Source: Gloeobacter kilaueensis JS1
Lineage (GTDB): Bacteria > Cyanobacteriota > Cyanobacteriia > Gloeobacterales > Gloeobacteraceae
DNA length: 64,000 nucleotides
Reading direction: 5' to 3'
NCBI RefSeq assembly: GCF_000484535.1
Contig: NC_022600.1
Location: 2,976,001 to 3,040,000 of the forward strand
The notes beneath the pieces were generated by a model, which worked only from the letters and a program-made list of their open reading frames with translations, was not told the origin of the DNA and searched no databases. Of this stretch, positions 1-64,000 are shown piece by piece; position 1 is the stretch's first letter; each line of letters starts with the position of its first letter. The position numbers and the translations under genes are program-made.

Positions 1-1962
1 GGTGAGAATCGAACCGAACTGGTCGCTGTTGGTGTAGCGCAGGCCGACGTTGGTGGTCAACAACTTGCTGAAGATGATGTCATCGACCACAAAGACCGAG
101 AGGCGGCTGGTCGAAAAACCTTTGTTGAAGTAGCTCAACAGTTCGTTGTTGTCGCCGCGCACGTTCTCCTGGTAGTCGAGCTTGTCCTGGACGTAGTTGA
201 CCCCGGCGCTGAGGATCTGGCCGGGGGAAAGCTGAACGTTGTAGCTGCTCTGGACTTCGTAGCGCTGGCCGACGACGTAGGGCCGCAGCAGATTTGCGCC
301 GATCAATAGCTCACCGGCTCCACTGGCGGTACTACCGTTAGCAGCAATACCTCCCAGCAGGTCAGAGTTATAGAAGTAAAGCGGGTCGCGATAAAAGTGC
401 AGTGCCTGGCGGTAGTACAGAAAGTACGTGTTGAGCGACTGGGAAGAATTGATGTCCCAGTCCCAACTGAAGGTAAATTCTGATTCGCTCGATGAGCGCT
501 GGCGAAAAAAGGCGTCCTCGCCCTGGGCCTGCTCAGCCGACGGGTAGCTAAAGCCCGGTTTGAAGCTGATCCGGCCATTGTAGCTGTTGCTGTAGGAGTA
601 AGGCAGCGCCAGGGTCGAGGAGGCGGTGACGGGCAGGTAGGTCTGCAGCGGACAGCGCTGCTCGCGACCAGAAATATCGACGGGCAAAAAGCGATCGAAG
701 TTGTAGGTGCCGTTTTTGGTGGCGGTTGGTCCGGCGATGATCCCGCAGGCGTTGTAGTCGAAGTAGCCGGGACTGCGATCGTCGATGAGCAGGTTGTGCT
801 GGTTGAAGCGGAAGCTCAGCTTGTTGTTGGTGGTCGGCTTGTAGATGAGCTTGGCCATGTAATTGTCGTTGCCGACGTGGGATTCGTTGTTGATCCCCTG
901 GACTTTGAGAGGCGGGCCGACCTCCGGCTTCAAGTAACCGTACAGCGAGGTGCCATCTGGAAAGCCGCCGTTGAGGCAGGTGCCGAAAGCGTCAAAATCT
1001 GCAGCGTTGTCGGAGTTGCAGCCGGGGTTTCTAGCCACGTCGTTGGGGCCATAAAACTGGGGCGTGCGCGGCAGGGTAAAGCCAAAGGGGTAGTTGTTTT
1101 GAGCAGCGATGCCGGTGAAGATCAAGTTGTAGGCAAAGATGTCGTCGCCGCCGGAGAACTTGGCCACTGTCCGATTGAACGAATAGCTGCCGTACTCATA
1201 GCTGACGGTGAGCCTGGGCCGGCCCTTGGGCGTCTCGGTGATCAAGTTGATCACACCGCCCACCGAACCGGAACCGTAGCGCAGCGTCGAACCGCCCGTG
1301 ATCACCTCGATGCGCTCCAGATCGTCAAGAACGATCGCCGAAACGTCCGAGCGGCCATTGAAGGGCGAGCCGAGGCGCACACCGTCTCTGAGCACGACGT
1401 ACTCGGTGTCCGGGAAGCCTCTTAAAAAGTTGGCGCTCAAGTTGGACTGGCCACCCAGAGCCGGGGTGGAGTTGTTGAAGCCAGGAATCAGCAGCAGAGC
1501 GTCGGAGACGGTGACCGCTCCCTGGGCCTGAAAGTCCTCGCGCTTGACGATGTTGACCGATTGGGTGGAGTCGCGGGCGCGGGTGGGACGGCGGGTGGCG
1601 GTGACGGATACTTCGTCGAGAAAATTACTTTGATCTTCGTCCGGCCCAGCGGCGGTGGCCGCCGGCGGCTCCGGGAGGTCAGCAGGGCGCTTCTGGCTCA
1701 GTTTGGGCTCCAGCGGCTGTGTCCACTGCCAGGCGGACGGAATGTTCTGCAGATCGGCGGCACCGGTGCCTGAGGCTTCGCGCAGCAGATCGCGGAGGTG
1801 GGGTGTTGCCTCCTCACTGCTGCGCGCAAGACGATAGCCGTCGGGAACCACCGGCTCCGCCAGCGCCCGCCCCGCGCCCACAAGGGACAGCGAACCGGCC
1901 AGCAAGACCGCCACCGCCAGCACAGAGCCGGGACAGCTCATCAACTGTATATTTTTAGACAT
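1..1962 (-). CDS. TonB-dependent outer-membrane receptor (C-terminus cut by window edge)
   Basis: The frame is open from an ATG at 1962 to the left edge (654 codons, no stop), so the C-terminal barrel is missing. A signal peptide with a hydrophobic core at residues 14-30 ends near GRALA-E (31-36). A TonB-box-like DEVSVTATRR starts at residue 116 and is followed by a plug domain (FLRGFPDTEYVVLRDGV, then LERIEVITGGSTLRYGSGSVGGVINLIT) and barrel strands. By family it would import a chelate or other large solute across the outer membrane using TonB energy; the substrate cannot be read. The start is supported by AGGAG six bases upstream. That Shine-Dalgarno region (GTGTGAGGAGT on the coding strand) is complementary to the conserved core of the sRNA Yfr1. 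Confidence 0.93.
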   Translation of the reverse strand, partial: MSKNIQLMSCPGSVLAVAVLLAGSLSLVGAGRALAEPVVPDGYRLARSSEEATPHLRDLLREASGTGAADLQNIPSAWQWTQPLEPKLSQKRPADLPEPPAATAAGPDEDQSNFLDEVSVTATRRPTRARDSTQSVNIVKREDFQAQGAVTVSDALLLIPGFNNSTPALGGQSNLSANFLRGFPDTEYVVLRDGVRLGSPFNGRSDVSAIVLDDLERIEVITGGSTLRYGSGSVGGVINLITETPKGRPRLTVSYEYGSYSFNRTVAKFSGGDDIFAYNLIFTGIAAQNNYPFGFTLPRTPQFYGPNDVARNPGCNSDNAADFDAFGTCLNGGFPDGTSLYGYLKPEVGPPLKVQGINNESHVGNDNYMAKLIYKPTTNNKLSFRFNQHNLLIDDRSPGYFDYNACGIIAGPTATKNGTYNFDRFLPVDISGREQRCPLQTYLPVTASSTLALPYSYSNSYNGRISFKPGFSYPSAEQAQGEDAFFRQRSSSESEFTFSWDWDINSSQSLNTYFLYYRQALHFYRDPLYFYNSDLLGGIAANGSTASGAGELLIGANLLRPYVVGQRYEVQSSYNVQLSPGQILSAGVNYVQDKLDYQENVRGDNNELLSYFNKGFSTSRLSVFVVDDIIFSKLLTTNVGLRYTNSDQFGSILT

Positions 1963-2465
1963 CAATTACTCCTCACACAGCAGGGGGCTCGATGCGCAAT
2001 CTTTTGCACGGCGAAAGCCGCCGTGCAGCGGAACATTCAAATAAAGGCGATCAGCAACTCTTCGAGAAATTTACTCCAATAACAGGTGCTAACAAGAATC
2101 AGTGTCGGAGAAGCTATTAAATTGAGCTTGCAATTGCATTTGCAAATCAAGAAAATAGAACTTCAAGAATACCTTGCAGTCGATGTTGGCCTCCAGGATA
2201 AAACTTACTTTCGCTTTAGCGACTGACGATAGCGCCCATCGCAAAAGGATTTTGTATCTAATACCACTTTGTGCGTTAACAGTGGACTTGAGACTAGTTT
2301 TCAGTCGTATGGGCTTCTGGTTATCAATTAGATAGCGAACTGGAATGAGACCGAGATAAAAGCAGAAACTGACGCTTTTTGCAGCGGTTGGTCTGTTCTG
2401 GTAGTTGTCCCTTCGCTCAGCACTGGTCGGATCGTGATAGCCTGCTACGGTTGGCAGGCGAAATT
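1963..2465. other. Intergenic region between divergent receptor and hom genes
   Basis: About 500 bases, more AT-rich than the flanking genes. Apart from the receptor ribosome-binding site I see no convincing ORF, tRNA, Fur box or recognisable riboswitch. It must hold the promoters of both divergent genes, but no clear -10/-35 pair stands out. Confidence 0.5.
1967..1978 (-). promoter_or_regulatory. Candidate Yfr1 sRNA target at the receptor ribosome-binding site
   Basis: The mRNA reads GTGTGAGGAGTA immediately before the start codon. Yfr1, a small RNA known across cyanobacteria, has an ultraconserved unpaired core containing ACUCCUCACAC and represses porin mRNAs in Prochlorococcus by pairing with their translation-initiation regions. 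Complementarity here covers that core without mismatch and includes the Shine-Dalgarno. Regulation is inferred; Yfr1 itself was not found in the window. Confidence 0.5.
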
Positions 2466-3752
2466 ATGGCAGGCACCCTGCGTCTGGCGCTTATTGGTCT
2501 GGGTACGGTCGGCAGCAGCGTTCTTGCAATCTTGAACGATGTGGCCGGTCTCGATTTGCGTCTGGGTGCGGTACAGGTAGTCGCCGCTGCCGTGCGCGAT
2601 CTGACGAAAGCGCGCAATGGTCCGCTGCCGCCGCTCTACGAGGACGCCCTGGCCCTTGCGTGCCGCCCGGACATCGATGTCGTGGTCGAGGTGATGGGCG
2701 GGGTCGAGTTGCCCTATCAGCTTCTAAAAGCAGCACTCAAGGCCGGTAAGCACGTGATTACGGCCAACAAGGCGCTGCTTGCCCGCCACGGCGAGGAATT
2801 GTTTGCCCTCGCCCGCACCCAGAACCGGCAATTGCGCTACGAGGCGGCGGTGGGGGGCGGCATTCCGCTGCTGCAGCCGATCGAGCAGTGCCTCGGGGCC
2901 AACCACATCCAGGCGGTGACGGCGATCATCAACGGCACGACCAACTACATCCTCACCCAGATGGCCACCCGCCAGATCGCCTACGAGGAGGCGCTGGCCG
3001 AGGCCCAGTCTCTGGGTTACGCCGAGGCGGACCCGCGCGCCGATGTCGAGGGCAACGACGCCCAGGAAAAGCTCACCCTGCTTGCCGCTCTTGCCTTTCG
3101 CACGCCCCTGCCGGATCTGGCAGCGGTCTATCGCGAGGGGATCACAGCGGTTGCTCTGCCCGACGTGATGAACGCCCAGCAGTTGGGCTTTGCGATCAAG
3201 CTTCTGGCTATCGCCACCCGCACCGCCGATGGCCGCCTCGATCTGCGGGTGCATCCGACCCTGGTTCCCCTCGATCACCCCCTCAGCCGGGTCGATGGAG
3301 CCTACAACGCCGTGCTCATCCAGGCGGAACCGGTGGGCTCGATCATGTTCTATGGCCCCGGCGCGGGGGGTGGACCGACAGCGAGCGCGGTCGTCTCCGA
3401 CATCATCAATATCCTGGCCGACGCGCCTACCGGGGCGATCCCGCCTGCGAGCGAAGCGGCTCCTTTGCACTATCTGCCCATCACCGCAGTGCAGACGCGC
3501 TTTTATATTCGCCTTCGCGCCCTCGACCAGCCCGGTGTCATTGGCCACATTGGCCAGATCTTCGGTCAGCACGCCGTCAGTCTCGCCTCGATCGTCCAGA
3601 AAAATCCGCGCGGTGCGGCGGCAGAACTCGTGATTATCACCCACGATGTTCCAGAGGCACGGCTACGGGCCGCCCTTGCCGAGTTGCGCGCCAGTGCCGT
3701 CGTCCAGGAATTTTGCACCGCCATCCGGGTTCTGCCCGAAGGCAAGCGCTAG
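2466..3752 (+). CDS. hom: Homoserine dehydrogenase
   Basis: A 428-residue NAD(P)-dependent homoserine dehydrogenase, which reduces aspartate semialdehyde to homoserine for threonine, methionine and isoleucine synthesis. The N-terminal nucleotide-binding motif is LALIGLGTVGSSV. The catalytic domain includes ITANKALLARHG and INGTTNYILTQM, and a C-terminal ACT domain starts near RFYIRLRALDQPGVIGHIG, suggesting amino-acid feedback control. The ATG at 2466 (MAGTLRLALIGLG) is preferred over an upstream in-frame start at 2379, whose extra 29 residues do not look conserved. The end overlaps the convergent metal-sensor gene by 4 bases. Confidence 0.96.
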   Translation: MAGTLRLALIGLGTVGSSVLAILNDVAGLDLRLGAVQVVAAAVRDLTKARNGPLPPLYEDALALACRPDIDVVVEVMGGVELPYQLLKAALKAGKHVITANKALLARHGEELFALARTQNRQLRYEAAVGGGIPLLQPIEQCLGANHIQAVTAIINGTTNYILTQMATRQIAYEEALAEAQSLGYAEADPRADVEGNDAQEKLTLLAALAFRTPLPDLAAVYREGITAVALPDVMNAQQLGFAIKLLAIATRTADGRLDLRVHPTLVPLDHPLSRVDGAYNAVLIQAEPVGSIMFYGPGAGGGPTASAVVSDIINILADAPTGAIPPASEAAPLHYLPITAVQTRFYIRLRALDQPGVIGHIGQIFGQHAVSLASIVQKNPRGAAAELVIITHDVPEARLRAALAELRASAVVQEFCTAIRVLPEGKR

Positions 3753-4072
3753 TCTAAAAAGCGGTCGATTGCCTGGTTGAGCGCCTGAATTTCAGCCAGA
3801 CCACCGCCGTTGTTGACCGCATGCACGATGCAGTCGCTCAGGTGTTCTTTTAAGATCAGCCTGGCCACCTGGGTAAGGGCAGCCCGCACCGCCGAAATCT
3901 GCACCAGTACCTCCGGACAGGGCCGGTCCTCGCGCACCATGTTGCTGATGCCCCGCACGTGCCCCTCGATCCGCGCCAGCCGATCGACCAGCACCTTGAT
4001 GTGGGCCGGGTCGTGATGATGGTGGACTGCTGACTCGATTGGCAGTGCTGTGGGTTGTAACTCTGAACTCAT
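3749..4072 (-). CDS. InrS/CsoR-family metal-sensing repressor
   Basis: A 107-residue DUF156 (CsoR/RcnR) protein, an all-alpha DNA-binding repressor that releases DNA when metal binds. Visible metal-ligand candidates are Cys52, His77 and Cys81, plus an N-terminal His17-20 run. This pattern (His, Cys, His, Cys) corresponds with a one-residue offset to the Ni(II) sensor InrS of Synechocystis (His21, Cys53, His78, Cys82). A nickel role is therefore plausible, but Cu(I)-type CsoR shares the Cys/His/Cys core. The gene lies 21 bases downstream of hflX on the same strand, so the two may be cotranscribed. No efflux pump is adjacent. It overlaps the end of hom by 4 bases. Confidence 0.85.
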   Translation of the reverse strand: MSSELQPTALPIESAVHHHHDPAHIKVLVDRLARIEGHVRGISNMVREDRPCPEVLVQISAVRAALTQVARLILKEHLSDCIVHAVNNGGGLAEIQALNQAIDRFLD

Positions 4073-4093
4073 AGTGTCAGTGTACCAACGGCC

Positions 4094-5797
4094 CTACGGC
4101 TCGCCGTCGATGCTCGACTCGGCCAGGGGCAGATCGGTGAGCGATCGCACCCAGCGGAGGAGTGCCTGACGCAATGACAGAAATCCCCAGCCTTTTTGAG
4201 CGGAGATAAACAGCGCCAGGGGATACTCCTGCTCGGCAAAGCTGCGCAGCTCAGGACTGACCCGGTCCACTTTGTTGAAGACTAGCAACTGGGGACCGGT
4301 GGCGATGGGCAGGCTTTCGAGGATGCGCTGGACAGCTTGAATATGGTTCATCCAGGCCGGATTGGACAGATCGACGACGTGCAGCAGGGCGTCGGCCTCG
4401 GTCACCTCTTCGAGGGTGGCTCGAAAGGCATCGATGAGCTGCGGCGGCAGGTCGTGGATGAAGCCCACCGTATCGGTGAGCAGCACCGGATCGCCCGTGG
4501 GCAGCTCCAGACGGCGGGTGGTCGGATCGAGGGTGGCAAAAAGCTGGTCCGCCACCAGCGCGTCCGCGTCGGTAAGGGTATTGAGCAGCGTCGATTTACC
4601 GGCGTTGGTGTAGCCCACCAGGGCAAAGACCGGCACTTCCTTGCGCTGGCGGCGGGCGCGCAGCCGGGCGCGGTGGGCCTGCAGGGCGTTGACTTCGAGC
4701 TGCAACTTGGCGATCCGCCGCCGGATAATCCGCCGGTCCGTTTCAAGCTTCGTTTCACCCGGACCACGGGTGCCGATGCCGCCGCCCAGGCGCGAGAGCG
4801 CCCCGCCCCGCCCGGTGAGTCGCGGCAGAAGATACTGCAGCTGGGCCAGCTCGACCTGCAACTTGCCCTCGTGGGAGCGGGCCCGGCGGGCAAAGATATC
4901 GAGAATCAGCTCGTTGCGATCGACTACCCGCACCCCGACCGCCTGTTCGAGGTTGCGCCCCTGGGTGGGGGTGAGTTCCCGCCCACAGACGACCAGATTT
5001 GCCCCCAGATCCTGCACGCTGAGAGCCACCTCTTCGAGCTTGCCCTGGCCAATCAGCGTCGAGGGATCGGGCTGGGCGCGGCGCTGGTAAAAGACCTTGA
5101 GCACCTCGCCCCCGGCGCTCGTCACCAGCTGCACCAGTTCAGAGAGTTCTTCTTCCATCGCCCGCTGGCTGGTGCGCGTCGAGAAAAAATCGACCAACAG
5201 CACCCGCTCGCGGTCGCTCTCGACCGCCCGCGCCGTCGCTGTGCGCCGAAATTCGTCTTCGAGATCTTCTAAGAAGACATCAAAATCTTGAGCGGCCACC
5301 TGGCTTAGAGATTGCGGTGTAGAAACCACCCAGCGCGCCAGCGGATCGGGGACGAGGTTGGCAATCTGTGCCCGCTGAACGAAGCCGCTCGGCGCAGCGC
5401 TGCGGCGGCGAAAACCTTCGACGGCGACATCGAGGATCACCAGCGCGTCGAGCCGCTGCAGGGCGAGGGCAGTGAGCGCTCCCCGATTTGGCCCCTGCAT
5501 GTCAAACTGGGTGGCGATGCAGCGCAGGCCGCTCAGACGCTCGGTGCCCTGGCGGGGCAACTCGTCTATCGAAAACTGGGTTTCTTTGGGCGTACCCACC
5601 CCGACCCGCACCACCTGCCCGCGCCGGTTGGCGTACACGCAAAGCGGCGTCTCCAGCTCTGCGCTCAAAGCTGCCAGCCGCTCGCCAAACTCGATGCTCA
5701 AAAAACGATTCAGAGGAAACGGCAGGCTGTACAGTCGGCTCAGCTGTCTGAGTTGAGCGGGCTTGAGACCTTTGTGAGAACCGTAAATCTTATCTAT
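4094..5797 (-). CDS. hflX: GTPase HflX (apparently initiating at a non-ATG codon)
   Basis: A ribosome-associated GTPase that splits stalled or heat-damaged 70S ribosomes. The G domain shows GYTNAGKSTLLNTL (G1), a G2/switch region ATLDPTTRRLEL, DTVGFI (G3) and NKVD (G4), preceded by the HflX glycine-rich segment GRGGALSRLGGGIGTRGPGETK. The longest frame with a start usual in annotation begins at TTG 5701, but homologous sequence (IYGSHKGLKPAQLRQLSRLYSLP) continues upstream. The family N-terminus (METIYG-like) aligns its Met with an ATA codon at 5795-5797. A TATAAT lies at 5837-5842 on this strand, about 40 bases upstream. With ATA the protein is 567 residues. Function is secure, the start is not. 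Confidence 0.9.
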   Translation of the reverse strand: MDKIYGSHKGLKPAQLRQLSRLYSLPFPLNRFLSIEFGERLAALSAELETPLCVYANRRGQVVRVGVGTPKETQFSIDELPRQGTERLSGLRCIATQFDMQGPNRGALTALALQRLDALVILDVAVEGFRRRSAAPSGFVQRAQIANLVPDPLARWVVSTPQSLSQVAAQDFDVFLEDLEDEFRRTATARAVESDRERVLLVDFFSTRTSQRAMEEELSELVQLVTSAGGEVLKVFYQRRAQPDPSTLIGQGKLEEVALSVQDLGANLVVCGRELTPTQGRNLEQAVGVRVVDRNELILDIFARRARSHEGKLQVELAQLQYLLPRLTGRGGALSRLGGGIGTRGPGETKLETDRRIIRRRIAKLQLEVNALQAHRARLRARRQRKEVPVFALVGYTNAGKSTLLNTLTDADALVADQLFATLDPTTRRLELPTGDPVLLTDTVGFIHDLPPQLIDAFRATLEEVTEADALLHVVDLSNPAWMNHIQAVQRILESLPIATGPQLLVFNKVDRVSPELRSFAEQEYPLALFISAQKGWGFLSLRQALLRWVRSLTDLPLAESSIDGEP

Positions 5798-5836
5798 GAT
5801 CTGAACCTGAAAGAACGGCAGTTTCGTAATGGCCCT

Positions 5837-5842
5837 ATTATA
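5837..5842 (-). promoter_or_regulatory. Candidate -10 element of hflX
   Basis: A perfect TATAAT on the minus strand. Transcription would start near 5830, giving a leader of about 33 bases before the proposed ATA start. The -35 at normal spacing (GGCTAC) is poor. Confidence 0.4.
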
Positions 5843-5984
5843 GCGACGCGGACGCGCCGGTAGCCCTTCAAGAAAGGCTGTCTTAAGAAACGTCCCTCAA
5901 AGCCTCCTCCCGATGGCAGATTGCACCTGCTGCGATTCGAGAGTAGCTAGATGTAGAGACATCGAGTCGCAGGCGAGGGACAGC

Positions 5985-6995
5985 ATGGGCAGCAGCAGAC
6001 GCCAGTTTTTGATCACCACTTCGGGTACCCTCGCCGCCGGGATCGCTGCCGGCACAGGCAGTACCGTTCAGGCCGCCGGACAGACAAAAAGCGGCGAGAT
6101 GCTCTACCGGACCCTGGGCCGCACGGGCGAGAAGGTGTCGGCGATCGGCCTGGGCGGCCACCACATCGGACGGCCCAAAGACGAGCAGGAGGGCGTCCGG
6201 ATTGTCCGGGCGGCCATCGACCGGGGCATCACCTTTATGGACAATTGCTGGGACTACCACGAAGGGGGCAGCGAGTTGCGGATGGGCAAAGCCCTGCAGG
6301 GCGGCTACCGCCAGAAAGTCTTCTTGATGACCAAGATCGATGGCCGCACCAGAGAAGCCGCTGCCCGGCAGATAGACGAATCGCTCAGGCGGCTGCAGAC
6401 CGACCGGATAGATCTGCTGCAGCACCACGAAGTCCTGCGCCTCGAAGATCCCGACCGCATCTTCGCTGCCGGCGGGGCGATGGAAGCGGTGCTTGCGGCG
6501 CAAAAAGCCGGTAAGGTGCGCTACATCGGCTTTACCGGCCACAAGGACCCGCTTGTCCACCTGCGGATGCTCGAAGTGGCTGCCCAAAACAACTTCCGCT
6601 TCGATACGGTGCAGATGCCCCTCAACGTCATGGATGCTCACTTTCGCAGCTTTGAAGCCCAGGTGCTGCCCAAACTGGTCGCAGACCAGATTGGTGTCCT
6701 GGGCATGAAGTCGATGGGCGATTCGCACGTGCTCAAAAGCAACACCGTCAGGCCCATCGAGTGCCTGCACTACGCCCTCAATTTGCCCACTTCGGTGGTG
6801 ATCACGGGCATCGACAGTATGCAGCTGTTGGATCAGGCTTTCGAGGCGGCGCGCACCTTCGAGCCGCTGAACCCCGATCAGGTGAGCGCCCTGCTCGCCC
6901 GCACCCGCGAGGCGGCACTGCGGGGCCGCTTCGAGTTGTACAAGACCACTCCGCAGTTCGATACGACGGCCCAGAAGCCCCAGTACCTGGGGTAG
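5985..6995 (+). CDS. Tat-exported aldo/keto reductase
   Basis: A 336-residue protein beginning MGSSRRQFLITTSG, a twin-arginine signal peptide (SRRQFL plus hydrophobic stretch, cleavage near VQAAG), so export as a folded protein is expected. The rest is an aldo/keto reductase barrel: YRTLGRTGEKVSAIGLGG at the start of the barrel, DNCWDYHEGGSE with the catalytic Asp/Tyr pair, MTKIDGR with the Lys, and LLQHHEV. It would perform NAD(P)H-dependent carbonyl reduction; the substrate is unknown. The start at 5985 is chosen because GAGGGA precedes it and the twin-arginine motif follows directly; an ATG at 5913 would put 24 unlikely residues in front. Confidence 0.88.
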   Translation: MGSSRRQFLITTSGTLAAGIAAGTGSTVQAAGQTKSGEMLYRTLGRTGEKVSAIGLGGHHIGRPKDEQEGVRIVRAAIDRGITFMDNCWDYHEGGSELRMGKALQGGYRQKVFLMTKIDGRTREAAARQIDESLRRLQTDRIDLLQHHEVLRLEDPDRIFAAGGAMEAVLAAQKAGKVRYIGFTGHKDPLVHLRMLEVAAQNNFRFDTVQMPLNVMDAHFRSFEAQVLPKLVADQIGVLGMKSMGDSHVLKSNTVRPIECLHYALNLPTSVVITGIDSMQLLDQAFEAARTFEPLNPDQVSALLARTREAALRGRFELYKTTPQFDTTAQKPQYLG

Positions 6996-7084
6996 GGGTT
7001 GCAATCAACCTGAGCGGAACCGGTTCTATTCTTGAGATTTAATATATACTTTTGTGACTCTTGCTGTACAATGGCGGTCCTATA

Positions 7085-7750
7085 TTAGTCCAGCCCTTCA
7101 CGAGGGAATAGGGACGGACGCCAGAGCAAGTAGGCGATTGGTCCTACCAGAGGCACCGCTGCCGCCAGCCACAGGGGCCAGATCTGCTTAGAGTTGCGAC
7201 GATACAGATCGTCAGGGATCAGCACCGGCAGCAGGGCGGTGCTCACGACAAAATCGAGACTCATCACGTGTACGAAGCGCGAAGCGTGCCACTGGGCAGC
7301 GAAGGCGGCCCAATCGCCGTGGGTGAGGCCGTTATAGAAAAACCAGCCTATTCCCACTGCAGTGAGCAGTACGAGCCAGCGCGAATCGAAGATGCGCACC
7401 AGCCAACCGGCTGGTTTGCGGGTGGGCCAGTTGTGGTGCGGCTGGCGCAGGATCAGATAAGGGAGCAACGCGAAGGCACCGACAGCGAAGGCTGCCAGCC
7501 CAAAGGGCCAGGCAGGCAGTTTCTGGCCGTGGCCGTCGGGGATAAGCAAAAATAGATACAGTAGCGGGATCAGCCCCATCAGGTTAAACAGCGAGACCAC
7601 CAGCGGCTCGCCCTGACCGAGGGCCAGCGCTGTCAGGCTCTGCACCAGTTGCTGGGGCGTCTGGGTCTCGGCGGGAGCAAGAAAAAAAGCGTAGATGCCA
7701 AAGGCTATCCACACCAGTCCCAACAAAAGGCGAACGACGAAGGTCGGCAT
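7085..7750 (-). CDS. Conserved membrane protein of unknown function
   Basis: About 221 residues with an N-terminal helix (VVRLLLGLVWIAFGIYAFFLA) and several further hydrophobic segments (LFNLMGLIPLLYLFLLIP, FGLAAFAVGAFALLPYLIL, WLVLLTAVGIGWFFYNGL, WPLWLAAAVPLVGPIAYLLW), consistent with five to six membrane spans. The conserved-looking motif FDSRW sits between spans. No catalytic motif is visible and I assign no function. The ATG at 7750 follows GGGGGAGA. The start region lies inside an 84-base sequence that is repeated, degraded, at 8366-8450. Confidence 0.7.
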   Translation of the reverse strand: MPTFVVRLLLGLVWIAFGIYAFFLAPAETQTPQQLVQSLTALALGQGEPLVVSLFNLMGLIPLLYLFLLIPDGHGQKLPAWPFGLAAFAVGAFALLPYLILRQPHHNWPTRKPAGWLVRIFDSRWLVLLTAVGIGWFFYNGLTHGDWAAFAAQWHASRFVHVMSLDFVVSTALLPVLIPDDLYRRNSKQIWPLWLAAAVPLVGPIAYLLWRPSLFPREGLD

Positions 7751-7817
7751 CCTGTTCTCCCCCAGTCCTGCTACAAGTCTAATTTCAGCTTCCCGTATCA
7801 GCGGTAGTGCTGGGCCT
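7734..7817. repeat. Direct repeat, copy A
   Basis: Matches 8366-8450 in the same orientation with a few small indels. The shared ends are CGAAGGTCG..CATCCTGTTCT and TCAGCGGTAGTGCTGGGCCT. This copy holds the intact start of the membrane-protein gene at one end and a 20-base remnant of the 3' end of the ABC exporter gene at the other. Confidence 0.8.
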
Positions 7818-7869
7818 ATGTCTATCACCAGCACTTTACGATAAGAAAAATTAGCTGGGGCCGATAAAC

Positions 7870-8355
7870 ATGAGTAAGCTCCCTGCTGGAGCGGGAGACA
7901 CTTTTTTCCAGGAGATGAATCCCATGTCGTCCCTGCCCGTACAGTTGCTAAAAATGTGGAGAATTTCGGTTACCAAGGAGGGTAGGCGGTCAAGTTCGTC
8001 TCTGAGACTTCTGAACCAGGGAGTAGGTCTCTCTACGCAGCGAGACCAGCCATCAGGTCCATTTTTGCTTTTTATAAAAATTGACACGGGTGTCTTTTTA
8101 TTCCTCTTTGACATTGAGCCAGTGATGGTGGGCGATTATTCGCTACAGGTCATCAATGGTGAACCAAACTTCGAGCGTACTTTTCTAACAGCACCACAGA
8201 TCAAAAGAACAGCGTGCGATCTAGTAGCACAAGTCGCTTCGGGACAGCAGATAGAACTTCCAGTCCTGTTAGGCGAGTGGGAACCGAATGCAGAAATCAA
8301 TGGCAACTGGCAGCAAGACCTGAACGCCAATCGGTTACCCCAGGTGGCAGGTTGA
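7870..8355 (+). CDS. Hypothetical protein in a duplicated junction
   Basis: A 161-residue reading frame not recognised as any family. Its C-terminal half looks protein-like (VMVGDYSLQVINGEPNFERT, then GQQIELPVLLGEWEPN). GGGG lies 9 bases before the ATG. It is more AT-rich than its neighbours and sits between the two copies of an 84-base direct repeat, so it is probably acquired or displaced DNA. An opposite-strand frame (7851-8114) is an alternative coding reading of the first half, so strand assignment is not certain. Confidence 0.4.
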   Translation: MSKLPAGAGDTFFQEMNPMSSLPVQLLKMWRISVTKEGRRSSSSLRLLNQGVGLSTQRDQPSGPFLLFIKIDTGVFLFLFDIEPVMVGDYSLQVINGEPNFERTFLTAPQIKRTACDLVAQVASGQQIELPVLLGEWEPNAEINGNWQQDLNANRLPQVAG

Positions 8356-8365
8356 GATTCAAGGG

Positions 8366-8450
8366 ATGACGAAGGTCGTCATCCTGTTCTGCTACAAGTG
8401 TAGTTTTCGCTTTCAGTACTGGGGAACTCTTCAGCGGTAGTGCTGGGCCT
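8366..8450. repeat. Direct repeat, copy B
   Basis: Same-orientation partner of 7734-7817. It contains the true 3' end of the ABC exporter gene and a broken copy of the membrane-protein start (ATGACGACCTTCGTC then a stop within a few codons). The pair marks an insertion or duplication that separated two formerly adjacent genes. Confidence 0.8.
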
Positions 8451-10233
8451 GCAACTCGAAGAGGCGGGCGTAGGTGCCCTGGCGGGCGATGAGTTCGTCG
8501 TGGCTTCCCTGCTCGACAATTCGCCCCTGGGCGAGCACGTAGATGCGGTCGGCGAGTTTGACGGTCGAAAGACGATGGCTGATGAGCACTGTTGTGCGCC
8601 GGGCCGCCAGAAGCTGGAACTTCTCGAAGATCTCGTCTTCGGCGGCGGCGTCGATGGCACTGGTGGGTTCATCGAGAATCAGCACCGGGCAATCGCGCCA
8701 GAAAGCCCGTGCCAGCGCCACTTTTTGCCACTGGCCAACGCTCAGTTCTTCGCCTTGATCGAACCAGCGTCCCAGCAGCGTCTGGTAGCCGTCGCGCAAC
8801 TGGGCGATGACCTCGTGCGCACCCGATGCCTGGGCGGCACGGGCGATAGGCTCGCTTTCTTCGGCGTGGGCGGGGGCGATATTTTCGGCGGCACTCAGGT
8901 GATAGCGGGCAAAGTCCTGAAAGATAGCGCTCACCGTCTGCCGCCAGGTGCGCAGGGACAGATCCCGCAGGTCGATGCCATCGACGGTGATCCGGCCTGC
9001 ACTCGGGTCGTAGAGGCGGCAAAGCAGCTTCACGAGCGTTGTCTTGCCCGAGCCGTTCTCGCCGACGAAGGCGACGATCTGGCCAGGGGCGATCGTGAGG
9101 TCGATGTGGTCGAGGGCCGATTCTTTGCTGTCGGGATAGCAGAAACTCACGTTCTCGAAGCGGATGCCGCTCTGCAGCGGCAGGGGCAGGGAAACAGGCT
9201 CGGCAGGCTCGGCGACGTGGTTGGGCAGATCGAGAAATTCGTAGAGGTAGCTTAAGAACAGGTTGTCTTCGTAGAGGCGAACAAGGCTGCCCAGTGCCTC
9301 CTGCAGGTAGGTCTGAGCGCGCTGGAATGCCTGGAAGTACATGAACAGATCCCCCAGGGTAAGCCCGCCCTGCAGGGTGCGAAGAGCGATGTAACCCAGG
9401 CAGGCAAGAATGGCGACGGCTGCTCCGGCCTGGGTGGCAAAGTCGGCGAGTGCCTGTTTAGAAGCCAGTTGCAGCCGCTCGCGGCGCAACTCGGCGCGCA
9501 GCTCGCAGTAGCGCTGCTCAAAAGCCTCCGCCAGATCGAAGAGACGAATTTCTTTGGCGTGGCTGTCGCCGGTGAGCATTCCGTTGAAGTACCAGGCCCG
9601 CCGCTCGCGCGGGGTGCGCAGGCGCTGCCAGCGAAAGAGGGTCTCAGCGTAGCGCAGCCGCACGAGGGTACCAGGCAGGACGGCAGCGAGCAGCAGCAGG
9701 GCCGTCCCCCAGTGCAGCGTCAACAAAAGCAGAGCCACCGCGAGCAAAGAAAATACACTCTGGCCCAGTTGCACCAGCCCGGCGATGATCCGGGCGGGGC
9801 GAAAGGGTGCTTCCTGTAAGGCCCGGTGCAGCGTGTCGTAGTAGCGGGCATTCTCGTAGTAGGCAAAATCGACCGCCGCCGCCTTGCGGTGGACGATCCC
9901 GTGCAGATAATCGGTCACCACCTGGGTCTGAGCCTCGCTCACCCAGCCGCTCAGCGCCCGGCAGGCGGCAGCGGCCAGGGCCGTGAGCCCCAGTAGCCCC
10001 AAAAGCGGCAGTACGGTGGCGAGGGCACTGCTTTTATCGGGCAAAAGCAGGCCGCTACTCACCCCATCGACCAGCAATTTTGTCAGATAAAGCGAGGCGA
10101 CGGGCAGAACCGCCTGCACGACGAGCAAAACGAGATTGGCGCTCGTCCAGCCGGGGCTGCTCTGCCAGACCAGCCGCAGGGCACGGCCCAGTTGTAGTAC
10201 CTGCCGGATTTGCAACCTGTTTTGTTGTGCCAT
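8431..10233 (-). CDS. ABC exporter, fused membrane and ATPase domains (lasso-operon D-type)
   Basis: A 600-residue half-transporter. The N-terminal 320 residues carry the six-helix exporter domain (LVLLVVQAVLPVASLYLTKLLVDG and later spans). The ATPase domain has Walker A GENGSGKTTLVKLL, signature LSVGQWQKVALARA (a variant of LSGGQ), Walker B CPVLILDEPTSAID and the switch His in LISHRLSTV. It starts 2 bases after the kinase stop and is the third gene of the precursor-kinase-exporter operon, so export of the small peptide encoded at 11183-11320 is the natural inference. There is no N-terminal C39 peptidase domain, so leader removal would need another enzyme. Confidence 0.88.
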   Translation of the reverse strand: MAQQNRLQIRQVLQLGRALRLVWQSSPGWTSANLVLLVVQAVLPVASLYLTKLLVDGVSSGLLLPDKSSALATVLPLLGLLGLTALAAAACRALSGWVSEAQTQVVTDYLHGIVHRKAAAVDFAYYENARYYDTLHRALQEAPFRPARIIAGLVQLGQSVFSLLAVALLLLTLHWGTALLLLAAVLPGTLVRLRYAETLFRWQRLRTPRERRAWYFNGMLTGDSHAKEIRLFDLAEAFEQRYCELRAELRRERLQLASKQALADFATQAGAAVAILACLGYIALRTLQGGLTLGDLFMYFQAFQRAQTYLQEALGSLVRLYEDNLFLSYLYEFLDLPNHVAEPAEPVSLPLPLQSGIRFENVSFCYPDSKESALDHIDLTIAPGQIVAFVGENGSGKTTLVKLLCRLYDPSAGRITVDGIDLRDLSLRTWRQTVSAIFQDFARYHLSAAENIAPAHAEESEPIARAAQASGAHEVIAQLRDGYQTLLGRWFDQGEELSVGQWQKVALARAFWRDCPVLILDEPTSAIDAAAEDEIFEKFQLLAARRTTVLISHRLSTVKLADRIYVLAQGRIVEQGSHDELIARQGTYARLFELQAQHYR

Positions 10234-10235
10234 CG

Positions 10236-11156
10236 CTAGCTATGCACTCCCGGCGCTGAGCGCTGCCAGGTGCGAGTGCGCAAAAAAGCGAACACATCCG
10301 GCAGGCGGGCGAACTGGCGCGGGTAGAACAACTGCTCCACCGGCACCCGCGCCACCAGTTCGGCGTAGGCGGCGAGCAAGCCGGGATGGGTGACAGCAAA
10401 GTAACGGGCGTAGTAGCTGTGGGCAATCAACTCGAAGACCGCCTGGGCCGGCGGCACCGTCCGGCTTTCGATCCGATCGCCGTCGCTCTGCTCCAGCAGG
10501 TAGATCGCCTTGAGGGGCACCGGCTGATTCTGGACCTGCCCGCCCAACCGGGTTGGGTGGAGGTGAAGCTTGTAGTCGGTCGTGCCCGCCACCAGGCCCA
10601 GGCTCTCGGCGGTGTGGGCAAACAACTTGAGGCGGGCGTAGCCGGGGATGGCCTGCATCTGGCGATCGACGCTGAGCACGTCGTCGCTTACGAGCGCTGC
10701 GCCCTGGCTCAGGCAGTAGGCGCTCAGGGTCGATTTGCCGCGTCCGGCGTGGCCCACGAAGGCCATTGCCCCTTCTTTGAAGGCAACGGCGTTGGCGTGA
10801 ACGGCCACACGGCCCTGCAGCAACAGACAGGTGCCGAGCACACTCGCGGTCATAAAATTGAGAAGCGAGCTTTCACACTGGCCTGCCTCGGGGTTGACCA
10901 GGAGAATCTCAACGCGCTGGCCATCCTCGTCGATCCAGACACCGACCGTCTCAGACCAAGCGAGCCATCGCCTTCCGCCGCGCTCACCAGCAAAAATTTC
11001 CTCGCTCAGCCCCCGGCCATCCAGGGCGACCGGCAACGCATCCACGCTGCGCAGGCAAACCTGCTCAGCCTTGAGAGCGGGCTGCAACTCCCGATAAGCG
11101 ATCTCCGCCAGCGTATCGAGAACGGAGGAGGCCCGGTTCGCCTTCAGCATGGCCAT
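10236..11156 (-). CDS. HprK-like serine kinase of a RiPP operon
   Basis: A 306-residue protein with an HPr-kinase/phosphorylase-like P-loop GHAGRGKST (135-143) and downstream SDDVLSVD (157-164), preceded by VHANAV, as in HprK-related kinases. Such kinases occur in lasso-peptide clusters, where one (in the paeninodin cluster) phosphorylates the C-terminal Ser of the precursor. The ATG at 11156 has GGAGAGGG six bases upstream; an in-frame TTG at 11189 overlapping the precursor stop is an alternative that would couple translation. The neighbours are the precursor upstream and the exporter downstream. A kinase role on the peptide is inferred from context. Confidence 0.8.
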   Translation of the reverse strand: MAMLKANRASSVLDTLAEIAYRELQPALKAEQVCLRSVDALPVALDGRGLSEEIFAGERGGRRWLAWSETVGVWIDEDGQRVEILLVNPEAGQCESSLLNFMTASVLGTCLLLQGRVAVHANAVAFKEGAMAFVGHAGRGKSTLSAYCLSQGAALVSDDVLSVDRQMQAIPGYARLKLFAHTAESLGLVAGTTDYKLHLHPTRLGGQVQNQPVPLKAIYLLEQSDGDRIESRTVPPAQAVFELIAHSYYARYFAVTHPGLLAAYAELVARVPVEQLFYPRQFARLPDVFAFLRTRTWQRSAPGVHS

Positions 11157-11182
11157 CTGGTGCCCTCTCCACCGTGCGCCGA

Positions 11183-11320
11183 TCAGCAAACGCTATGGGA
11201 ACCGAAGCCACCGGGATAGCACTCCGGGTGCAGCGGCGGATAGGCCGCCGTCATCGCAGTGAGGTTGCCGAGGGGCTTGACCTGAGGAGCAATATAGGCG
11301 CGTTTCTGGGAAGACTTCAT
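11183..11320 (-). CDS. Lasso-peptide-type precursor (45 aa)
   Basis: A 45-residue peptide. Its leader contains YIAPQVKPLGNLTAMT (residues 9-24), matching the lasso leader pattern YxxP...G...T recognised by the B1/RRE protein, with Thr at -2. Cleavage after Ala25 gives the core AYPPLHPECYPGGFGSHSVC, in which Ala1 could close an eight-residue macrolactam on Glu8. Cys9 and Cys20 could form a disulfide between loop and tail. GGCAGG lies about 11 bases before the ATG. It is followed directly by an HprK-like kinase and an ABC exporter. B1, B2 and C enzymes are not in the window, so maturation would need enzymes encoded elsewhere, or the system is a remnant. Confidence 0.72.
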   Translation of the reverse strand: MKSSQKRAYIAPQVKPLGNLTAMTAAYPPLHPECYPGGFGSHSVC

Positions 11321-11365
11321 AGTTTTTACCTGCCTGTGCGAGGGAAAGAAGAAGCTTGTTTGCTC

Positions 11366-11371
11366 AGTATA
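11366..11371 (-). promoter_or_regulatory. Candidate -10 element of the lasso-type operon
   Basis: TATACT on the minus strand, about 45 bases upstream of the precursor ATG. No good -35 at 17 bases. It would place the operon promoter between the repeat element and the precursor gene. Confidence 0.3.
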
Positions 11372-11429
11372 GAGTCGCCAACGTAGCGCGATCCGTTTTG
11401 AGGCGCTGGAGGGCCGCAGATTGGCCAAA

Positions 11430-11665
11430 AAGGACTAAGTAGACGAAGCGAAAAGCATCAGGTTTTGGGTTGGAGTGAGGGAAGCGGATTTTTGGGAGCT
11501 GGTTGTTCTTTTGCTTTTTTGGGTGCTTGCTAAAACCGTCCCCCACCCCTCCACACCCCCACCTGGCCCCAAAAGGGGCCTGCCCCCCGCTCTCCTCCTC
11601 CTGCCCCCCGACCTGGCCCCAAAAGGGGCATGGGGGGCTGCCCCGCCGGGCAGAGGAGAAGAGAT
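11430..11665. repeat. Dispersed C/G-tract repeat element, copy 1
   Basis: Homologous over roughly 230 bases to 55072-55305. Shared order: GACTAAG, AGACGAAGCGAAAA, GGTTTTGGG, GGGTGCTTGCTAAAAC, CCCCACCCCTCCACACCCCC, CTCTCCTCCTCCTGCCCCCC, then CCGCCGGGCAGAGGAG. Copy 1 carries two insertions of the palindromic segment ACCTGGCCCCAAAAGGGGC and lacks the long right-hand hairpin arm of copy 2. No credible protein is encoded. It sits between the lasso-type operon and an IS110 transposase. The nearly 400-base gap 11321-11713 holds only this element and the putative promoter. Confidence 0.75.
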
Positions 11666-11713
11666 ACGGTATTGAGAGTCAAGCAGCCTCCTCCTTTCTT
11701 CTCTTCCTCCGCC

Positions 11714-12742
11714 CTACTGCAAGCAAACCAACCTGCCGTGCTCTGCATCGAAAGGCGTGTCTGTTTTCACAACCGCCCAGGCAATGTGTAAGAGTTTGCG
11801 AGCCGCAGCGCAAAGCGCTACCTTTGCCGGTTTACCGGCTGCTCGTAGCCGCTGGTAAAAGCTTTTAATCTGCTGATTGCAGCGGATCGCACTCAAGCTC
11901 GCCATATACAGCGCCGTGCGTAAGCGGGCATTGCCTGCATGGCCGATGCGCTCTGGTCTATGAAGGCTGGTGCCGCTACGGTGGGAGCGGGGAGCGAGAC
12001 CCGCGTAGGCCACCGCCGCTTCCACCGTTGCACAGCAGCCGAAGTTGAGGGTACTCACCAACACCCACCCAGCGGTGACAGACCCAATGCCTTTGATAGT
12101 GCGCAGCTTGGTTGCAGCTTGATGCCAAAGCGAGTCTTGGGCGAGCAGCGCTTCTAGCTGAGCTTCCATCTGCGCAATCTGCTCATCGAAGGTGTGGCTC
12201 AACTGCTCCAGACTCGCTTGTACCGCCGCCACCACCAACGGAAATTGCCGCAGAGCGTGCAACTGGTTGTGCAGTTGTTGGCGTTGCTGCAGCAAGGCAT
12301 CGCGATGCTGCAGGCGCTGTTGGAGTTGGTAATAAATCTCAGGCGGCGGCTGCCAAAGACCAGGTTGCAGGGCGGCAGCGAGTTGGGCAAGCGTCTGGGC
12401 ATCAAGCGCATCGCTTTTGGAACGCTTGAGCAGTGCCCTGGCAAAGTAATGAGACTGAGCGGGGTTGACCACACTGACGGCAAAACCTTTGAGCGCCAGA
12501 AATGTGGCCAGTCGCATCCAGTAGGAGCCTGTGGCTTCGATGACCACTAACACCTCAGCGGCGGTGGGACAGACGGCGAGTAAGCGTTCGGCCAATTGGC
12601 AGTGTCCTTCGGGGGTTTGGGGCAGTGTGATGGCAGCGGTAGGCTTTGCGTGGGTGAGCAGCCAGGCGGCAGTGACAGTGAGTGCCGCCACATCAATACC
12701 GACAAATAGCTGATAGTCGTTTTGTGAACCGTCTCGCTGCAT
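11714..12742 (-). CDS. IS110-family transposase
   Basis: A 342-residue DEDD-type recombinase. The N-terminal RuvC-like domain has FVGIDVA with the first Asp, VVIEATGSYW with the Glu, and KSDALDAQTLA with the terminal Asps. The C-terminal Transposase_20 domain has TIKGIGSVTAGWVL, then YAGLAPRSHRSG and GHAGNARLRTALYMASLSA, which should hold the catalytic Ser. The ATG at 12742 (MQRDGSQNDYQLFVGID) follows GGAGA and is preferred over a start at 12829. IS110 elements lack terminal inverted repeats, so the element ends cannot be fixed from one copy. The gene appears intact. Confidence 0.9.
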   Translation of the reverse strand: MQRDGSQNDYQLFVGIDVAALTVTAAWLLTHAKPTAAITLPQTPEGHCQLAERLLAVCPTAAEVLVVIEATGSYWMRLATFLALKGFAVSVVNPAQSHYFARALLKRSKSDALDAQTLAQLAAALQPGLWQPPPEIYYQLQQRLQHRDALLQQRQQLHNQLHALRQFPLVVAAVQASLEQLSHTFDEQIAQMEAQLEALLAQDSLWHQAATKLRTIKGIGSVTAGWVLVSTLNFGCCATVEAAVAYAGLAPRSHRSGTSLHRPERIGHAGNARLRTALYMASLSAIRCNQQIKSFYQRLRAAGKPAKVALCAAARKLLHIAWAVVKTDTPFDAEHGRLVCLQ

Positions 12743-13235
12743 GAGTGTCTCCAGTTGAAGCTTCAGAGGAGGTAGGCAAGTTCCGCAGGACGGCAAAAGT
12801 CTAGCCTCGTGATACGTGGTCAGTGCCACTCGATACGGTTCAGCTTTGCCGGTCCTTGATAGCGGGGGACAATCTCTTCCACGCGGTCAAAGCCGCAAGG
12901 GGGGGCACAGTCCTCACCGCTACCTTGGAACCAATAGCAATATACGAGGGGGGGTTCACTGTAACTGGGCTGCAGGCGCGATGGGTGAGGTCAGTCGCAG
13001 GCTCGTCTTATTTTTCTTCTGCTGCAAGGGAGGCAGGGCTGCTTGGAGCTGATGTTGAATGACCTTCGTCTACTAGCAACCCTTCCATCGTGACCGCAGC
13101 GTCGAAGTGGTCGAGCCGCGACCCGGTTTTCTGCCGTCCGGTGGGAGGATCAACCCTACCCGAGGCACAGGCCACCGCAGGCAGGAAGTTGCCACAATGA
13201 GATGTACATCCTACCGAGTTTCGAGGAGCAAGAAG
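12743..13235. other. IS110 upstream non-coding segment and flank
   Basis: About 490 bases without a gene I can support. IS110 elements are known to encode a structured bridge RNA in a non-coding end, often 5' of the transposase, so 12743 to about 12950 is the place to look for one here. I cannot resolve its target and donor loops by eye. A short plus-strand frame (12823-13062) is open but unrecognised. Confidence 0.35.
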
Positions 13236-13430
13236 GTGAGTCAGCAAACCTACAAGAATATCGAAGGGTACCGCAACTTCTGGCTTGCCGCCACACCAGT
13301 GATCGACGGCGCAGTGCGCACGATCGGCCTGCATCGGACTCTGCCGCCACTGTATAAGACCGCCAAGGTGATCGGCGTGCTCAACATCGCCATTCCGACC
13401 CTCATTCTGGCTGTGATCGAAGAAGTCTGA
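13236..13430 (+). CDS. Small hypothetical protein with C-terminal membrane segment
   Basis: A 64-residue frame starting at GTG, with AGGAG seven bases upstream, which decides the start over an ATG at 13197. It reads SQQTYKNIEGYRNFWLAATPV and ends in a hydrophobic stretch (VIGVLNIAIPTLILAVIEEV) that could anchor it in a membrane. No family recognised. It ends 8 bases before the convergent ABC ATPase gene. Confidence 0.45.
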   Translation: MSQQTYKNIEGYRNFWLAATPVIDGAVRTIGLHRTLPPLYKTAKVIGVLNIAIPTLILAVIEEV

Positions 13431-13438
13431 ATGGTCCC

Positions 13439-14917
13439 TCAGCTGCGAACGCCGAGGGCAAGGCTCAGGATGTGCTTCACGTCGTAGGGCGGGCTCTGTT
13501 CGCTCACGATTCGGCCCCCCTGGAGCACCAGCAACCGCTCAGCCACCTGGACAAGCTCCGGCAGATCCGAGGAGACGAGCAAAATAGCGGTGCCTCCGGC
13601 AGCGAGGGTGCGGATGAGGCTATAGATTTCAGCTTTCGCTTCGACATCGACGCCGCGCGTCGGCTCGTCGAGCAACAGAACCCGGCAACCGGCAAGCAAC
13701 CAGCGCCCGAGGAGAGCCTTTTGTTGGTTGCCGCCACTTAATGTCCGAATAGCCATCTCCTGGCAGCATGGGGCGAGGCGCAACTGTCCTGCGAGTTCGC
13801 CGCAGGCTCGTCTTTCTCGATCCTGGGCGATCATTCCCATTCGAGAATGGTTTTTGAGGGTACCGAGGGCCATATTTTCGCGCACGACGCGCTCTGGAAT
13901 AAGACCGTGGCGCTTGCGGTCCTCGCCCAATAGACCAATTCCCAGAGCAATCGCTTCGGCAGGCGAGCGCAACTTTACCGGTCGCTCACCCAGATGGATC
14001 GTTCCCCCTTCCGCTGCCTGGGCACCAAAGAGCGTGCGCACCAGGCGGGAGCGGCCCGAGCCTGCCACCCCCATCAGCCCGACAATTTCTCCGGCCCGCA
14101 ATTCCAGGTGGACGTCCTTGAGGGGGCCGGTGCGCAGGTGGCGCACCGCCAGCACCGGGCGCTGAGCCACCGGGCGCTGGTGGGGCGTGGATGCCTCCAG
14201 CGTGCGACCGACCATGTGTTGTACGACCGCTCCCGGTGTGAGCGAACCGACACTGGCACTGTGAACCCGTTTACCGTTGCGCAGCACCGTCACCCGGTCG
14301 CACAGCTCGAAGATTTCCTCCAGCCGGTGCGAGATATAGATAATCGCCGTCCCGTCGTCTCGAATCCGGCGCAGCACAGCGAATAACTGGGCCGTCTGCT
14401 GGGCGCTGAGGCTGGCGGTCGGCTCATCGAGAATCAACAGCCGGGTGCGCTGCCGCAGGGCGCGGGCCGTCTCGACCATCTGCTGTTGGGGAAGGCTGAG
14501 CTGACGGACGAGGGCACAAGGATCGATGGCCTGCCCCAGCCTCTCCAGGAGCCTGCGGGCCGTTACCTCGATCTGAGCAAAATCGACGGGCCGCCACCAA
14601 CTTTGCGCCTCACCCAGGCAGATATTTTCGGCCACGCTCAGTTCTGGTACCAGGGCCAGTTCTTGATGAATCATCGCAATCCCCTGGGCCCGCGCCGCAC
14701 GGGGCGAATCGAGGCGCACGGGCGCTCCCTGCCAGCGGATTGTGCCGCTGTCGGCGGCCAGCGCACCGCAGAGAATCTTCATCAGCGTCGATTTTCCAGC
14801 GCCGTTCTCGCCCACCAGCGCGTGCATCTCGCCCGCCTCGACCTCGAAATCGACGCCATCGAGCACTGTCACCGGACCGAAGCGGCGCGTCACATTCTCG
14901 ATCTGCAATAAAGCCAT
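13439..14917 (-). CDS. Sugar-type ABC transporter ATPase (RbsA/MglA-like), duplicated domain
   Basis: 492 residues with two ATPase halves. The first has GENGAGKSTLMKIL, LSLPQQQMVETARAL and LLILDEPTAS. The second has the degenerate P-loop GVAGSGRSRLVRTL, LSGGNQQKALLGRWL and VLLLDEPTRGVD. This is the architecture of ribose/galactose/autoinducer-type importers, which need an RbsC-like permease and a periplasmic binding protein. Neither is adjacent, so the substrate and even a transport role are open; the partners may lie elsewhere. Confidence 0.85.
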   Translation of the reverse strand: MALLQIENVTRRFGPVTVLDGVDFEVEAGEMHALVGENGAGKSTLMKILCGALAADSGTIRWQGAPVRLDSPRAARAQGIAMIHQELALVPELSVAENICLGEAQSWWRPVDFAQIEVTARRLLERLGQAIDPCALVRQLSLPQQQMVETARALRQRTRLLILDEPTASLSAQQTAQLFAVLRRIRDDGTAIIYISHRLEEIFELCDRVTVLRNGKRVHSASVGSLTPGAVVQHMVGRTLEASTPHQRPVAQRPVLAVRHLRTGPLKDVHLELRAGEIVGLMGVAGSGRSRLVRTLFGAQAAEGGTIHLGERPVKLRSPAEAIALGIGLLGEDRKRHGLIPERVVRENMALGTLKNHSRMGMIAQDRERRACGELAGQLRLAPCCQEMAIRTLSGGNQQKALLGRWLLAGCRVLLLDEPTRGVDVEAKAEIYSLIRTLAAGGTAILLVSSDLPELVQVAERLLVLQGGRIVSEQSPPYDVKHILSLALGVRS

Positions 14918-15030
14918 GCTGGAGCTATCTGTCGCTGTCGAAGAGCATACCCGCCCTCGTCCGCCGTCGCCATACCTTTCGCCGGGCAGAGAGGGATGCG
15001 ACAGCCGCCTCGCCGAGAATGTACGGATTG

Positions 15031-15074
15031 AAAGCGTACACGTTTGACACAGAGTCAGCCACTGTGTACGCTTT
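15031..15074 (+). promoter_or_regulatory. Toxin-antitoxin promoter with palindromic operator
   Basis: Perfect 11-base inverted repeat AAAGCGTACAC (15031-15041) and GTGTACGCTTT (15064-15074), centre-to-centre 33 bases. Between the arms lies a perfect -35 TTGACA (15044-15049); at 17-base spacing the -10 (TACGCT, 15067-15072) falls inside the right arm. This arrangement fits repression by the ribbon-helix-helix antitoxin encoded 29 bases downstream. Confidence 0.65.
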
Positions 15075-15102
15075 GAAGAGGTACAAAGTTTAGAGAACGA
15101 TC

Positions 15103-15381
15103 ATGTCCAGAGCTGCAATCAATGACAATGGACGGATGAGCTTCCGGGTGCGGCCTGAGCAGAAGGCGATCCTCATGCGGGCGGCAGCGATCAAAAAGAC
15201 TGGTCTGACCGATTTTGTGCTGCAGAATGCCCTACAGGCCGCCGAGAGGGTGATCGAAGCAGCCGAGCGCGTGCAGCTTTCCGAACGAGACAGTCTGCGA
15301 GTTCTCGATCTTCTCGAAAACCCACCGGCACCGAATGCGAAGCTGCGGGCAGCTGCGGCTGCACTCCCGCCCTTAAGATGA
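15103..15381 (+). CDS. DUF1778 (TacA-type) antitoxin
   Basis: A 92-residue ribbon-helix-helix antitoxin. The N-terminus GRMSFRVRPEQKAILMRAA forms the DNA-binding strand and first helix, followed by LTDFVLQNALQAAERVI, characteristic of DUF1778. The C-terminal region would neutralise the GNAT toxin. Its last 4 bases (ATGA) overlap the toxin start, giving coupled translation. It probably represses its own promoter through the inverted repeat at 15031-15074. Confidence 0.88.
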   Translation: MSRAAINDNGRMSFRVRPEQKAILMRAAAIKKTGLTDFVLQNALQAAERVIEAAERVQLSERDSLRVLDLLENPPAPNAKLRAAAAALPPLR

Positions 15382-15899
15382 CGCCTGCATGGCACGAGGA
15401 AGCGATCGCCAGACACCACGACCGCAAGGCATTTGATTGCGGCGACCAAGATCTCAACAACTTCCTGCGCCATTCAGCGCGCCAGAGTCACGACAGGGGC
15501 GGTGCAAAAACCTTCCTGGCTATCGGCGACAGCGATGGGTCGATCCTTGGCTTCTACAGCGTTGCACCGGCAGAGCTTGCCTACGCCCGGACACCGGAAG
15601 TTGTCCGTCGTGGGTTGGCAAAGCACGCAGTACCGGGCTTTCGGCTCGCACGGCTTGCCGTGCATGTCGATGTGCAGAAAAAGGGCCTGGGCGGTCAGCT
15701 TTTACTTGCCGCTGGCCGCCGTTGCCTGCGGACTGCAGCAGAAGTTGGCGGTGTCGTACTCTTGATCGATGCCAAGAGTCCGCCCGCTGCAAGCTGGTAT
15801 GCCGGCTTTGGTGCGGTGGCCCTGGAAGATGCACCTCTGACCCTCATGTTGCCGCTCGAAACGATCGAGATATCCCTGCGAGCTGCAGAAAAGCTCTAA
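15378..15899 (+). CDS. GNAT-family acetyltransferase toxin (TacT-type)
   Basis: A 173-residue GCN5-related acetyltransferase. Toxins of this family acetylate the amino group of charged tRNAs and stop translation. Recognisable are FDCGDQDLNNFLRHSARQSH, ILGFYSVAP, the acetyl-CoA loop VDVQKKGLGGQLLLAAGRR (Q/RxxGxG/A pattern), and the C-terminal SWYAGFGAVALEDAPLTLMLPL with the catalytic-type Tyr. It is paired with the DUF1778 antitoxin by a 4-base overlap. Which tRNA it targets cannot be read. Confidence 0.88.
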   Translation: MTPAWHEEAIARHHDRKAFDCGDQDLNNFLRHSARQSHDRGGAKTFLAIGDSDGSILGFYSVAPAELAYARTPEVVRRGLAKHAVPGFRLARLAVHVDVQKKGLGGQLLLAAGRRCLRTAAEVGGVVLLIDAKSPPAASWYAGFGAVALEDAPLTLMLPLETIEISLRAAEKL

Positions 15900-15921
15900 T
15901 GGGTACGTAGGAGCAGAGGCG

Positions 15922-16974
15922 ATGACAACACGACAGAACTTTTTGCTTTACGGGGCGAACGGTTATACCGGTGGCCTGATTGCCCGGAAGGCGACCGAGG
16001 GGGGGCTGCGGCCTGTTCTCGCGGGCCGCTCCCAGGCGGTGGCGAGGCTTGGGGCGGAACTGGGGCTGGAGTACCGGATTTTTAACCTCGAAGACCGCGC
16101 TGCCCTCGATCGGGCTCTAGAAGAAGTGGTCGCTGTGCTGCACTGCGCCGGTCCTTTTGTGCGCACCAGTGGGCTGATGGTGGCGGCCTGCCTGCGCACC
16201 GGCACCCACTACCTCGACATCACGGGTGAGGTGGCGGTCTTCGAGGCGGCGATGGCCCGCCACGAGCAGGCGCAGCGGGCGGGAGTCATGCTCATGCCGG
16301 GGGTGGGCTGCGACGTGGTGCCCACCGACTGTCTGGCGGCTTATCTGGCAGCGCAACTGCCGGAGGCGGATAGCCTCGTTCTGGCGCTGCAGATTTTGAA
16401 TGTTGTCTCACGGGGAACGGCGCTCACCATCGTCGAGGGCCCCTACGAGGGCGGGCTGGTGCGCCGCGACGGCATCCTCACCCCGGTTCCGGCGGGTTAT
16501 AAGACCCGGAGCTTTGACTTTGGGGCCGGGGCGGAGGAGGCGACGACGATCCCCTGGGGCGATCTCAATACCGCCTTCTGGCAGACGGGCATCCCGAATA
16601 TCGAGGCGTACCTGGTGCTGCCGCCGGCGGCGCGGTTTTTACTTTTTGCAGGCCAGTGGCTGGGGGGTGTGCTGCGCTCGGAGCCGGTGCGCAACCTCCA
16701 AAAACAGTTCATCGCCTCCGGGCCACCGGGACCGACCGAGGCGGAGCGGCGGGCCGGGGTCTGCCGCTTCTGGGGGGAGGTGACCAAGGAGGGGCGCTCG
16801 GTGCAGGCTCGCCTGCGGACGGTAGAAGGCTACACGCTCACGGCCCTTACGGCTTTGCTCATCGCGCAGAAAGTGCTCTCAGGCCAGTTTCAGCCCGGCT
16901 TTCGCACCCCTGCCCAGGTGTACGGGGCGGATCTCATCCTCGAAGTCGAAGGGTCGCTGCGCGAGGATCTGTAG
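15922..16974 (+). CDS. Saccharopine-dehydrogenase-like oxidoreductase
   Basis: 350 residues with an N-terminal Rossmann motif LLYGANGYTGGLIARKA, then VLHCAGPFVRTSGLMVAACLRTGTHYLDITGE. This is typical of the saccharopine-dehydrogenase/trans-acting enoyl reductase family, whose cyanobacterial members are mostly of unknown substrate. It probably uses NAD(P)H; the reaction cannot be assigned. TAGGAGCAGAGGCG precedes the ATG. It follows the toxin gene by 22 bases on the same strand but has no evident functional link. The stop directly abuts the convergent membrane-protein gene. Confidence 0.78.
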   Translation: MTTRQNFLLYGANGYTGGLIARKATEGGLRPVLAGRSQAVARLGAELGLEYRIFNLEDRAALDRALEEVVAVLHCAGPFVRTSGLMVAACLRTGTHYLDITGEVAVFEAAMARHEQAQRAGVMLMPGVGCDVVPTDCLAAYLAAQLPEADSLVLALQILNVVSRGTALTIVEGPYEGGLVRRDGILTPVPAGYKTRSFDFGAGAEEATTIPWGDLNTAFWQTGIPNIEAYLVLPPAARFLLFAGQWLGGVLRSEPVRNLQKQFIASGPPGPTEAERRAGVCRFWGEVTKEGRSVQARLRTVEGYTLTALTALLIAQKVLSGQFQPGFRTPAQVYGADLILEVEGSLREDL

Positions 16975-17442
16975 CTAGCGACCGATGCGGATCGCCCGCC
17001 AGAACATGCCCATCGCCCCACCGACGACAAAGACCAGGTCGAACAAAATCCGCGAAATTTGCAAAAGTTTGCCAAGGTTGCGGCTGAACTCGGCTGCCGG
17101 CGCAGGCAGGTTGAACAGGTTCGGCACCGCCTCCAGGGCGGTGCCCAGGGCCAGGCCCATCGGATAGACGGTGAGAGCCACCCCCAGCACCAGCGCCCAA
17201 CCGACGCCATTGTCCAGGATCTGTTCTTTGAAGAGCTTATCGAAGCACAGCCGCACCGCCACGCCCGCAACCACCCCGCACAACAGGGGCAGGACGACAC
17301 CGAGGAGGATCGGGTTACGGGTGAGGGGGTTGGAGATAAACAACAGCGTCAGCAGGGGGCAGACCACCAGCAGGCCCAGATCGCTGAGGACGACGCTCCA
17401 GGCGATCTCCGGCCACGGTAGCAGAGACATTCGGCGCAGCAT
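16975..17442 (-). CDS. Hypothetical membrane protein downstream of sucrose synthase
   Basis: 155 residues with hydrophobic segments VVLSDLGLLVVCPLLTLLFI, PILLGVVLPLLCGVVAGVAVRL, GVGWALVLGVALTVYPMGLALGTAL and ILFDLVFVVGGAMGMFWRAI, so three or four membrane spans. No family recognised. It begins 25 bases after the sucrose synthase stop on the same strand, so cotranscription is likely. Start uncertain (ATG 17442 or ATG 17430). Confidence 0.6.
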   Translation of the reverse strand: MLRRMSLLPWPEIAWSVVLSDLGLLVVCPLLTLLFISNPLTRNPILLGVVLPLLCGVVAGVAVRLCFDKLFKEQILDNGVGWALVLGVALTVYPMGLALGTALEAVPNLFNLPAPAAEFSRNLGKLLQISRILFDLVFVVGGAMGMFWRAIRIGR

Positions 17443-17467
17443 GGCATCGGCAGTAGAATGATCTTTC

Positions 17468-19894
17468 TCACTCTATCGCAACTTGCAGGGCGTGCCGCTC
17501 CAGCAACTTCTGCGCTCCTGGCTTGTAGAGCAGATAAAAAAGCATCTCGATGTAGCGCAGCAGATCTTCGCGGTTCTCCTGGGAACCGTAGTTCCAGAAG
17601 CCGTAGATGCGGGCGAGGGAGAGCAATCGGGTGGTGTGGATCTTCCAGGTGTAGGTGCTGTAGACGCGCTGGATCCCCCGGCTTGAAATTTGCTGCCAGT
17701 AGTCGGGGTTGGCGTCGCACTTGGAGAGAAATTCGACGATCGAAGCGGCCATCTCCTCCTGGGCGTTCGGGTTGATCAAGAAGCCGTTGACGCCATCTTG
17801 AATGATCTCAAGCGGGCCGCCGAAGCGGGTGGCAAAAGTTGGCAACCCCGAGATCATCGATTCGAGAATCGTCAGACCGAACGCCTCGAAGAGCGCCGGT
17901 TGCACGAAGATGCCCTGGCGATCGGCCACCACCCGATAGATCTCGCCCGAATCGACCTTGGCGAGGCGCACCCCCAGCCAGCGGATCTTGCCCGCGAGCT
18001 GGTAGCGATCGACGATCTCGTAGAGCCGGTTGATCTCGGCAATTTCTTCGCGGTCGGTAGAATCTTCAGCCCGCAACTTGCCCGCCACCAGGATCAAGTT
18101 GGCCCGCTCCTGCAACTCGGGGCTCTTAGCGAAGCACTCGGCAAGGCCCGTCAGGTTCTTGATCCGATCGAGGCGGGCCATCGAGAACAGGGGCCGCTTC
18201 GTGGGGTCGGCCAGATGGCCAAAGACCTGCTCACTGTCCTCGAGGCTGAAGAGCAACTGTTCGAGGCGCTCCCGGTCACCGGGGGTGCGCTCCTCGGTGC
18301 GGGTATAAGGAAAGTAGATATTCTCGTTGACGCCGGGGGGCACGACGTTGAACTTGGGGTTAAACAGGTCGATGCCGCTGACGACGTGGTACAGCTCGGG
18401 CATCGTGAAGTGCCGGTAGGACTCGTACTGGCCCATGCTGTCGGGGGTGCCCGCGATCTCCTGGTAGGTGCTGCTGATGATAAAGTTGGCGGCGTTCATC
18501 GCGATCAGATCGGCGGTGTACTGCAGCGAAAAGTGATACTGCTCGTCGAGTTCCTGCCAGTGCAGGTTCGAGAGGGCGTACTTCGACTTTTCGAGGGCGT
18601 GGGCGATGTTGCACTGGGTCACCTTCAGGCGGCGGGCCAGCAAAAAGGCGACGAGATTGCCGTCGGAGTAGTTGCCGACGATGAGGTCTGGCCGCCCGCC
18701 CAACTCGGCCAATAGTTCCCGCTCCGAATCGAGGGCGAACGATTCGAGGTACGGCCAGATCTCAAAGCGCGAGATCCAGTTCTGGGTAACAGACGGGTTA
18801 AATTCCCGAAAGGGCACCCGCAGGATCCAGGCATTGTCGGTGCCGTAGACTTTTTCGAGCCGCTGGTTGGAGCGGGTGCCGTCGTTGTTGGCAATGAGCC
18901 GCGTCAGAATAATCACCTTTGGCGTCGTCTCCAGCCCTGCCAGGGCGTGGTCCTCCTGCAGTTGCTTCTCAAGGCTGCGGGCCTGATCGAGCACGTAGAC
19001 GACCTGGCCGCCGGTATCGGGACGACCGAGTACGCCCTCCTGGCCGAACCAGCCGTGGCTGGAGACGAGCACCACCCGAAACAGCATCGGGATGCGCGAG
19101 ATCAAAGATTCGAGAATCTCGTGGTCGGGCGAGTCGATGAGCGCGTCGAGCAGTTCGAGCGACTCGCGCACCCGCGCCGCCGTGTTGCCCCAGCCAGGCT
19201 CGAAGCCGAGCGATTGCATGTCGAAGCGGAAGTTGGCGTAGGGTTCGTCTGGACGCCTGCTGCTCACCAGCGCCAGGACGCGCTTGAGCTGGGTGCTCAA
19301 CTGCTGCTGGGTCTGAATGCGCTCGTTGATCAGTAGCTGCGTGCCGTTGTAGCGGTGCAGACGCAAGAACTGAAACAGCGTCTGTAGCCACTGGCCCGGA
19401 TCTTGAAAGAGTTTGCTCGAAAGATAGCGGTTGAGAAACTGCACCCCCCGGCCAATGTTTTTAGGATCGCGGATGCTCGGCGAAAAGTCGTAAAAAGGCT
19501 GGAAGTCCAGCTCCAGCACGTCGCCATCCTGGGGCCGGAAGCGCCCGGCGGTCTGATCGCACAGGTCGAGGTACGCCTGAATCGTCATCGGCTCGACTCT
19601 AAGATCCTCGCGGTTGATCCGGACCACCTCCTGCCGGGCGACCACCGGCCTGATGACCAGGCACAGACTCTCGTTCTCGACGATGAACTCCTGCGTAAAA
19701 TAAATCAGTCTTGCAAGCAACGAATGGTTGTAAAAGTTCGCTTCCTTGCCGACACTTGCGCAATATTCTGAAAAAATTTGCAATATATCGCTTCGTAGCA
19801 GGTAACGCTTTTCTTGCTGGTAGAGTAAGCCGATGAACTGGCGCAGGTCGGCGCGCTCGTCACTATCGATTACCATCTGCAGGAGTTCCGACAT
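17468..19894 (-). CDS. sus: Sucrose synthase
   Basis: An 808-residue GT4 enzyme of plant-like length that reversibly interconverts sucrose plus NDP with NDP-glucose and fructose. The N-terminal regulatory region is present. The GT-B catalytic part shows SSHGWFGQEGVLGRPDTGGQ, YVLDQARSLEKQL, FSMARLDRIKNLTGLAE and the donor-binding EAFGLTILESMISGLPTFAT. The start (MSELLQMVIDSDERADLRQF) has AAAGGAGC seven bases upstream, which excludes a longer frame from 20113. A downstream membrane-protein gene may share the transcript. No sucrose-phosphate synthase is nearby. Confidence 0.94.
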   Translation of the reverse strand: MSELLQMVIDSDERADLRQFIGLLYQQEKRYLLRSDILQIFSEYCASVGKEANFYNHSLLARLIYFTQEFIVENESLCLVIRPVVARQEVVRINREDLRVEPMTIQAYLDLCDQTAGRFRPQDGDVLELDFQPFYDFSPSIRDPKNIGRGVQFLNRYLSSKLFQDPGQWLQTLFQFLRLHRYNGTQLLINERIQTQQQLSTQLKRVLALVSSRRPDEPYANFRFDMQSLGFEPGWGNTAARVRESLELLDALIDSPDHEILESLISRIPMLFRVVLVSSHGWFGQEGVLGRPDTGGQVVYVLDQARSLEKQLQEDHALAGLETTPKVIILTRLIANNDGTRSNQRLEKVYGTDNAWILRVPFREFNPSVTQNWISRFEIWPYLESFALDSERELLAELGGRPDLIVGNYSDGNLVAFLLARRLKVTQCNIAHALEKSKYALSNLHWQELDEQYHFSLQYTADLIAMNAANFIISSTYQEIAGTPDSMGQYESYRHFTMPELYHVVSGIDLFNPKFNVVPPGVNENIYFPYTRTEERTPGDRERLEQLLFSLEDSEQVFGHLADPTKRPLFSMARLDRIKNLTGLAECFAKSPELQERANLILVAGKLRAEDSTDREEIAEINRLYEIVDRYQLAGKIRWLGVRLAKVDSGEIYRVVADRQGIFVQPALFEAFGLTILESMISGLPTFATRFGGPLEIIQDGVNGFLINPNAQEEMAASIVEFLSKCDANPDYWQQISSRGIQRVYSTYTWKIHTTRLLSLARIYGFWNYGSQENREDLLRYIEMLFYLLYKPGAQKLLERHALQVAIE

Positions 19895-19967
19895 ACAAGC
19901 TCCTTTTTTCGTCTCAACTAATGATGTTACGGCTGCGTAACCCAGGGGCGTCCTACTATAGATAGAG

Positions 19968-20876
19968 ATGCACCGAGGGAGTTCCCAACGCCGGATGTTA
20001 AGCCGTCGCCGTCTACTGGTTTCCGGGCTGATCGCAACCGGAGGTGCCACCCTCGCTCTGCCTGCCTGGGCAAGGGTCGAGGCTGACTCCCTCAAATTTG
20101 AGACTGTGCCCATTCCGATTGTCGGCCTCGAAGCGCCCCTGCGGGTGGCTCAACTGAGCGATATCCACTGGGACCACCGCAGTGTGCCGTGGAATTCGAT
20201 CGAGCAGGCAATCGACTACATCAACGCTGCCGAGGTCGATCTCGTTGCGCTGACTGGTGATTTCGTCACCTACGATCCGGCCCCGATCTTTGAACTCGCC
20301 CCGGCTCTGGGCCGCCTGCGCGCCCGTCACGGTCTTTTTGCGGTTCTGGGCAACCACGACAATGCCCACCCGAGGGGAGCACGAACGATCAAAAAAGCCC
20401 TGGCCCGCGAACAGATTGTGCTTATCGAAAACCGCTGGACAGCGGTCGCCTCACTGGCCGTAGGTGGCACGGGCGACCTCTGGCACGGGCCTTTTGAACC
20501 CGAGCGCGTCTTGATGCCCCTGCGCGGCAGACGCCCGCTGCTGCTACTGTCCCACAACCCGGATGGCTTCTGGCGGCTGGGCGAGCAGCGCCTCGACCTG
20601 CAGTTGTCGGGGCACACCCACGGCGGCCAGGTGCGCCTGCCGGGGGTCGGGCCGGTGCTCGCCCTCAAAAACCGCCTGGGCGACCGCCTGCGCCGCTATC
20701 TGCCCGAACTGGGCGATTCGCTGCAAAAACACGCGATCATCCGCACCAACAGCTGGGCGGGCCTCTACGGACAGGGAAAAAACTGCCTCTACGTCTCGCG
20801 GGGCATGGGCCGCTTCAAGCGCCTCAGCATCGGCTGCCCGCCGGAGGTGACGATCATCGATTTGATCCCGGCCTAG
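19968..20876 (+). CDS. Exported metallophosphoesterase (YaeI-like)
   Basis: About 302 residues. The N-terminus has SRRRLLVSGLIATGGATLALPAWA, a twin-arginine signal. The calcineurin-like domain has QLSDIHWDH (first metal site), LTGDFV, LGNHDN, LSHNPD and SGHTHGGQ, a complete set of metal ligands. Export to the membrane outer face or periplasm and hydrolysis of a phosphodiester are expected; the substrate is unknown. It is divergent from sucrose synthase. ATG 19968 and ATG 19995 are both possible; the latter starts directly before the twin-arginine motif and has GAGGGAG upstream at a long spacing. Confidence 0.85.
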   Translation: MHRGSSQRRMLSRRRLLVSGLIATGGATLALPAWARVEADSLKFETVPIPIVGLEAPLRVAQLSDIHWDHRSVPWNSIEQAIDYINAAEVDLVALTGDFVTYDPAPIFELAPALGRLRARHGLFAVLGNHDNAHPRGARTIKKALAREQIVLIENRWTAVASLAVGGTGDLWHGPFEPERVLMPLRGRRPLLLLSHNPDGFWRLGEQRLDLQLSGHTHGGQVRLPGVGPVLALKNRLGDRLRRYLPELGDSLQKHAIIRTNSWAGLYGQGKNCLYVSRGMGRFKRLSIGCPPEVTIIDLIPA

Positions 20877-20882
20877 TCGCCG

Positions 20883-21764
20883 CTACTGGTGCATGTAGGC
20901 TTCTACCAGGCCGGTGTGCAGCGCCTGCTGCTCCGCGAGGAGCTGATCGCCCCAGCGCAGGCAGTGATCGAGGGTGAGGCGCAACCGCTCGAAGACCGGC
21001 GGCTGGCCGCCGTGGTTGACAAGGTGGAGGCTGATATTTTCGAGGCCCCAGGCTTTGATCTGCCTGAGCAACTGCTCGTCGTAGGCCCGCGCCCGAATCG
21101 CCGCAAAAAAATCCACCGGTTGCCGGGCAAAGCGCTCCTGCAACCGCTCCAGATCGAAGCGCGACATCTGCGGGTCGTCGGCGAACATCCCCTGCAGGAT
21201 ACCGGACAGCTCGGCGGGAGTGGGCTCCCAGTAGAACTTGTCCATCCGCCCTTCGCGGGTCAGGGGGGCGTAGAGCTTTGAAAAATCGTTGCCCGTGACG
21301 ACGATCGGGATGCGCGGCAGCGGCTTAGCGTCGTAGCTGCCGGGCAGCTGCACGTTCGTAGGGTTGTCGGCGATCGCCATCAGCGCCGCGTTCACCATCT
21401 GGGTATTGACCGTGTACTGGATTGAGTCGCGCCAGTAGCCCGCCCCGGCGTCGATGTCGTGGATGACGAGCACCGCCACCCGGCCCCGCACCCGGACAAG
21501 TTCCGCCGCCTCCCGGTAGCGCAGGCGGATCAGACGGCTGGGCTCCCCGGCATCCGGACTCTCCAGCTCCGCCGAGGCAATGTGAATCGTGTTGGCCCCC
21601 AGATCTTCGAGGCTGCGCTCGACCATGAACGATTTGCCCTGGCCCTTCGGCCCATGAACGCCCAGAAGGAGCGGAACCTGGACCCTGGGCAGTTGGGCGA
21701 AGTTCCTTGCAATGTGCAGCGCCACCTTGTCGCGGAAGCGCTCTGGAAGAAAGTAATCGGTCAT
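20883..21764 (-). CDS. Rubisco-activase-like AAA+ ATPase without SSUL domain
   Basis: 293 residues closely resembling the AAA+ core of plant and cyanobacterial rubisco activase: GPKGQGKS (38-45), SAELESPDAGEPSRLIRLRYREAA, Walker B IHDIDAGAG, QYTVNTQMVNAALMAIADNPTN, VTGNDFSKLYAPLTREGRMDKFYW. Activases remodel inhibited rubisco. Many cyanobacterial versions carry a C-terminal rubisco small-subunit-like (SSUL) domain that targets carboxysomes; none follows here, and the protein ends in EAYMHQ. No rubisco gene is adjacent, so the client is inferred from family. Confidence 0.88.
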   Translation of the reverse strand: MTDYFLPERFRDKVALHIARNFAQLPRVQVPLLLGVHGPKGQGKSFMVERSLEDLGANTIHIASAELESPDAGEPSRLIRLRYREAAELVRVRGRVAVLVIHDIDAGAGYWRDSIQYTVNTQMVNAALMAIADNPTNVQLPGSYDAKPLPRIPIVVTGNDFSKLYAPLTREGRMDKFYWEPTPAELSGILQGMFADDPQMSRFDLERLQERFARQPVDFFAAIRARAYDEQLLRQIKAWGLENISLHLVNHGGQPPVFERLRLTLDHCLRWGDQLLAEQQALHTGLVEAYMHQ

Positions 21765-21873
21765 GGCCCTGCCCCCTCCGATCGAAGCCGCCGCACCCGG
21801 CTGGTCAGCATTGCCATAGTAAACCGTATCAAAAGCTACTGACTGTTCGTCTTTTGAGAGAGGGGCGGGAGCT

Positions 21874-22932
21874 TCAGCTTCTAAGCCAGGCGCTATGCAT
21901 CCAGCAGGCGAACAGCGCCAGCAATCCGGCTGCCAGATAAAAGCGATTGACCACCTGCGTCTCGTGCAGGCCGCCCAGTTCGAGGTGGTGGTGCAGCGGT
22001 GCCATGCGCAAAAGCCGTTTGCCCTTGCCGTCCGGTCCCTTGGTTGCCTTGTAGTAGCTGACCTGGGCGATCACCGAGAACGCTTCGATTACAAAGATGC
22101 CGCCCACCAGCGCGAGGGCGAGCAGTTGGCCGCTCAGCACCGCCACCGCCGCCAGCACCCCGCCGATAGCCAGGGCACCGGTATCGCCCATAAACACCCT
22201 CGCCTTGTGGCGGTTATGGACAAGAAACCCCAGGCAGGCACCGGCCAGGGCAAAGCAGAGGGCCGCTAAAGCCGGATGGGCAGGTAGAACGATGAGTCCC
22301 AAAGCCACCGCTGCAACCGCAGCGGTGCCTCCCGCCAGACCGTCGAGGCCATCGGTGATGTTGACGGCGTTGGCGGTACCGGTGAGTGCCACTAGCGCCA
22401 GTGGCCAGAAAAGCCAGCCCAACTCCGCCAGGCCCCGAATCGCTGTGCTGTGGCCTGTAACAATCGCGTACAGGCAGAACAAAAGACCCGCGCCGATCAA
22501 CAGGGCCATCTTCTGGCGGGGGGTGATGCCTTTGTTGGACCGTTGCCGGATGATCTGGTAGTCGTCGAGCCAGCCTACCAGGCCATAGCTGCCGGCCAGG
22601 CTTACGGCTGCGAGCAAGTCTGCGTCGAACCCGGCAAACAGCAGCGGCACCGCCAGCGCCCAGGGCATAAAGAAGATGCCCCCCATCGTCGGGGTGCCCA
22701 CTTTTTTAAGATGGGACTGCGGCCCGTCCTCGCGGATGAACTGCCGGGCCTTCCAGCGCCGGAGCAGCGGCACAGCGGCAAAACCGCTGCCGGCTGCGAC
22801 GATCAGTGCGCTGCCAAAGATGGCCAGTTGGGCCGGGGAGCGCCAGGCCAGTACAGCGATGAGCACCGCCCCGACCATCAGGGCGGAGCGCCAGCCGGAT
22901 GTGGGACGGGAGGGACGGGAAGCCAGTTCCAT
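21874..22932 (-). CDS. mraY: Phospho-N-acetylmuramoyl-pentapeptide transferase
   Basis: 352 residues. It forms lipid I by transferring phospho-MurNAc-pentapeptide to undecaprenyl phosphate at the inner membrane. Family motifs are complete: [26 protein letters not shown] with the catalytic Asp pair, [27 protein letters not shown], and [11 protein letters not shown] near the end. About ten membrane segments are apparent. ATG 22932 is chosen; an in-frame TTG at 22968 would add 12 residues. It is divergent from moeA, with 53 bases between, and not in a mur/dcw cluster. Confidence 0.94.
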
Positions 22933-22985
22933 GTGTGGATTGCAGCGGAGCGCTAGGCTGGAGGCCAACCCCTATAAGAATATCC

Positions 22986-24194
22986 ATGATCTCCGTTGAA
23001 CAGGCGCAGGAACTCATCCTTAAAGAGGTAAAATCGACTGCCGCCGAGCGCTGCGATCTTCTCAGTGCCCGCAACCGGGTACTGGCGGAGACAGTCTATG
23101 CCCGCAGCGACTTTCCTGCCTTCGACAACTCGGCGATGGACGGCTACGCCGTGCGCAGCACAGATGGCGACCTCGATCACCTCGAAATAATCGAAGTGAT
23201 TGCCGCCGGACAGCGGCCCAGCCGCACTCTGGAGCGCGGTCAGGCAGCCCGGATCATGACCGGGGCGATGCTGCCCTCTGGGGCCGACGCCGTTTTAATT
23301 CAAGAAGAAGCCCAGCCGACAGAAAACACCCTGCGCTTCGACAGGTTTCCTGCCGCCGGGGCGAACGTGCGCCGTCGGGGCAGCTTCCACCAGAGCGGCT
23401 CGCCCCTGCTCACCCCCGGCAGTGTTCTTGCCCCCGGTGAAATTGCCCTGCTGGCGGCGGCCCAGCGCTCCTTCGTTCTCGTCCATCGCCCGCCCGTAGT
23501 CGCGATCCTCTCCACCGGCGACGAACTGGTGGGCATCGACGGCGATCTGAGCGGTGTGCGGATCGTCGATTCCAACCAGTACGGTCTTGCCGCCCAGGTT
23601 CAGCAGGCCGGGGCTGTTCCCCGCCTTTTAGGGATTGCCCCCGACGATCCGACGATCATCCGTGAACGCCTGATCGCTGCCCTCGACGCCGATTTCATCC
23701 TGCTTTCGGGCGGGGCGAGCGTCGGGCAATTTGACTACACCCCAAAAGTGCTCGAAGAACTGGGTGCCCAGGTCGTCCTCTACAAGATCAACATGAAGCC
23801 CGGCAAACCCCTGCTCTTTGCCAGGTGCGGCGGCAGGCTGGTCTGGGGGTTACCGGGCAACCCGGTCTCATCGCTTTTTTGTTTCTGGCAGTTCGTCTAT
23901 CCCGCTATCCGCAAGAGCCTGGGCTACCCGCCACAGCGCTGGCTGCTGCCCACCGTCCAGGCAAAGCTCACCAGCCCCGTGCGCTCAAGGGGCGACCGGC
24001 GCGCTTACCTGCGCGGCCAGCTCAGCTACCAGCAACAAACCTGGCATTTCAGTCCTTACCGCACCGACAATTCCGGCGATCTGGTGAGCCTTACGGGCAT
24101 CAACGCCTTTGCCTGGCTCGAAGCGGGCGCTACCGCCGCCGCTGAGGGCGAACAACTTCCTGTACTGGTTGTTGGCGAAGTGCTCACCGGTTAG
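22986..24194 (+). CDS. moeA: Molybdopterin molybdenumtransferase
   Basis: 402 residues. MoeA inserts molybdate into adenylylated molybdopterin in the last step of Moco synthesis. It shows FDNSAMDGYAV, IMTGAMLPSGADAV, LSTGDEL, DSNQYGL, LLSGGASVGQFDYTPKVLEELG and GLPGNPVSSLFCF, followed by the C-terminal beta-barrel domain. The ATG at 22986 (MISVEQAQELIL) is the family start; a longer frame from 22899 runs into the mraY gene. No other Moco gene is adjacent. Confidence 0.95.
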   Translation: MISVEQAQELILKEVKSTAAERCDLLSARNRVLAETVYARSDFPAFDNSAMDGYAVRSTDGDLDHLEIIEVIAAGQRPSRTLERGQAARIMTGAMLPSGADAVLIQEEAQPTENTLRFDRFPAAGANVRRRGSFHQSGSPLLTPGSVLAPGEIALLAAAQRSFVLVHRPPVVAILSTGDELVGIDGDLSGVRIVDSNQYGLAAQVQQAGAVPRLLGIAPDDPTIIRERLIAALDADFILLSGGASVGQFDYTPKVLEELGAQVVLYKINMKPGKPLLFARCGGRLVWGLPGNPVSSLFCFWQFVYPAIRKSLGYPPQRWLLPTVQAKLTSPVRSRGDRRAYLRGQLSYQQQTWHFSPYRTDNSGDLVSLTGINAFAWLEAGATAAAEGEQLPVLVVGEVLTG

Positions 24195-24218
24195 CTGGCC
24201 CCCTTTGGGATGAGATTA

Positions 24219-24713
24219 TCAGCCTGCCAACCGACTGTCGATCTGCTCTTGCAGATCGCGACTCTCGATGCCAAGTGCCGTGAGCAAAGAACGGGCTGAG
24301 GAGCGTTCCGCCGCCAGTAACCCGGCCAATAGATGCTCGGGCTGTACTTTTTGAGAACCGAAACGCCCGGCAATCGTCGCTGCCTGCTCGATGGCGATTC
24401 TGGCATCTTCGTCGAAGGGCAGCTCTGTATTCTGGCTCTGCACCATCGCGAGCCACGTCTTGAGCCCGGCGGGGAGCGCTGCTTTCCAGTCAGGCCACTT
24501 CCCACTCTGCCCGGCCCGTCTCTGGGCGGCCCGACGCGCAACTTTCGCATCCATCCCGGCGGCGTGCAGCCACTGCGCTGCATCACCGCGTTCCTGATTT
24601 GCCAGGCTCAACAGTAGATGCTCGGCGCTGAGGGAGTTTTGACCCAGGCGCTGTGCTTCGCTGTCGGCCAGAACAATAACCTGAATCGTAGCGGAATCGA
24701 AATTCTCGAACAT
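24219..24713 (-). CDS. Stand-alone Clp N-domain protein
   Basis: 164 residues made of Clp_N repeat-like sequence (LAQRLGQNSL-type first half: LADSEAQRLGQNSLSAEHLLLSL; second half: IEQAATIAGRFGSQKVQPEHLLAGLL) without any ATPase domain. Such proteins resemble ClpT/ClpC N-domain accessories that may bind the Clp protease or compete for adaptors; this role is inferred. It lies 39 bases downstream of an ABC exporter gene on the same strand. Confidence 0.8.
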   Translation of the reverse strand: MFENFDSATIQVIVLADSEAQRLGQNSLSAEHLLLSLANQERGDAAQWLHAAGMDAKVARRAAQRRAGQSGKWPDWKAALPAGLKTWLAMVQSQNTELPFDEDARIAIEQAATIAGRFGSQKVQPEHLLAGLLAAERSSARSLLTALGIESRDLQEQIDSRLAG

Positions 24714-24752
24714 GGACCGCTCCGGGTAGGGGCTGCCATTATCGGGTCTATC

Positions 24753-26564
24753 TTACACGAGGCCGTACTGGGCCACCTGCATCTGCCAGAGAGCAGCGTA
24801 CTTGCCGCCCCGCTGGAGCAACTGCTCGTGGTTACCTTCTTCTACAAGTGCGCCGCGATCGAGTACGAGGATGCGGTCGGCGAGGCGAGTGGAGGCGAGC
24901 CGGTGGGTGACGAGCAATGCCGTGCGGCCCCGGACCAGTTCTGCAAAATGCTGATAGATCTCAAATTCGCTTTTGGGATCGAGGGCGGCAGTCGGCTCAT
25001 CGAGGATAAGCAACTGAGCCTGTTCCCGCAAAAAGGCGCGGGCGAGGGCCAGCTTCTGCCACTCGCCGCCGGAAAGTTCGGTGCCGTCGAAGGGTTTGCC
25101 CAGGGGCGTGTCGAGGGTCTGGGGCAACTGGTCTATCAGCGTGTCTGCTCCGGCCCTGCGCACCGCCTGCTCGATGCGCCCGCGCTGCTGTAGAGCAGAG
25201 AGATCCGCCAGGGCAATATTCTCCCAGGCGGTGAGGGCGTAGCGGCCAAAGTCTTGAAAGATCGTCGCGACCTGGCTGCGCCAGCTTTCTAAATCGAGAT
25301 CTCTTAGATCTTCTCCGTCGATGTGGATGCTGCCCCGGCTTGGGTCGTAGAGTCTGGTGAGCAACTTGACGAGGGTCGTCTTTCCCGAGCCATTCTCACC
25401 CACCAGCGCCACCAGTTCGCCGGGCCGCAGGGTGAAGGATACTCCCATCAGTGCCTGCCGTCCGTCCGGGTAGCAAAAATCGACGCAATCGAAGACGATG
25501 CCCTGGGCGATCGGACTGGGAATGGCTCTACCCGGTGTGCGGATGGGCAGCGTCGGCTGCACCTGCAAAAAAGCAAAGAAGCGCTCCAGGTAGAGCAGGC
25601 AGTCGTAGAGCATCGTCGAGTGGTGAACCAGTTCCGAAAAACTGTACTGGAGCCCACCCAGCGCCTGCACAAATAGCAGGACGCTGCCCAGGCTGAAGCG
25701 CCCAGCGATGGCCAGGGAGACGACCGTGTAGAAAGCGAGGCCATTACCGACAATGCTGAGCAAAGCTGCTCCCGCCGACCAGGCAGCCTGTCTGTTGCGA
25801 AGCCCGCCCATCGTCCGGTGCAACTGCCGGAAAGCAACGAGGTAGCGCTCGATAAAAAAGCTGCCCAGGCTAAAAAGCCGCACTTCCTTGGCCCAGGTAT
25901 CGGTCAGCATCAACGCGCTGTAGTACTGCATCCGCCTCGCTTCCGGGCTGCTCCAGAGGGTGCCGTTCCAGACCTGCTGCTGAAGCCGGTAGCCCAGATA
26001 AATTTGCGGCAGTGCTGTCACCAGGATGAGCAGGGCAAGCCACAGACTGGCCTGAGCCAGCAAAGACAGCATCGCAAGCAGCGTCACCAGCCCGCGAGCG
26101 GCATTGGCAGCGAACAGCAGCAGGTTGAGCGGTCTGTAGGCTGCCTGCTGCTGCAAAATCTGCAACTCGTCGTAGTAACGGGTGTCCTCGAAGCGGCTCA
26201 GATCCGGGAACTGCTCGGCCTTGCGCATCAAAAGAACATTCATCCGGGCGGTGAGCTTTTCTCCGAGGTTCCCCTGCAGCGCCTCTGCCCAGGGCTGCAG
26301 CAGCGTCTCCATCGCCAGAGCCCCTATCCAGAGGGCAATGAGCCGGGTCAGCAGAGCGCTGTCGAGGGGCTGTCCGTGGACCAGAGCGACCGAGAGCGCG
26401 TCCACGACCTGCTTGATAAGCCAGATCCCCACAGCGGGCGAGAGTCCCTGCAGCAGCAGCGCTGCCGCCAGAAAAGTACTCTCAGCAGCAGAAGTGTCCC
26501 AGAGCACCGCCAGCGATTGCCGGAGCGTCTGCAGGCGAACAACGATTCCGGCAATGTTTGTCAT
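24753..26564 (-). CDS. ABC exporter, fused membrane and ATPase domains
   Basis: 603 residues with an N-terminal exporter domain and an ATPase domain: GENGSGKTTLVKLL, LSGGEWQKLALARAFL, LLILDEPTAALD, LVTHRLASTRL. It has the same architecture as the exporter at 8431-10233, and the stretches GENGSGKTTLVKLL and RLYDPS are shared, so it may be a peptide or lipid exporter of that group. Searching 400 bases upstream on the same strand I found no leader-like small peptide. The substrate is unknown. It is followed by the Clp-N gene. Confidence 0.85.
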   Translation of the reverse strand: MTNIAGIVVRLQTLRQSLAVLWDTSAAESTFLAAALLLQGLSPAVGIWLIKQVVDALSVALVHGQPLDSALLTRLIALWIGALAMETLLQPWAEALQGNLGEKLTARMNVLLMRKAEQFPDLSRFEDTRYYDELQILQQQAAYRPLNLLLFAANAARGLVTLLAMLSLLAQASLWLALLILVTALPQIYLGYRLQQQVWNGTLWSSPEARRMQYYSALMLTDTWAKEVRLFSLGSFFIERYLVAFRQLHRTMGGLRNRQAAWSAGAALLSIVGNGLAFYTVVSLAIAGRFSLGSVLLFVQALGGLQYSFSELVHHSTMLYDCLLYLERFFAFLQVQPTLPIRTPGRAIPSPIAQGIVFDCVDFCYPDGRQALMGVSFTLRPGELVALVGENGSGKTTLVKLLTRLYDPSRGSIHIDGEDLRDLDLESWRSQVATIFQDFGRYALTAWENIALADLSALQQRGRIEQAVRRAGADTLIDQLPQTLDTPLGKPFDGTELSGGEWQKLALARAFLREQAQLLILDEPTAALDPKSEFEIYQHFAELVRGRTALLVTHRLASTRLADRILVLDRGALVEEGNHEQLLQRGGKYAALWQMQVAQYGLV

Positions 26565-26890
26565 GGCTCTTACGAAAAATATAGAAGGGGAAATAGACTA
26601 CGGTACTTGAAACAGGGTGCAACAAAATCCGCCTGCGTTTCGATTCGGAGCGAAGCTCTGGCAACTTTAGCAAGAAGACCAGAGTAGCGACCAGCCTGCC
26701 TGTTCAATTTAGAGCGGATGCGCTTGCCCCGCTGGAGAAAGAGGTTCACCCGCGAACTTGCCTTGCTATCATCATGGACGAGCATTCCACAGAGCAACGA
26801 TGGTCCAGTCGCGCCTGCCCACGGCTCACTAACTGCCTGACCAGCCACTGAGCGACGATCGAGGTGATAAGACTTGTTGTACTGGACGCA
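26565..26890. other. Intergenic region, no gene seen
   Basis: About 325 bases between the ABC exporter start and the stop of the TPR-GT9 gene, both on the minus strand. Short open frames exist on the minus strand (26570-26848) but lack a leader-like motif, a convincing ribosome-binding site and recognisable similarity. Presumed promoter of the exporter. Confidence 0.4.
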
Positions 26891-28537
26891 TCAGCGGGGG
26901 ATGGAACCGTCCTGCATGGCGGCGATCACCTGGGCAACCACAGCGGACCAGTCGCCGGGAGTCGGTTGGCGAAACAGGCGCGCCGCAGGGTACCAGGGGC
27001 TGTCGCTGCGGGCAGCAAGCCAGCGCCAGTCCGCCAGGTGGGGCAGCAAAATCCAGACGGGTTTACTCAGCGCCCCGGCCAGGTGGGCTACCGCTGTATC
27101 GACAGTGATCACCAGATCGAGTTTGTCAATCGCCCAGGCGGTGTCGCCGAAATCCTGAAAGTGCGAACCCAGATCCACGATGCGTTCGCGATAAGGTTCC
27201 AGTTCGCCCAGGCGCTCACCCTTGTAGAGCGAGAAGAACTGAATATTTGCCAGCGCCAGCAACGGCTCGAAGTGCTTGAGGGCGCAGTAGCGCTCGCTAT
27301 TGTTGAGGGCGTTACCCAGTTCGCTGAAGTGCCGGGGAGTAAAGAGCTTGGGCGACCAGACCAGGCCCACCTTGAGGGCACCGCGTTTGGCAGTAAGTTG
27401 CTGCTGCAGTTGGGCGCTCAGCCCACAGGTTGCCGGAACCTCCAGGTACGGCCCTGGGGCTGGTATGGTCTTAAGCTCGGTTCGACATAAATAAGGTAAG
27501 CTCATCAGCGGCGCGTGCAGATCAAAAAGCGGCAGCGGACCCTGCGGATCGATCAAAGAAGCGATCTCCGGGCGACCCGCGAGCAGCGGATAGAGGGCAA
27601 TCGGACCCCGAAACAGTACCCGCGCTCCCCTGGCCCTGAGCAGAGCGGCGTAGCGGATGAACTGGATCGTATCGCCCAGCCCCTGCTCCGCCCAGAGCAA
27701 GATCGTCCTGCCGCTCGGATCGCTGCCGTCCCAGCGCGGCTGAGCGAATCCTGGATCGACGCCGGCAAAACTTGCCAGACGCCAGCGCCATTCGTACTCT
27801 ATCCAGCCGGGCTTGAACTGCCCCAACTGCAGGAGCACCAGGGCCAGATTGTAGTGGGCCTCAGCAAAATTCGGCTGCAGCGCCAGCGCCTGCCGGTAGT
27901 GGGCGGCGGCCTCCCACGCTTTTCCCCACCGCCGGTAGACCGCACCGAGGTTGTTATGGGCGGCAGGGAGATCGGGCCGGAGGAGCACCGCCTGCAGGCA
28001 ACTGGCTTCCGCCTCCGCCAGTTTGCCCTCTTCCATCAGCAGATTGCCCAGATAACTGTGGGCCTCGGCATAAGCGGGAGCCCGCTGTATTGCCTGCCGG
28101 TAATGGGTAGCAGCCTCTTCCAGCTGCAGTTCGCCCGCCAGCAGATTCGCGAGGTTGCAATGGGCCTGGATCAGGGCGGGGTCGAGTTGCAAGGCCCGGC
28201 GGTAGCTCGCCATCGCCGCCTGGGTCTGGCCCCTTCCGGCAAGCAGGGCTCCCAGGTTGGAGTGGATAGCGGCATTGTCCGGCTGGATGAGCGCTGCCCG
28301 GCCCACAAGTTGCAGTGCCCCCTCGCTGTTGCCCGACTGGTGCAGGATGAGGCCCAGGGCGTGCAGCGCCTCCGGCTGATCGGGCCAGCGCTGGAGAATC
28401 TGCTGGTAAAGGTGAGCGGCAGGCTGAAACTGACTCTGCTGGGCCAGGGCGGCAGCCTGTTGCAACAGGGCGGCAAGGCCCGGTACGGGCTGGGACGACG
28501 GTCGCTTGTTGGAGGGGTGCCTGGATTTTTTGGCCAT
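26891..28537 (-). CDS. TPR protein with GT9-like C-terminal domain
   Basis: 548 residues. Residues 20-260 form about seven tetratricopeptide repeats (for example AIHSNLGALLAGRGQTQAAMASYRRALQLDP). The C-terminal 270 residues resemble the heptosyltransferase/GT9 fold: WDGSDPSGRTILLWAEQGLGDTIQFIRYAALL, GLVWSPK, and LDLVITVDTAVAHLAGALSKPVWILLPHLADWRW. This domain pairing is common in bacteria; sugar transfer to a protein or glycan is inferred. ATG 28537 (MAKKSRHPSNKRP) has AAAGGGC upstream. It is divergent from the TPR-GT41 gene. Confidence 0.85.
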   Translation of the reverse strand: MAKKSRHPSNKRPSSQPVPGLAALLQQAAALAQQSQFQPAAHLYQQILQRWPDQPEALHALGLILHQSGNSEGALQLVGRAALIQPDNAAIHSNLGALLAGRGQTQAAMASYRRALQLDPALIQAHCNLANLLAGELQLEEAATHYRQAIQRAPAYAEAHSYLGNLLMEEGKLAEAEASCLQAVLLRPDLPAAHNNLGAVYRRWGKAWEAAAHYRQALALQPNFAEAHYNLALVLLQLGQFKPGWIEYEWRWRLASFAGVDPGFAQPRWDGSDPSGRTILLWAEQGLGDTIQFIRYAALLRARGARVLFRGPIALYPLLAGRPEIASLIDPQGPLPLFDLHAPLMSLPYLCRTELKTIPAPGPYLEVPATCGLSAQLQQQLTAKRGALKVGLVWSPKLFTPRHFSELGNALNNSERYCALKHFEPLLALANIQFFSLYKGERLGELEPYRERIVDLGSHFQDFGDTAWAIDKLDLVITVDTAVAHLAGALSKPVWILLPHLADWRWLAARSDSPWYPAARLFRQPTPGDWSAVVAQVIAAMQDGSIPR

Positions 28538-28683
28538 TGCCCTTTTTGCTCCGCCGTAGCCGCCAGCGAATTGTCTCCTCCGCAGGCGGCAACTGTCAAA
28601 CCGGCTGATGTATCGCAGCCGTCTGGCGCGCTGGGAGCCCATAGGCTAGACTGCCTGAGCTTTTTGGGGCTGAAGCGGACAAG

Positions 28684-30603
28684 ATGGGTGGAGCCAGGGG
28701 ATTTGGTAAGCGGCCTGGTGAGAAGACCGGCAAGTACCCGGCCCCGGTGCGCCAGGCGCTTGCAGCGGCGGCCCGCGAACTGGCTGCCGGGCGATGGCTC
28801 GAAGCGGGCGATCACTATCACCGGATTCTGGAGTCGCTGCAACCGGATTGTCCGGAGGCGCTGGCGGGTCTGGGGGGCGTGCTGTTGCAACTAGAAAAAT
28901 ACGCGGCAGCGGCGCACCTGCTGGAGCGGGCTGTGGCGCTGCAACCCGGCGACGGTGAGACCCATCGCCAGTTGGGCACGGCGCTCATCAAACTGTCCCG
29001 ACCGCAGGAGGCGGCTACGCACTTTGAGCAGGCGATCGCTCTTTCTCCCACTTCCGCTCCCGCCCACAACGGCCTCGCCCTGGCGCTGCAGGCTCTGGGC
29101 AACAGCGAGCAGGCGGCGGTGCATTTTCGAGAGGCCATGGCCCTCAACCCCGACTGGATCGAGCCGCCCTACCACCTGGGCTGGATCTTGCTCAACCAGG
29201 GACAGCTCGAAGCGGCGGGCCGCTGCTATGAAACGGTTCTCGCTGCCAGGCCGGATCTGGCCGGTGCCCATACCTGCCTGGGCATCGTCCGCCAGAACCA
29301 GGGAGAAGCAGAGTCGGCCCTGGTCCACTACCGCCGCGCCCTCGAACTGGCTCCCGACGCCGCCACCCACACCTGCCTGCTCCTCTCGCTGCAGTACCGG
29401 GACGATCTTGCCCCGGAGCAGTGGTGCGCTGCCCTCGCCGATTTTGCCCACTTCTGCCGGACGATCGAGCGGGAGGAAGCGCCTCCGAATGTGCCCGATC
29501 CCGATAGACGCCTGCGCATCGGCTATCTTGGCCCCGACTTTCGCACCCACTCCTGCGCCTGGTTTATCGAGCCGCTGCTCGCAGCCCACGACCGGCAAGC
29601 CTTCGAGATCTTCTGCTACGCGGACGTGCTCGTGCCCGACGCCGTTACGGCCCGCCTGCAAAAGCTGGTCCTCCACTGGCGGCCCACCGCCGGGGAGCCG
29701 GATGAAGCGGTCGCCCGGCAGATCCGCTCCGACCGGATCGATATTCTGGTGGACCTGGCGGGCCACACCTCCGGCAACCGCCTGACGCTCTTTGCCCGCA
29801 AAGTCGCTCCCCTGCAGGTGAGCTGGCTCGGTTTTCCCGGCAGCACGGGGCTTTCGGCGATCGACTATCGCCTCTCAGATCGCTGGCTCTCACCGCCCGA
29901 GACGCCGGAATTTTTTGCAGAAGCGCTCTGGAACCTGGAGCGGCCCGTCCACTGCTACCGGCCCCATCCCCAGGCACCGGTGGCGGGTGCCCTGCCGGCC
30001 CTCACCCTGGGCAGGATTACCTTCGGCTCGTTCAACAAGATCACAAAGATCGCCCCGGCCACCGTCGAGCTTTGGGCAGCGGTCCTCACTGCACTTCCCA
30101 CCAGCCGCCTGATGCTAAAGACGCTGCAGGCGGGCGAACCGGCTGCCCGCCAGCGCCTGGAAGCCGCCTTTATTCGCCACGGCATCGAGCCTGGGCGGAT
30201 TTTTTGGCTTGAGACGCTGCCGGACCCGCTCGATCACCTCGCCTGCTACCAACAGATCGACATCGCCCTCGACACCTACCCGTATAACGGTGCGACGACG
30301 ACCCTCGAAGCGCTCTGGATGGGTGTACCGGTGATCTCGCTGGTAGGCGAGCGCACCGCTTCGCGCTACGGGCTTTCTTTGTTGAGTGCCCTCGGCCTGC
30401 AGTCCCTGGCGGCGGCGACGCCGGAAGAATTTGTCCAAGCTGCCCTTGGGCTTGCAACCGACCTGGAGAAATTGTGTAAACTGCGCAACGCGCTTAGAGG
30501 ACGAATGCAGGCTTCTGTGCTGTGCGACGAAGCCAATTTTGCCCAGGCCGTCGAATCGGCTTTTCGCCAGATGTGGCGGCTCTGGTGCAAGCGCCGGTCC
30601 TAG
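28684..30603 (+). CDS. TPR protein with GT41 (O-GlcNAc transferase-like) domain
   Basis: 639 residues. About six TPRs (residues 20-235) precede a GT41/SPINDLY-type catalytic region: LRIGYLGPDFRTHSCAWFIEPLL, DILVDLAGHTSGNRLTLFARKVAPLQVSWLGFPGSTG, ITFGSFNKITKIAP, DIALDTYPYNGATTTLEALWMGVPVISLVGERTASRYGLSLL. The histidine in DLAGHT and the lysine in NKITK are the expected active-site positions. The family transfers GlcNAc or another sugar to Ser/Thr of proteins. With four neighbouring TPR-GT9 genes it suggests a protein or surface glycosylation locus. It overlaps the convergent PadR gene by 4 bases. Confidence 0.9.
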   Translation: MGGARGFGKRPGEKTGKYPAPVRQALAAAARELAAGRWLEAGDHYHRILESLQPDCPEALAGLGGVLLQLEKYAAAAHLLERAVALQPGDGETHRQLGTALIKLSRPQEAATHFEQAIALSPTSAPAHNGLALALQALGNSEQAAVHFREAMALNPDWIEPPYHLGWILLNQGQLEAAGRCYETVLAARPDLAGAHTCLGIVRQNQGEAESALVHYRRALELAPDAATHTCLLLSLQYRDDLAPEQWCAALADFAHFCRTIEREEAPPNVPDPDRRLRIGYLGPDFRTHSCAWFIEPLLAAHDRQAFEIFCYADVLVPDAVTARLQKLVLHWRPTAGEPDEAVARQIRSDRIDILVDLAGHTSGNRLTLFARKVAPLQVSWLGFPGSTGLSAIDYRLSDRWLSPPETPEFFAEALWNLERPVHCYRPHPQAPVAGALPALTLGRITFGSFNKITKIAPATVELWAAVLTALPTSRLMLKTLQAGEPAARQRLEAAFIRHGIEPGRIFWLETLPDPLDHLACYQQIDIALDTYPYNGATTTLEALWMGVPVISLVGERTASRYGLSLLSALGLQSLAAATPEEFVQAALGLATDLEKLCKLRNALRGRMQASVLCDEANFAQAVESAFRQMWRLWCKRRS

Positions 30604-30938
30604 TTTGCCTGTGCTTTGATCCAGGCGGCAAACTGCTGCCGCCGCAACTCGCGCCAGGCCAGGTAGTCTTTGCCCCGCTCGCTCAACCGATAGTAGCGGC
30701 GCAACTGGGGATTGTCCGGTGTGTCAGGATCGGCTGCCCACCAGGATTCGAGCAATTCTTTTTTTTCGAGGCGCTGCAGAGTGTTGTAGAGCGAGCCGGG
30801 CCGGACGACGATTTCACCGTTGGACGCCTCTTCGAGGGCGCGCTTGATCTGCAGACCAAACAGATCCTGGCCCTGCAGGATGAGCAGGTAGTCCTCTTCG
30901 AGGGCGGTCAGATTCGGAAAGGATGAGGAGAGAGCCAT
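30600..30938 (-). CDS. PadR-family transcriptional regulator
   Basis: 112 residues with the PadR winged-helix pattern: LTALEEDYLLILQGQDLFGLQIKRAL, VVRPGSLYNTLQRLEKKELLESWW, RRYYRLSERGKDYL. It is a small PadR lacking the long C-terminal dimerisation helix of the larger subgroup. The effector and target are unknown. Its 3' end overlaps that of the TPR-GT41 gene by 4 bases; the next minus-strand gene (TPR-GT9) ends 30 bases upstream of its start. Confidence 0.88.
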   Translation of the reverse strand: MALSSSFPNLTALEEDYLLILQGQDLFGLQIKRALEEASNGEIVVRPGSLYNTLQRLEKKELLESWWAADPDTPDNPQLRRYYRLSERGKDYLAWRELRRQQFAAWIKAQAN

Positions 30939-30968
30939 ACTCGCATCGGAAGGCGGGTCTCCCTCAGC

Positions 30969-32711
30969 TTACCGTCTGCAGAAAGCCGTAAGCGCTGCGA
31001 CTACCTGGGCAATTGCTCCCTGCCAGTTGCCGGGGACGGGCTGGCGAAAAAGACGCGCCGTGGGGTACCAGGGACTGTCGGTGCGGTCTAAAAGCCAGCG
31101 CCAGTCCGGCACATAAGAAAGCACGATCCAGACCGGTTTGCCCATCGCCCCGGCCAGGTGGGCGACGGACGTATCGACGGCAATGACCAGATCGAGTTTG
31201 TCGATGGCCCAGGCCGTATCGGCAAAGTCCGTAAAATGCGAGCCTAAGTCCGTCACCCGGTCCTGGTACGCTGCCAGTTCGCTTATCTGTTCGCCCTTGT
31301 AGAGCGAGAAGAAGCGCGCTTGCTCGCTATCGAGAAGTGGCTCGAAGAGTGCAAGCGCAAAGGAGCGCTTGCGCCGTCCGTGGGGACCGGCGGACCAGAC
31401 CAGGCCAATCTTGCAACGGTTGTCGGTGGTCAGAAGCGGTGCGAAGCGATCGGCCTTGGGGGGGGGAGCTGTCGGCGGACCTATATAAGGAATGGCGGCG
31501 GGCACCGTTTCGCTGGTGGTGCCCAACCGGTAGGGCAGGCTCATCAGCGGCGCATGGACAGCAAAAGCCGGCAACACCTCGCCTTCGGCGTAAACTGCGT
31601 CGATGCCCGGAACCCGTGCCAGAAGGGATTTGAGGGGCGGCTGGCACTCGACGATCACCTTTGCCCCCTGTCTGTGCAACAGCGCCGCGTAGCGCACGAA
31701 CTGCAGCGTATCCCCCAGTCCCGCCTCCGGGTAGAGCAAGATCGTCTGCCCCGCCAGGTCGCTGCCGTCCCAGGCTGGGGGCGGCGAGGGCCGGAGGGTC
31801 CGGTTGGGCAGCCGCCAGCGCCACTCGTGCTCGGCAAAGCCCGCCGCCAGATCGCCTTTAAGCAGGCGCAGGCAGGCGCGGTTGCAGTGGGCCTGGGCGT
31901 CATTCGGATCGAGGGCGAGGGCGTGCTCGTAGCATTCGAGCGCTTCGGCGAAGCGGCCCTGCTCGGCCAGGGCGTAGCCCAGATCGTTGTGGGCCTTGGC
32001 CAGTTTCGGATCGAGGGTAAGGGCGAGGCGGCAGGCCGCTTCGGCTTCGGCGAGCTGCCCCTGCCTGACGAGCACACTGCCCAGCCCCGTGTGGGCTCTG
32101 GCCAGATTGGGTCTGAGGGCAATGGCCCGGCGCATACACGCCCCGGCCTCGGCGTGCAGGTCCTCCGCCAGCAGGGGTTCTAATTCTGCCCAGCTAAGCA
32201 ATACACCGGCAAGATTGTAGTGCCCCTCCGCCGCCTCGGGCCTGAGAGCGATGGTTTGCCTGAGACTCGCCGCCGCCTCGGCGAAGCGATTCTGTCCCAT
32301 CAGTACAAGGCCCAGGTTGGAGTGGGCTTCGGCCAGGTCGGGCTTGAGAGCAATCGCCTGCCGAAAACTCGCCTCCGCCGGCACTGGCTGACGTTGCTGG
32401 ACAAAGGCGTTAGCGAGCATGTAGTGGCCCTCGGCCCAATCCGGTTGCAGCGCCGTCACGCGGGCGAGCAACTGGCCTGCCAGGCCCGGCTGGTTTGAGC
32501 GGATCAGCACGACAGCGAAGTGAAAGAGTGCTTCTATCTCGTCTGGCTGGGCCTGCAGCACCTGCTGGTAGAGCGTGCCCGCCTGCTGCAACTGGCCTGA
32601 TTGCATAAACTGCCGGGCCTGATCGAGGGTGCGGCGCAGGGAAGATGGCTGGGCGGAGCGGCCCCCTGCTTTCGAGCGCGACGGCTTGCCGAAGCCCTTG
32701 GATGTGCCCAC
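30969..32711 (-). CDS. TPR protein with GT9-like C-terminal domain
   Basis: 580 residues from a GTG at 32711 with GGAGA seven bases upstream; an in-frame ATG at 32825 would add 38 residues of unlike composition. About seven TPRs are followed by the GT9-like region (WDGSDLAGQTILLYPEAGLGDTLQFVRYAALL, IGLVWSAGPHGRR, LDLVIAVDTSVAHLAGAMGKPVWIVL). It differs from its neighbours in a short RKRSF insertion. A candidate Pho box with TAAAAT at 15 bases lies 174 bases upstream, so phosphate-starvation control is possible. The PadR gene is next downstream. Confidence 0.84.
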   Translation of the reverse strand: MGTSKGFGKPSRSKAGGRSAQPSSLRRTLDQARQFMQSGQLQQAGTLYQQVLQAQPDEIEALFHFAVVLIRSNQPGLAGQLLARVTALQPDWAEGHYMLANAFVQQRQPVPAEASFRQAIALKPDLAEAHSNLGLVLMGQNRFAEAAASLRQTIALRPEAAEGHYNLAGVLLSWAELEPLLAEDLHAEAGACMRRAIALRPNLARAHTGLGSVLVRQGQLAEAEAACRLALTLDPKLAKAHNDLGYALAEQGRFAEALECYEHALALDPNDAQAHCNRACLRLLKGDLAAGFAEHEWRWRLPNRTLRPSPPPAWDGSDLAGQTILLYPEAGLGDTLQFVRYAALLHRQGAKVIVECQPPLKSLLARVPGIDAVYAEGEVLPAFAVHAPLMSLPYRLGTTSETVPAAIPYIGPPTAPPPKADRFAPLLTTDNRCKIGLVWSAGPHGRRKRSFALALFEPLLDSEQARFFSLYKGEQISELAAYQDRVTDLGSHFTDFADTAWAIDKLDLVIAVDTSVAHLAGAMGKPVWIVLSYVPDWRWLLDRTDSPWYPTARLFRQPVPGNWQGAIAQVVAALTAFCRR

Positions 32712-33294
32712 AATTCGTCTCCGGTAAAATTCTTTTGTAAGATTTAGCTGAGATGTCTCAATGTCGGGGGTGGATAAGAAAGCTTGAGGATACGGGTCAG
32801 AATCGTAACATTCATTACTTATCAAAGCAACTTCGGTGGCAATCGCTTCGGAAAAATATCTTCATTTTAGGTCGCAATAATCGAGTCCTAACGCTCCGTT
32901 AAACGTCCGTTAATCATGCCGGGTTACTGTGGTTCGTGGTAACAATGCAGTCCGACGTAGGAGATGACCTTCAAGGGATTTAGATAGTTCCCCCATTCTC
33001 TAAAAGGCTTGCCCTGCAGGCTTTTTATCGAGCAAAGCGTCACTTCCTGAAGGTATCGATTCAGTCAGGAAGCCCGAGCGGCCTGGCTGTGCAATCGATT
33101 CACCAAGTTCTTGAGCGAAACTTCGCATCTCCCATTATTGGGTTACGGCGGATGTTTCTGCGCGTCATCTTTTGCCGGTGCGTCCGCGCTCCTGCAAAGT
33201 TGACCAGATGGTGCTGCAAATTCTCCAGCGTTTGGGTCTGCCCACGTGACTTCTATCCTCTGTTCATGCAATTGCATCGACACTACGGAGCCAA
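32712..33294. other. Divergent intergenic region before the first surface-protein cassette
   Basis: About 580 bases. It contains the candidate Pho box (32885-32914) and the ribosome-binding site of the PstS-like gene (GGAG at 33287). I see no supported gene; an open frame at 33089-33298 has no recognisable similarity. Confidence 0.4.
32885..32914 (-). promoter_or_regulatory. Candidate Pho box upstream of the TPR-GT9 gene
   Basis: On the minus strand: ATTAACGG, TTTAACGG and GTTAGGAC separated by exactly 3 bases each (11-base period). Cyanobacterial Pho boxes are tandem 8-mers resembling YTTAAYYW with 3-base spacers. A TAAAAT at 32864-32869 follows after 15 bases. The orientation points to the gene at 30969-32711, not to the PstS-like gene on the other side. 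Confidence 0.45.
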
Positions 33295-34644
33295 ATGATG
33301 TTCGCCAACTTCTCAAAGCTGAGTCTGACATCCGGTCTGGCCCTCGCCGGTACCCTGATGATCATCCAGGCCGCTTCTGCCCAGACCCTCGTCTACGGCA
33401 GTGGCGCGAGCTTTCCCTCGCTGGTCTACCGGTCCTGGTTCGACTGCTACGGCACAGCGCTGAGCACCTCCACCAAGCCCGCCAGCTGTACCACCTCCGC
33501 TGCCTTCAAGTTCTACTACGCTGCTGTCGGCAGTGGCTCTGGCCGCAACAACTTCGCCTTCTTGACCTCCACCAACGGCACCCCCACGAGCCCGCCGCCT
33601 TTCACCGATAGCCAGACCACTGCCTATCCGTATCCGAACAACGACTTCAACGGCAGCGACGCGGTGCTTTCCTCGACCGACCTGAGCAACTACAACGGCA
33701 CCAACGGTGCTCGCAGCAAGGGCACGGGCGCTCCGCTTCAGGTGCCGACTGTGGTGGGCACAATCAACCTCGCCTACAACCGTGGTCCTTCTACCCAGGC
33801 CCAACTGCCCTCGACACTGAACTTGTCGCGCAAGCAGTACTGTGACATCTGGGCGGGGCTTATCACCAACTGGAACCAGATCGTCACCAACGTCAACCAG
33901 CCGATTACACTGGTGGTCCGCTCTGATTCGAGCGGCACGACAGCGGACTTCTTCTTCCACCTCGACACCGTTTGCCCCGGCGCGGATTCGAGGATCTCTA
34001 CTGACTTCTTCGTGCCGAACTTGACCAACGGCAGTGGCTCCTCGCCCTATCCTGCCTACATCAACCTCAAGAACACGACGATCCCGAGCCTCAACGTGGT
34101 TCAAGGCAATGGCAGTAATGGTGTTGCCACCGGCATCAGCAGCAACCCCTACGGAATCGGTTACATCTCGGCTTCGTTCGTCAGTCCTTATGCCGCAGCA
34201 GGTACGCCTGGCCGTAGTCTGCCGAGTGCTAGGCTGGCAAACTCGCTGGGTACGTTCACGGCCCCTTCGCCCACAGCTGCCTTCAACGCTGTCAAGAACT
34301 TTGTTCTTGCTGACACCAACGGCAACGGTGTGATCGGCGACCCGGCGGACTACGCTGCTCTGACGACCTATCTGGTCAATCCCTCCGGCAGCACTGCTTA
34401 CCCGATTGTCTCGACGACGTTCCTGGATCTCTACTGCAAAGTGCCCAGAAGCACCAGTGTTGGCAACTCCTTCAAGGGCTTCATCAATGCCGCCCTGGCC
34501 ACCTCGACCTTCCCGACTGCACCGAGTAAGTACGATAGCCTGGCCACATCGCTAGGTTTTGCTCCCCTCGGCACCAGCTTGAAGGCCAGCGTGAGAAGCA
34601 CGGTAGGTCAGATCAACACCACGAACGGTGCCTGCAGCCTGTAG
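33295..34644 (+). CDS. PstS-like secreted substrate-binding-type protein
   Basis: 449 residues with a signal peptide (hydrophobic core SGLALAGTLMIIQAASA, cleavage near ASA-QT). The mature start LVYGSGASFPSLVYRSWF, then IADL-type LNLSRKQYCDIWAGLITNWNQIV and VVRSDSSGTTADFFFHL, resembles the phosphate-binding PstS family, in which GSGASFP and the RSDSSGTT loop contact phosphate. It is longer than typical PstS (about 340). No pstCAB genes are nearby, so it may be a periplasmic or surface binding protein rather than part of a transporter. It heads a cassette with two PEP-CTERM genes and a TPR-GT9 gene. Confidence 0.8.
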   Translation: MMFANFSKLSLTSGLALAGTLMIIQAASAQTLVYGSGASFPSLVYRSWFDCYGTALSTSTKPASCTTSAAFKFYYAAVGSGSGRNNFAFLTSTNGTPTSPPPFTDSQTTAYPYPNNDFNGSDAVLSSTDLSNYNGTNGARSKGTGAPLQVPTVVGTINLAYNRGPSTQAQLPSTLNLSRKQYCDIWAGLITNWNQIVTNVNQPITLVVRSDSSGTTADFFFHLDTVCPGADSRISTDFFVPNLTNGSGSSPYPAYINLKNTTIPSLNVVQGNGSNGVATGISSNPYGIGYISASFVSPYAAAGTPGRSLPSARLANSLGTFTAPSPTAAFNAVKNFVLADTNGNGVIGDPADYAALTTYLVNPSGSTAYPIVSTTFLDLYCKVPRSTSVGNSFKGFINAALATSTFPTAPSKYDSLATSLGFAPLGTSLKASVRSTVGQINTTNGACSL

Positions 34645-34660
34645 GCGTCACTAATAGCTT

Positions 34661-34770
34661 CACCTCACCGGCGGTCGGATGCTGCTTATCCGGCTGCCGG
34701 TACTTTTTGGGAGATATTGGCCAATGTGTTGTAGAAAACATGGTTATTTCAATTGCCCATGCTAGTCTCA
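34661..34770. repeat. Cassette intergenic element, copy 1
   Basis: Shared with 35640-35748 and 41901-41997. The conserved parts are GTCGGAT..GCTTATCCGGCTGCCGGTACTTTTTG, then CAATGTGTTGTAG..AACA and TTGCCCATGCTAG. An imperfect inverted repeat TGTGTT-N6-AACATG starts at 34725. It lies between the PstS-like stop and the first PEP-CTERM gene. It may combine a terminator-like part and a promoter or operator for the following gene. Confidence 0.6.
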
Positions 34771-34839
34771 GCCTCTGGCTGGTATCGGTCCAACAATGGC
34801 TGATTGTATTAGCGCTTTATGTTCCGTAGGAGGAGAGTG

Positions 34840-35625
34840 ATGAGTAGCCTAAGAAGCGGTGTTGTAGCTGCGGGAGCCGTCTTGTTGATGCTTGCGACGG
34901 CTAGCAGTGCCCAGGCGATTACCTGGGCTGAGCAGGGAGATGCAGGTCAAGACCCGAGTACGACAGGAGCACAGGCTGCGCAGGCGACTCAAGGTGTAGG
35001 AGAGCTGACCTCGATTAGTGGCCTGATTGATGGTCCAGCAACCTCTCCTGATGCGCCAACATACGGCAATGAAGTGGATACCTATGCCATCTATCTCACT
35101 GCTGGTACCTCTTTCACAGCAGACGTGACTTTCACAACGAATAATAACGGTGACGATACAGCCTTATACTTGTTTGACTCAAGTGGTATTGGACAAGTCT
35201 GGAACGACAATATTAGCAATACCCCCCAAAATAGTCTATCTGCAATCAATAATTTCAGTGTTAAGCAATCAGGTACATATTATTTAGCAATTGAGGGGGT
35301 TAGCTCTTCTGGCAATTTTGTACCTCTAGATGCTTCGGGCAATCCGCTTTTTCTCAGTGCAGATCCCTCAACCAGCGGCCCGGTCACAGGCACCTCGCCC
35401 GCCCAGACGACCAATCCCTTTGCCCGTTGGGGGGTTGATCCGGCTTTTGATTTTAGTGGTACAGGCGTTCCTAACCCAGGTACTGTAGTCTTCAATTACA
35501 CCGTTACCCTTCAAGGAGCACAAGCGGTTCCGGAACCGGCAGTAGGTGGCGGTCTTCTTGCCATCGGCGCTCTCGGGTTTCTCGCTGCCCGCAAAGGCAA
35601 GGCCAAGGTAAAACAGGCAGGCTAA
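34840..35625 (+). CDS. PEP-CTERM-anchored secreted protein
   Basis: 261 residues. The signal peptide ends ASSAQA-ITW. The C-terminal sorting signal VPEPAVGGGLLAIGALGFLAARKGKAK combines the PEP motif, a membrane helix and a basic tail, as recognised by exosortases. The body (DTYAIYLTAGTSFTADVTF, DTALYLFDSSGIGQVWNDN, SGTYYLAI) resembles bacterial pre-peptidase (PPC-like) beta-sandwich domains. The ATG at 34840 follows GGAGGAGAG. A paralogue follows directly (35811-36602) and another lies at 42177-42941. No exosortase gene is in the window. Confidence 0.82.
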   Translation: MSSLRSGVVAAGAVLLMLATASSAQAITWAEQGDAGQDPSTTGAQAAQATQGVGELTSISGLIDGPATSPDAPTYGNEVDTYAIYLTAGTSFTADVTFTTNNNGDDTALYLFDSSGIGQVWNDNISNTPQNSLSAINNFSVKQSGTYYLAIEGVSSSGNFVPLDASGNPLFLSADPSTSGPVTGTSPAQTTNPFARWGVDPAFDFSGTGVPNPGTVVFNYTVTLQGAQAVPEPAVGGGLLAIGALGFLAARKGKAKVKQAG

Positions 35626-35639
35626 TAACTACTCTCCTT

Positions 35640-35748
35640 GCCAGCAGTCGGATAAGCAACATCTGGCTGCCGGTCCTTTTTGCGGTTGCTGGCCAATGTG
35701 TTGCAGCAAACACAGCCGCTTCAGTTGTCCATGCTAGCCTTATCCCAA
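35640..35748. repeat. Cassette intergenic element, copy 2
   Basis: Best inverted-repeat copy: TGTGTT-GCAGCA-AACACA from 35697, followed by CAGTTGTCCATGCTAGCCT. It precedes the second PEP-CTERM gene by about 60 bases. Confidence 0.6.
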
Positions 35749-35810
35749 TTCGCTACTGTTACAGCCAGTGGGGCTTCGTAAGACTACAGGCTCGATGAGG
35801 AGGTAAAACG

Positions 35811-36602
35811 ATGAGGAGTCCAAGAGGCAGTGTTGTAATAGCGGGAGTCGCTTTGTTAGTGCTGGGCATGGCGAGTACCGCTCAGGCTATCACCTACACT
35901 GAGCAGGGAGATGCAGGCGACATCTACAACGTCACTGGCACAACAGGAGCGCAGTTGACCACAGGTTCAGGAGAACTCACCTCGATCAGCGGCATCATCG
36001 ATCCCAACGCTGTTTCACAGAACGCACCAACCTATGGCAATGATGTCGATATGTATGGCATCTTTCTCACTGCTGGTACCTCTTTTTCGGCTACCACGTC
36101 TGTTAACACGCCCGACAGTTCTGTAGAGACTGAACTGTACTTGTTTAATTCGAGTGGTGTGGGACAGGTATGGAACGACAATACCGGCACCGACCCCACG
36201 AATGCAGATACTTTGGCCTCGATCAGCAATTTCAGCGTTCAAGAATCAGGCATATACTATTTGGCAATTGGCTCGCCTGCGACTCTTGGCAACTATGTGC
36301 CGCTTGACACTGCAGGTAATCCGATTTTCTTAAGTGCTATAGATTCTGGTCCTAACTTTGGTTTTCAAATCATAGGTAATTCACCAGCGGTATCGGACAC
36401 GCCCTTTGGTAGTTGGGGAGCTGATGAAGCATTCACAAGCCCGCCCCCTCAGCCGAGTATCGCTTTTTCCAACTACACCATTTCCCTACAAGGGGCGCAA
36501 GCGGCACCAGAACCAGCGGTGGGCAGCGGGCTTCTGGCCATCGGTGCTCTCGGGTTTTTCGCTGGCCGCAAGCGCAAGCTCAGAGCAAAACAGGCAGGCT
36601 GA
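35811..36602 (+). CDS. PEP-CTERM-anchored secreted protein
   Basis: 263 residues, a close paralogue of the preceding gene, sharing QGDAGD-type N-terminus, GELTSISGIID, VDMYGIFLTAGTSFSA, ELYLFNSSGVGQVWNDN and the C-terminal APEPAVGSGLLAIGALGFFAGRKRKLRAK sorting signal. The ATG follows GAGGAGGTAAAACG. A lone pair of PEP-CTERM paralogues in tandem points to local duplication. It is followed by a TPR-GT9 gene after 18 bases, so cotranscription is likely, and the anchored protein could be the glycosylation target (inference). Confidence 0.82.
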   Translation: MRSPRGSVVIAGVALLVLGMASTAQAITYTEQGDAGDIYNVTGTTGAQLTTGSGELTSISGIIDPNAVSQNAPTYGNDVDMYGIFLTAGTSFSATTSVNTPDSSVETELYLFNSSGVGQVWNDNTGTDPTNADTLASISNFSVQESGIYYLAIGSPATLGNYVPLDTAGNPIFLSAIDSGPNFGFQIIGNSPAVSDTPFGSWGADEAFTSPPPQPSIAFSNYTISLQGAQAAPEPAVGSGLLAIGALGFFAGRKRKLRAKQAG

Positions 36603-36620
36603 GGCGGTGCGCTCCTGACA

Positions 36621-38192
36621 ATGGTCTTTGCTGCACAGCCGCTCGATGTTCTGGAATTAGCGCGCCAGTATTTCCAGGCTGGAGACCTCGATAGAGCCGC
36701 CCTGCTTTTTGCGCAGGTGCTGCAGACGCATCCCGAGCAATTGGGAGCACTCAACGGACTGGGAGTGGTCGCTTTCCAGCGCCAGGAGTTTGCCACGGCA
36801 GCCGAGTGGTTTACACGAGCGTTGGCTGTCGAGCCGCACTCAGCCAAAGTGCAGACCAACCTGGGCAACGCTCTGATGGCTCTTGAGCAACTGGAAGAAG
36901 CGCTCGTCTGCTATCAGAAGGCCATTGCCCTCGATGCGGACTTTGCCCTTGCTCACTTTAATCTTGCGAATCTACTGGTAAGACAAGAGCAGTTTGCAGA
37001 GGCGATGGCAGAGTACCGGCACACAGTTGCCCTCAAGCCGGACTTTTTAGAGGCGCATCTGCGCCTGGCAGGCATCTTGCGGAATCTGGGGAAGATGGAC
37101 GAGGAGGTCGCTGTCTATCGCGATGCCATCGCCCTCAATCCAGAAATGGCCGAGTTGCACAACGAGTTAGGCGACGCGCTGGAGTCACAGGGCGAGTGGG
37201 AGGCAGCAGCTTGCTGTTATCGGGAGGCCATTCGGCTGTGGCCTGACTGGGCAGAGGCCCACTGCAACTATGCCAGCCTGCTGATGCTGCGGGGCGATCT
37301 GAGAGCTGGACTGGCTGAGTCAGAGTGGCGCTGGCAAACACCGCTATTTCTCAAGAGTGAGCGCACCTTCGGCAAGCCCGCCTGGGATGGCAGCGATCTG
37401 GCGGGCAAGCGAATCCTGGTCCGCGCCGAGCAGGGCTTTGGCGACATGATTCAGTTCGTGCGCTTTGCTTCCCTTCTTAAAGCACGCGGGGCGACGGTTA
37501 TCTTCGAGAGCTACGCGCCGCTGCTGTCGCTATTGTCGAGTTATTCGGGCATCGACGAGCTTGTGTTGTGCGGCGCACCACTGCCGCCCTACGACCTGCA
37601 CGCGGCGATGATGAGCCTGCCGCTGTTGCTGGATGTGGGCACAACGCTTGAAACCATTCCAGCGCAAGTGCCTTACCTGTATTCTCCCGCCCGCTGCAAA
37701 TTGCCTCTCGAACTGCAGGCAGCACTGAGCGCACCGGCACCTCTGAAAGTGGGCATCGTCTGGGCTCCGGCTCTGCGCTTTTCTATCGACTATCAGCGCT
37801 ACTGTCCGCTTGAGCACTTCGAGTCACTTTTGAAAACGCCCGGTGTCGCCTTCTTCTCGCTCTATAAGGGCGAGCGGACGACAGAACTGGCACCTTACGG
37901 CGAGCGGATTGTCGATGTCGGTACGCACTGCACCGACTTCGCCGACACGGCCTGGGCGATTGACAGGCTGGATCTGGTGATCACGGTCGATACGGCAGCG
38001 GCGCATCTGGCCGGAGCGTTGGGCAAGCCGGTGTGGCTGTTGCTGTCCTTTGTGCCGGACTGGCGCTGGTTGTTGGAGCGCACGGACAGCCCCTGGTATC
38101 CTACAGCGTGCCTGTTTCGTCAACCGGCACCGGGAGACTGGGCGGCTGTGCTGGCAAGCGCTGCTGCCACCTTACGAATGGCCAGCAGCTAG
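36621..38192 (+). CDS. TPR protein with GT9-like C-terminal domain
   Basis: 523 residues. Six TPRs precede the GT9-like region (WDGSDLAGKRILVRAEQGFGDMIQFVRFASLL, VGIVWAPALRFSIDYQRYCPLEHF, LDLVITVDTAAAHLAGALGKPVWLLL). The first 130 residues are almost identical to those of the gene at 42959, showing recent duplication. It follows the PEP-CTERM gene by 18 bases. The last exon-like stretch of the gene is overlapped in another frame by nothing credible; a nuclease relic begins right after the stop. Confidence 0.85.
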   Translation: MVFAAQPLDVLELARQYFQAGDLDRAALLFAQVLQTHPEQLGALNGLGVVAFQRQEFATAAEWFTRALAVEPHSAKVQTNLGNALMALEQLEEALVCYQKAIALDADFALAHFNLANLLVRQEQFAEAMAEYRHTVALKPDFLEAHLRLAGILRNLGKMDEEVAVYRDAIALNPEMAELHNELGDALESQGEWEAAACCYREAIRLWPDWAEAHCNYASLLMLRGDLRAGLAESEWRWQTPLFLKSERTFGKPAWDGSDLAGKRILVRAEQGFGDMIQFVRFASLLKARGATVIFESYAPLLSLLSSYSGIDELVLCGAPLPPYDLHAAMMSLPLLLDVGTTLETIPAQVPYLYSPARCKLPLELQAALSAPAPLKVGIVWAPALRFSIDYQRYCPLEHFESLLKTPGVAFFSLYKGERTTELAPYGERIVDVGTHCTDFADTAWAIDRLDLVITVDTAAAHLAGALGKPVWLLLSFVPDWRWLLERTDSPWYPTACLFRQPAPGDWAAVLASAAATLRMASS

Positions 38193-38200
38193 AAACATTG

Positions 38201-38623
38201 CTAGAAGCGTCTTCCGGGGTGATTGAGGCGGGAGTACAATCGAGCCAGGAGCGCAACGAAGTGCTGGCTGTGACCGCTTTGCTCGCGTCGCTCAAAGACG
38301 TGAGGGTAGCGACAGCGTTTTTCAGGAGAAGGGCGATGCTGAATTTGTTGCAGGAGACACCACTGTTTCAGGAGCTGACACGGGACATCGTTGAGCAGGC
38401 GGAGCAACGCGGGGAGCAGCGTGGGGAGCAGCGTGGCCGGATTGTGGGCAGGTTGCAGCTTTTGCAGCGACTGTTTGAGCACAAGTTCGGTCCCCTGCCC
38501 GAAGAGTTGCAAGAGAGTCTGGAAGCAATTGCTGACGTGGCAGAACTGGACCGGCTGGCTCTGATCTTGATCGATGCCCCGGATGTCGAGACCTTCAAAA
38601 GCCAGGTTCAACCCATCGCGTAG
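38201..38623 (+). pseudogene. Remnant of an Rpn/PD-(D/E)XK-transposase-family protein (C-terminal part)
   Basis: The frame after the TPR-GT9 stop reads RNEVLAVTALLASLKDVRVATAF, then LFQELTRDIVEQAEQRGEQRGEQRGR, LFEHKFGPLPEELQESLEAIADVAELDRLALILIDAPDVETF. This matches the C-terminal region of the Rpn-type recombination-promoting nuclease/putative transposase family common in cyanobacteria. The catalytic N-terminal half is missing. A second copy of the tail lies at 38880-39030. Confidence 0.65.
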
Positions 38624-38630
38624 CAGAGCA

Positions 38631-38834
38631 ATGGCTATATCTCCCCCTCCTGACCGTCTGGACCGCATCGAGGCCATCATCGAGGTTCTCGCTCGTGAGA
38701 CGTTGGAGAACACCCGCAGCACCGCCCGCAACGCAGAAGCTATCGCCCGCAACGCAGAAGCTATTGCTCGGCTTACAGAAGCAATCGACCAGCAGAAGCG
38801 AGCGATCGATTACCTGCTGAGCCGAGACGGCTGA
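38631..38834 (+). CDS. Small coiled-coil protein
   Basis: 67 residues (MAISPPPDRLDRIEAIIEVL...), with heptad-like repeats RNAEAIARNAEAIARLTEAID giving a predicted coiled coil. It begins 8 bases after the nuclease relic. It resembles the coiled-coil gene at 51580-51888 in layout (DRLDRIE / DRAEQRLD, ending in a DYLL/DYLI RD motif). Small proteins of this kind often accompany Rpn or Uma2 genes in cyanobacteria; function unknown. Confidence 0.55.
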   Translation: MAISPPPDRLDRIEAIIEVLARETLENTRSTARNAEAIARNAEAIARLTEAIDQQKRAIDYLLSRDG

Positions 38835-38879
38835 ATCTGCTCAAGAATGCGGGGGCGGCAACGGCGTTTTTCTTTTGTA

Positions 38880-39030
38880 GTGGGTATTCGAGCACAAGTT
38901 CGGTCCTTTGCCCAAAGATCTGCAGGCAATGCTGGAGGCGATTACGGATACGGAAGAGCTGAACCACTTGTACTTATGCCTGATCGACGCTGTGGATATC
39001 GAGACCCTCACAGGCCACCTCCGCTCCGAT
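38880..39030 (+). pseudogene. Second tail fragment of an Rpn-type protein
   Basis: Reads FEHKFGPLPKDLQAMLEAITDTEELNHLYLCLIDAVDIETL, paralogous to the end of the relic at 38201-38623, then runs into unrelated sequence. It shows that two related genes stood here and decayed. The remainder of 38835-39252 has no supported gene. Confidence 0.6.
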
Positions 39031-39558
39031 ACAGCAAAGCAAAGCAATCTATGTATTGCTCCAAACATGCTGATTTCACCTGTGGCCGTTATAATTACTT
39101 GCAGTTTCCCAGAAGTGCTTTCAAACTTTCTTAATAACTGAACCATCGAGAACGTGATGGTTCGACTCTTGTTGCTTGCCGCTGAAAAATAACAGAACAG
39201 AAGCGGGTGGTTTTTTCGTGCGTTTTCGCCTCCAACTAAAGGAGTTACTTCAATGTTCATTCACTCTTCCAAGTCAAGTCTGGTATCCGGTCTGGCCCTT
39301 GCTGGTAGCCTGATGCTCATCGAAGCTGTCTCGCAGCCACTGCCTATCGCTGCTCAAACCCTCATCTACGGTAGTGGTGATAGCTTCCCTGCAGCACTTT
39401 ACCGTACATGGTTTGACTGCTATGGCACACCGCTGAGCACTACCTCCAAGCCTGCTGGCTGCACTACCTCTCAGTCCTTCAAGTACTACTATGCTGCTAC
39501 TAGTGCAGGTGGGCTGAGTCAGTCTGGTAGTTTGTAGGCAGGATTTCGGTAACCACTC

Positions 39559-40769
39559 ATGCCTGGACCCAAACCACCCGCTCTGGTGCTTGCTGAAGAT
39601 GTCCGCTCAGCTCTGCAGAAATTCTCAACCAAACACAGCACCCCCCAACAGCTAGCCTGGAGAGCCAAACTCATTCTTGGTTGCGCCGACGGCCTCAATA
39701 ACTCCCAGGTGGCACACGCTCACGACACGGACCCCGATGCCGTGCGCTTTTGGCGCAGCCGCTGGCTGGCTGTTGCGGCCATCCCACTGCCAGATCTCAG
39801 CATTGAGGAGCGACTGGCCGATGCCCCCAGAGCAGGCAAGAAGTCTGCTATTAGCCCGGAGCAGTTTTGTCAGATTGTCGCTCTAGCGTGTGAAGCGCCA
39901 GAAAAATCAGGCCGCCCGATTACTCAGTGGTCTGGCAGCGAAATCGCCAAAGAAATCGTGGCCCGTGGCATCCTGCCTTCAATTTCGCCGCGTCATGCCT
40001 TGCGCCTACTCAAAAAGGGGATCTCCAACCCCACCGCGTCCGGGGCTGGCTCACCGCGCTAAAAGACGAGAACTTTGAACCTAAAGTGCAGCACATCTGC
40101 GCACTTTACCAACAGGCACCCGCCCTGCAAGCGGCGGGAGAAGTAGTTTTCAGCAGTGATGAAATGACCGCAGTGCAAGCACTGGAGCGTCTGCATCCAG
40201 ACAAGCCAATGCGGCCAGGAGCGCCTGAGAAGCAGGAGTTTGAGTACATTCGTCACGGCACGCTGTCTCTGATTATTCATCGGGAGGTGGCCAGTGGCCA
40301 ACTTGTCGCGCCGTTTGCCGCTCCCACCCGTGCAGAAGAAGACTTCGCTCTTTCTTTGGTGCTGGCGATGGGCACCCGTCCTGAGGCTGTGCGCTGGCAC
40401 TTTGTGGTGGACAATCTCAACATTCATCAGTCTGAGTTGCTGGTGCGGTTAGTCGCTGCTGTGGAGGGTAGCTCTGAGAAGTTGGGGCGCAAAGGCAAAA
40501 GCGGCATCCTCAAGTCGATGGCCAGCCGACAGGCATACCTGAGCGATCCGAAGCACCGAGTTGTTTTGCACTACACACCCAAACATGCCTCCTGGCTCAA
40601 TCAAGTCGAGATGTGGCTATCGATCTTGGCACGCAAAGTGCTCAGGCGTAGCTCGTTCCGCTCAGTTGAGGAGTTGCGCGAGCGGGTGTGGGCCTTTATT
40701 GAGTATTACAACCTGGAATGGGCGAAGCCGTTCAAGTGGACCCACCAGGGCAAGCCTTTACAGGTATGA
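39559..40769 (+). CDS. IS630-family transposase, two frames joined by -1 frameshift
   Basis: Frame A (39559-40062) encodes the helix-turn-helix part ([38 protein letters not shown]; then [17 protein letters not shown]). Frame B, entered near 40017 and ending 40769, encodes the DDE domain: [15 protein letters not shown] (first Asp), [11 protein letters not shown] (second Asp), [25 protein letters not shown] (Glu). C-AAA-AAG at 40011-40017 followed by GGG is a fitting -1 slippery site, and the joined product continues in register. Whether the shift is programmed or a decay mutation is open; two-frame IS630 transposases are known. Confidence 0.82.
40011..40017 (+). other. Candidate -1 ribosomal frameshift site (CAAAAAG)
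   Basis: In frame A the codons are AAA AAG; slipping back one base re-pairs AAG with AAA and continues in frame B (GGG GAT CTC). It lies 45 bases before the frame A stop, within the overlap of the two frames. Confidence 0.5.
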
Positions 40770-41900
40770 ACTACCAGCTCTTTTCAGCCCATCTGCACTA
40801 GTAATGGCTCTGGCCGCAACAACTTCGCCTTTTTGACCTCCACCTATGGCACACCCACGAGCCCACCACCTTTTACCGATAATCAGACGACAAGCTATCC
40901 GTATCCCTTCAATGACTTCAACTCCAGCTCTGTAGTTCTTTCCTCAACCGACAAGAGCAACTACAGTGCCAACGCTAAAAAAAAGGGAGCCGGTGATCCC
41001 ATTCAGGTGCCCACAAGTGTCAGCACGATCAATCTAGCTTACAACCGAGGTCCAGCTGGACAGGCACAGTTGCCCTCGATCTTGAGCTTGTCTCGCAAGC
41101 AGTACTGCGACATCTGGGCGGGCCTCATCACCAACTGGAACCAGATCGTCAGCAACGTCAACCAGACGATCACGCTGGTGGTCCGCTCTGACACTAATGG
41201 CACGACGCAGGACTTTTTCTTCCACCTCGATACTATTTGCCCGAGTGCGGACTCCAGGCTCTCCCCTGACCTGTTCGTACCAGACATAACCAATGGTAGC
41301 GGTTCCTGGCCTATGATTCCCAACTTCGGCGGGTTTACTGCTACTGCTAGTAGCGCCAATGGCACTGCCAGCGCAATCAGTGCCATCCCCTACTCAATCG
41401 GTTACATTCCGGCCTCATTCGTCAGTCCCTATGCCGGGTCTGGCACACCCGGTCGTAACTTACCTAGCGCTAGACTGCAAAACAAGTCGGGCGGCTATGC
41501 TGTGCCGACATCCCTATATGCCTTCAACGCTGTCAAGAACTTTGTATTGACGGACATCAATGGCAATCTCGTTGTAGATGACCCAGACGACTATGGATAT
41601 CTGAAGACCTATCTGGTCGATCCTTCCGGCAGCACCGCTTACCCGATCGTCTCGACGACGTTCCTGGACCTCTACTGCACAGTACCTAGAAGCGCCAGCA
41701 TTGGCAACGCTATCAAGAGTTTTGTACAAACGGCACTGGCCGCCTCGACCTTCCCAACCACCCCGAGTCAGTATGAGGGTCTAGCCACTTCGCTAGGCTT
41801 TGGTCCCCTCGGTAGTAGCCTGAAGACCAGTGTGAGGAACACGGTGAATAACATTAATACCACTAGTGGTCCTTGCATTTTCTAGTACTCTAGTCTGACT

Positions 41901-41997
41901 AGCAGTCAGATGCTGCTTATCCGGTTGCCGCTATTTTTGAAACACTGTCAATGTGTTGTAGCGAACATAGTTGCTTCAGTTGTCCATGCTACCTTCA
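41901..41997. repeat. Cassette intergenic element, copy 3
   Basis: GCAGTCAGATGCTGCTTATCCGGTTGCCG, then TCAATGTGTTGTAGCGAACATAGTTGCTTCAGTTGTCCATGCTA. It lies downstream of the second PstS-like copy and upstream of the third PEP-CTERM gene, as in the first cassette. The inverted repeat here is TGTGTT-GTAGCG-AACATA. The following 170 bases to 42176 include AGTGCCT..AGGCACT arms that may fold as a leader. Confidence 0.6.
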
Positions 41998-42176
41998 TTC
42001 CATCTCGTCTCTAGCTTGAAACAGCCAAGGGCTGTGGCTTTCTGAGTGCCTGTCGAGTGCAAGGGGAAGTGCTGGGTGCTTCGAGAGGCACTTTCGAGCG
42101 GTGCGAGGTTCAAAGCGGTAATCCTGGTGCTCCATGAGACCTGTCCAGAAAACATCGATTGAGGAGTCTGTGTCAG

Positions 42177-42941
42177 ATGATCAGCAAAACGACGCTTGCC
42201 GCCCTTGTCAGTGCTGGCCTACTGCTGCCGCTCCTGGGCAGTAGCGCTGGAGCTTATACCTATGTCGAGCAGGGAGGAGATGCGGGCGAGACGCCAACGA
42301 CATTTCAAAATATTGCAATTGGCGCACCCGGTTTGACTGGTGGAGCAGGCAGTTTTGATATTCAAGGCAATATAAGCGAGATCGATCAGGTATCCACTGG
42401 ATTTGCCGATGCGGACGTGTACGCAGTTGCTTTGACAGCAGGCCAGGCATTTACAGCAACAGTGACGGCTACGAGTACTACACAGCCTAATGGAGTTCCA
42501 ACCGCCGATACTGATCTGGTTTTGCTTAACAGCCAGGGAAGCGGACTGGCTTTTAACGCCAATATATTTGTCGATCCCAACGATCCTTTCAACAACAATC
42601 TCAACTCCCAGCTGACGTTTACTCCTACTGTGTCCGGCACCTACTACTTGGGGATTTCCCTGGCTGGATACGACCCAATCAACTTTGCGTCAGGTTCAGG
42701 TGTTTTTGATCCAAGCTTAACTCCTGCTACAGGTACGTACCAGCCTCCTCAGCCAACACCCCTGTGGGACAGTTATTTTGAACTAGGAAGTATTGCCCCC
42801 GATACATTTGCATACAATATTGATTTGCAAGGGGCGACACCAACACCGGAACCGACAGTAGGCGGTGGGTTCATAGCAGTCGGTGCTCTCGGGCTTGTGG
42901 CTGGCCGCAGGCGCAAAGCCAGAGCGAAGCAGACAAGCTAG
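42177..42941 (+). CDS. PEP-CTERM-anchored secreted protein
   Basis: 254 residues: signal peptide LVSAGLLLPLLGSSAGA, a PPC-like beta domain (DVYAVALTAGQAFTATVTATST, SGTYYLGISLAGYDP) and the sorting signal TPEPTVGGGFIAVGALGLVAGRRRKARAK. More divergent from the two paralogues at 34840 and 35811 than those are from each other. GAGGAG lies 10 bases before the ATG. The next gene, a TPR-GT9 fusion, begins 17 bases after the stop, the same arrangement as in the first cassette. Confidence 0.82.
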   Translation: MISKTTLAALVSAGLLLPLLGSSAGAYTYVEQGGDAGETPTTFQNIAIGAPGLTGGAGSFDIQGNISEIDQVSTGFADADVYAVALTAGQAFTATVTATSTTQPNGVPTADTDLVLLNSQGSGLAFNANIFVDPNDPFNNNLNSQLTFTPTVSGTYYLGISLAGYDPINFASGSGVFDPSLTPATGTYQPPQPTPLWDSYFELGSIAPDTFAYNIDLQGATPTPEPTVGGGFIAVGALGLVAGRRRKARAKQTS

Positions 42942-42958
42942 AACGCTGCCTCTTTGTC

Positions 42959-45900
42959 ATGGTCTTCGCTGCACAGCCGCTCGATGCTCTGGAGTTAGCG
43001 CGCCAGTGCTTTCAAGCAGGAGACCTCGATAGAGCCGCCCTGCTTTTTGCACAGGTGCTACAAACGCAGCCCGAGCAGCCGGGCGCACTCAACGGACTGG
43101 GAGTGGTCGCTTTCCAGCGCCAGGAGTTTGCCACAGCAGCGGAGTGGTTTACAAGAGCACTGGCTGTCGAGCCAGCTTCAGCCAAGGTGCAGACCAATTT
43201 GGGCAATGCACTGTCGGCCCTTGAGCAACTGGAGGAAGCGCTCGTCTGCTATCAGAAGGCAATTGCCCTCGATGCGGAGTTTGTTCTTGCCCACTTCAAC
43301 CTTGCGAATTTGCTGGTAAGACAAGAGCGATTTGCAGAGGCGACGGCAGAGTACCGGCGCACGATTATTCTGCAGCCGGGTTTTCTAGAGCCGCACCTGC
43401 GGCTGGCCAATGTCCTGCAAGATCTAGACAGGATACCGGAAGCTATCGCTGTCTATCGCGATGCCATCGCCCTCAACCCAGAAATGGCCGAGTTGCACAA
43501 TGAGTTAGGCGACGCGCTGGAATCACAGGGCGAGTGGGAAGCGGCGGCCTCCTGCTATCGTGAGGCGCTCAGGCTGCAACCCGACTGGGCAGAAGTCCAT
43601 AACAACCTGGGCAATGTACTCAAGGAGCAGCAACAACTGGCGGAGGCCACTGTCAGTTACCGCAGGGCGCTCGAGTGCAATCCGCAGTTGGTCGCGGCGC
43701 TTTACAACCTGGGGAATGTTCTACTCAATCAGCGCCAGTTCACAGAAGCAGCAGCCGTTCTGCGTCAGGCTCTTGCCCTCGATCCAAATTTGGCCGCCGC
43801 TCACGGCGATCTGGGCACGGCCCTGACAGAGTTGGGCCAGCTTGACGCTGCTCAAGAAGAGTACCAGCAGTCGCTGGTGCTCGACCCAGATTGTGCCCAG
43901 ACCCACTGCAACCACGCCTGTCTGCGGATGCTCCACGGCGAGCTGCAGGCTGGACTGGCCGAGTCGGAGTGGCGCTGGCAGACGCCTTTGTTTCTTAAAA
44001 ACCAGCGCGACTTTATCCAGCCTGCCTGGGATGGCACAGACCCAGTGGGCCAGCGAATTTTGATCCGCGCCGAGCAGGGCTTTGGTGACATGATTCAGTT
44101 CGTGCGCTTTGCTAGTGCCCTCAAAGCGCTCGGAGCAACAGTCATCTTCGAGGGCTACGCGCCGCTGCTGCCGCTGCTTTCTAGCTGTCCTGACATTGAT
44201 GAACTTGTGCTGTTTGGTACAGCCCTGCCGCCCTACGACTTGCACGCAGCGATGATGAGCCTACCGCTTTTGCTGGGTACGACCGTCGAGACGATTCCAG
44301 CTCCGGTGCCGTACCTGCGCGCTCCCGTGCGCAGCAAGTTACCCGCTGAATTGCAGATTGCCCTTACCGGCGAGCAGCGGCTGAAAGTGGGCATCGTCTG
44401 GGCTCCAGGTCTGCGCTTCTTCCTCGATTACAAGCGCTACTGCCCCCTCGAACACTTCGCGCCGCTATTTGCTTTTGAGAACATCGCTTTTTTCTCCCTC
44501 TACAAGGGAGAACGAGCCGCAGAGCTGGCTGCTTATGGCGAGCGGATCACCGACGTTGGTTCTCATTGCACCGACTTTGCCGACACCGCCTGGGCAATCG
44601 ACAAACTCGATCTGGTGATCACTGTGGACACGGCGGTCGCCCATCTAGCCGGGGCAATGGGCAAACCGGTCTGGATCTTGCTGCCCCGTGTGCCGGACTG
44701 GCGCTGGTTGCTGGAGCGCCCCGACAGCCCCTGGTATCCCACGGCTCGCCTTTTTCGTCAGCCCACACCGGAAGAATGGACGGCAGTGCTGGAAAATGTT
44801 GCCGCCGCCTTGCAGGAGCGGGCCAGCCAGTCCAGCCAGCTCGCTCTGCTGGATCGACAGGTGCAGGCCATGCTCGAAGAAGTTGCCGGGCACCTGGAGG
44901 CAGGGCGGCCCGAGCAGGCTGCCGCCCTCTGTCAGCGCGCCCTCGCCCTGCAACCTCAAAGAGCAGAAATTCATAACGACCTGGGCATCGCCTTGATGGA
45001 CCAGGGAAAATACCAGCAAGCGGAGGCCGCCTGCAGGCGGGCGATTGCCCTGCAACCGAATTTTGCCCCAGCCCACAGCAATCTCAGCCAGGTGCTCAAA
45101 GAACTGGGCAGGCTCAACGAGGCAGTAGCCAGTTGCCGCCAGGCCGTCGCTCTCCAGCCCGGCTGGCCCGAGTTGCACTTTAACCTCGGTGAACTGCTCG
45201 AATGTCAGGCCAACTTCGAGGCGGCAGAAGCGAGCTACCGGGAGGGCGTTCGGCTTGCCCCCAATCTGGCAGATGGTTACACCAGCCTTGGCTTTGCGCT
45301 GCAGGAACAGGGCAAATTTGGCGAGGCGCTGGATTGTTATGCCCAGGCGCTCCAACTGGACCCCGAGGCCGCCCAGGCCCACTTCAACCGGGCGACGGTT
45401 CTGCTTTTGCTCGCAGAGTTCAAAGAAGGCTGGGCAGAGTTCGAGTGGCGGCGAGAATTGCCGCTCTACAGCGCCTTTGCTCGACACTTCAGCCAGCCGC
45501 GCTGGGACGGAGACTACCAGGCATTAAAAGGCAAGACGCTTTTTATCCAGGCAGAAGGGGGCTTTGGCGACGCGATTCAGTTCGTGCGCTACGCGGCGCA
45601 GTTGCAGGCGGCGGGGGCGCGGGTGATCGTCGAGTGCCTGCCTGCCCTCCAGCCGCTTCTTGCTACCTGTGCCGGTATCGACCAGCTCGCCACGCCCGGC
45701 GAAGCGCTGCCGCCCTTTGACGCCCACGCCCTGCTGCTCAGTCTGCCGGGAATCACTGAGGCGCGGATAGAGACGATCCCTCGCGATGTTCCTTACCTGC
45801 GGGCTCCCGAAACCTGCCGATTGCCTGAGCATCTACAGCAATCGCTGAACGGGAGCAAGTCGGCTCCACGGGTGGGCATCGTCTGGTCCGCCAAGCAGTT

Positions 45901-46312
45901 GTTCTACAGCGATCACAAGCGCTACTGCCCCCTCGAACACTTCGCGCCGCTAGTCGCTTTTGAGAACATCGCTTTTTTCTCCCTCTACAAGGGAGAACGA
46001 GCCGCAGAGCTGGCTGCTTACGGCGAGCGGATCACCGACGTTGGTTCTCATTGCGCCGACTTTGCCGACACCGCCTGGGCGATTGACAAACTCGATCTGG
46101 TGATCACAGTCGATACGGCAGTCGCCCATCTGGCCGGGGCAATGGGCAAACCGGTCTGGATCTTGCTGCCCCATGTGCCGGACTGGCGCTGGTTGCTGGA
46201 GCGCCCCGACAGCCCCTGGTATCCCACGGCCCGCCTGTTTCGTCAGCCCGCCCCCGGCGATTGGACTTCAGTACTGGCTCAAGTCAGCGGAGATTTGCAA
46301 GTGCATTTTTGA
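42959..46312 (+). CDS. Double TPR-GT9 fusion protein
   Basis: 1117 residues, twice the length of its relatives. Unit 1 (about 1-620) has nine TPRs and a GT9-like domain (WDGTDPVGQRILIRAEQGFGDMIQFVRFASAL). Unit 2 (about 630-1117) has five TPRs and a second GT9-like domain (WDGDYQALKGKTLFIQAEGGFGDAIQFVRYAAQL). Both domains end with KRYCPLEHFAPL...VITVDTAVAHLAGAMGKPVWILLP. The last 113 codons of each are about 95% identical in DNA, pointing to recent duplication or conversion. The N-terminus is almost identical to that of 36621. It overlaps the convergent small TPR gene by 29 bases. Confidence 0.88.
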   Translation: MVFAAQPLDALELARQCFQAGDLDRAALLFAQVLQTQPEQPGALNGLGVVAFQRQEFATAAEWFTRALAVEPASAKVQTNLGNALSALEQLEEALVCYQKAIALDAEFVLAHFNLANLLVRQERFAEATAEYRRTIILQPGFLEPHLRLANVLQDLDRIPEAIAVYRDAIALNPEMAELHNELGDALESQGEWEAAASCYREALRLQPDWAEVHNNLGNVLKEQQQLAEATVSYRRALECNPQLVAALYNLGNVLLNQRQFTEAAAVLRQALALDPNLAAAHGDLGTALTELGQLDAAQEEYQQSLVLDPDCAQTHCNHACLRMLHGELQAGLAESEWRWQTPLFLKNQRDFIQPAWDGTDPVGQRILIRAEQGFGDMIQFVRFASALKALGATVIFEGYAPLLPLLSSCPDIDELVLFGTALPPYDLHAAMMSLPLLLGTTVETIPAPVPYLRAPVRSKLPAELQIALTGEQRLKVGIVWAPGLRFFLDYKRYCPLEHFAPLFAFENIAFFSLYKGERAAELAAYGERITDVGSHCTDFADTAWAIDKLDLVITVDTAVAHLAGAMGKPVWILLPRVPDWRWLLERPDSPWYPTARLFRQPTPEEWTAVLENVAAALQERASQSSQLALLDRQVQAMLEEVAGHLEAGRPEQAAALCQRALALQPQRAEIHNDLGIALMDQGKYQQAEAACRRAIALQPNFAPAHSNLSQVLKELGRLNEAVASCRQAVALQPGWPELHFNLGELLECQANFEAAEASYREGVRLAPNLADGYTSLGFALQEQGKFGEALDCYAQALQLDPEAAQAHFNRATVLLLLAEFKEGWAEFEWRRELPLYSAFARHFSQPRWDGDYQALKGKTLFIQAEGGFGDAIQFVRYAAQLQAAGARVIVECLPALQPLLATCAGIDQLATPGEALPPFDAHALLLSLPGITEARIETIPRDVPYLRAPETCRLPEHLQQSLNGSKSAPRVGIVWSAKQLFYSDHKRYCPLEHFAPLVAFENIAFFSLYKGERAAELAAYGERITDVGSHCADFADTAWAIDKLDLVITVDTAVAHLAGAMGKPVWILLPHVPDWRWLLERPDSPWYPTARLFRQPAPGDWTSVLAQVSGDLQVHF
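44426..44764 (+). repeat. Internal direct repeat of the TPR-GT9 fusion, copy 1
   Basis: 339 bases, about 95% identical to 45911-46249, covering the C-terminal half of the first GT9-like domain. Confidence 0.85.
45911..46249 (+). repeat. Internal direct repeat of the TPR-GT9 fusion, copy 2
   Basis: Same-length partner of 44426-44764 in the second GT9-like domain. The upstream parts of the two domains are much more divergent, so identity is confined to this block. Confidence 0.85.
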
Positions 46313-46604
46313 GCATTCGATGAGAAACCCGTACCCGGCTGAAGGGGTGCCTGGGGGGAACCTGTGCCTCCTCGGTCTGCAGGAGCGGCTGCAATAGCTC
46401 AAGCGCCCTGGCAAAATCGACCTTCGCCGCCGCCCTTTGCCTGGCTGCAAGATAGAAAAATCCTCGCGAACCATACAAAAACGGATCGTCCGGTTCGCGC
46501 TCGATCGCTCTGTTGTATTCATCGAGGGCACCGGGTATGTCTCCCAGGTGGTGTTTTCTTGCCGCTGTTTCGATGAGCAGTTGCAAATTGTCCTTTGTTT
46601 CCAT
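46284..46604 (-). CDS. Small TPR protein
   Basis: 106 residues from METKDNLQLLIETAARK. One to two TPR units are visible (HHLGDIPGALDEYNRAIEREPDDPFLYGSRGFFYLAARQRAAAKVDFARALEL). It could be a stand-alone adaptor or a fragment. It lies convergent to the TPR-GT9 fusion with a 29-base overlap. No signal peptide. Confidence 0.55.
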   Translation of the reverse strand: METKDNLQLLIETAARKHHLGDIPGALDEYNRAIEREPDDPFLYGSRGFFYLAARQRAAAKVDFARALELLQPLLQTEEAQVPPRHPFSRVRVSHRMLKNALANLR

Positions 46605-46956
46605 CAAGAAGCTGTCCGGACAAACGACTGGTTAGGGAGCTGGTCTGGCTTTCTGTCACTCAAAATCCGCGTTTCTACACTCCTGCTGCGCACCGAACCG
46701 CAAGCAAGATTCGTCCTGAATGACATCAACAGCGGACGATCAGCGATATTCAATTTTTGCACACATTTCCTGTATTCTATAACACCTATATTTGGTTCAG
46801 CAGTGGAATGTACCAACCTTAAAACTCTTATTTCACAGGCGTTTGAGGCTTGTTAGCAGCGTAGCAGATGCACAATCTATGTTGCCCTCCGTACATGCCC
46901 CTATGGGCTTCTGCCCTTACAATGCTCTCGTTCCACTACTCGGTAGAGAAGCAACT
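46605..46956. other. Intergenic region, no gene seen
   Basis: About 350 bases between the divergent small TPR gene and the repeat-protein gene. AT-rich around 46740-46800 (CCTGTATTCTATAACACCTATATTTGG), where promoters may lie. No recognisable motif or RNA. Confidence 0.35.
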
Positions 46957-48132
46957 ATGATCACTCCCCCGGTCCTCCGAGCGACTCGGACACTGTGTTT
47001 GTCCCTCCTTCTGGCACCAGCTCTCGGTCTGACGGCACTTTCCAGCCGCGCTGAGGCAGGTACTTTTACTTCCCTTTATTCGTTCTGCGCCGATCTCACC
47101 ATCTGCGTCGATGGGTCGTTCCCCAACGACCTGCTGCAGGGCAGCGACGGCAACTTCTACGGCACGACAGCGGGAGGCGGTAATTTTTCCGCCGGTACCG
47201 TCTTCAAAGTAACGCCGGACGGCAGCCTGAGCACCCTCTATACCTTCACCGGCGACATCGACGGTTCTACGCCCAACGCCCTTGCGAAGGGCAAGGGCAG
47301 CAAGTTCTTCTACGGCACCACCCAGGTTGGCGGCAACCCGGATGCCTCCAGCGGCACCGTCTTTAAGATCGATACCGCTGGCAATCTGAGTACTCTTTAC
47401 ACCTTCACAGGCGCTAGCGATGGCGGCAACCCCCTCGCTGCACCGACCCTCGGCAGCGGCTACGCTCTGTACGGCACGACCTCAGCTGGAGGCCAGTTCG
47501 GAGCCGGTACGATCTACAAGTTCCTGCCGAACAGCAGCGTGAGCGCTCTGGGCTCGTTTAACTTCAACAACGGCAGTGGTTCATCTGCCGAATTGCTCAG
47601 CACCGGGAAGAACAACTTTGTTGGCACCTCCACGATCGGTGGACAATTTGGCCTCGGCAATATCTACCAGGTCAATGCCAAGGGCAAAGTCACGAGCCTC
47701 TACTCGTTTACCGGTGGCAGCGACGGTGAGTTGCCCAACGCCGGTCTCATCCTCGGCGCTGACGGCAACTACTACGGCACCACCGAAGAGGGCGGGGATC
47801 TGGGCCTCGGCACGATCTTCCAGGTATCGCCGATCGGCACCCTGACGACGCTCTACACCTTCAGCGGCCCCGACGGAGCGAGCCCTACCAGCGCTCTGGT
47901 GCTGGGGAGTGACGGCAACTTCTATGGCACCACCAGCAGCGGCGGTGACTTTGGCTTCGGCACGATCTTCCAGCTCACGCCCGATGGCACCTTCACTGTC
48001 CTCTATTCATTCAACAGCACCGACGGTGCCGCGCCCAACACGCTGCTGCTGGCGAGCGACGGTGCCTTCTACAGCACGACGACGAGCGGTGGCCTCTACG
48101 GCCAGGGCACGATCTTCAAGTTCCAGCCTTGA
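46957..48132 (+). CDS. Secreted Gloeobacter/Verrucomicrobia-type repeat protein
   Basis: 391 residues. Signal peptide LCLSLLLAPALGLTALSSRAEA-G. The mature protein consists of seven repeats of about 50 residues of the form LYTFTGGSDG..P...L..GSDGNFYGTTxxGGxxGxGTIFQLTPDG, the motif known as the Gloeo_Verruco repeat (TIGR03803), thought to fold as a beta-propeller-like array. It would be extracellular or outer-membrane associated; function unknown. The ATG at 46957 sits at the signal peptide; a longer frame from 46792 is unlikely. It is followed by a strong terminator. Confidence 0.88.
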   Translation: MITPPVLRATRTLCLSLLLAPALGLTALSSRAEAGTFTSLYSFCADLTICVDGSFPNDLLQGSDGNFYGTTAGGGNFSAGTVFKVTPDGSLSTLYTFTGDIDGSTPNALAKGKGSKFFYGTTQVGGNPDASSGTVFKIDTAGNLSTLYTFTGASDGGNPLAAPTLGSGYALYGTTSAGGQFGAGTIYKFLPNSSVSALGSFNFNNGSGSSAELLSTGKNNFVGTSTIGGQFGLGNIYQVNAKGKVTSLYSFTGGSDGELPNAGLILGADGNYYGTTEEGGDLGLGTIFQVSPIGTLTTLYTFSGPDGASPTSALVLGSDGNFYGTTSSGGDFGFGTIFQLTPDGTFTVLYSFNSTDGAAPNTLLLASDGAFYSTTTSGGLYGQGTIFKFQP

Positions 48133-48153
48133 TCCACGTCGAACCTGACACCG

Positions 48154-48186
48154 AAATGGGGAGAGCTGGGTCTTTCCCCATTTTTT
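48154..48186 (+). terminator. Intrinsic terminator of the repeat-protein gene
   Basis: AAATGGGGA (48154-48162) pairs with TCCCCATTT (48175-48183), followed by T residues to 48186. It lies 22 bases past the stop. Confidence 0.9.
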
Positions 48187-48191
48187 CTATC

Positions 48192-48221
48192 TTTAACGGC
48201 TCGACAACCTTCTATTAACCT
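48192..48221 (+). promoter_or_regulatory. Candidate Pho box A upstream of the TonB receptor
   Basis: Three 8-mers with exact 3-base spacers: TTTAACGG ctc GACAACCT tct ATTAACCT. Close to the cyanobacterial Pho-box pattern (YTTAAYYW, 11-base period). TACAGT follows at 48236-48241 (14 bases), a possible -10. Confidence 0.55.
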
Positions 48222-48328
48222 TGCCGGTGCATTCTTACAGTACGGTGCATCCACACTGCCCTGTTCAAATCTTCACCCGTTCACCACGACCGGCTCCACC
48301 CAAAAATATTTCCCACGAAAGCTCACAA

Positions 48329-48347
48329 GATAACCAACCCTTAACCA
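48329..48347 (+). promoter_or_regulatory. Candidate Pho box B upstream of the TonB receptor
   Basis: Two 8-mers in the same register: GATAACCA acc CTTAACCA, followed by TACAGT at 48356-48361. The first unit differs from consensus at one position. It lies about 150 bases before the receptor start. The remainder of 48187-48493 has no gene. Confidence 0.45.
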
Positions 48348-48493
48348 ACTCCTGGTACAGTACTTCACGAACGCTCGATTTAGCCATGACAATTAGGTAG
48401 CTCAGCCTGCTCGTCAGCAAACAAAGGACAGAGCTGACTTTTAGTTATGACTATGTTTTGCGTTCATTATCTGTTGGGGAGTGCGTGAAAGTC

Positions 48494-51382
48494 ATGTATC
48501 AGTTGAGCCAAAAAAATAGTGCTGTTGATTTGAGAAAGCTCCGGCGCTACACGCCGCTGGTCTGCCTGGCGTGGCTGACCAGTTTGGCAGCACTGCCGGT
48601 CCAGGCCGAACAGCCGCCTGTCGTCGCTCGCGCCACTGTTAACGATACGACCGTCAGCAAAGTCAAAGACCTCGCCCACACCGCTTCTGTCAATGCCAAA
48701 GACCTTGTGCAGCAGCAGGAAGAGCAGGCGCTGTTCGCCCTTGCTCCTGAGCCTGTGCAGGCCCAACTGCTCGACCCGGCTTCGACTCCCTTAGAGCTTG
48801 CCCAACAGGCAAAGCCGTCCCAGGCTCCTGCCGCCGGCAGCACCGATGGAACGGATGAGACGGATCTGCTCGAAGATGTGACGGTGACCGGCACCCGCAC
48901 CCGCAGGCCGGAGTTGGAGACGCCTACTACGGTTTACACGGTCGATAGAAAGGACATTGAGGCGACCGGGGCTTCGACCGTAAACGATGTGCTCAAGCTC
49001 ATTCCCAACGTCACCGCCCTCGACTCACTCGGCGGTGTCAACTCCGAGACGAGCACCTATATCCGTGGCCTGGACACGCGCCGCATCCTGTTTTTGATCG
49101 ACGGCGCGCCGATTATTCGTGCCGCCGACAACCGTGCGGCTGACATCGGTAGAACACCGGTGGTCAATGTCGAGCGCATCGAAGTCATCACCGGTGGTGC
49201 GACGCTCAAGTACAGCTCCGATGCAATTGCCGGGGTGATCAACGTGATCACTCAGGTACCGAGTGGGCCGCCCAAAGTCAGGGTGAACACCACCAACGGC
49301 AGCTTTGGTTACAGTCAGTACCGCATCGATCTTTCAGGCAGCAACGGCATTGGCAAAGATCAGGAAGGCTTCTTCGGCTACAACCTCGGTTACGAGCGTC
49401 GCAGTGCCCTTAACAACTTCAGTGGCAACTATTATCAGGATCCTGTCGGTGCAGGCATACAGGTAGCTAATTCTATTTCTTTCTTAGATCCTGATGGCTT
49501 CGCTAAAATATTTCCTGAATTCGACCCGAAGAAGGGTGCTCAAATTGGTAGTCTTCAGCTCTTTCAGAACCCTGTAAAAATTCCGAGTGTCACTTCAGGA
49601 GCCTATACCTTCAACGACTTTTACTACAGCAAGTTTGTCTACAAGCCTGCGGTAGATCACACGATCACCTTCAACTTTACTCAGCTAAATTCTCACCTGG
49701 GCGATCAGTTTGCTCTGCCCAATGCTGCCAATAAGTGCTACATTGTTCCGCCACCTCAAGTATTGGGCGGCAATCTCTACCGGATCCTTCCAATCGCTAC
49801 CAATCCCTTCAGAAATCTCGTTCAAAAATTGAACGATTCTGGAAGCGGAGATCAAGCTCTGTATAATCTTCAGCAGCTGGCAGCTCAGGGTGACCAAAAC
49901 GCACAGCAGATAGTCAAAGGTTATGCGCTATGCACCTACTTGCCTCAGTATACAGCTCCTGTATACAATGCTTCTTTTGGTGGTTTTGTCACTCCCGCCT
50001 CACAGTACTCAACTTTCGGTGGCCTCGGTGATCAGCGGGAAGATGACACGAGTGCCCGCTTTGCTTGGGACTGGAAGATCAACAAGACCGACACTCTCAG
50101 CGCTCAATTCTCTTACTATGGCTCGTTCTTCGACTATCCCTCGGCTCTGGGTACGCAGTTTGTCTCCAGTCGCTCAATGGATGGGCAGTTGCGCTACACA
50201 GCCCAACCCCTCGACGACTTCTCTTTGAATATGGGTGCAGAGTTTACGACTTTGCGCTACAACGCGGTACCCGAGCTTGGCGCAGGTCCTGATGGAGTTC
50301 CACGGAACGTGCCTGGGAACTCAGTTGGTTTCATTCTTTACTTTCCCTACGACCGTGAAATCAACCGCTGGTCTGTCTTTTTTACAGGTGAGCTAAAGAG
50401 CCCCGATAAAGCTTTCACCCTCGATTTCGGTGCCCGCATGACCAACGACAACTACTTCGGCACCTACACCACGCCCGGCGTTGCCATGCGGTACAACTTT
50501 AGCGGTTCTTCCGAGCCGGAGCCCGTGTCTTTGCGCGCCAATTGGACAGCGAGCGTCAAAACTCCCGGTCTGGCTCAACTATTTGGCTATGGAGCTTCCA
50601 ATACCTCACTTCCCCAAGACTACTACGCTCCCAATCCATATCTTAAGCCAGAACTTGGGACAGTGTACGACATTGGCCTGGATATTAAACTCAGCCCTAC
50701 TTCCTTGTTGCGTGCAACTTACTACCGGGTAGATATCAAGAACTATCTGCTCGACAACGTGTTTGTCAACCTCGACAATATTCCTGGCGCTCCTAATGAT
50801 GTTGTAGCCCCCTTTATCACTATCAACACCCAGGCGTACCGCAGCTCGGGCTGGGAGTTTGCCTTCGATTGGCAGATCATTCCTGAACTCGGTTTCAAAC
50901 TCGCCAGCGCGATCACCGACGCGCAACCGGTGGGCGACCAGCTCAGCGATACCTACACCGACCCGACCACTGGCAAGGTAAGACCGGTGCCGGATGCCGG
51001 AGTTCAAAGCGGCTACTACTACGGCTACAACGCCCTGGACGTGCCCTTCAACAGCACTACCGTCAGCCTGCGCTACGGCACACCCAGCGGCTTTAACGTT
51101 GCCCTCACCGGTCAGTTGATTGGCAGACGACCCCGCCTCTATGGCAACAACTACTATCCGGACTACGCCAAGTGGGATCTCACTTTCAAGGCTCCGATCA
51201 GCCGCAATGTCGCCCTCACTGGCGGTGTGTTCAACATCTTCAACGACCAGAGTCCGCTTGCTGATTCTTCCTTCAAACTGGGCACGCTGCTCTCGCCGCC
51301 GACGAGCTTTCGCATCGGCGTAGAGGCGACGTTTGATGTTGCCAGCAGCTTCGGAAAAGAAGGTAGCAGCGAGGGCAAATAA
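48494..51382 (+). CDS. TonB-dependent outer-membrane receptor
   Basis: 962 residues. Signal peptide ending LPVQA-EQ; a TonB-box-like DLLEDVTVTGTRT near residue 125; a plug domain (TTVYTVDRKDIEATGASTVNDVLKLIPNVTALDS, YIRGLDTRRILFLIDGAP, RIEVITGGATLKYSSDAIAGVINVI); then a beta-barrel ending FRIGVEATFDVASSFG, with a short tail. It should take up a solute at the outer membrane. Two candidate Pho boxes upstream suggest the substrate could be a phosphorus source, which is an inference. ATG 48494 is used; a GTG at 48485, nearer to GGGGAG, is an alternative. Confidence 0.92.
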   Translation: MYQLSQKNSAVDLRKLRRYTPLVCLAWLTSLAALPVQAEQPPVVARATVNDTTVSKVKDLAHTASVNAKDLVQQQEEQALFALAPEPVQAQLLDPASTPLELAQQAKPSQAPAAGSTDGTDETDLLEDVTVTGTRTRRPELETPTTVYTVDRKDIEATGASTVNDVLKLIPNVTALDSLGGVNSETSTYIRGLDTRRILFLIDGAPIIRAADNRAADIGRTPVVNVERIEVITGGATLKYSSDAIAGVINVITQVPSGPPKVRVNTTNGSFGYSQYRIDLSGSNGIGKDQEGFFGYNLGYERRSALNNFSGNYYQDPVGAGIQVANSISFLDPDGFAKIFPEFDPKKGAQIGSLQLFQNPVKIPSVTSGAYTFNDFYYSKFVYKPAVDHTITFNFTQLNSHLGDQFALPNAANKCYIVPPPQVLGGNLYRILPIATNPFRNLVQKLNDSGSGDQALYNLQQLAAQGDQNAQQIVKGYALCTYLPQYTAPVYNASFGGFVTPASQYSTFGGLGDQREDDTSARFAWDWKINKTDTLSAQFSYYGSFFDYPSALGTQFVSSRSMDGQLRYTAQPLDDFSLNMGAEFTTLRYNAVPELGAGPDGVPRNVPGNSVGFILYFPYDREINRWSVFFTGELKSPDKAFTLDFGARMTNDNYFGTYTTPGVAMRYNFSGSSEPEPVSLRANWTASVKTPGLAQLFGYGASNTSLPQDYYAPNPYLKPELGTVYDIGLDIKLSPTSLLRATYYRVDIKNYLLDNVFVNLDNIPGAPNDVVAPFITINTQAYRSSGWEFAFDWQIIPELGFKLASAITDAQPVGDQLSDTYTDPTTGKVRPVPDAGVQSGYYYGYNALDVPFNSTTVSLRYGTPSGFNVALTGQLIGRRPRLYGNNYYPDYAKWDLTFKAPISRNVALTGGVFNIFNDQSPLADSSFKLGTLLSPPTSFRIGVEATFDVASSFGKEGSSEGK

Positions 51383-51579
51383 AAGCGCAGGGCAAGGAAG
51401 CTGCGGTGAACCACTTTTGGTTTACTTCTGGAGTAGACTGTCAGTAGACTACGATGTTGCGCTTCCAGACTCTGCACTCCAGCTGTGAGCGCGAGGGGGT
51501 TTACTCGCCACTTCCAGCCCCTGTAGGTAGCCTGGAAACAGAGAAAGTAGCAAACAAAAGCCCGCCAGGAGAAAGCCCA

Positions 51580-51888
51580 GTGGAAGAACGGATGGATCGC
51601 GCCGAGCAACGCCTCGATCAGCACGGCGAGTTGCTAGCCGAGTTGAGAGCTTCCCAGTTGGCGACCAATCAGAACGTGGACCGCCTGACGAGTATCAGCG
51701 AGAGGTTCATTGGCGTGACCGCTGATGCCCTTGTCCGGCTAGAGCAAGCCGTCGAGGAGTCGCGGGCCTCAAACCTCCGGCTCGATCAGGTCGTTGAGGA
51801 GTTACGGGCCTCAAATCGTCGCCAGGAAGTAATCAACGATTATTTGATCCGGCGCGATCAAGAGCGCAGCAATGGCAGTCAGGGCTAA
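51580..51888 (+). CDS. Small coiled-coil protein
   Basis: 102 residues from a GTG with AGGAGA seven bases upstream, which decides the start. The sequence is heptad-rich (MDRAEQRLDQHGELLAELRASQ, VRLEQAVEESRASNLRLDQVVEELRASNRRQEVINDYLIRRDQ). It contains a short internal repeat (ASNLRLDQVVEELRASN). Similar in style to 38631-38834. Function unknown; it opens a run of small accessory genes ending at 53064. Confidence 0.6.
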   Translation: MEERMDRAEQRLDQHGELLAELRASQLATNQNVDRLTSISERFIGVTADALVRLEQAVEESRASNLRLDQVVEELRASNRRQEVINDYLIRRDQERSNGSQG

Positions 51889-52071
51889 AGCTCTTGTATC
51901 CTGGTTCCAGAAAATCTTCACAAAGCTGAGCTGGACCCGGAAAACTGGACAGCCCGCTAAGTTCTGTGCCTGCTCCGCTACGCTAATGGCAGATGGACTG
52001 CAACAGCCTTCGACACCTTGGCAAGGGTGGGATCCTCGAACAGCCACCTCCCTGCCGCTGATGGAGCGAGA

Positions 52072-52260
52072 ATGGAAGGCCCCCGGCCCACACTGGATCA
52101 GTACCGAGTCTGTTATCACCTCTGCCGGATGATTACCGGCTACTATCAGCCCATCGTTCTAGTCTCTTATGACCAGCGCATCGACCGGCTTTACATCCTT
52201 GCGGGCCAAGATCTGCAAGTACTTATCTATCCCAATGGCGATTGGAGGATAATCCGATGA
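52072..52260 (+). CDS. DUF6888-like small protein
   Basis: 62 residues: MEGPRPTLDQYRVCYHLCRMITGYYQPIVLVSYDQRIDRLYILAGQDLQVLIYPNGDWRIIR in composition, ending in the pattern (F/Y)ILAGxxxxxxIxPNGxWR that I associate with DUF6888. GGAGCGAGA precedes the ATG. The stop overlaps the next start by 4 bases (ATGA). Paired genes of this kind are frequent in cyanobacteria; function unknown. Confidence 0.65.
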   Translation: MEGPRPTLDQYRVCYHLCRMITGYYQPIVLVSYDQRIDRLYILAGQDLQVLIYPNGDWRIIR

Positions 52261-52454
52261 ACCGACGTACCTTTCAGCAGATGGACGACAGTGAATTGCG
52301 CGCCTATGTGCTGGCTCATCGTTCGGACGAGCAAGCCCTGCACGCCCTTATCCAGCGCCTAGATGCCCGGCCCGGTGAGGTCTATCCCGCTGATGACTTT
52401 TCGGCTTTGGAGAAAATACTCAAGGACGAGCAGCCAGGTTCCGAAAAGAAGTAG
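52257..52454 (+). CDS. DUF6887-like small protein
   Basis: 65 residues. MNRRTFQQMDDSELRAYVLAHRSDEQALHALIQRL matches the DUF6887 pattern (F..M....LRAYVLAHR.D..A...). GGAGG lies 8 bases upstream, inside the preceding gene, and the 4-base overlap couples translation. The two-gene layout resembles a toxin-antitoxin pair but I know of no proof. Confidence 0.65.
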   Translation: MNRRTFQQMDDSELRAYVLAHRSDEQALHALIQRLDARPGEVYPADDFSALEKILKDEQPGSEKK

Positions 52455-52497
52455 GCTCTGGCCAAAACCATGTCAAGCCCTCACCCTGAGCAAGCCT

Positions 52498-53064
52498 ATG
52501 CTTACCAAATCTAAAGAACCCTACTTTTCAGCCGATGAGTATCTGCAGATCGAAGAGCAGAGCCCGATAAAACACGAGTACGTCGATGGTCAACTCTACG
52601 CTCTGGTTGGAGCCAGCCAGAACCATAACACACTGGCGGCCAACCTCCTCTCTGCTTTGATGCAACATCTGCGGGGTTCTGGGTGTCGCGTCTTTATGTC
52701 CGACATAAAAGTCCGCATCGAGCAGCGCAATCGCTTCTTTTATCCAGATGTGGTCGTCACCTGTGACCAACGCGAGCGCGAGACGCCCTTGTACCTGCGC
52801 TATCCTAAGCTTGTGGTAGAAGTCCTGTCTGATTCCTCAGAAGCCTACGACCGTGGGGCAAAGTTTCTAGATTACCAGACGCTTGAAAGCCTTCAAGAGT
52901 ACGTTTTGATCAGCACAAAAGAGCAACTCGTTCAATGCTTCAGGCGCAGTGAACCGGGTTTGTGGGTGTTGCAATCTTATACCCAGGAAGACAAGGTATA
53001 CCAGATTGGTAGCCTCCACTTTTCTAAAACGCTCGAAGAACTGTACGAAAACGTATCTTTTTAA
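52498..53064 (+). CDS. Uma2-family (DUF820) putative endonuclease
   Basis: 188 residues. It has FSADEYLQIEEQSPIKHEYVDGQLYAL (YVDGxxxxM-type motif), SQNHNTLAANLLSALMQHLRGSGC, VRIEQRNRFFYPDVVVTC with the PD of the PD-(D/E)XK core, and LVVEVLSDSSEAYDRGAKFLDYQTLESLQEYVLI with the E-x-L/V and K. Uma2 genes are highly amplified in cyanobacteria; activity is mostly unproven. It appears intact. The ATG at 52498 is the family start. Confidence 0.85.
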   Translation: MLTKSKEPYFSADEYLQIEEQSPIKHEYVDGQLYALVGASQNHNTLAANLLSALMQHLRGSGCRVFMSDIKVRIEQRNRFFYPDVVVTCDQRERETPLYLRYPKLVVEVLSDSSEAYDRGAKFLDYQTLESLQEYVLISTKEQLVQCFRRSEPGLWVLQSYTQEDKVYQIGSLHFSKTLEELYENVSF

Positions 53065-53092
53065 CCCGTTTGGTACTGCTTATCCAGCGTCT

Positions 53093-53793
53093 TCATCGGG
53101 GTTGGCGAGGACCGCTAACAGCCCGCTCATAAAAGTTCTCCGGAGCGACTACGCACTCGCGGTCGTCGAAGAGTCGATCCAGGCGCTCGAGGATGGCCTG
53201 CCGCAGGTAAGCCCGCCAATCTTTATCCAGCCAAGTTTTACGGCGAGGGCAACGTATTCGGCCTCGTCCGCTGCAACCAGCGCCTCGATGCCCAACACGC
53301 GCAATATGCCGTAATGCACTGCCGCCAGGTTGGGCTGCCGGCGCAACACCTGACGGAACTGGCGAATTGCCGCGCTCGTCTGGCCTGTGGCAAACAGGAT
53401 GTTGCCCAGGTTGTTGAGCGCTCCGATCTGTCCCGGTTCGAGGGAGAGTACCCGGCGGTAGCAGCGGGCCGCTTCCTCCAGCCGACCGAGAGCCTGCAGC
53501 AGCATCCCGAGGTTGTAGTGGGCCTCAGTCCAGTTGGGGCGCAAGGTTGTTGCCCGCGTCAGACACTGCAGCGCACCGTCGGGGTGACCACTTTGTTGCA
53601 AGATTAAACCCATTCCGTGCAGGGCTTCTGGCTGTTCAGGCTGGGTTCGCAAAATCTTGTCGTAGATGTCGCCTCCCTCTAATAGACGACCAGCCTGCTA
53701 CAGCGAAGCTGCCTGGGCCAGGGCGGCACGAAGAGCGTTCGTCGGCATCGCCGGATGCCCGGCTGACTTTGCGGAATGTTTGGATTTTGCCAT
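53093..53793 (-). pseudogene. Decayed TPR protein (amber codon and frameshift)
   Basis: The start ATG at 53793 (MAKSKHSAKSAGHPAMPTNALRAALAQAASL) resembles the start of the TPR-GT9 gene at 28537. A TAG at 53698-53700 interrupts it; the same frame continues QAGRLLEGGDIYDKILRTQPEQPEALHGMGLILQQSG and three TPRs. Near 53230 the frame loses similarity, while the +1 frame reads TWLDKDWRAYLRQAILERLDRLFDDRE to a stop at 53093. So at least one nonsense and one frameshift change are present, and there is no GT domain. Confidence 0.75.
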
Positions 53794-53960
53794 CGCCGCC
53801 TGCGGTGCTCGCAACTCCCGTATTTTAGGCTTCCGGACCCGCCCGCGCCGGTATTGTCCCAGACTTTCAGCTGGGAGAATCGTAAGCTTCCGGAAGGGAG
53901 CTTGCTCAACAGCCCAAAAAGCCTGTGATACATTACTGAATGTTGTCTGGAACACCCGCC

Positions 53961-55049
53961 ATGCCCGGACGTGTTGCCGCTATCGCCCTGAGCCTGCTTA
54001 TCGCGCTGCCGGTCGCCGCTCAAACGCCGCCACCGTCACCTTCTGCCCAACCTGTCCCCCCATCGTCCGCCTCGGCTCCTGCTGCTCAACCGGCTCCGGT
54101 GGCCCCGGCTGCGGCCACTCAGTTGCCTCCGGTCTCGTCCTCCTCCCCATCTCCAGGTACTCAACCTGCCTCCCAGCCGGCGGTGCTGAGTGTTGGAGCC
54201 GAAGCCACTACCAGCGAGGTAAGCCGCCGCCTGTCGGGCCGGGAACTGCTCAAAAAGCTGCGCCTGAACCTGGATGTGCAGACGCCCCTGGGCAAATATT
54301 TGGTCAACATCGCCGACGATGCGGATGTCGAGCGGGCCAAGAACCAGTTCGCCGGGATAGTGGCGCTTATCGTCGGTCAGCAGCAGCGCCTGCCGATGAT
54401 CAGTCAGGTCGTCCATCGCGGCCTCGACAAGGTAAATGGTGTCGATCCGGACCTCGATAAGCTCCTGGCCGCCCTTGCTGCCGGTTATCCCGACCTCAAC
54501 TTTCAAGATCCGCAGGTGCTCAAGGTCTTGCGCCGCAACAGTGCCCTTCTGGTCAACACGACGGCGGGTGTACTGGCCGAACCCAATTCGCTGGGACTGT
54601 TTGCCCTGATCGAGCCTGAGCTGGCGGCGCGCTTCTACCTTGTAAGCCTCCAGGACCGCCTGGCTGCCCGTGGCGACTGGGATCCGCTGGGCAACGCCCG
54701 CCTCAAAGACCAGATCGACCAGCTGGACAGGGCTCTTTCTGTCAGCGATCCCGATTCTGGCCAGCGGCTGGTCCGCCTGCAAAATTTACTCAAGGACATG
54801 GGCATCCTGGTGCCGAACACCGCCGAGGGCGGGCGCATCCTAGTCGATAAAGTCTTTAACCGCTTTCAAGAAATTCTCGACGGCAAAAACCTGCCTGCCA
54901 CAGTCGATGTCGTCTCCCGCAGTCAGCAGACACTCCTGGGCAAATTCTTCGACAAACTCGACGCCCGCATCGCCCAACTGCAAGCTCCTGCTCCCACCAC
55001 CGGGCAGACAGCTCCAGCCGCGACGACAGCAAATCCGATCGCTCGTTGA
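53961..55049 (+). CDS. Secreted proline-rich hypothetical protein
   Basis: 362 residues. Signal peptide MPGRVAAIALSLLIALPVAA-Q, then about 65 residues rich in Pro, Ala and Ser (a flexible linker), then a helical domain (SGRELLKKLRLNLDVQTPLGKYLVNIADDADVERAKNQF...). A second Pro/Ala tail closes the protein. I recognise no family. It could be a periplasmic or envelope structural protein. The ATG at 53961 is chosen at the signal peptide. It is divergent from the TPR pseudogene. Confidence 0.65.
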   Translation: MPGRVAAIALSLLIALPVAAQTPPPSPSAQPVPPSSASAPAAQPAPVAPAAATQLPPVSSSSPSPGTQPASQPAVLSVGAEATTSEVSRRLSGRELLKKLRLNLDVQTPLGKYLVNIADDADVERAKNQFAGIVALIVGQQQRLPMISQVVHRGLDKVNGVDPDLDKLLAALAAGYPDLNFQDPQVLKVLRRNSALLVNTTAGVLAEPNSLGLFALIEPELAARFYLVSLQDRLAARGDWDPLGNARLKDQIDQLDRALSVSDPDSGQRLVRLQNLLKDMGILVPNTAEGGRILVDKVFNRFQEILDGKNLPATVDVVSRSQQTLLGKFFDKLDARIAQLQAPAPTTGQTAPAATTANPIAR

Positions 55050-55071
55050 GATTTGCCTTGCTTTTTAACGA

Positions 55072-55305
55072 CTAAGGAGACGAAGCGAAAAAAGCATTGG
55101 GTTTTGGGCTGGAGTAGGGGAAGTAGATTCTTTGGAGGGGAGCGTTCTTTTGTTTTTGGGTGCTTGCTAAAACGGTCCCCACCCCTCCACACCCCCCCTG
55201 CCCCCCCTCTCCTCCTCCTGCCCCCCGAATGGGGGGCTGCCCCCGCCGGGCAGAGGAGGAGAGGGGGGGCAGGGGGGGTGTGGAGGGGTGGGGAATCGGT
55301 ACGCG
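55072..55305. repeat. Dispersed C/G-tract repeat element, copy 2
   Basis: Homologous to 11430-11665. Within it, 55177-55224 (CCCCACCCCTCCACACCCCC...) pairs almost perfectly with 55247-55293, giving a hairpin of about 47 base pairs with a 22-base loop. No coding potential that I trust. It lies 22 bases after a gene stop. Confidence 0.8.
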
Positions 55306-55606
55306 CAATCTCACGGATCGCTCTGGCTGAATTGGTATCCGGACAGGCTGTGATCACTGGTTTTGGTCGGCCTGCCATTCTCGCTACCTTCTTGTTGCGC
55401 TTATAAAAATCATAAAAGAGTGTTTGCCCTGTAGTTCTTCGACCGAAAGGTACTGCGGCGAGGACAGCGCGAGGGCGATGCGGCAGCGATGCAGTACATT
55501 GGGCTGCAGCGCTCGGCTCTGTGAACTTGCACACCGCTTCTTAAGCTGATTTGCGACAGCGGGGACGAAGCTATCATGCGGGGTAGAACTCTGGATACTT
55601 AAGCAG
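55306..55606. other. Intergenic region, no gene seen
   Basis: About 300 bases between the hairpin repeat and the next gene. Low-confidence open frames only. It presumably holds the promoter of the gene at 55607. Confidence 0.35.
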
Positions 55607-56032
55607 ATGGGCCAGAATGTCCGGCTTCGGATCGTAGCTGGGGCGGTGCTGCTGTTGCTGGCAGCGGTGTTGCTGCCGTTCGTCCTCTTTGCGCTCGTAG
55701 CAAGGCGCGATTTTCAATCGGCCTTCGTCTTCTGGATCGTCGCTTTCCCGGCGGGGACAATCGGGTTTTATCTGCTTACAAAAGCCCTGGCAGAGCGGCG
55801 GACAGGACTATCCTACAGCGAGTTGGATCTTACCTTTGCCCGGCTCCTCAAAGAAAACAACTGGCAGATTACCGCCTCGCGCCTGGCGGAGGGAGCCGGT
55901 ATCTCGATCGAGGAGGCCCGCCGCTACCTCGATGAAAAGACCCTCGTCATGGATGGCCGCTTCAGCGCCGACGAGCAAAGCGGCGAGCAGATCTACCGGC
56001 TGCAGCCAAAGCCGGGGGCGGGTAGAACCTGA
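55607..56032 (+). CDS. Membrane-anchored hypothetical protein
   Basis: 141 residues. Two hydrophobic segments (IVAGAVLLLLAAVLLPFVLFALVA and AFVFWIVAFPAGTIGFYLLT) are followed by a soluble C-terminal part (LTFARLLKENNWQITASRLAEGAGISIEEARRYLDEKT) that resembles a winged-helix or helix-turn-helix module, as in proteins where SELDLTFARLL...is a degenerate HTH. It may sense or regulate something at the membrane, but this is only inferred. It ends 45 bases before a LolD/MacB-type ATPase gene on the same strand. Confidence 0.65.
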   Translation: MGQNVRLRIVAGAVLLLLAAVLLPFVLFALVARRDFQSAFVFWIVAFPAGTIGFYLLTKALAERRTGLSYSELDLTFARLLKENNWQITASRLAEGAGISIEEARRYLDEKTLVMDGRFSADEQSGEQIYRLQPKPGAGRT

Positions 56033-56077
56033 AGGTTGGTTTTGGCGTCAGGATAAGCGTGCGGATTCAACAATTCA

Positions 56078-56749
56078 ATGATTCAACTGGAAAACATCGT
56101 CAAGAACTACCAGCTCGGCGAAGTGAGCGTCCCGGTTCTGCGCGGCATCGACCTTACAATTGCGACGGGCGAGTACACGGCGATCATGGGCGTCTCCGGC
56201 TCCGGCAAGTCCACCTTGATGAATATCATTGGCTGCCTGGACCGGCCCGGCTCGGGGCGCTACCGGCTCGCCGGTCAGGATGTCACCGAACTGGACGACG
56301 ACGAGCTGGCCGAGGTGCGCAACCGGCGCATCGGCTTCGTCTTTCAGCAGTTCAACTTGCTGCCGCGCCTGAGCGCTCTCGAAAATGTCATGCTTCCTAT
56401 GATCTACGCCGGTTACTCCAAGGCAGAGCGGCGCGAGCAGGCGGAACTGGCTCTCGTGCAGGTGGGGCTCGCCGAGCGGCTTGCCAACCGGCCCAGTCAG
56501 CTCTCGGGCGGTCAGCAACAGCGGGTAGCGATCGCCCGTGCCCTCGTCAACCAGCCAGCTTTGTTGCTGGCGGACGAACCCACCGGTGCCCTCGACACCC
56601 GCACCAGCGACGAGGTGATGGCGCTGCTCACGGGCCTCAACGACCAGGGAATCACGATCGTAATCGTCACCCACGAACACGAGGTCGCCGAGCGCACCCG
56701 CCGGATCATCCGGGTGCAGGACGGGGCGATCGTAGGCGACGAGCGGTAG
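56078..56749 (+). CDS. ABC transporter ATPase, LolD/MacB type
   Basis: 223 residues: GVSGSGKSTLMNIIGCLDRPGSG (Walker A), Q-loop FQQFNLLPRLSALENVMLPMIY, signature LSGGQQQRVAIARALV, Walker B LLLADEPTGALD, H-loop IVTHEHEVAERTRR. This is the type that partners with FtsX/MacB-like permeases in lipoprotein release, macrolide export or cell-envelope processes. No such permease is adjacent, so the partner must be elsewhere. Confidence 0.9.
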   Translation: MIQLENIVKNYQLGEVSVPVLRGIDLTIATGEYTAIMGVSGSGKSTLMNIIGCLDRPGSGRYRLAGQDVTELDDDELAEVRNRRIGFVFQQFNLLPRLSALENVMLPMIYAGYSKAERREQAELALVQVGLAERLANRPSQLSGGQQQRVAIARALVNQPALLLADEPTGALDTRTSDEVMALLTGLNDQGITIVIVTHEHEVAERTRRIIRVQDGAIVGDER

Positions 56750-56860
56750 ACAGGCCCGTTTGACCGCTCGATCTGGGGCGAAACACCGAAAGGCATAAAT
56801 TTTAGTTCCTGTTTGTCCTGGCGCTGTAGGCTGAACGCTATAGCGCTTGGGGCAATGCCG

Positions 56861-58411
56861 ATGAAAGCTCTGCTGCTCTGGCCTTCGATGCCCAATTCTT
56901 TCTGGTCTTACCGTGAAACCCTTGCCCTGGCTGGGCTGCGCTCTACCAACCCGCCGCTGGGGCTCATCACCGTCGCCGCTTTGCTGCCTGCCGACTGGCA
57001 GATCCGCTTCGCGGATCGCAATATCCGAGCTGAGAGCGAGGCAGACTGGCAGTGGTGCGATCTGGTCTTGATTTCGGCGATGATCGTCCAGCAGGAGGAC
57101 TTTGCCTGCTTGATTGAAAAAGGCGTTGCCCTCGGCAAGAAAGTGGCCGTGGGCGGTCCTTTTGCGACCTCGGTGCCCGAATTTGCCCTGAAAGCCGGTG
57201 CCCACTACCTGATTCTCGACGAGGGCGAGTGTACGGTGCCGCTATTTCTGGAGGCGCTGGCGCGGGGCGAGGAGCGGGGCATCTTTCGAGCCACCAGCAA
57301 GCCGGATGTCACCCAGACGCCGCCGCCCCGCTTCGACCTGCTGGATCTAGACGCCTACATGGCGATCACCGTCCAGTTCTCGCGCGGTTGCCCGTTTCAG
57401 TGCGAATTTTGTGACATCATCAACCTCTTCGGTCGCAAACCGCGCACCAAGAGCCCCGAGCAGATGCTCGCCGAACTGGAAATGCTCTACCGGATGGGCT
57501 GGAACCGCTACGTCTTTCTGGTAGACGACAACTTTATCGGCAACACCCGCAACGCCAAGATCTTCTTGCGCGCCCTGATTCCCTGGATGGAGGAGCGCCA
57601 CTATCCGTTCATCCTGCTCACCGAAGCTTCCCTCAACCTGGCGGAGGATATGGAACTGGTGGAGCTGATGGTCAAAGCGGGCTTCACCACGGTGTTCATG
57701 GGCATCGAGACGCCGGACACCGACAGCCTGTTCGGCATCCACAAACTGCAGAACACCCGCCATCCCCTCGTCGAATCGTGCCACAGGATCACAGCGGCGG
57801 GCCTGCAGATCATGGCCGGATTCATCATGGGCTTCGACGGCGAAAAAGCCGGAGCTGGAGAGCGCATCCGGGCCTTCATCGAACAGACAAATATCCCCCA
57901 GTGCCAGTTCAGCCTGCTGCAGGCGCTGCAGAACACGGCCCTCTGGCAGCGGCTGGAGGGTGAACATCGCCTGGTCGATGGCCTGGGCACCTTTCACCAG
58001 GGGGCATTGATGAACTTTGTGCCCACCCGGCCCGTCGAGCAGATCGTCGAAGAATATATCGCCGCCTTCTGGCAGATCTACGACCCGCCCGCCTACCTGC
58101 GGCGGACCTTTCAGCATTTTCTTTTGATGAACGGCTGGCGCGGCAAAAGCCGCAGACCCACAGGCCGGGCAGAATGGCGGCTATTTTTTGCCCTCCTCTG
58201 GCGGCAGGGGGTGATGCGCTCGACGCGCTGGCGCTTCTGGTGGCAGTTGCTGGTTATCGCCGCTCGCAAACCGCGCCTGCTCTTTGACTACTTGATCGCC
58301 CTCGGGGCAGGCGAGCACTTTTTTAGCTACCGCCATCAGGTGCGCGCCCAACTGCGCGCCCAACTGGAGGAGGTGCGCCGCTCAAAGCAGATGGCCGGAG
58401 TATCAGCTTGA
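56861..58411 (+). CDS. B12-binding radical SAM protein (DUF4070-type)
   Basis: 516 residues. An N-terminal cobalamin-binding-like domain (MKALLLWPSMPNSFWSYRETLALAGLRSTNPPLGLITVAALLP) precedes a radical SAM core with CPFQCEFCD (the CxxxCxxC cluster motif), VFLVDDNFIGN, and FMGIETPDTDS. The C-terminus resembles DUF4070. Relatives include the hopanoid methylase HpnP, but this subgroup has no established substrate. ATG 56861 is chosen (GGGG at 8 bases); ATG 56855 is an alternative. Confidence 0.82.
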   Translation: MKALLLWPSMPNSFWSYRETLALAGLRSTNPPLGLITVAALLPADWQIRFADRNIRAESEADWQWCDLVLISAMIVQQEDFACLIEKGVALGKKVAVGGPFATSVPEFALKAGAHYLILDEGECTVPLFLEALARGEERGIFRATSKPDVTQTPPPRFDLLDLDAYMAITVQFSRGCPFQCEFCDIINLFGRKPRTKSPEQMLAELEMLYRMGWNRYVFLVDDNFIGNTRNAKIFLRALIPWMEERHYPFILLTEASLNLAEDMELVELMVKAGFTTVFMGIETPDTDSLFGIHKLQNTRHPLVESCHRITAAGLQIMAGFIMGFDGEKAGAGERIRAFIEQTNIPQCQFSLLQALQNTALWQRLEGEHRLVDGLGTFHQGALMNFVPTRPVEQIVEEYIAAFWQIYDPPAYLRRTFQHFLLMNGWRGKSRRPTGRAEWRLFFALLWRQGVMRSTRWRFWWQLLVIAARKPRLLFDYLIALGAGEHFFSYRHQVRAQLRAQLEEVRRSKQMAGVSA

Positions 58412-58461
58412 AGCGAGCGCAAAGTCCGGGTTCGGACCCTCTCTATCTCTCGTCCTTGTAT

Positions 58462-58824
58462 TTATGGGACTATCCTGCAAGAGCATAGCGTGCGCCAGAG
58501 AGCCGCGAGGCGCTCCTCCAGATCCCCCGGCAACTCGGCGACGAAGACGCCTTCCTCCGCTTCGGCGGCCCCGGCAAGCCAGATCCCGCTGAAGCTCACT
58601 TCGATCGACTGGTCGTCGGCCCGGCTTACAGCGATCCCCGGCTGAGCCGCGAGAGCCGCCACACCGGGAAGGTGACCCACTAAAAGCGAAGCCCAGCCCG
58701 ATTCGACGGCAAGCTGTGCCCCAACGGAATTTTCGATCGCGAGCCGATCGCGCACGAAGGCGGCGATCGGCTGATCGACGATCTCGACGTGCAGGCCAGT
58801 TTCGGTATAGATAATCTTTAACAT
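58462..58824 (-). CDS. Conserved hypothetical protein (alr0857-like)
   Basis: 120 residues starting MLKIIYTETGLHVEIVDQPIAAFVRDRLAIENSVG. The MLKxxYTExG start is shared with a small group of cyanobacterial hypotheticals, to my recollection called the alr0857 family. No catalytic motif is evident. GGAGACC precedes the ATG at about 9-10 bases. A terminator-like hairpin lies 69 bases upstream, suggesting leader control or an upstream short transcript. Confidence 0.55.
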   Translation of the reverse strand: MLKIIYTETGLHVEIVDQPIAAFVRDRLAIENSVGAQLAVESGWASLLVGHLPGVAALAAQPGIAVSRADDQSIEVSFSGIWLAGAAEAEEGVFVAELPGDLEERLAALWRTLCSCRIVP

Positions 58825-58885
58825 GATTGTCAGGGTCTCCTGGGTCCGTCGATAGGTCTTCCTGGGCCGCTCGCCTGGGCTGATA

Positions 58886-58924
58886 AGCAAAAACCCCCGC
58901 TTCGTCTTTTTTGGAAGCGGGGGT
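58886..58924 (-). terminator. Strong intrinsic terminator on the minus strand
   Basis: Perfect 11-base arms ACCCCCGCTTC (58893-58903) and GAAGCGGGGGT (58914-58924) with a 10-base loop; on the minus strand the stem is followed by TTTTTGC. It would stop transcription coming from higher coordinates before the gene at 58462-58824. Confidence 0.8.
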
Positions 58925-59287
58925 GAAAGTCAAGGTAAAGAGCCGTTGCCTTTTAACTTTCTGCAGGTAGATCGTCCCTGCGTCGCCCACTTCGCCTGTG
59001 CTCGGGTCGATCAGCGATCAGCAAATTCAGAAGATAGGTGCTGAAATCGACTGGCTGCCACGAGCGACCAACCTGTACGCCAGGACCGGCCATCTGTCCT
59101 TGAAGCGGGCAGAGGGTGGTCGTGGTTACAAAATGGCGGTGGGCGAGGCGCATGGGCGGAGTAAAATCCAATCTGTACTACGCTAATACTACGGGCTTGC
59201 CGGTGCGCTGGTCAAGCCTGCTGGCCCAGAAAATTCCTGCCTGTCCCAGGCCGCCTCGTTAGGATAGGGCTGGCAAGGGAGAAGGTG
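58925..59287. other. Intergenic region with possible leader or small RNA
   Basis: About 360 bases upstream of the terminator on the minus strand. No gene is supported. A transcript starting here and ending at the terminator would be a small RNA or an attenuated leader of the gene at 58462. I do not recognise a known riboswitch, 6S RNA, tmRNA or RNase P motif. A short minus-strand frame (58953-59171) is unconvincing. Confidence 0.35.
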
Positions 59288-61750
59288 ATGAGCAGAGGCG
59301 AGCGAGGGGCTGGGCGGCGAGCGGAGTTGCTCGCCCCGGCGGGGGATTGGGAGTGCCTGCGGGCAGCGGTCGAGAACGGTGCCGACGCTGTGTACTTTGG
59401 GCTGGAGCGCTTCAACGCCCGGATGCGTGCCCAGAACTTTACCGCCGCCGATCTGCCGGAACTGGTTGCCTTTTTGCACCGCCGGGGCGTCAAAGGCTAC
59501 GTCACCTTCAATACCCTGGTCTTTGCCGACGAACTCGCCGAGGCCGAGCAGTACCTGCGCACGGTGATCGCGGCGGGGGTGGATGGGGCGATCGTCCAGG
59601 ACATCGGCATCTGCCGGCTGATCCGGGGGATCTCACCGGATTTTCCGATCCACGCTTCGACCCAGATGACGATCACGAGCGCGGCGGGGGTGGCCTTTGC
59701 CCGCGATCTAGGCTGCGATCAGGTCGTGCTCGCCCGCGAGTGCTCCCTCGCTGAGATAGCAAAAATTCAGCAAACTGCCGCTTCGGCTGGCCTGCCCCTC
59801 GAAGTGTTCGTCCACGGCGCGCTCTGCGTCGCCTACTCCGGGCAGTGTCTGACCTCGGAGGCGCTCGGTGGCCGCTCGGCCAACCGGGGCGAGTGCGCCC
59901 AGGCGTGCCGGATGCCCTACGAGCTGATTGCCGACGGTGAAGTCGTAGATCTGGGGGGCAGAGCCTATCTTTTAAGCCCCCAGGATCTCTGTGGAATTGC
60001 GCTTTTGCCGGAGCTGGTGCGCTCTGGGGTCGCCTCGCTCAAGATCGAGGGCCGCCTCAAGTCGCCGGAGTACGTGGCCAACATCACCCGCGCCTACCGC
60101 CAGGCGCTCGATCGAATAGAGGTTGCCGACGATCTTGCTTCCCCGAGCGCCGAGGTGCGCTACGAACTGGAGATGGCCTTTTCGCGGGGACTTTCGACCG
60201 GCTGGCTGGAGGGCACCGACAACCAGAAACTTGTTCACGCCCGCTTTGGCAAAAAGCGCGGCGTCCGGCTCGGGGAGGTACTGCAGATCGAGGGCAGCCA
60301 GGTTGGCCTGCTGCCGGATGCGCCCGTCAAACCCGGCGATGGGGTCGTCTTTGACAGTGGCCGTCCGGAGCAAGCGGAGGAGGGGGGACGGATCTGGACG
60401 GTGGAGCACAGACAGGACCGGCTCTGGCTGGGGTTTGCCCGAGGCGAGATCGACTGGCGGCGGGTGCGGGTGGGGGACATCCTCTGGAAGACCAGCGACC
60501 CCCAACTCGATCGCCAGTTGCGCCAGAGCTTTGCTGGCGATGCGCCCCGGTTTCAGCGGCCTCTGGGTCTGAGGGTCTGGGGCCGGGCGGGAGAGCTTCT
60601 GGCGATCGAGGGGCGCGACGAGGCGGGCCAGACCACGCGCGTCCTTTCGACCCTGCCGCTGGTCGCCGCTCAAAAGCAGGCTCTCACGGACGAGCGGCTG
60701 GCTGAGCAGCTCGGGCGGCTGGGCGGGACGCCCTTTTATCTGGGTGCGCTCGTCAACCAGCTCGAAGGGGCGCTCTACCTGCCTGTGAGCGAACTCAACC
60801 GATTGCGCCGCGAACTGGTCGAGCAACTTCTTGCCCTGCGCAGCCGGCCCCGGCGCTGGCAGATGCTTCCAGCGACTCCCGCCTGTGCCCCACCGCCCGC
60901 TGCTGTGCCTGCCGGTGCTCCAGAACTGATCGTCCTGGTGCGCTCACAGGAGCAGTTGGATGCCGTTCTCACAGGCGACATTCGGACTATCTACTGCGAG
61001 CTGGAAGATGGACGGCAGTACCGCCGGGCTGTCCAGCGCGCCCACGCAGGCGGCGCTGCCCTCTGGGTCGCTCCGCCGCGCATCTACAAGCCGGGCGAAG
61101 ACTGGCTCTTGGACCAGGTACGCTCCAGCGGCGCTGACGGTTATCTGGTGCGCAACTACGATCACCTGCGCTACTTTGCAAGTGATCCCTGTGTGGGCGA
61201 TTTTTCGCTCAATATTGCCAATCCCCTCGCCGCCGCCCACTGGATGGAGAGCTATGGGCTGCGGCGGCTCACCGCCTCCTACGATCTCAATATCCAGCAG
61301 CTGACAGCCCTGCTCAAGACGGCACCGCCCGAGTGGTTCGAGATCACCATCCACCAGCACATGCCCCTGTTTCACATGGAGCACTGCGTCTTCTGTGGGT
61401 TTTTGTCCGAAGGCTCCGACTACACCAACTGCGGTCGGCCCTGTGAGCGGTTGGCCGTCCGGCTGCGCGACCGGGTGGGCGACGAACATCCCCTCAAAGC
61501 CGACGCCGGTTGCCGCAACACCGTCTTCAATGCCCGAGCCCAGAGCGGGGCGGAGGCCGTTCACCACCTCCGCGCCGCCGGAGCGCGCTACTTGCGCCTT
61601 GAATTTCTCGACGAATCGCCCGAACAGGTGGTCCGGACCATCGCCTGCTACCGACAGCTGCTCAATGGCACCTTGAGCGGCACTGCCCTGTGGCGCGAGT
61701 TGCAACTGCTCAACCAGTTGGGCGTCACCCGTGGCCAGCTCCCCGGCTGA
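59288..61750 (+). CDS. U32 peptidase-family protein (RlhA/YdcP-like)
   Basis: 820 residues. The N-terminal U32 domain has ELLAPAGDWECLRAAVENGADAVYFGLERFNARMRA, GYVTFNTLVF, HASTQMTITSAAG, EVFVHGALCVAYSGQCLTSEALGGRSANRGECAQACRMPY (cysteine-rich, Fe-S-type) and LKIEGRLKSPEYVANITRAYRQAL. A DUF3656-like region follows and a second U32-like half ends with HMPLFHMEHCVFCGFLSEGSDYTNCGRPCE. Relatives hydroxylate 23S rRNA (RlhA) or tRNA (TrhP); here an RNA-modification role is inferred. ATG 59288 follows GGGAGAAGGTG. Confidence 0.85.
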   Translation: MSRGERGAGRRAELLAPAGDWECLRAAVENGADAVYFGLERFNARMRAQNFTAADLPELVAFLHRRGVKGYVTFNTLVFADELAEAEQYLRTVIAAGVDGAIVQDIGICRLIRGISPDFPIHASTQMTITSAAGVAFARDLGCDQVVLARECSLAEIAKIQQTAASAGLPLEVFVHGALCVAYSGQCLTSEALGGRSANRGECAQACRMPYELIADGEVVDLGGRAYLLSPQDLCGIALLPELVRSGVASLKIEGRLKSPEYVANITRAYRQALDRIEVADDLASPSAEVRYELEMAFSRGLSTGWLEGTDNQKLVHARFGKKRGVRLGEVLQIEGSQVGLLPDAPVKPGDGVVFDSGRPEQAEEGGRIWTVEHRQDRLWLGFARGEIDWRRVRVGDILWKTSDPQLDRQLRQSFAGDAPRFQRPLGLRVWGRAGELLAIEGRDEAGQTTRVLSTLPLVAAQKQALTDERLAEQLGRLGGTPFYLGALVNQLEGALYLPVSELNRLRRELVEQLLALRSRPRRWQMLPATPACAPPPAAVPAGAPELIVLVRSQEQLDAVLTGDIRTIYCELEDGRQYRRAVQRAHAGGAALWVAPPRIYKPGEDWLLDQVRSSGADGYLVRNYDHLRYFASDPCVGDFSLNIANPLAAAHWMESYGLRRLTASYDLNIQQLTALLKTAPPEWFEITIHQHMPLFHMEHCVFCGFLSEGSDYTNCGRPCERLAVRLRDRVGDEHPLKADAGCRNTVFNARAQSGAEAVHHLRAAGARYLRLEFLDESPEQVVRTIACYRQLLNGTLSGTALWRELQLLNQLGVTRGQLPG

Positions 61751-61985
61751 GGTGCGGCGCGTTGAATATTGGTCGGCAGTCGGTTATAAAATTTGCATAC
61801 ATCTTCCAGGACAGTTCTTTCTGTACCGAATCGGCAAATTTGATTCCCTCTTAAAAGCACCTGCATAACACCGGAGCAAGCGGTAGTGTCCTTCGCCGAC
61901 TCCGCGCTCGTCTGTTCTATCCGTCGAAGCGGGAGAGCCGAATTCGTGCGCGCCTATCTGCTACATCAAAGGAGCAAAAATAACG

Positions 61986-62795
61986 ATGAATCCTCAGACG
62001 ATACAGACTGTTACAGACCTGCTTATCAATGCTGGCCTCAAGATTATTGCGGCCCTGCTCATCTTTGCGATTGGCCGGGTGCTCATCGAATTTGCCGTCA
62101 GCCTGACGCGGCGCGCCCTCGACAAGCAGCGCATCGAGCCTACGCTTGTCCGCTACCTGGCTTCGGTGATCTCGGTGCTCGCCAATATTGCGCTCATCAT
62201 CGCCATCTTGGGCTTCTTTGGCGTCGAGACCACCAGCTTTGCCGCCCTGTTCGCCGCTGCCGGTATCGCGATCGGGGCGGCCTGGGCAGGGCTGCTCGCC
62301 AACTTTGCTGCCGGAGCCTTCATCATTGTCCTGCGGCCCTACAAGGTCGGCGATTTTATCACCGCCGGCGGGGTGACCGGTACCGTCAAAGAACTCGGCC
62401 TCTTCGTCACCGCGATCGACACGCCGGACAACGTTCTGGTCTTTGTCGGCAACAACAAAATTTTCTCAGACAACATCCAGAACTTCTCCGTCAACCCCTA
62501 CCGCCGCGTCGAACTGGCCGCCCAGCTCAACCACAGCGTCGATCACAACGACGCCATCGCTCGGCTCAAGCAGGGACTGGCCAATATCCCGAATGTCTTG
62601 AATTCACCGGCCCCCGATGTCGAGATTCTTGAATTCAACCTCTCAGGACCGGTACTGGCCGTGCGGCCCTACACCAACAACATCCACTACTGGCAGGTGT
62701 ACTTCGACACCAATCGCCTGATCCGCGAAAGCTTTGGCCAGGCGGGCTATCCCACCCCGGCCCAACACTTCGTTATCCGCAACGCCACCGGTTGA
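61986..62795 (+). CDS. MscS-family mechanosensitive channel
   Basis: 269 residues with three N-terminal membrane segments (TDLLINAGLKIIAALLIFAIGRVLIEF, LASVISVLANIALIIAILGFFGV, FAALFAAAGIAIGAAWAGLLANFAAGAFIIVLRP), the third being the pore-lining TM3 with its Gly/Ala pattern. The beta domain YKVGDFITAGGVTGTVKELGLFVTAIDTPDNVLVFVGNNKIFSDNIQNFS follows. It is of the small-conductance type that releases solutes on hypo-osmotic shock. AAAGGAGC precedes the ATG at 11 bases. Confidence 0.93.
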   Translation: MNPQTIQTVTDLLINAGLKIIAALLIFAIGRVLIEFAVSLTRRALDKQRIEPTLVRYLASVISVLANIALIIAILGFFGVETTSFAALFAAAGIAIGAAWAGLLANFAAGAFIIVLRPYKVGDFITAGGVTGTVKELGLFVTAIDTPDNVLVFVGNNKIFSDNIQNFSVNPYRRVELAAQLNHSVDHNDAIARLKQGLANIPNVLNSPAPDVEILEFNLSGPVLAVRPYTNNIHYWQVYFDTNRLIRESFGQAGYPTPAQHFVIRNATG

Positions 62796-62872
62796 GGCCG
62801 CAAAAAAATCCAGGGTGCGCCGGGCAGAATTTGTGCTACGTTTACTTTGCCCCCTACCAAGGCCATCTACCA

Positions 62873-64000
62873 ATGTCGATAGCTCGGCGCATTCTCGTTC
62901 CGCTCCTTGGCGGCTGTCTTTTTTTGCTGGTAGCCAACTGTTCCCTCATGGCTGCCACCCAGATGCGGCAGTTCTACAGCGACGATTTTCCGGTCAAAGT
63001 CTACATCAGTCCTTATCTTGCCGGTTCGACGGAGACCGACGAGACGAAGCGCCCGCGCGTACCTGAGGCGGCCTACAACGCTTTGCGCCAGGCGGTGCTC
63101 GATTGGGATCTCCTGATGATCAATTCGCCCGACAAGCCGCTGGATCGGACCTATACGATCGTTCTCAAACAAAAGCTCGATGTCTCCGATGCTACTCGCT
63201 TCGCTAAATTTGGTTTTTTGGTCCTCACTGACCAACCCGGCGAGGCGGACCTGTTCGTCGAAGCTAGCGACCTCAAGACGTTCGATCTCAAAGACGGCAA
63301 GGAGGCTCTTGGCTACTTCTCTGCGGTCAGAAGCTACCGGCTCGGCAAGATCGCTATGGCCATCCACCAACACCTCTCCTCGGAGTTGCGGGTGGTACTG
63401 CTGCACGAAATTGGTCACGCCCTCGGATTGGATCATGTCGCCGACGACGGCAACGAAAGTTCCTGCAACCTGATGTCACCGACCAAATATACCTGCTCGA
63501 TTGCCCTGCCCGCCTGTCGGGGCAACAGCGAGCTGTGTATCGGTATCCTCGATTCTCAAATTCGCCAGATCGAAAAAGCACTGACGAGCGAAAGACCGAT
63601 TAATTCTGAACCGGTGGCAGCAAAACCGCAGGGCACCCAAACGAGCGAGTCCCAAGCAGCGACGAAGCAGCAGGAGACAACCACGACTGCGGTTGCGATC
63701 AAAACAAAAGTAGAATCGCCCCGGCCAATCGCCACTATTCAAGATTGGATAGCCGAATTTCAGCGCAAGATCAAAGCGGTTTGGGATCCGCCGGAGGTCG
63801 AGAAGGATGCGCGGACGGTGCTGACAGTTGTGGTTGATCGCGCTGGCCACGTCGGTGAAGTTGCCGTCAAAGAAAGCGCCGGTCTCAAGTCGATCGATGA
63901 AGCCGCCATCGCTGCCGTCCACAAGGCTGGGCCTTTCGTCGCCTTGCCAGGCAGCTATAAGGAACCCGAGGTGTACATGGACTTCACTCTCGACGTTCAT
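62873..64000 (+). CDS. Secreted zinc metallopeptidase fused to a TonB C-terminal domain (3' end cut)
   Basis: Open from ATG 62873 through the right edge (376 codons, no stop). A signal-type N-terminus (LGGCLFLLVANCSLMAA) is followed by a domain with HEIGHALGLDH (residues 178-188), the HExxHxxGxxH zinc site of matrixin-like peptidases, and a nearby Met-turn-like SCNLMSP. A Gln/Thr/Lys-rich linker leads to a TonB C-terminal domain from about residue 288 (IQDWIAEFQRKIKAVWDPPE, TVLTVVVDRAGHVGEVAVKESAG). The combination of a peptidase and a TonB-like domain is unusual. The protein end is missing. Confidence 0.85.
   Translation, partial: MSIARRILVPLLGGCLFLLVANCSLMAATQMRQFYSDDFPVKVYISPYLAGSTETDETKRPRVPEAAYNALRQAVLDWDLLMINSPDKPLDRTYTIVLKQKLDVSDATRFAKFGFLVLTDQPGEADLFVEASDLKTFDLKDGKEALGYFSAVRSYRLGKIAMAIHQHLSSELRVVLLHEIGHALGLDHVADDGNESSCNLMSPTKYTCSIALPACRGNSELCIGILDSQIRQIEKALTSERPINSEPVAAKPQGTQTSESQAATKQQETTTTAVAIKTKVESPRPIATIQDWIAEFQRKIKAVWDPPEVEKDARTVLTVVVDRAGHVGEVAVKESAGLKSIDEAAIAAVHKAGPFVALPGSYKEPEVYMDFTLDVH

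Follow-up and report, generated by a model that had tools for sequence, protein, structure and literature searches.

Lasso peptide clusters that carry a kinase gene have been described for paeninodin, for BsfK (PMC10368454) and for ThcoK and SyanK (PMC8498205). Kinases of the ThcoK type phosphorylate a C-terminal serine (PMC8498205), and BsfK of Bradymonas phosphorylates Ser3 (PMC10368454). The motif H-x14-GxxGxGKS-x15-DD was given for lasso precursor kinases in the BsfK study (PMC10368454). Tailoring enzymes need not be encoded in the cluster, since the citrulassin pathway requires a deiminase encoded outside it (PMC12971885). With the kinase-bearing systems, the operon analyzed here shares a YxxP leader, the kinase motif, a D exporter and the presence of B1, B2 and C in the genome. 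The operon lies in the window, by which we mean the whole stretch of 64,000 bases that was analyzed, corresponding to positions 2976001-3040000 of the single contig of 4,724,791 bases that constitutes the genome of Gloeobacter kilaueensis JS1. Coordinates, strand, sequences and spacing of its three genes are as the sequence-only reading had described them:

11183..11320, minus strand: lasso precursor A, 45 amino acids, with ATG at 11320 and stop at 11183
10236..11156 (ATG) or from an in-frame TTG at 11189, minus strand: HprK-like precursor kinase K
8431..10233, minus strand: D-type ABC exporter; its Walker A, signature and Walker B motifs are intact, and it lacks a C39 peptidase domain

The genes are closely packed on one strand. 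An AGG is located approximately 10 nt upstream of the precursor ATG, and translation of the kinase from the TTG would overlap the 3' end of the precursor gene, while the ATG leaves a gap of 26 bases. The precursor consists of the leader MKSSQKRAYIAPQVKPLGNLTAMTA and the core AYPPLHPECYPGGFGSHSVC, with Thr at position -2 and Ala1, Glu8, Cys9 and Cys20 in the core. Its earlier recognition as a lasso-type precursor gained weight from an HMM based on seven precursors from related clusters, with the window's own left out, which scored it at 23.2 bits as a 45-mer, as compared to 9.0 bits for the best of 20,000 shuffled controls and 3.3 bits for the next ORF in the window. The same leader family adjoins B1, B2 and C in other cyanobacteria. 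When the seven precursors were aligned with that of the window, Y9, L17, G18 and T24 were invariant (8/8), and the window precursor contains YxxP, in the form YIAP, as well as Leu-Gly and Thr at -2. Provided that cleavage obeys the T(-2) rule, Ala1 and Glu8 conform to the rule of a small residue at position 1 and Asp or Glu at positions 7-9, and their linkage would close an eight-residue ring; the same spacing is found in the related precursors. The expected match to a lasso leader profile was obtained with the custom HMM but not with the curated leader models NF033521 and NF033528. Since precursors of relatives inside complete clusters fell below the cut-offs of the curated models or gave no match, these models appear insensitive for subtype 1, and a match to them is not class-defining. 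The missing curated match would also fit the notion that the small ORF does not represent a gene and that the kinase-exporter pair serves another purpose. The leave-one-out score largely refutes this notion, and the position before the same kinase is kept in relatives, which makes it hardly credible.

The second gene had been assigned to the HprK-like kinases from its P-loop, GHAGRGKST, and both the published motif and the predicted fold agree with this assignment. Residues H131, G146, G149, G151, K152, S153, D169 and D170 (numbered from the TTG) reproduce the lasso-kinase motif with identical spacing, and the AlphaFold model (pLDDT 85.5) matched HprK/P with a Z-score of 13.7 over 136 residues and also the PEPCK fold. 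The NCBIfam model HprK_rel_B returned 1e-9, which is below that model's cut-off. In a phylogenetic tree, the kinase grouped with full support (100/100) with kinases of complete cyanobacterial subtype-1 lasso clusters, and a search of plasmids yielded only distant kinases with 25-31% identity. ThcoK-type kinases use a C-terminal Ser, whereas the window core ends in Cys; it also lacks Ser3. The exporter, likewise recognized correctly, has the signature LSVGQ, is 49-51% identical to the orthologous exporters of four complete clusters (L065-L068) and belongs to a 100/100 clade with exporters of compact subtype-1 clusters. Because kinase and exporter both fall into fully supported clades with compact clusters, the operon appears to be the back half, A-K-D, of a subtype-1 cyanobacterial lasso cluster that was parted from its other half.

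A search with the kinase in 390 genomes of the class identified close relatives in six other genomes (E 1e-61 to 1e-68; the next at about 1e-22). In 6/6, the kinase gene is directly preceded by a small gene whose leader has the form Y....V..LG.L..LTQ. The compact clusters of other cyanobacteria are ordered B2-B1-C-A-K-MT-D. In all five of them (L065-L069), B1, C, A, K and D are present; B2 was found in four, and the fifth has a Transglut_core3 match just upstream of B1. A methyltransferase is encoded in four of the five and in the cluster of Ca. Cyanaurora vandensis (L030), and is missing from the window operon.

B1, B2 and C had been reported as absent from the window, which holds true, whereas the rest of the genome contains two B1 genes and one each of B2 and C, all retrieved by the genome-wide search that had been proposed. 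The usual, although not strictly defining, clustering of these genes with the precursor is thus not found in this genome. The only B2, at 3,206,846, scored above the Pfam and NCBIfam cut-offs (NF033537, 44.5 bits vs 33); a B1 gene lies directly upstream of it (3.2074 Mb) and a nucleotidyltransferase gene downstream. This locus is 221 kb away from the operon, and the only cyclase 707 kb. B1 and B2 are open frames, 51% and 49% identical to B1 and B2 of Cyanaurora vandensis, respectively, and the catalytic Cys-His-Asp of B2 is intact; the subtype of B1 was judged by pairwise identity, as the B1 tree was unresolved. Genes that we read as cox2/DUF2231-type from their sequences adjoin both this B1-B2 pair and the Cyanaurora cluster, which suggests that the whole cluster sat at this site in the common ancestor and that A-K-D departed later. 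A PqqD and HprK locus at 1.462 Mb (L029) was considered as a rival source of B1 and rejected; it contains a nucleotidyltransferase gene but no B2, C or recognized precursor. With its PqqD, HprK-like kinase and nucleotidyltransferase beside a small Pro-rich protein, it resembles the HPr-rel-A system.

The cyclase belongs to a second lasso locus, whose precursor was the only other one detected, weakly, in the genome-wide precursor search:

2.279 Mb: second lasso locus with B1, a 30-codon ORF, C, a precursor, two kinases, a dioxygenase-like gene and a methyltransferase
L027 10624-10484 (2.2785 Mb): second precursor, 46 amino acids, above the lasso_leader_L3 cut-off, with the leader YQPPQLHVYGDIRTITQ

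The best model for this cyclase is that of lasso cyclases, NF033535, with a score below its curated cut-off; its frame is open and the motif SGGMDS is intact. In the C tree it was placed in subtype 2 with 100/100 support, thus differing in subtype from the window precursor, and its identity to subtype-1 cyclases is 27-35% in the part that could be aligned. A genome-wide search with a subtype-1 cyclase query detected no subtype-1 cyclase and no further lasso-type cyclase. At the position of B2, the second locus has the 30-codon ORF, which overlaps both B1 and C and is read as a B2 remnant by these features, its sequence being too short for proof. Under the T(-2) rule, core positions 4 and 10 are the only acidic ones of the second precursor; a nine-residue ring would result if cleavage took place one residue further on. 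The methyltransferases of this locus (L027 6392-7522) and of Cyanaurora (L030 10286-11401) are PRMT-like, and the C-terminus of the former weakly matches PqqD, which may point to an integrated domain for leader binding.

Each of the two lasso clusters lacks exactly what the other one holds. The window precursor has a cognate B1 and B2 but a non-cognate C, and the second precursor has a cognate B1 and C but a non-cognate B2. This suggests that components are shared between two broken clusters and that clustering is not a requirement for a lasso pathway. That they complement each other in full, with one B2 serving both precursors and one cyclase closing both rings across subtypes, is a tentative proposal to which we give slightly less than even weight. 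Cross-cyclisation is not assured, because the cyclase is of subtype 2 and the acidic residues of its own precursor are at core positions 4 and 10. With B1, B2 and K cognate and only C not, and with Cys9 and Cys20 able to form a loop unaided, B1/B2 and the kinase could also act without ring formation, and the exporter would secrete a phosphorylated or disulfide-looped linear core. The Ala1-Glu8 ring spacing, kept as in relatives, argues against such a product, which we consider improbable.

Rearrangement marks, which the sequence-only reading had noted on both flanks of the operon, are present:

11714..12829, minus strand: IS110 transposase (NF033542, 210 bits vs a cut-off of 140)
7736..7817, no strand assigned: partial duplicate of the exporter gene 3' end and its flank, a copy of 8368-8450

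The two repeats are identical over a 20-mer that corresponds to the end of the exporter gene, and the approximately 550 bases between them hold an ORF of 161 amino acids. IS110 occupies the place where relatives carry C and B1/B2 and is a possible agent of the cluster break. At 11556-11632, between precursor and transposase, CCTGGCCCCAAAAGGGGC occurs twice in direct orientation and contains a palindrome; these copies may belong to the IS110 end or to the RNA of IS110. Remnants of C, B1 or B2 were sought near the operon and upstream of IS110, and none was found; a remnant of C or B2 is also absent elsewhere in the window. A weak B1-like match is located at 39754-39879 of the window (37% over 43 amino acids, E 0.004), and the repeat protein at 46792-48132 has a relative (37-45%) in a long repeat gene (L030 16787-19468) that lies downstream of the lasso cluster in Cyanaurora. 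As the main rival to a pathway served in trans, the operon could be a recently broken remnant, in which an IS110-linked rearrangement disrupted the cluster, the cyclase that belonged to it disappeared, and A, K and D are silent yet undecayed. Besides IS110 in place of C and the partly duplicated exporter end, the loss of both methyltransferase and cognate C and the negative search for a sigma-70-like promoter consensus upstream of the operon are in line with this explanation. However, the three genes are free of frameshifts and internal stops, their motifs are intact and their GC3 is genome-like (0.78-0.81); B1-B2 is intact as well, single-copy B2 and C are kept at two sites, and similar splits persist in other lineages. 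We therefore regard decay as rather unlikely.

In Ca. Cyanaurora vandensis, the only cyclase gene stands alone on a 94-kb contig, more than 30 kb from either end. Four further genomes (G014, G017, G024 and G167) contain a C-A-K cluster without nearby B1/B2, and their only B2 forms a bare pair with B1 on another contig:

L033, L032, L031 and L070: C-A-K clusters without B1/B2
L104 8307-9042, L105 9328-8524, L106 2097-2850 and L107 8443-9304: bare B1-B2 pairs among housekeeping genes

Several of the genomes with split clusters are drafts, for which location on another contig denotes the lack of tight clustering and not a measured distance. The Asn-synthase-family gene of the lasso cluster is the only one of that family in G017, G024 and G167, and G014 carries another two asparagine-synthetase-like genes. 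Most of the other genomes examined have B2 within a few kb of the kinase gene. B2, C and the operon kinase were absent from the three other Gloeobacter genomes searched, where the aldo-keto reductase neighbors are only 48-49% identical, and a contig scan with patterns avoiding the P-loop returned only Cyanaurora.

Between a minimal cluster served in trans and a remnant, the alternatives raised at the outset, the presence of B1, B2 and C in the genome, the intact frames and motifs, the genome-like GC3 and the recurrence of split clusters in other lineages favor the former. Our best reading, which we consider moderately probable, is therefore that the lasso pathway is completed in trans and borrows its cyclase; the mismatch in cyclase subtype and the IS110 element and repeat at the operon edges hold this confidence down. 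In such a pathway, the operon would be expressed and the cognate B1 (3.2074 Mb) would bind the YIAP...LG leader. The kinase would phosphorylate a hydroxyl residue of the linear precursor, and the B2 encoded next to B1, the only one of the genome, would cleave after Thr(-2)-Ala(-1) and so remove the leader. The subtype-2 cyclase could then join Ala1 to the side chain of Glu8 around the tail, Cys9 and Cys20 might form a disulfide, and the exporter (8431-10233) would secrete the product. Reciprocally, the second locus, having lost its own B2, would use the B2 at 3.207 Mb.

If this complementation is true, shared lasso machinery acting in trans would be a normal arrangement in cyanobacteria. Genome mining usually seeks lasso peptides near a cyclase or B2. 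Should these core enzymes act in trans, such searches overlook orphan precursor operons and underestimate the number of lasso peptides in cyanobacteria. The genome, in which a defined precursor is combined with a single B2 and a single C, would also offer a natural test of the tolerance of one cyclase for foreign precursors, which is useful for lasso engineering. None of the open papers searched describes a B2 or C that acts in trans or is encoded far from the precursor. The uncharacterized cyanobacterial subtype-1 clusters L065-L069 and Cyanaurora L030 share with the operon the orthologous kinase, the leader family and the B1/B2 family, and L065-L068 also the orthologous exporter. However, L065-L069 are compact with their own C, the C of Cyanaurora is alone on another contig, and the window operon lacks the methyltransferase. 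The known kinase-bearing clusters are contiguous, whereas the corresponding genes are distributed here over three loci (A-K-D, B1-B2 and C). As in the citrulassin pathway (PMC12971885), enzymes from outside would be needed; an outside tailoring enzyme is thus already known for lasso pathways, but there it is only the deiminase, whereas here the leader peptidase and the cyclase would be supplied from a distance.
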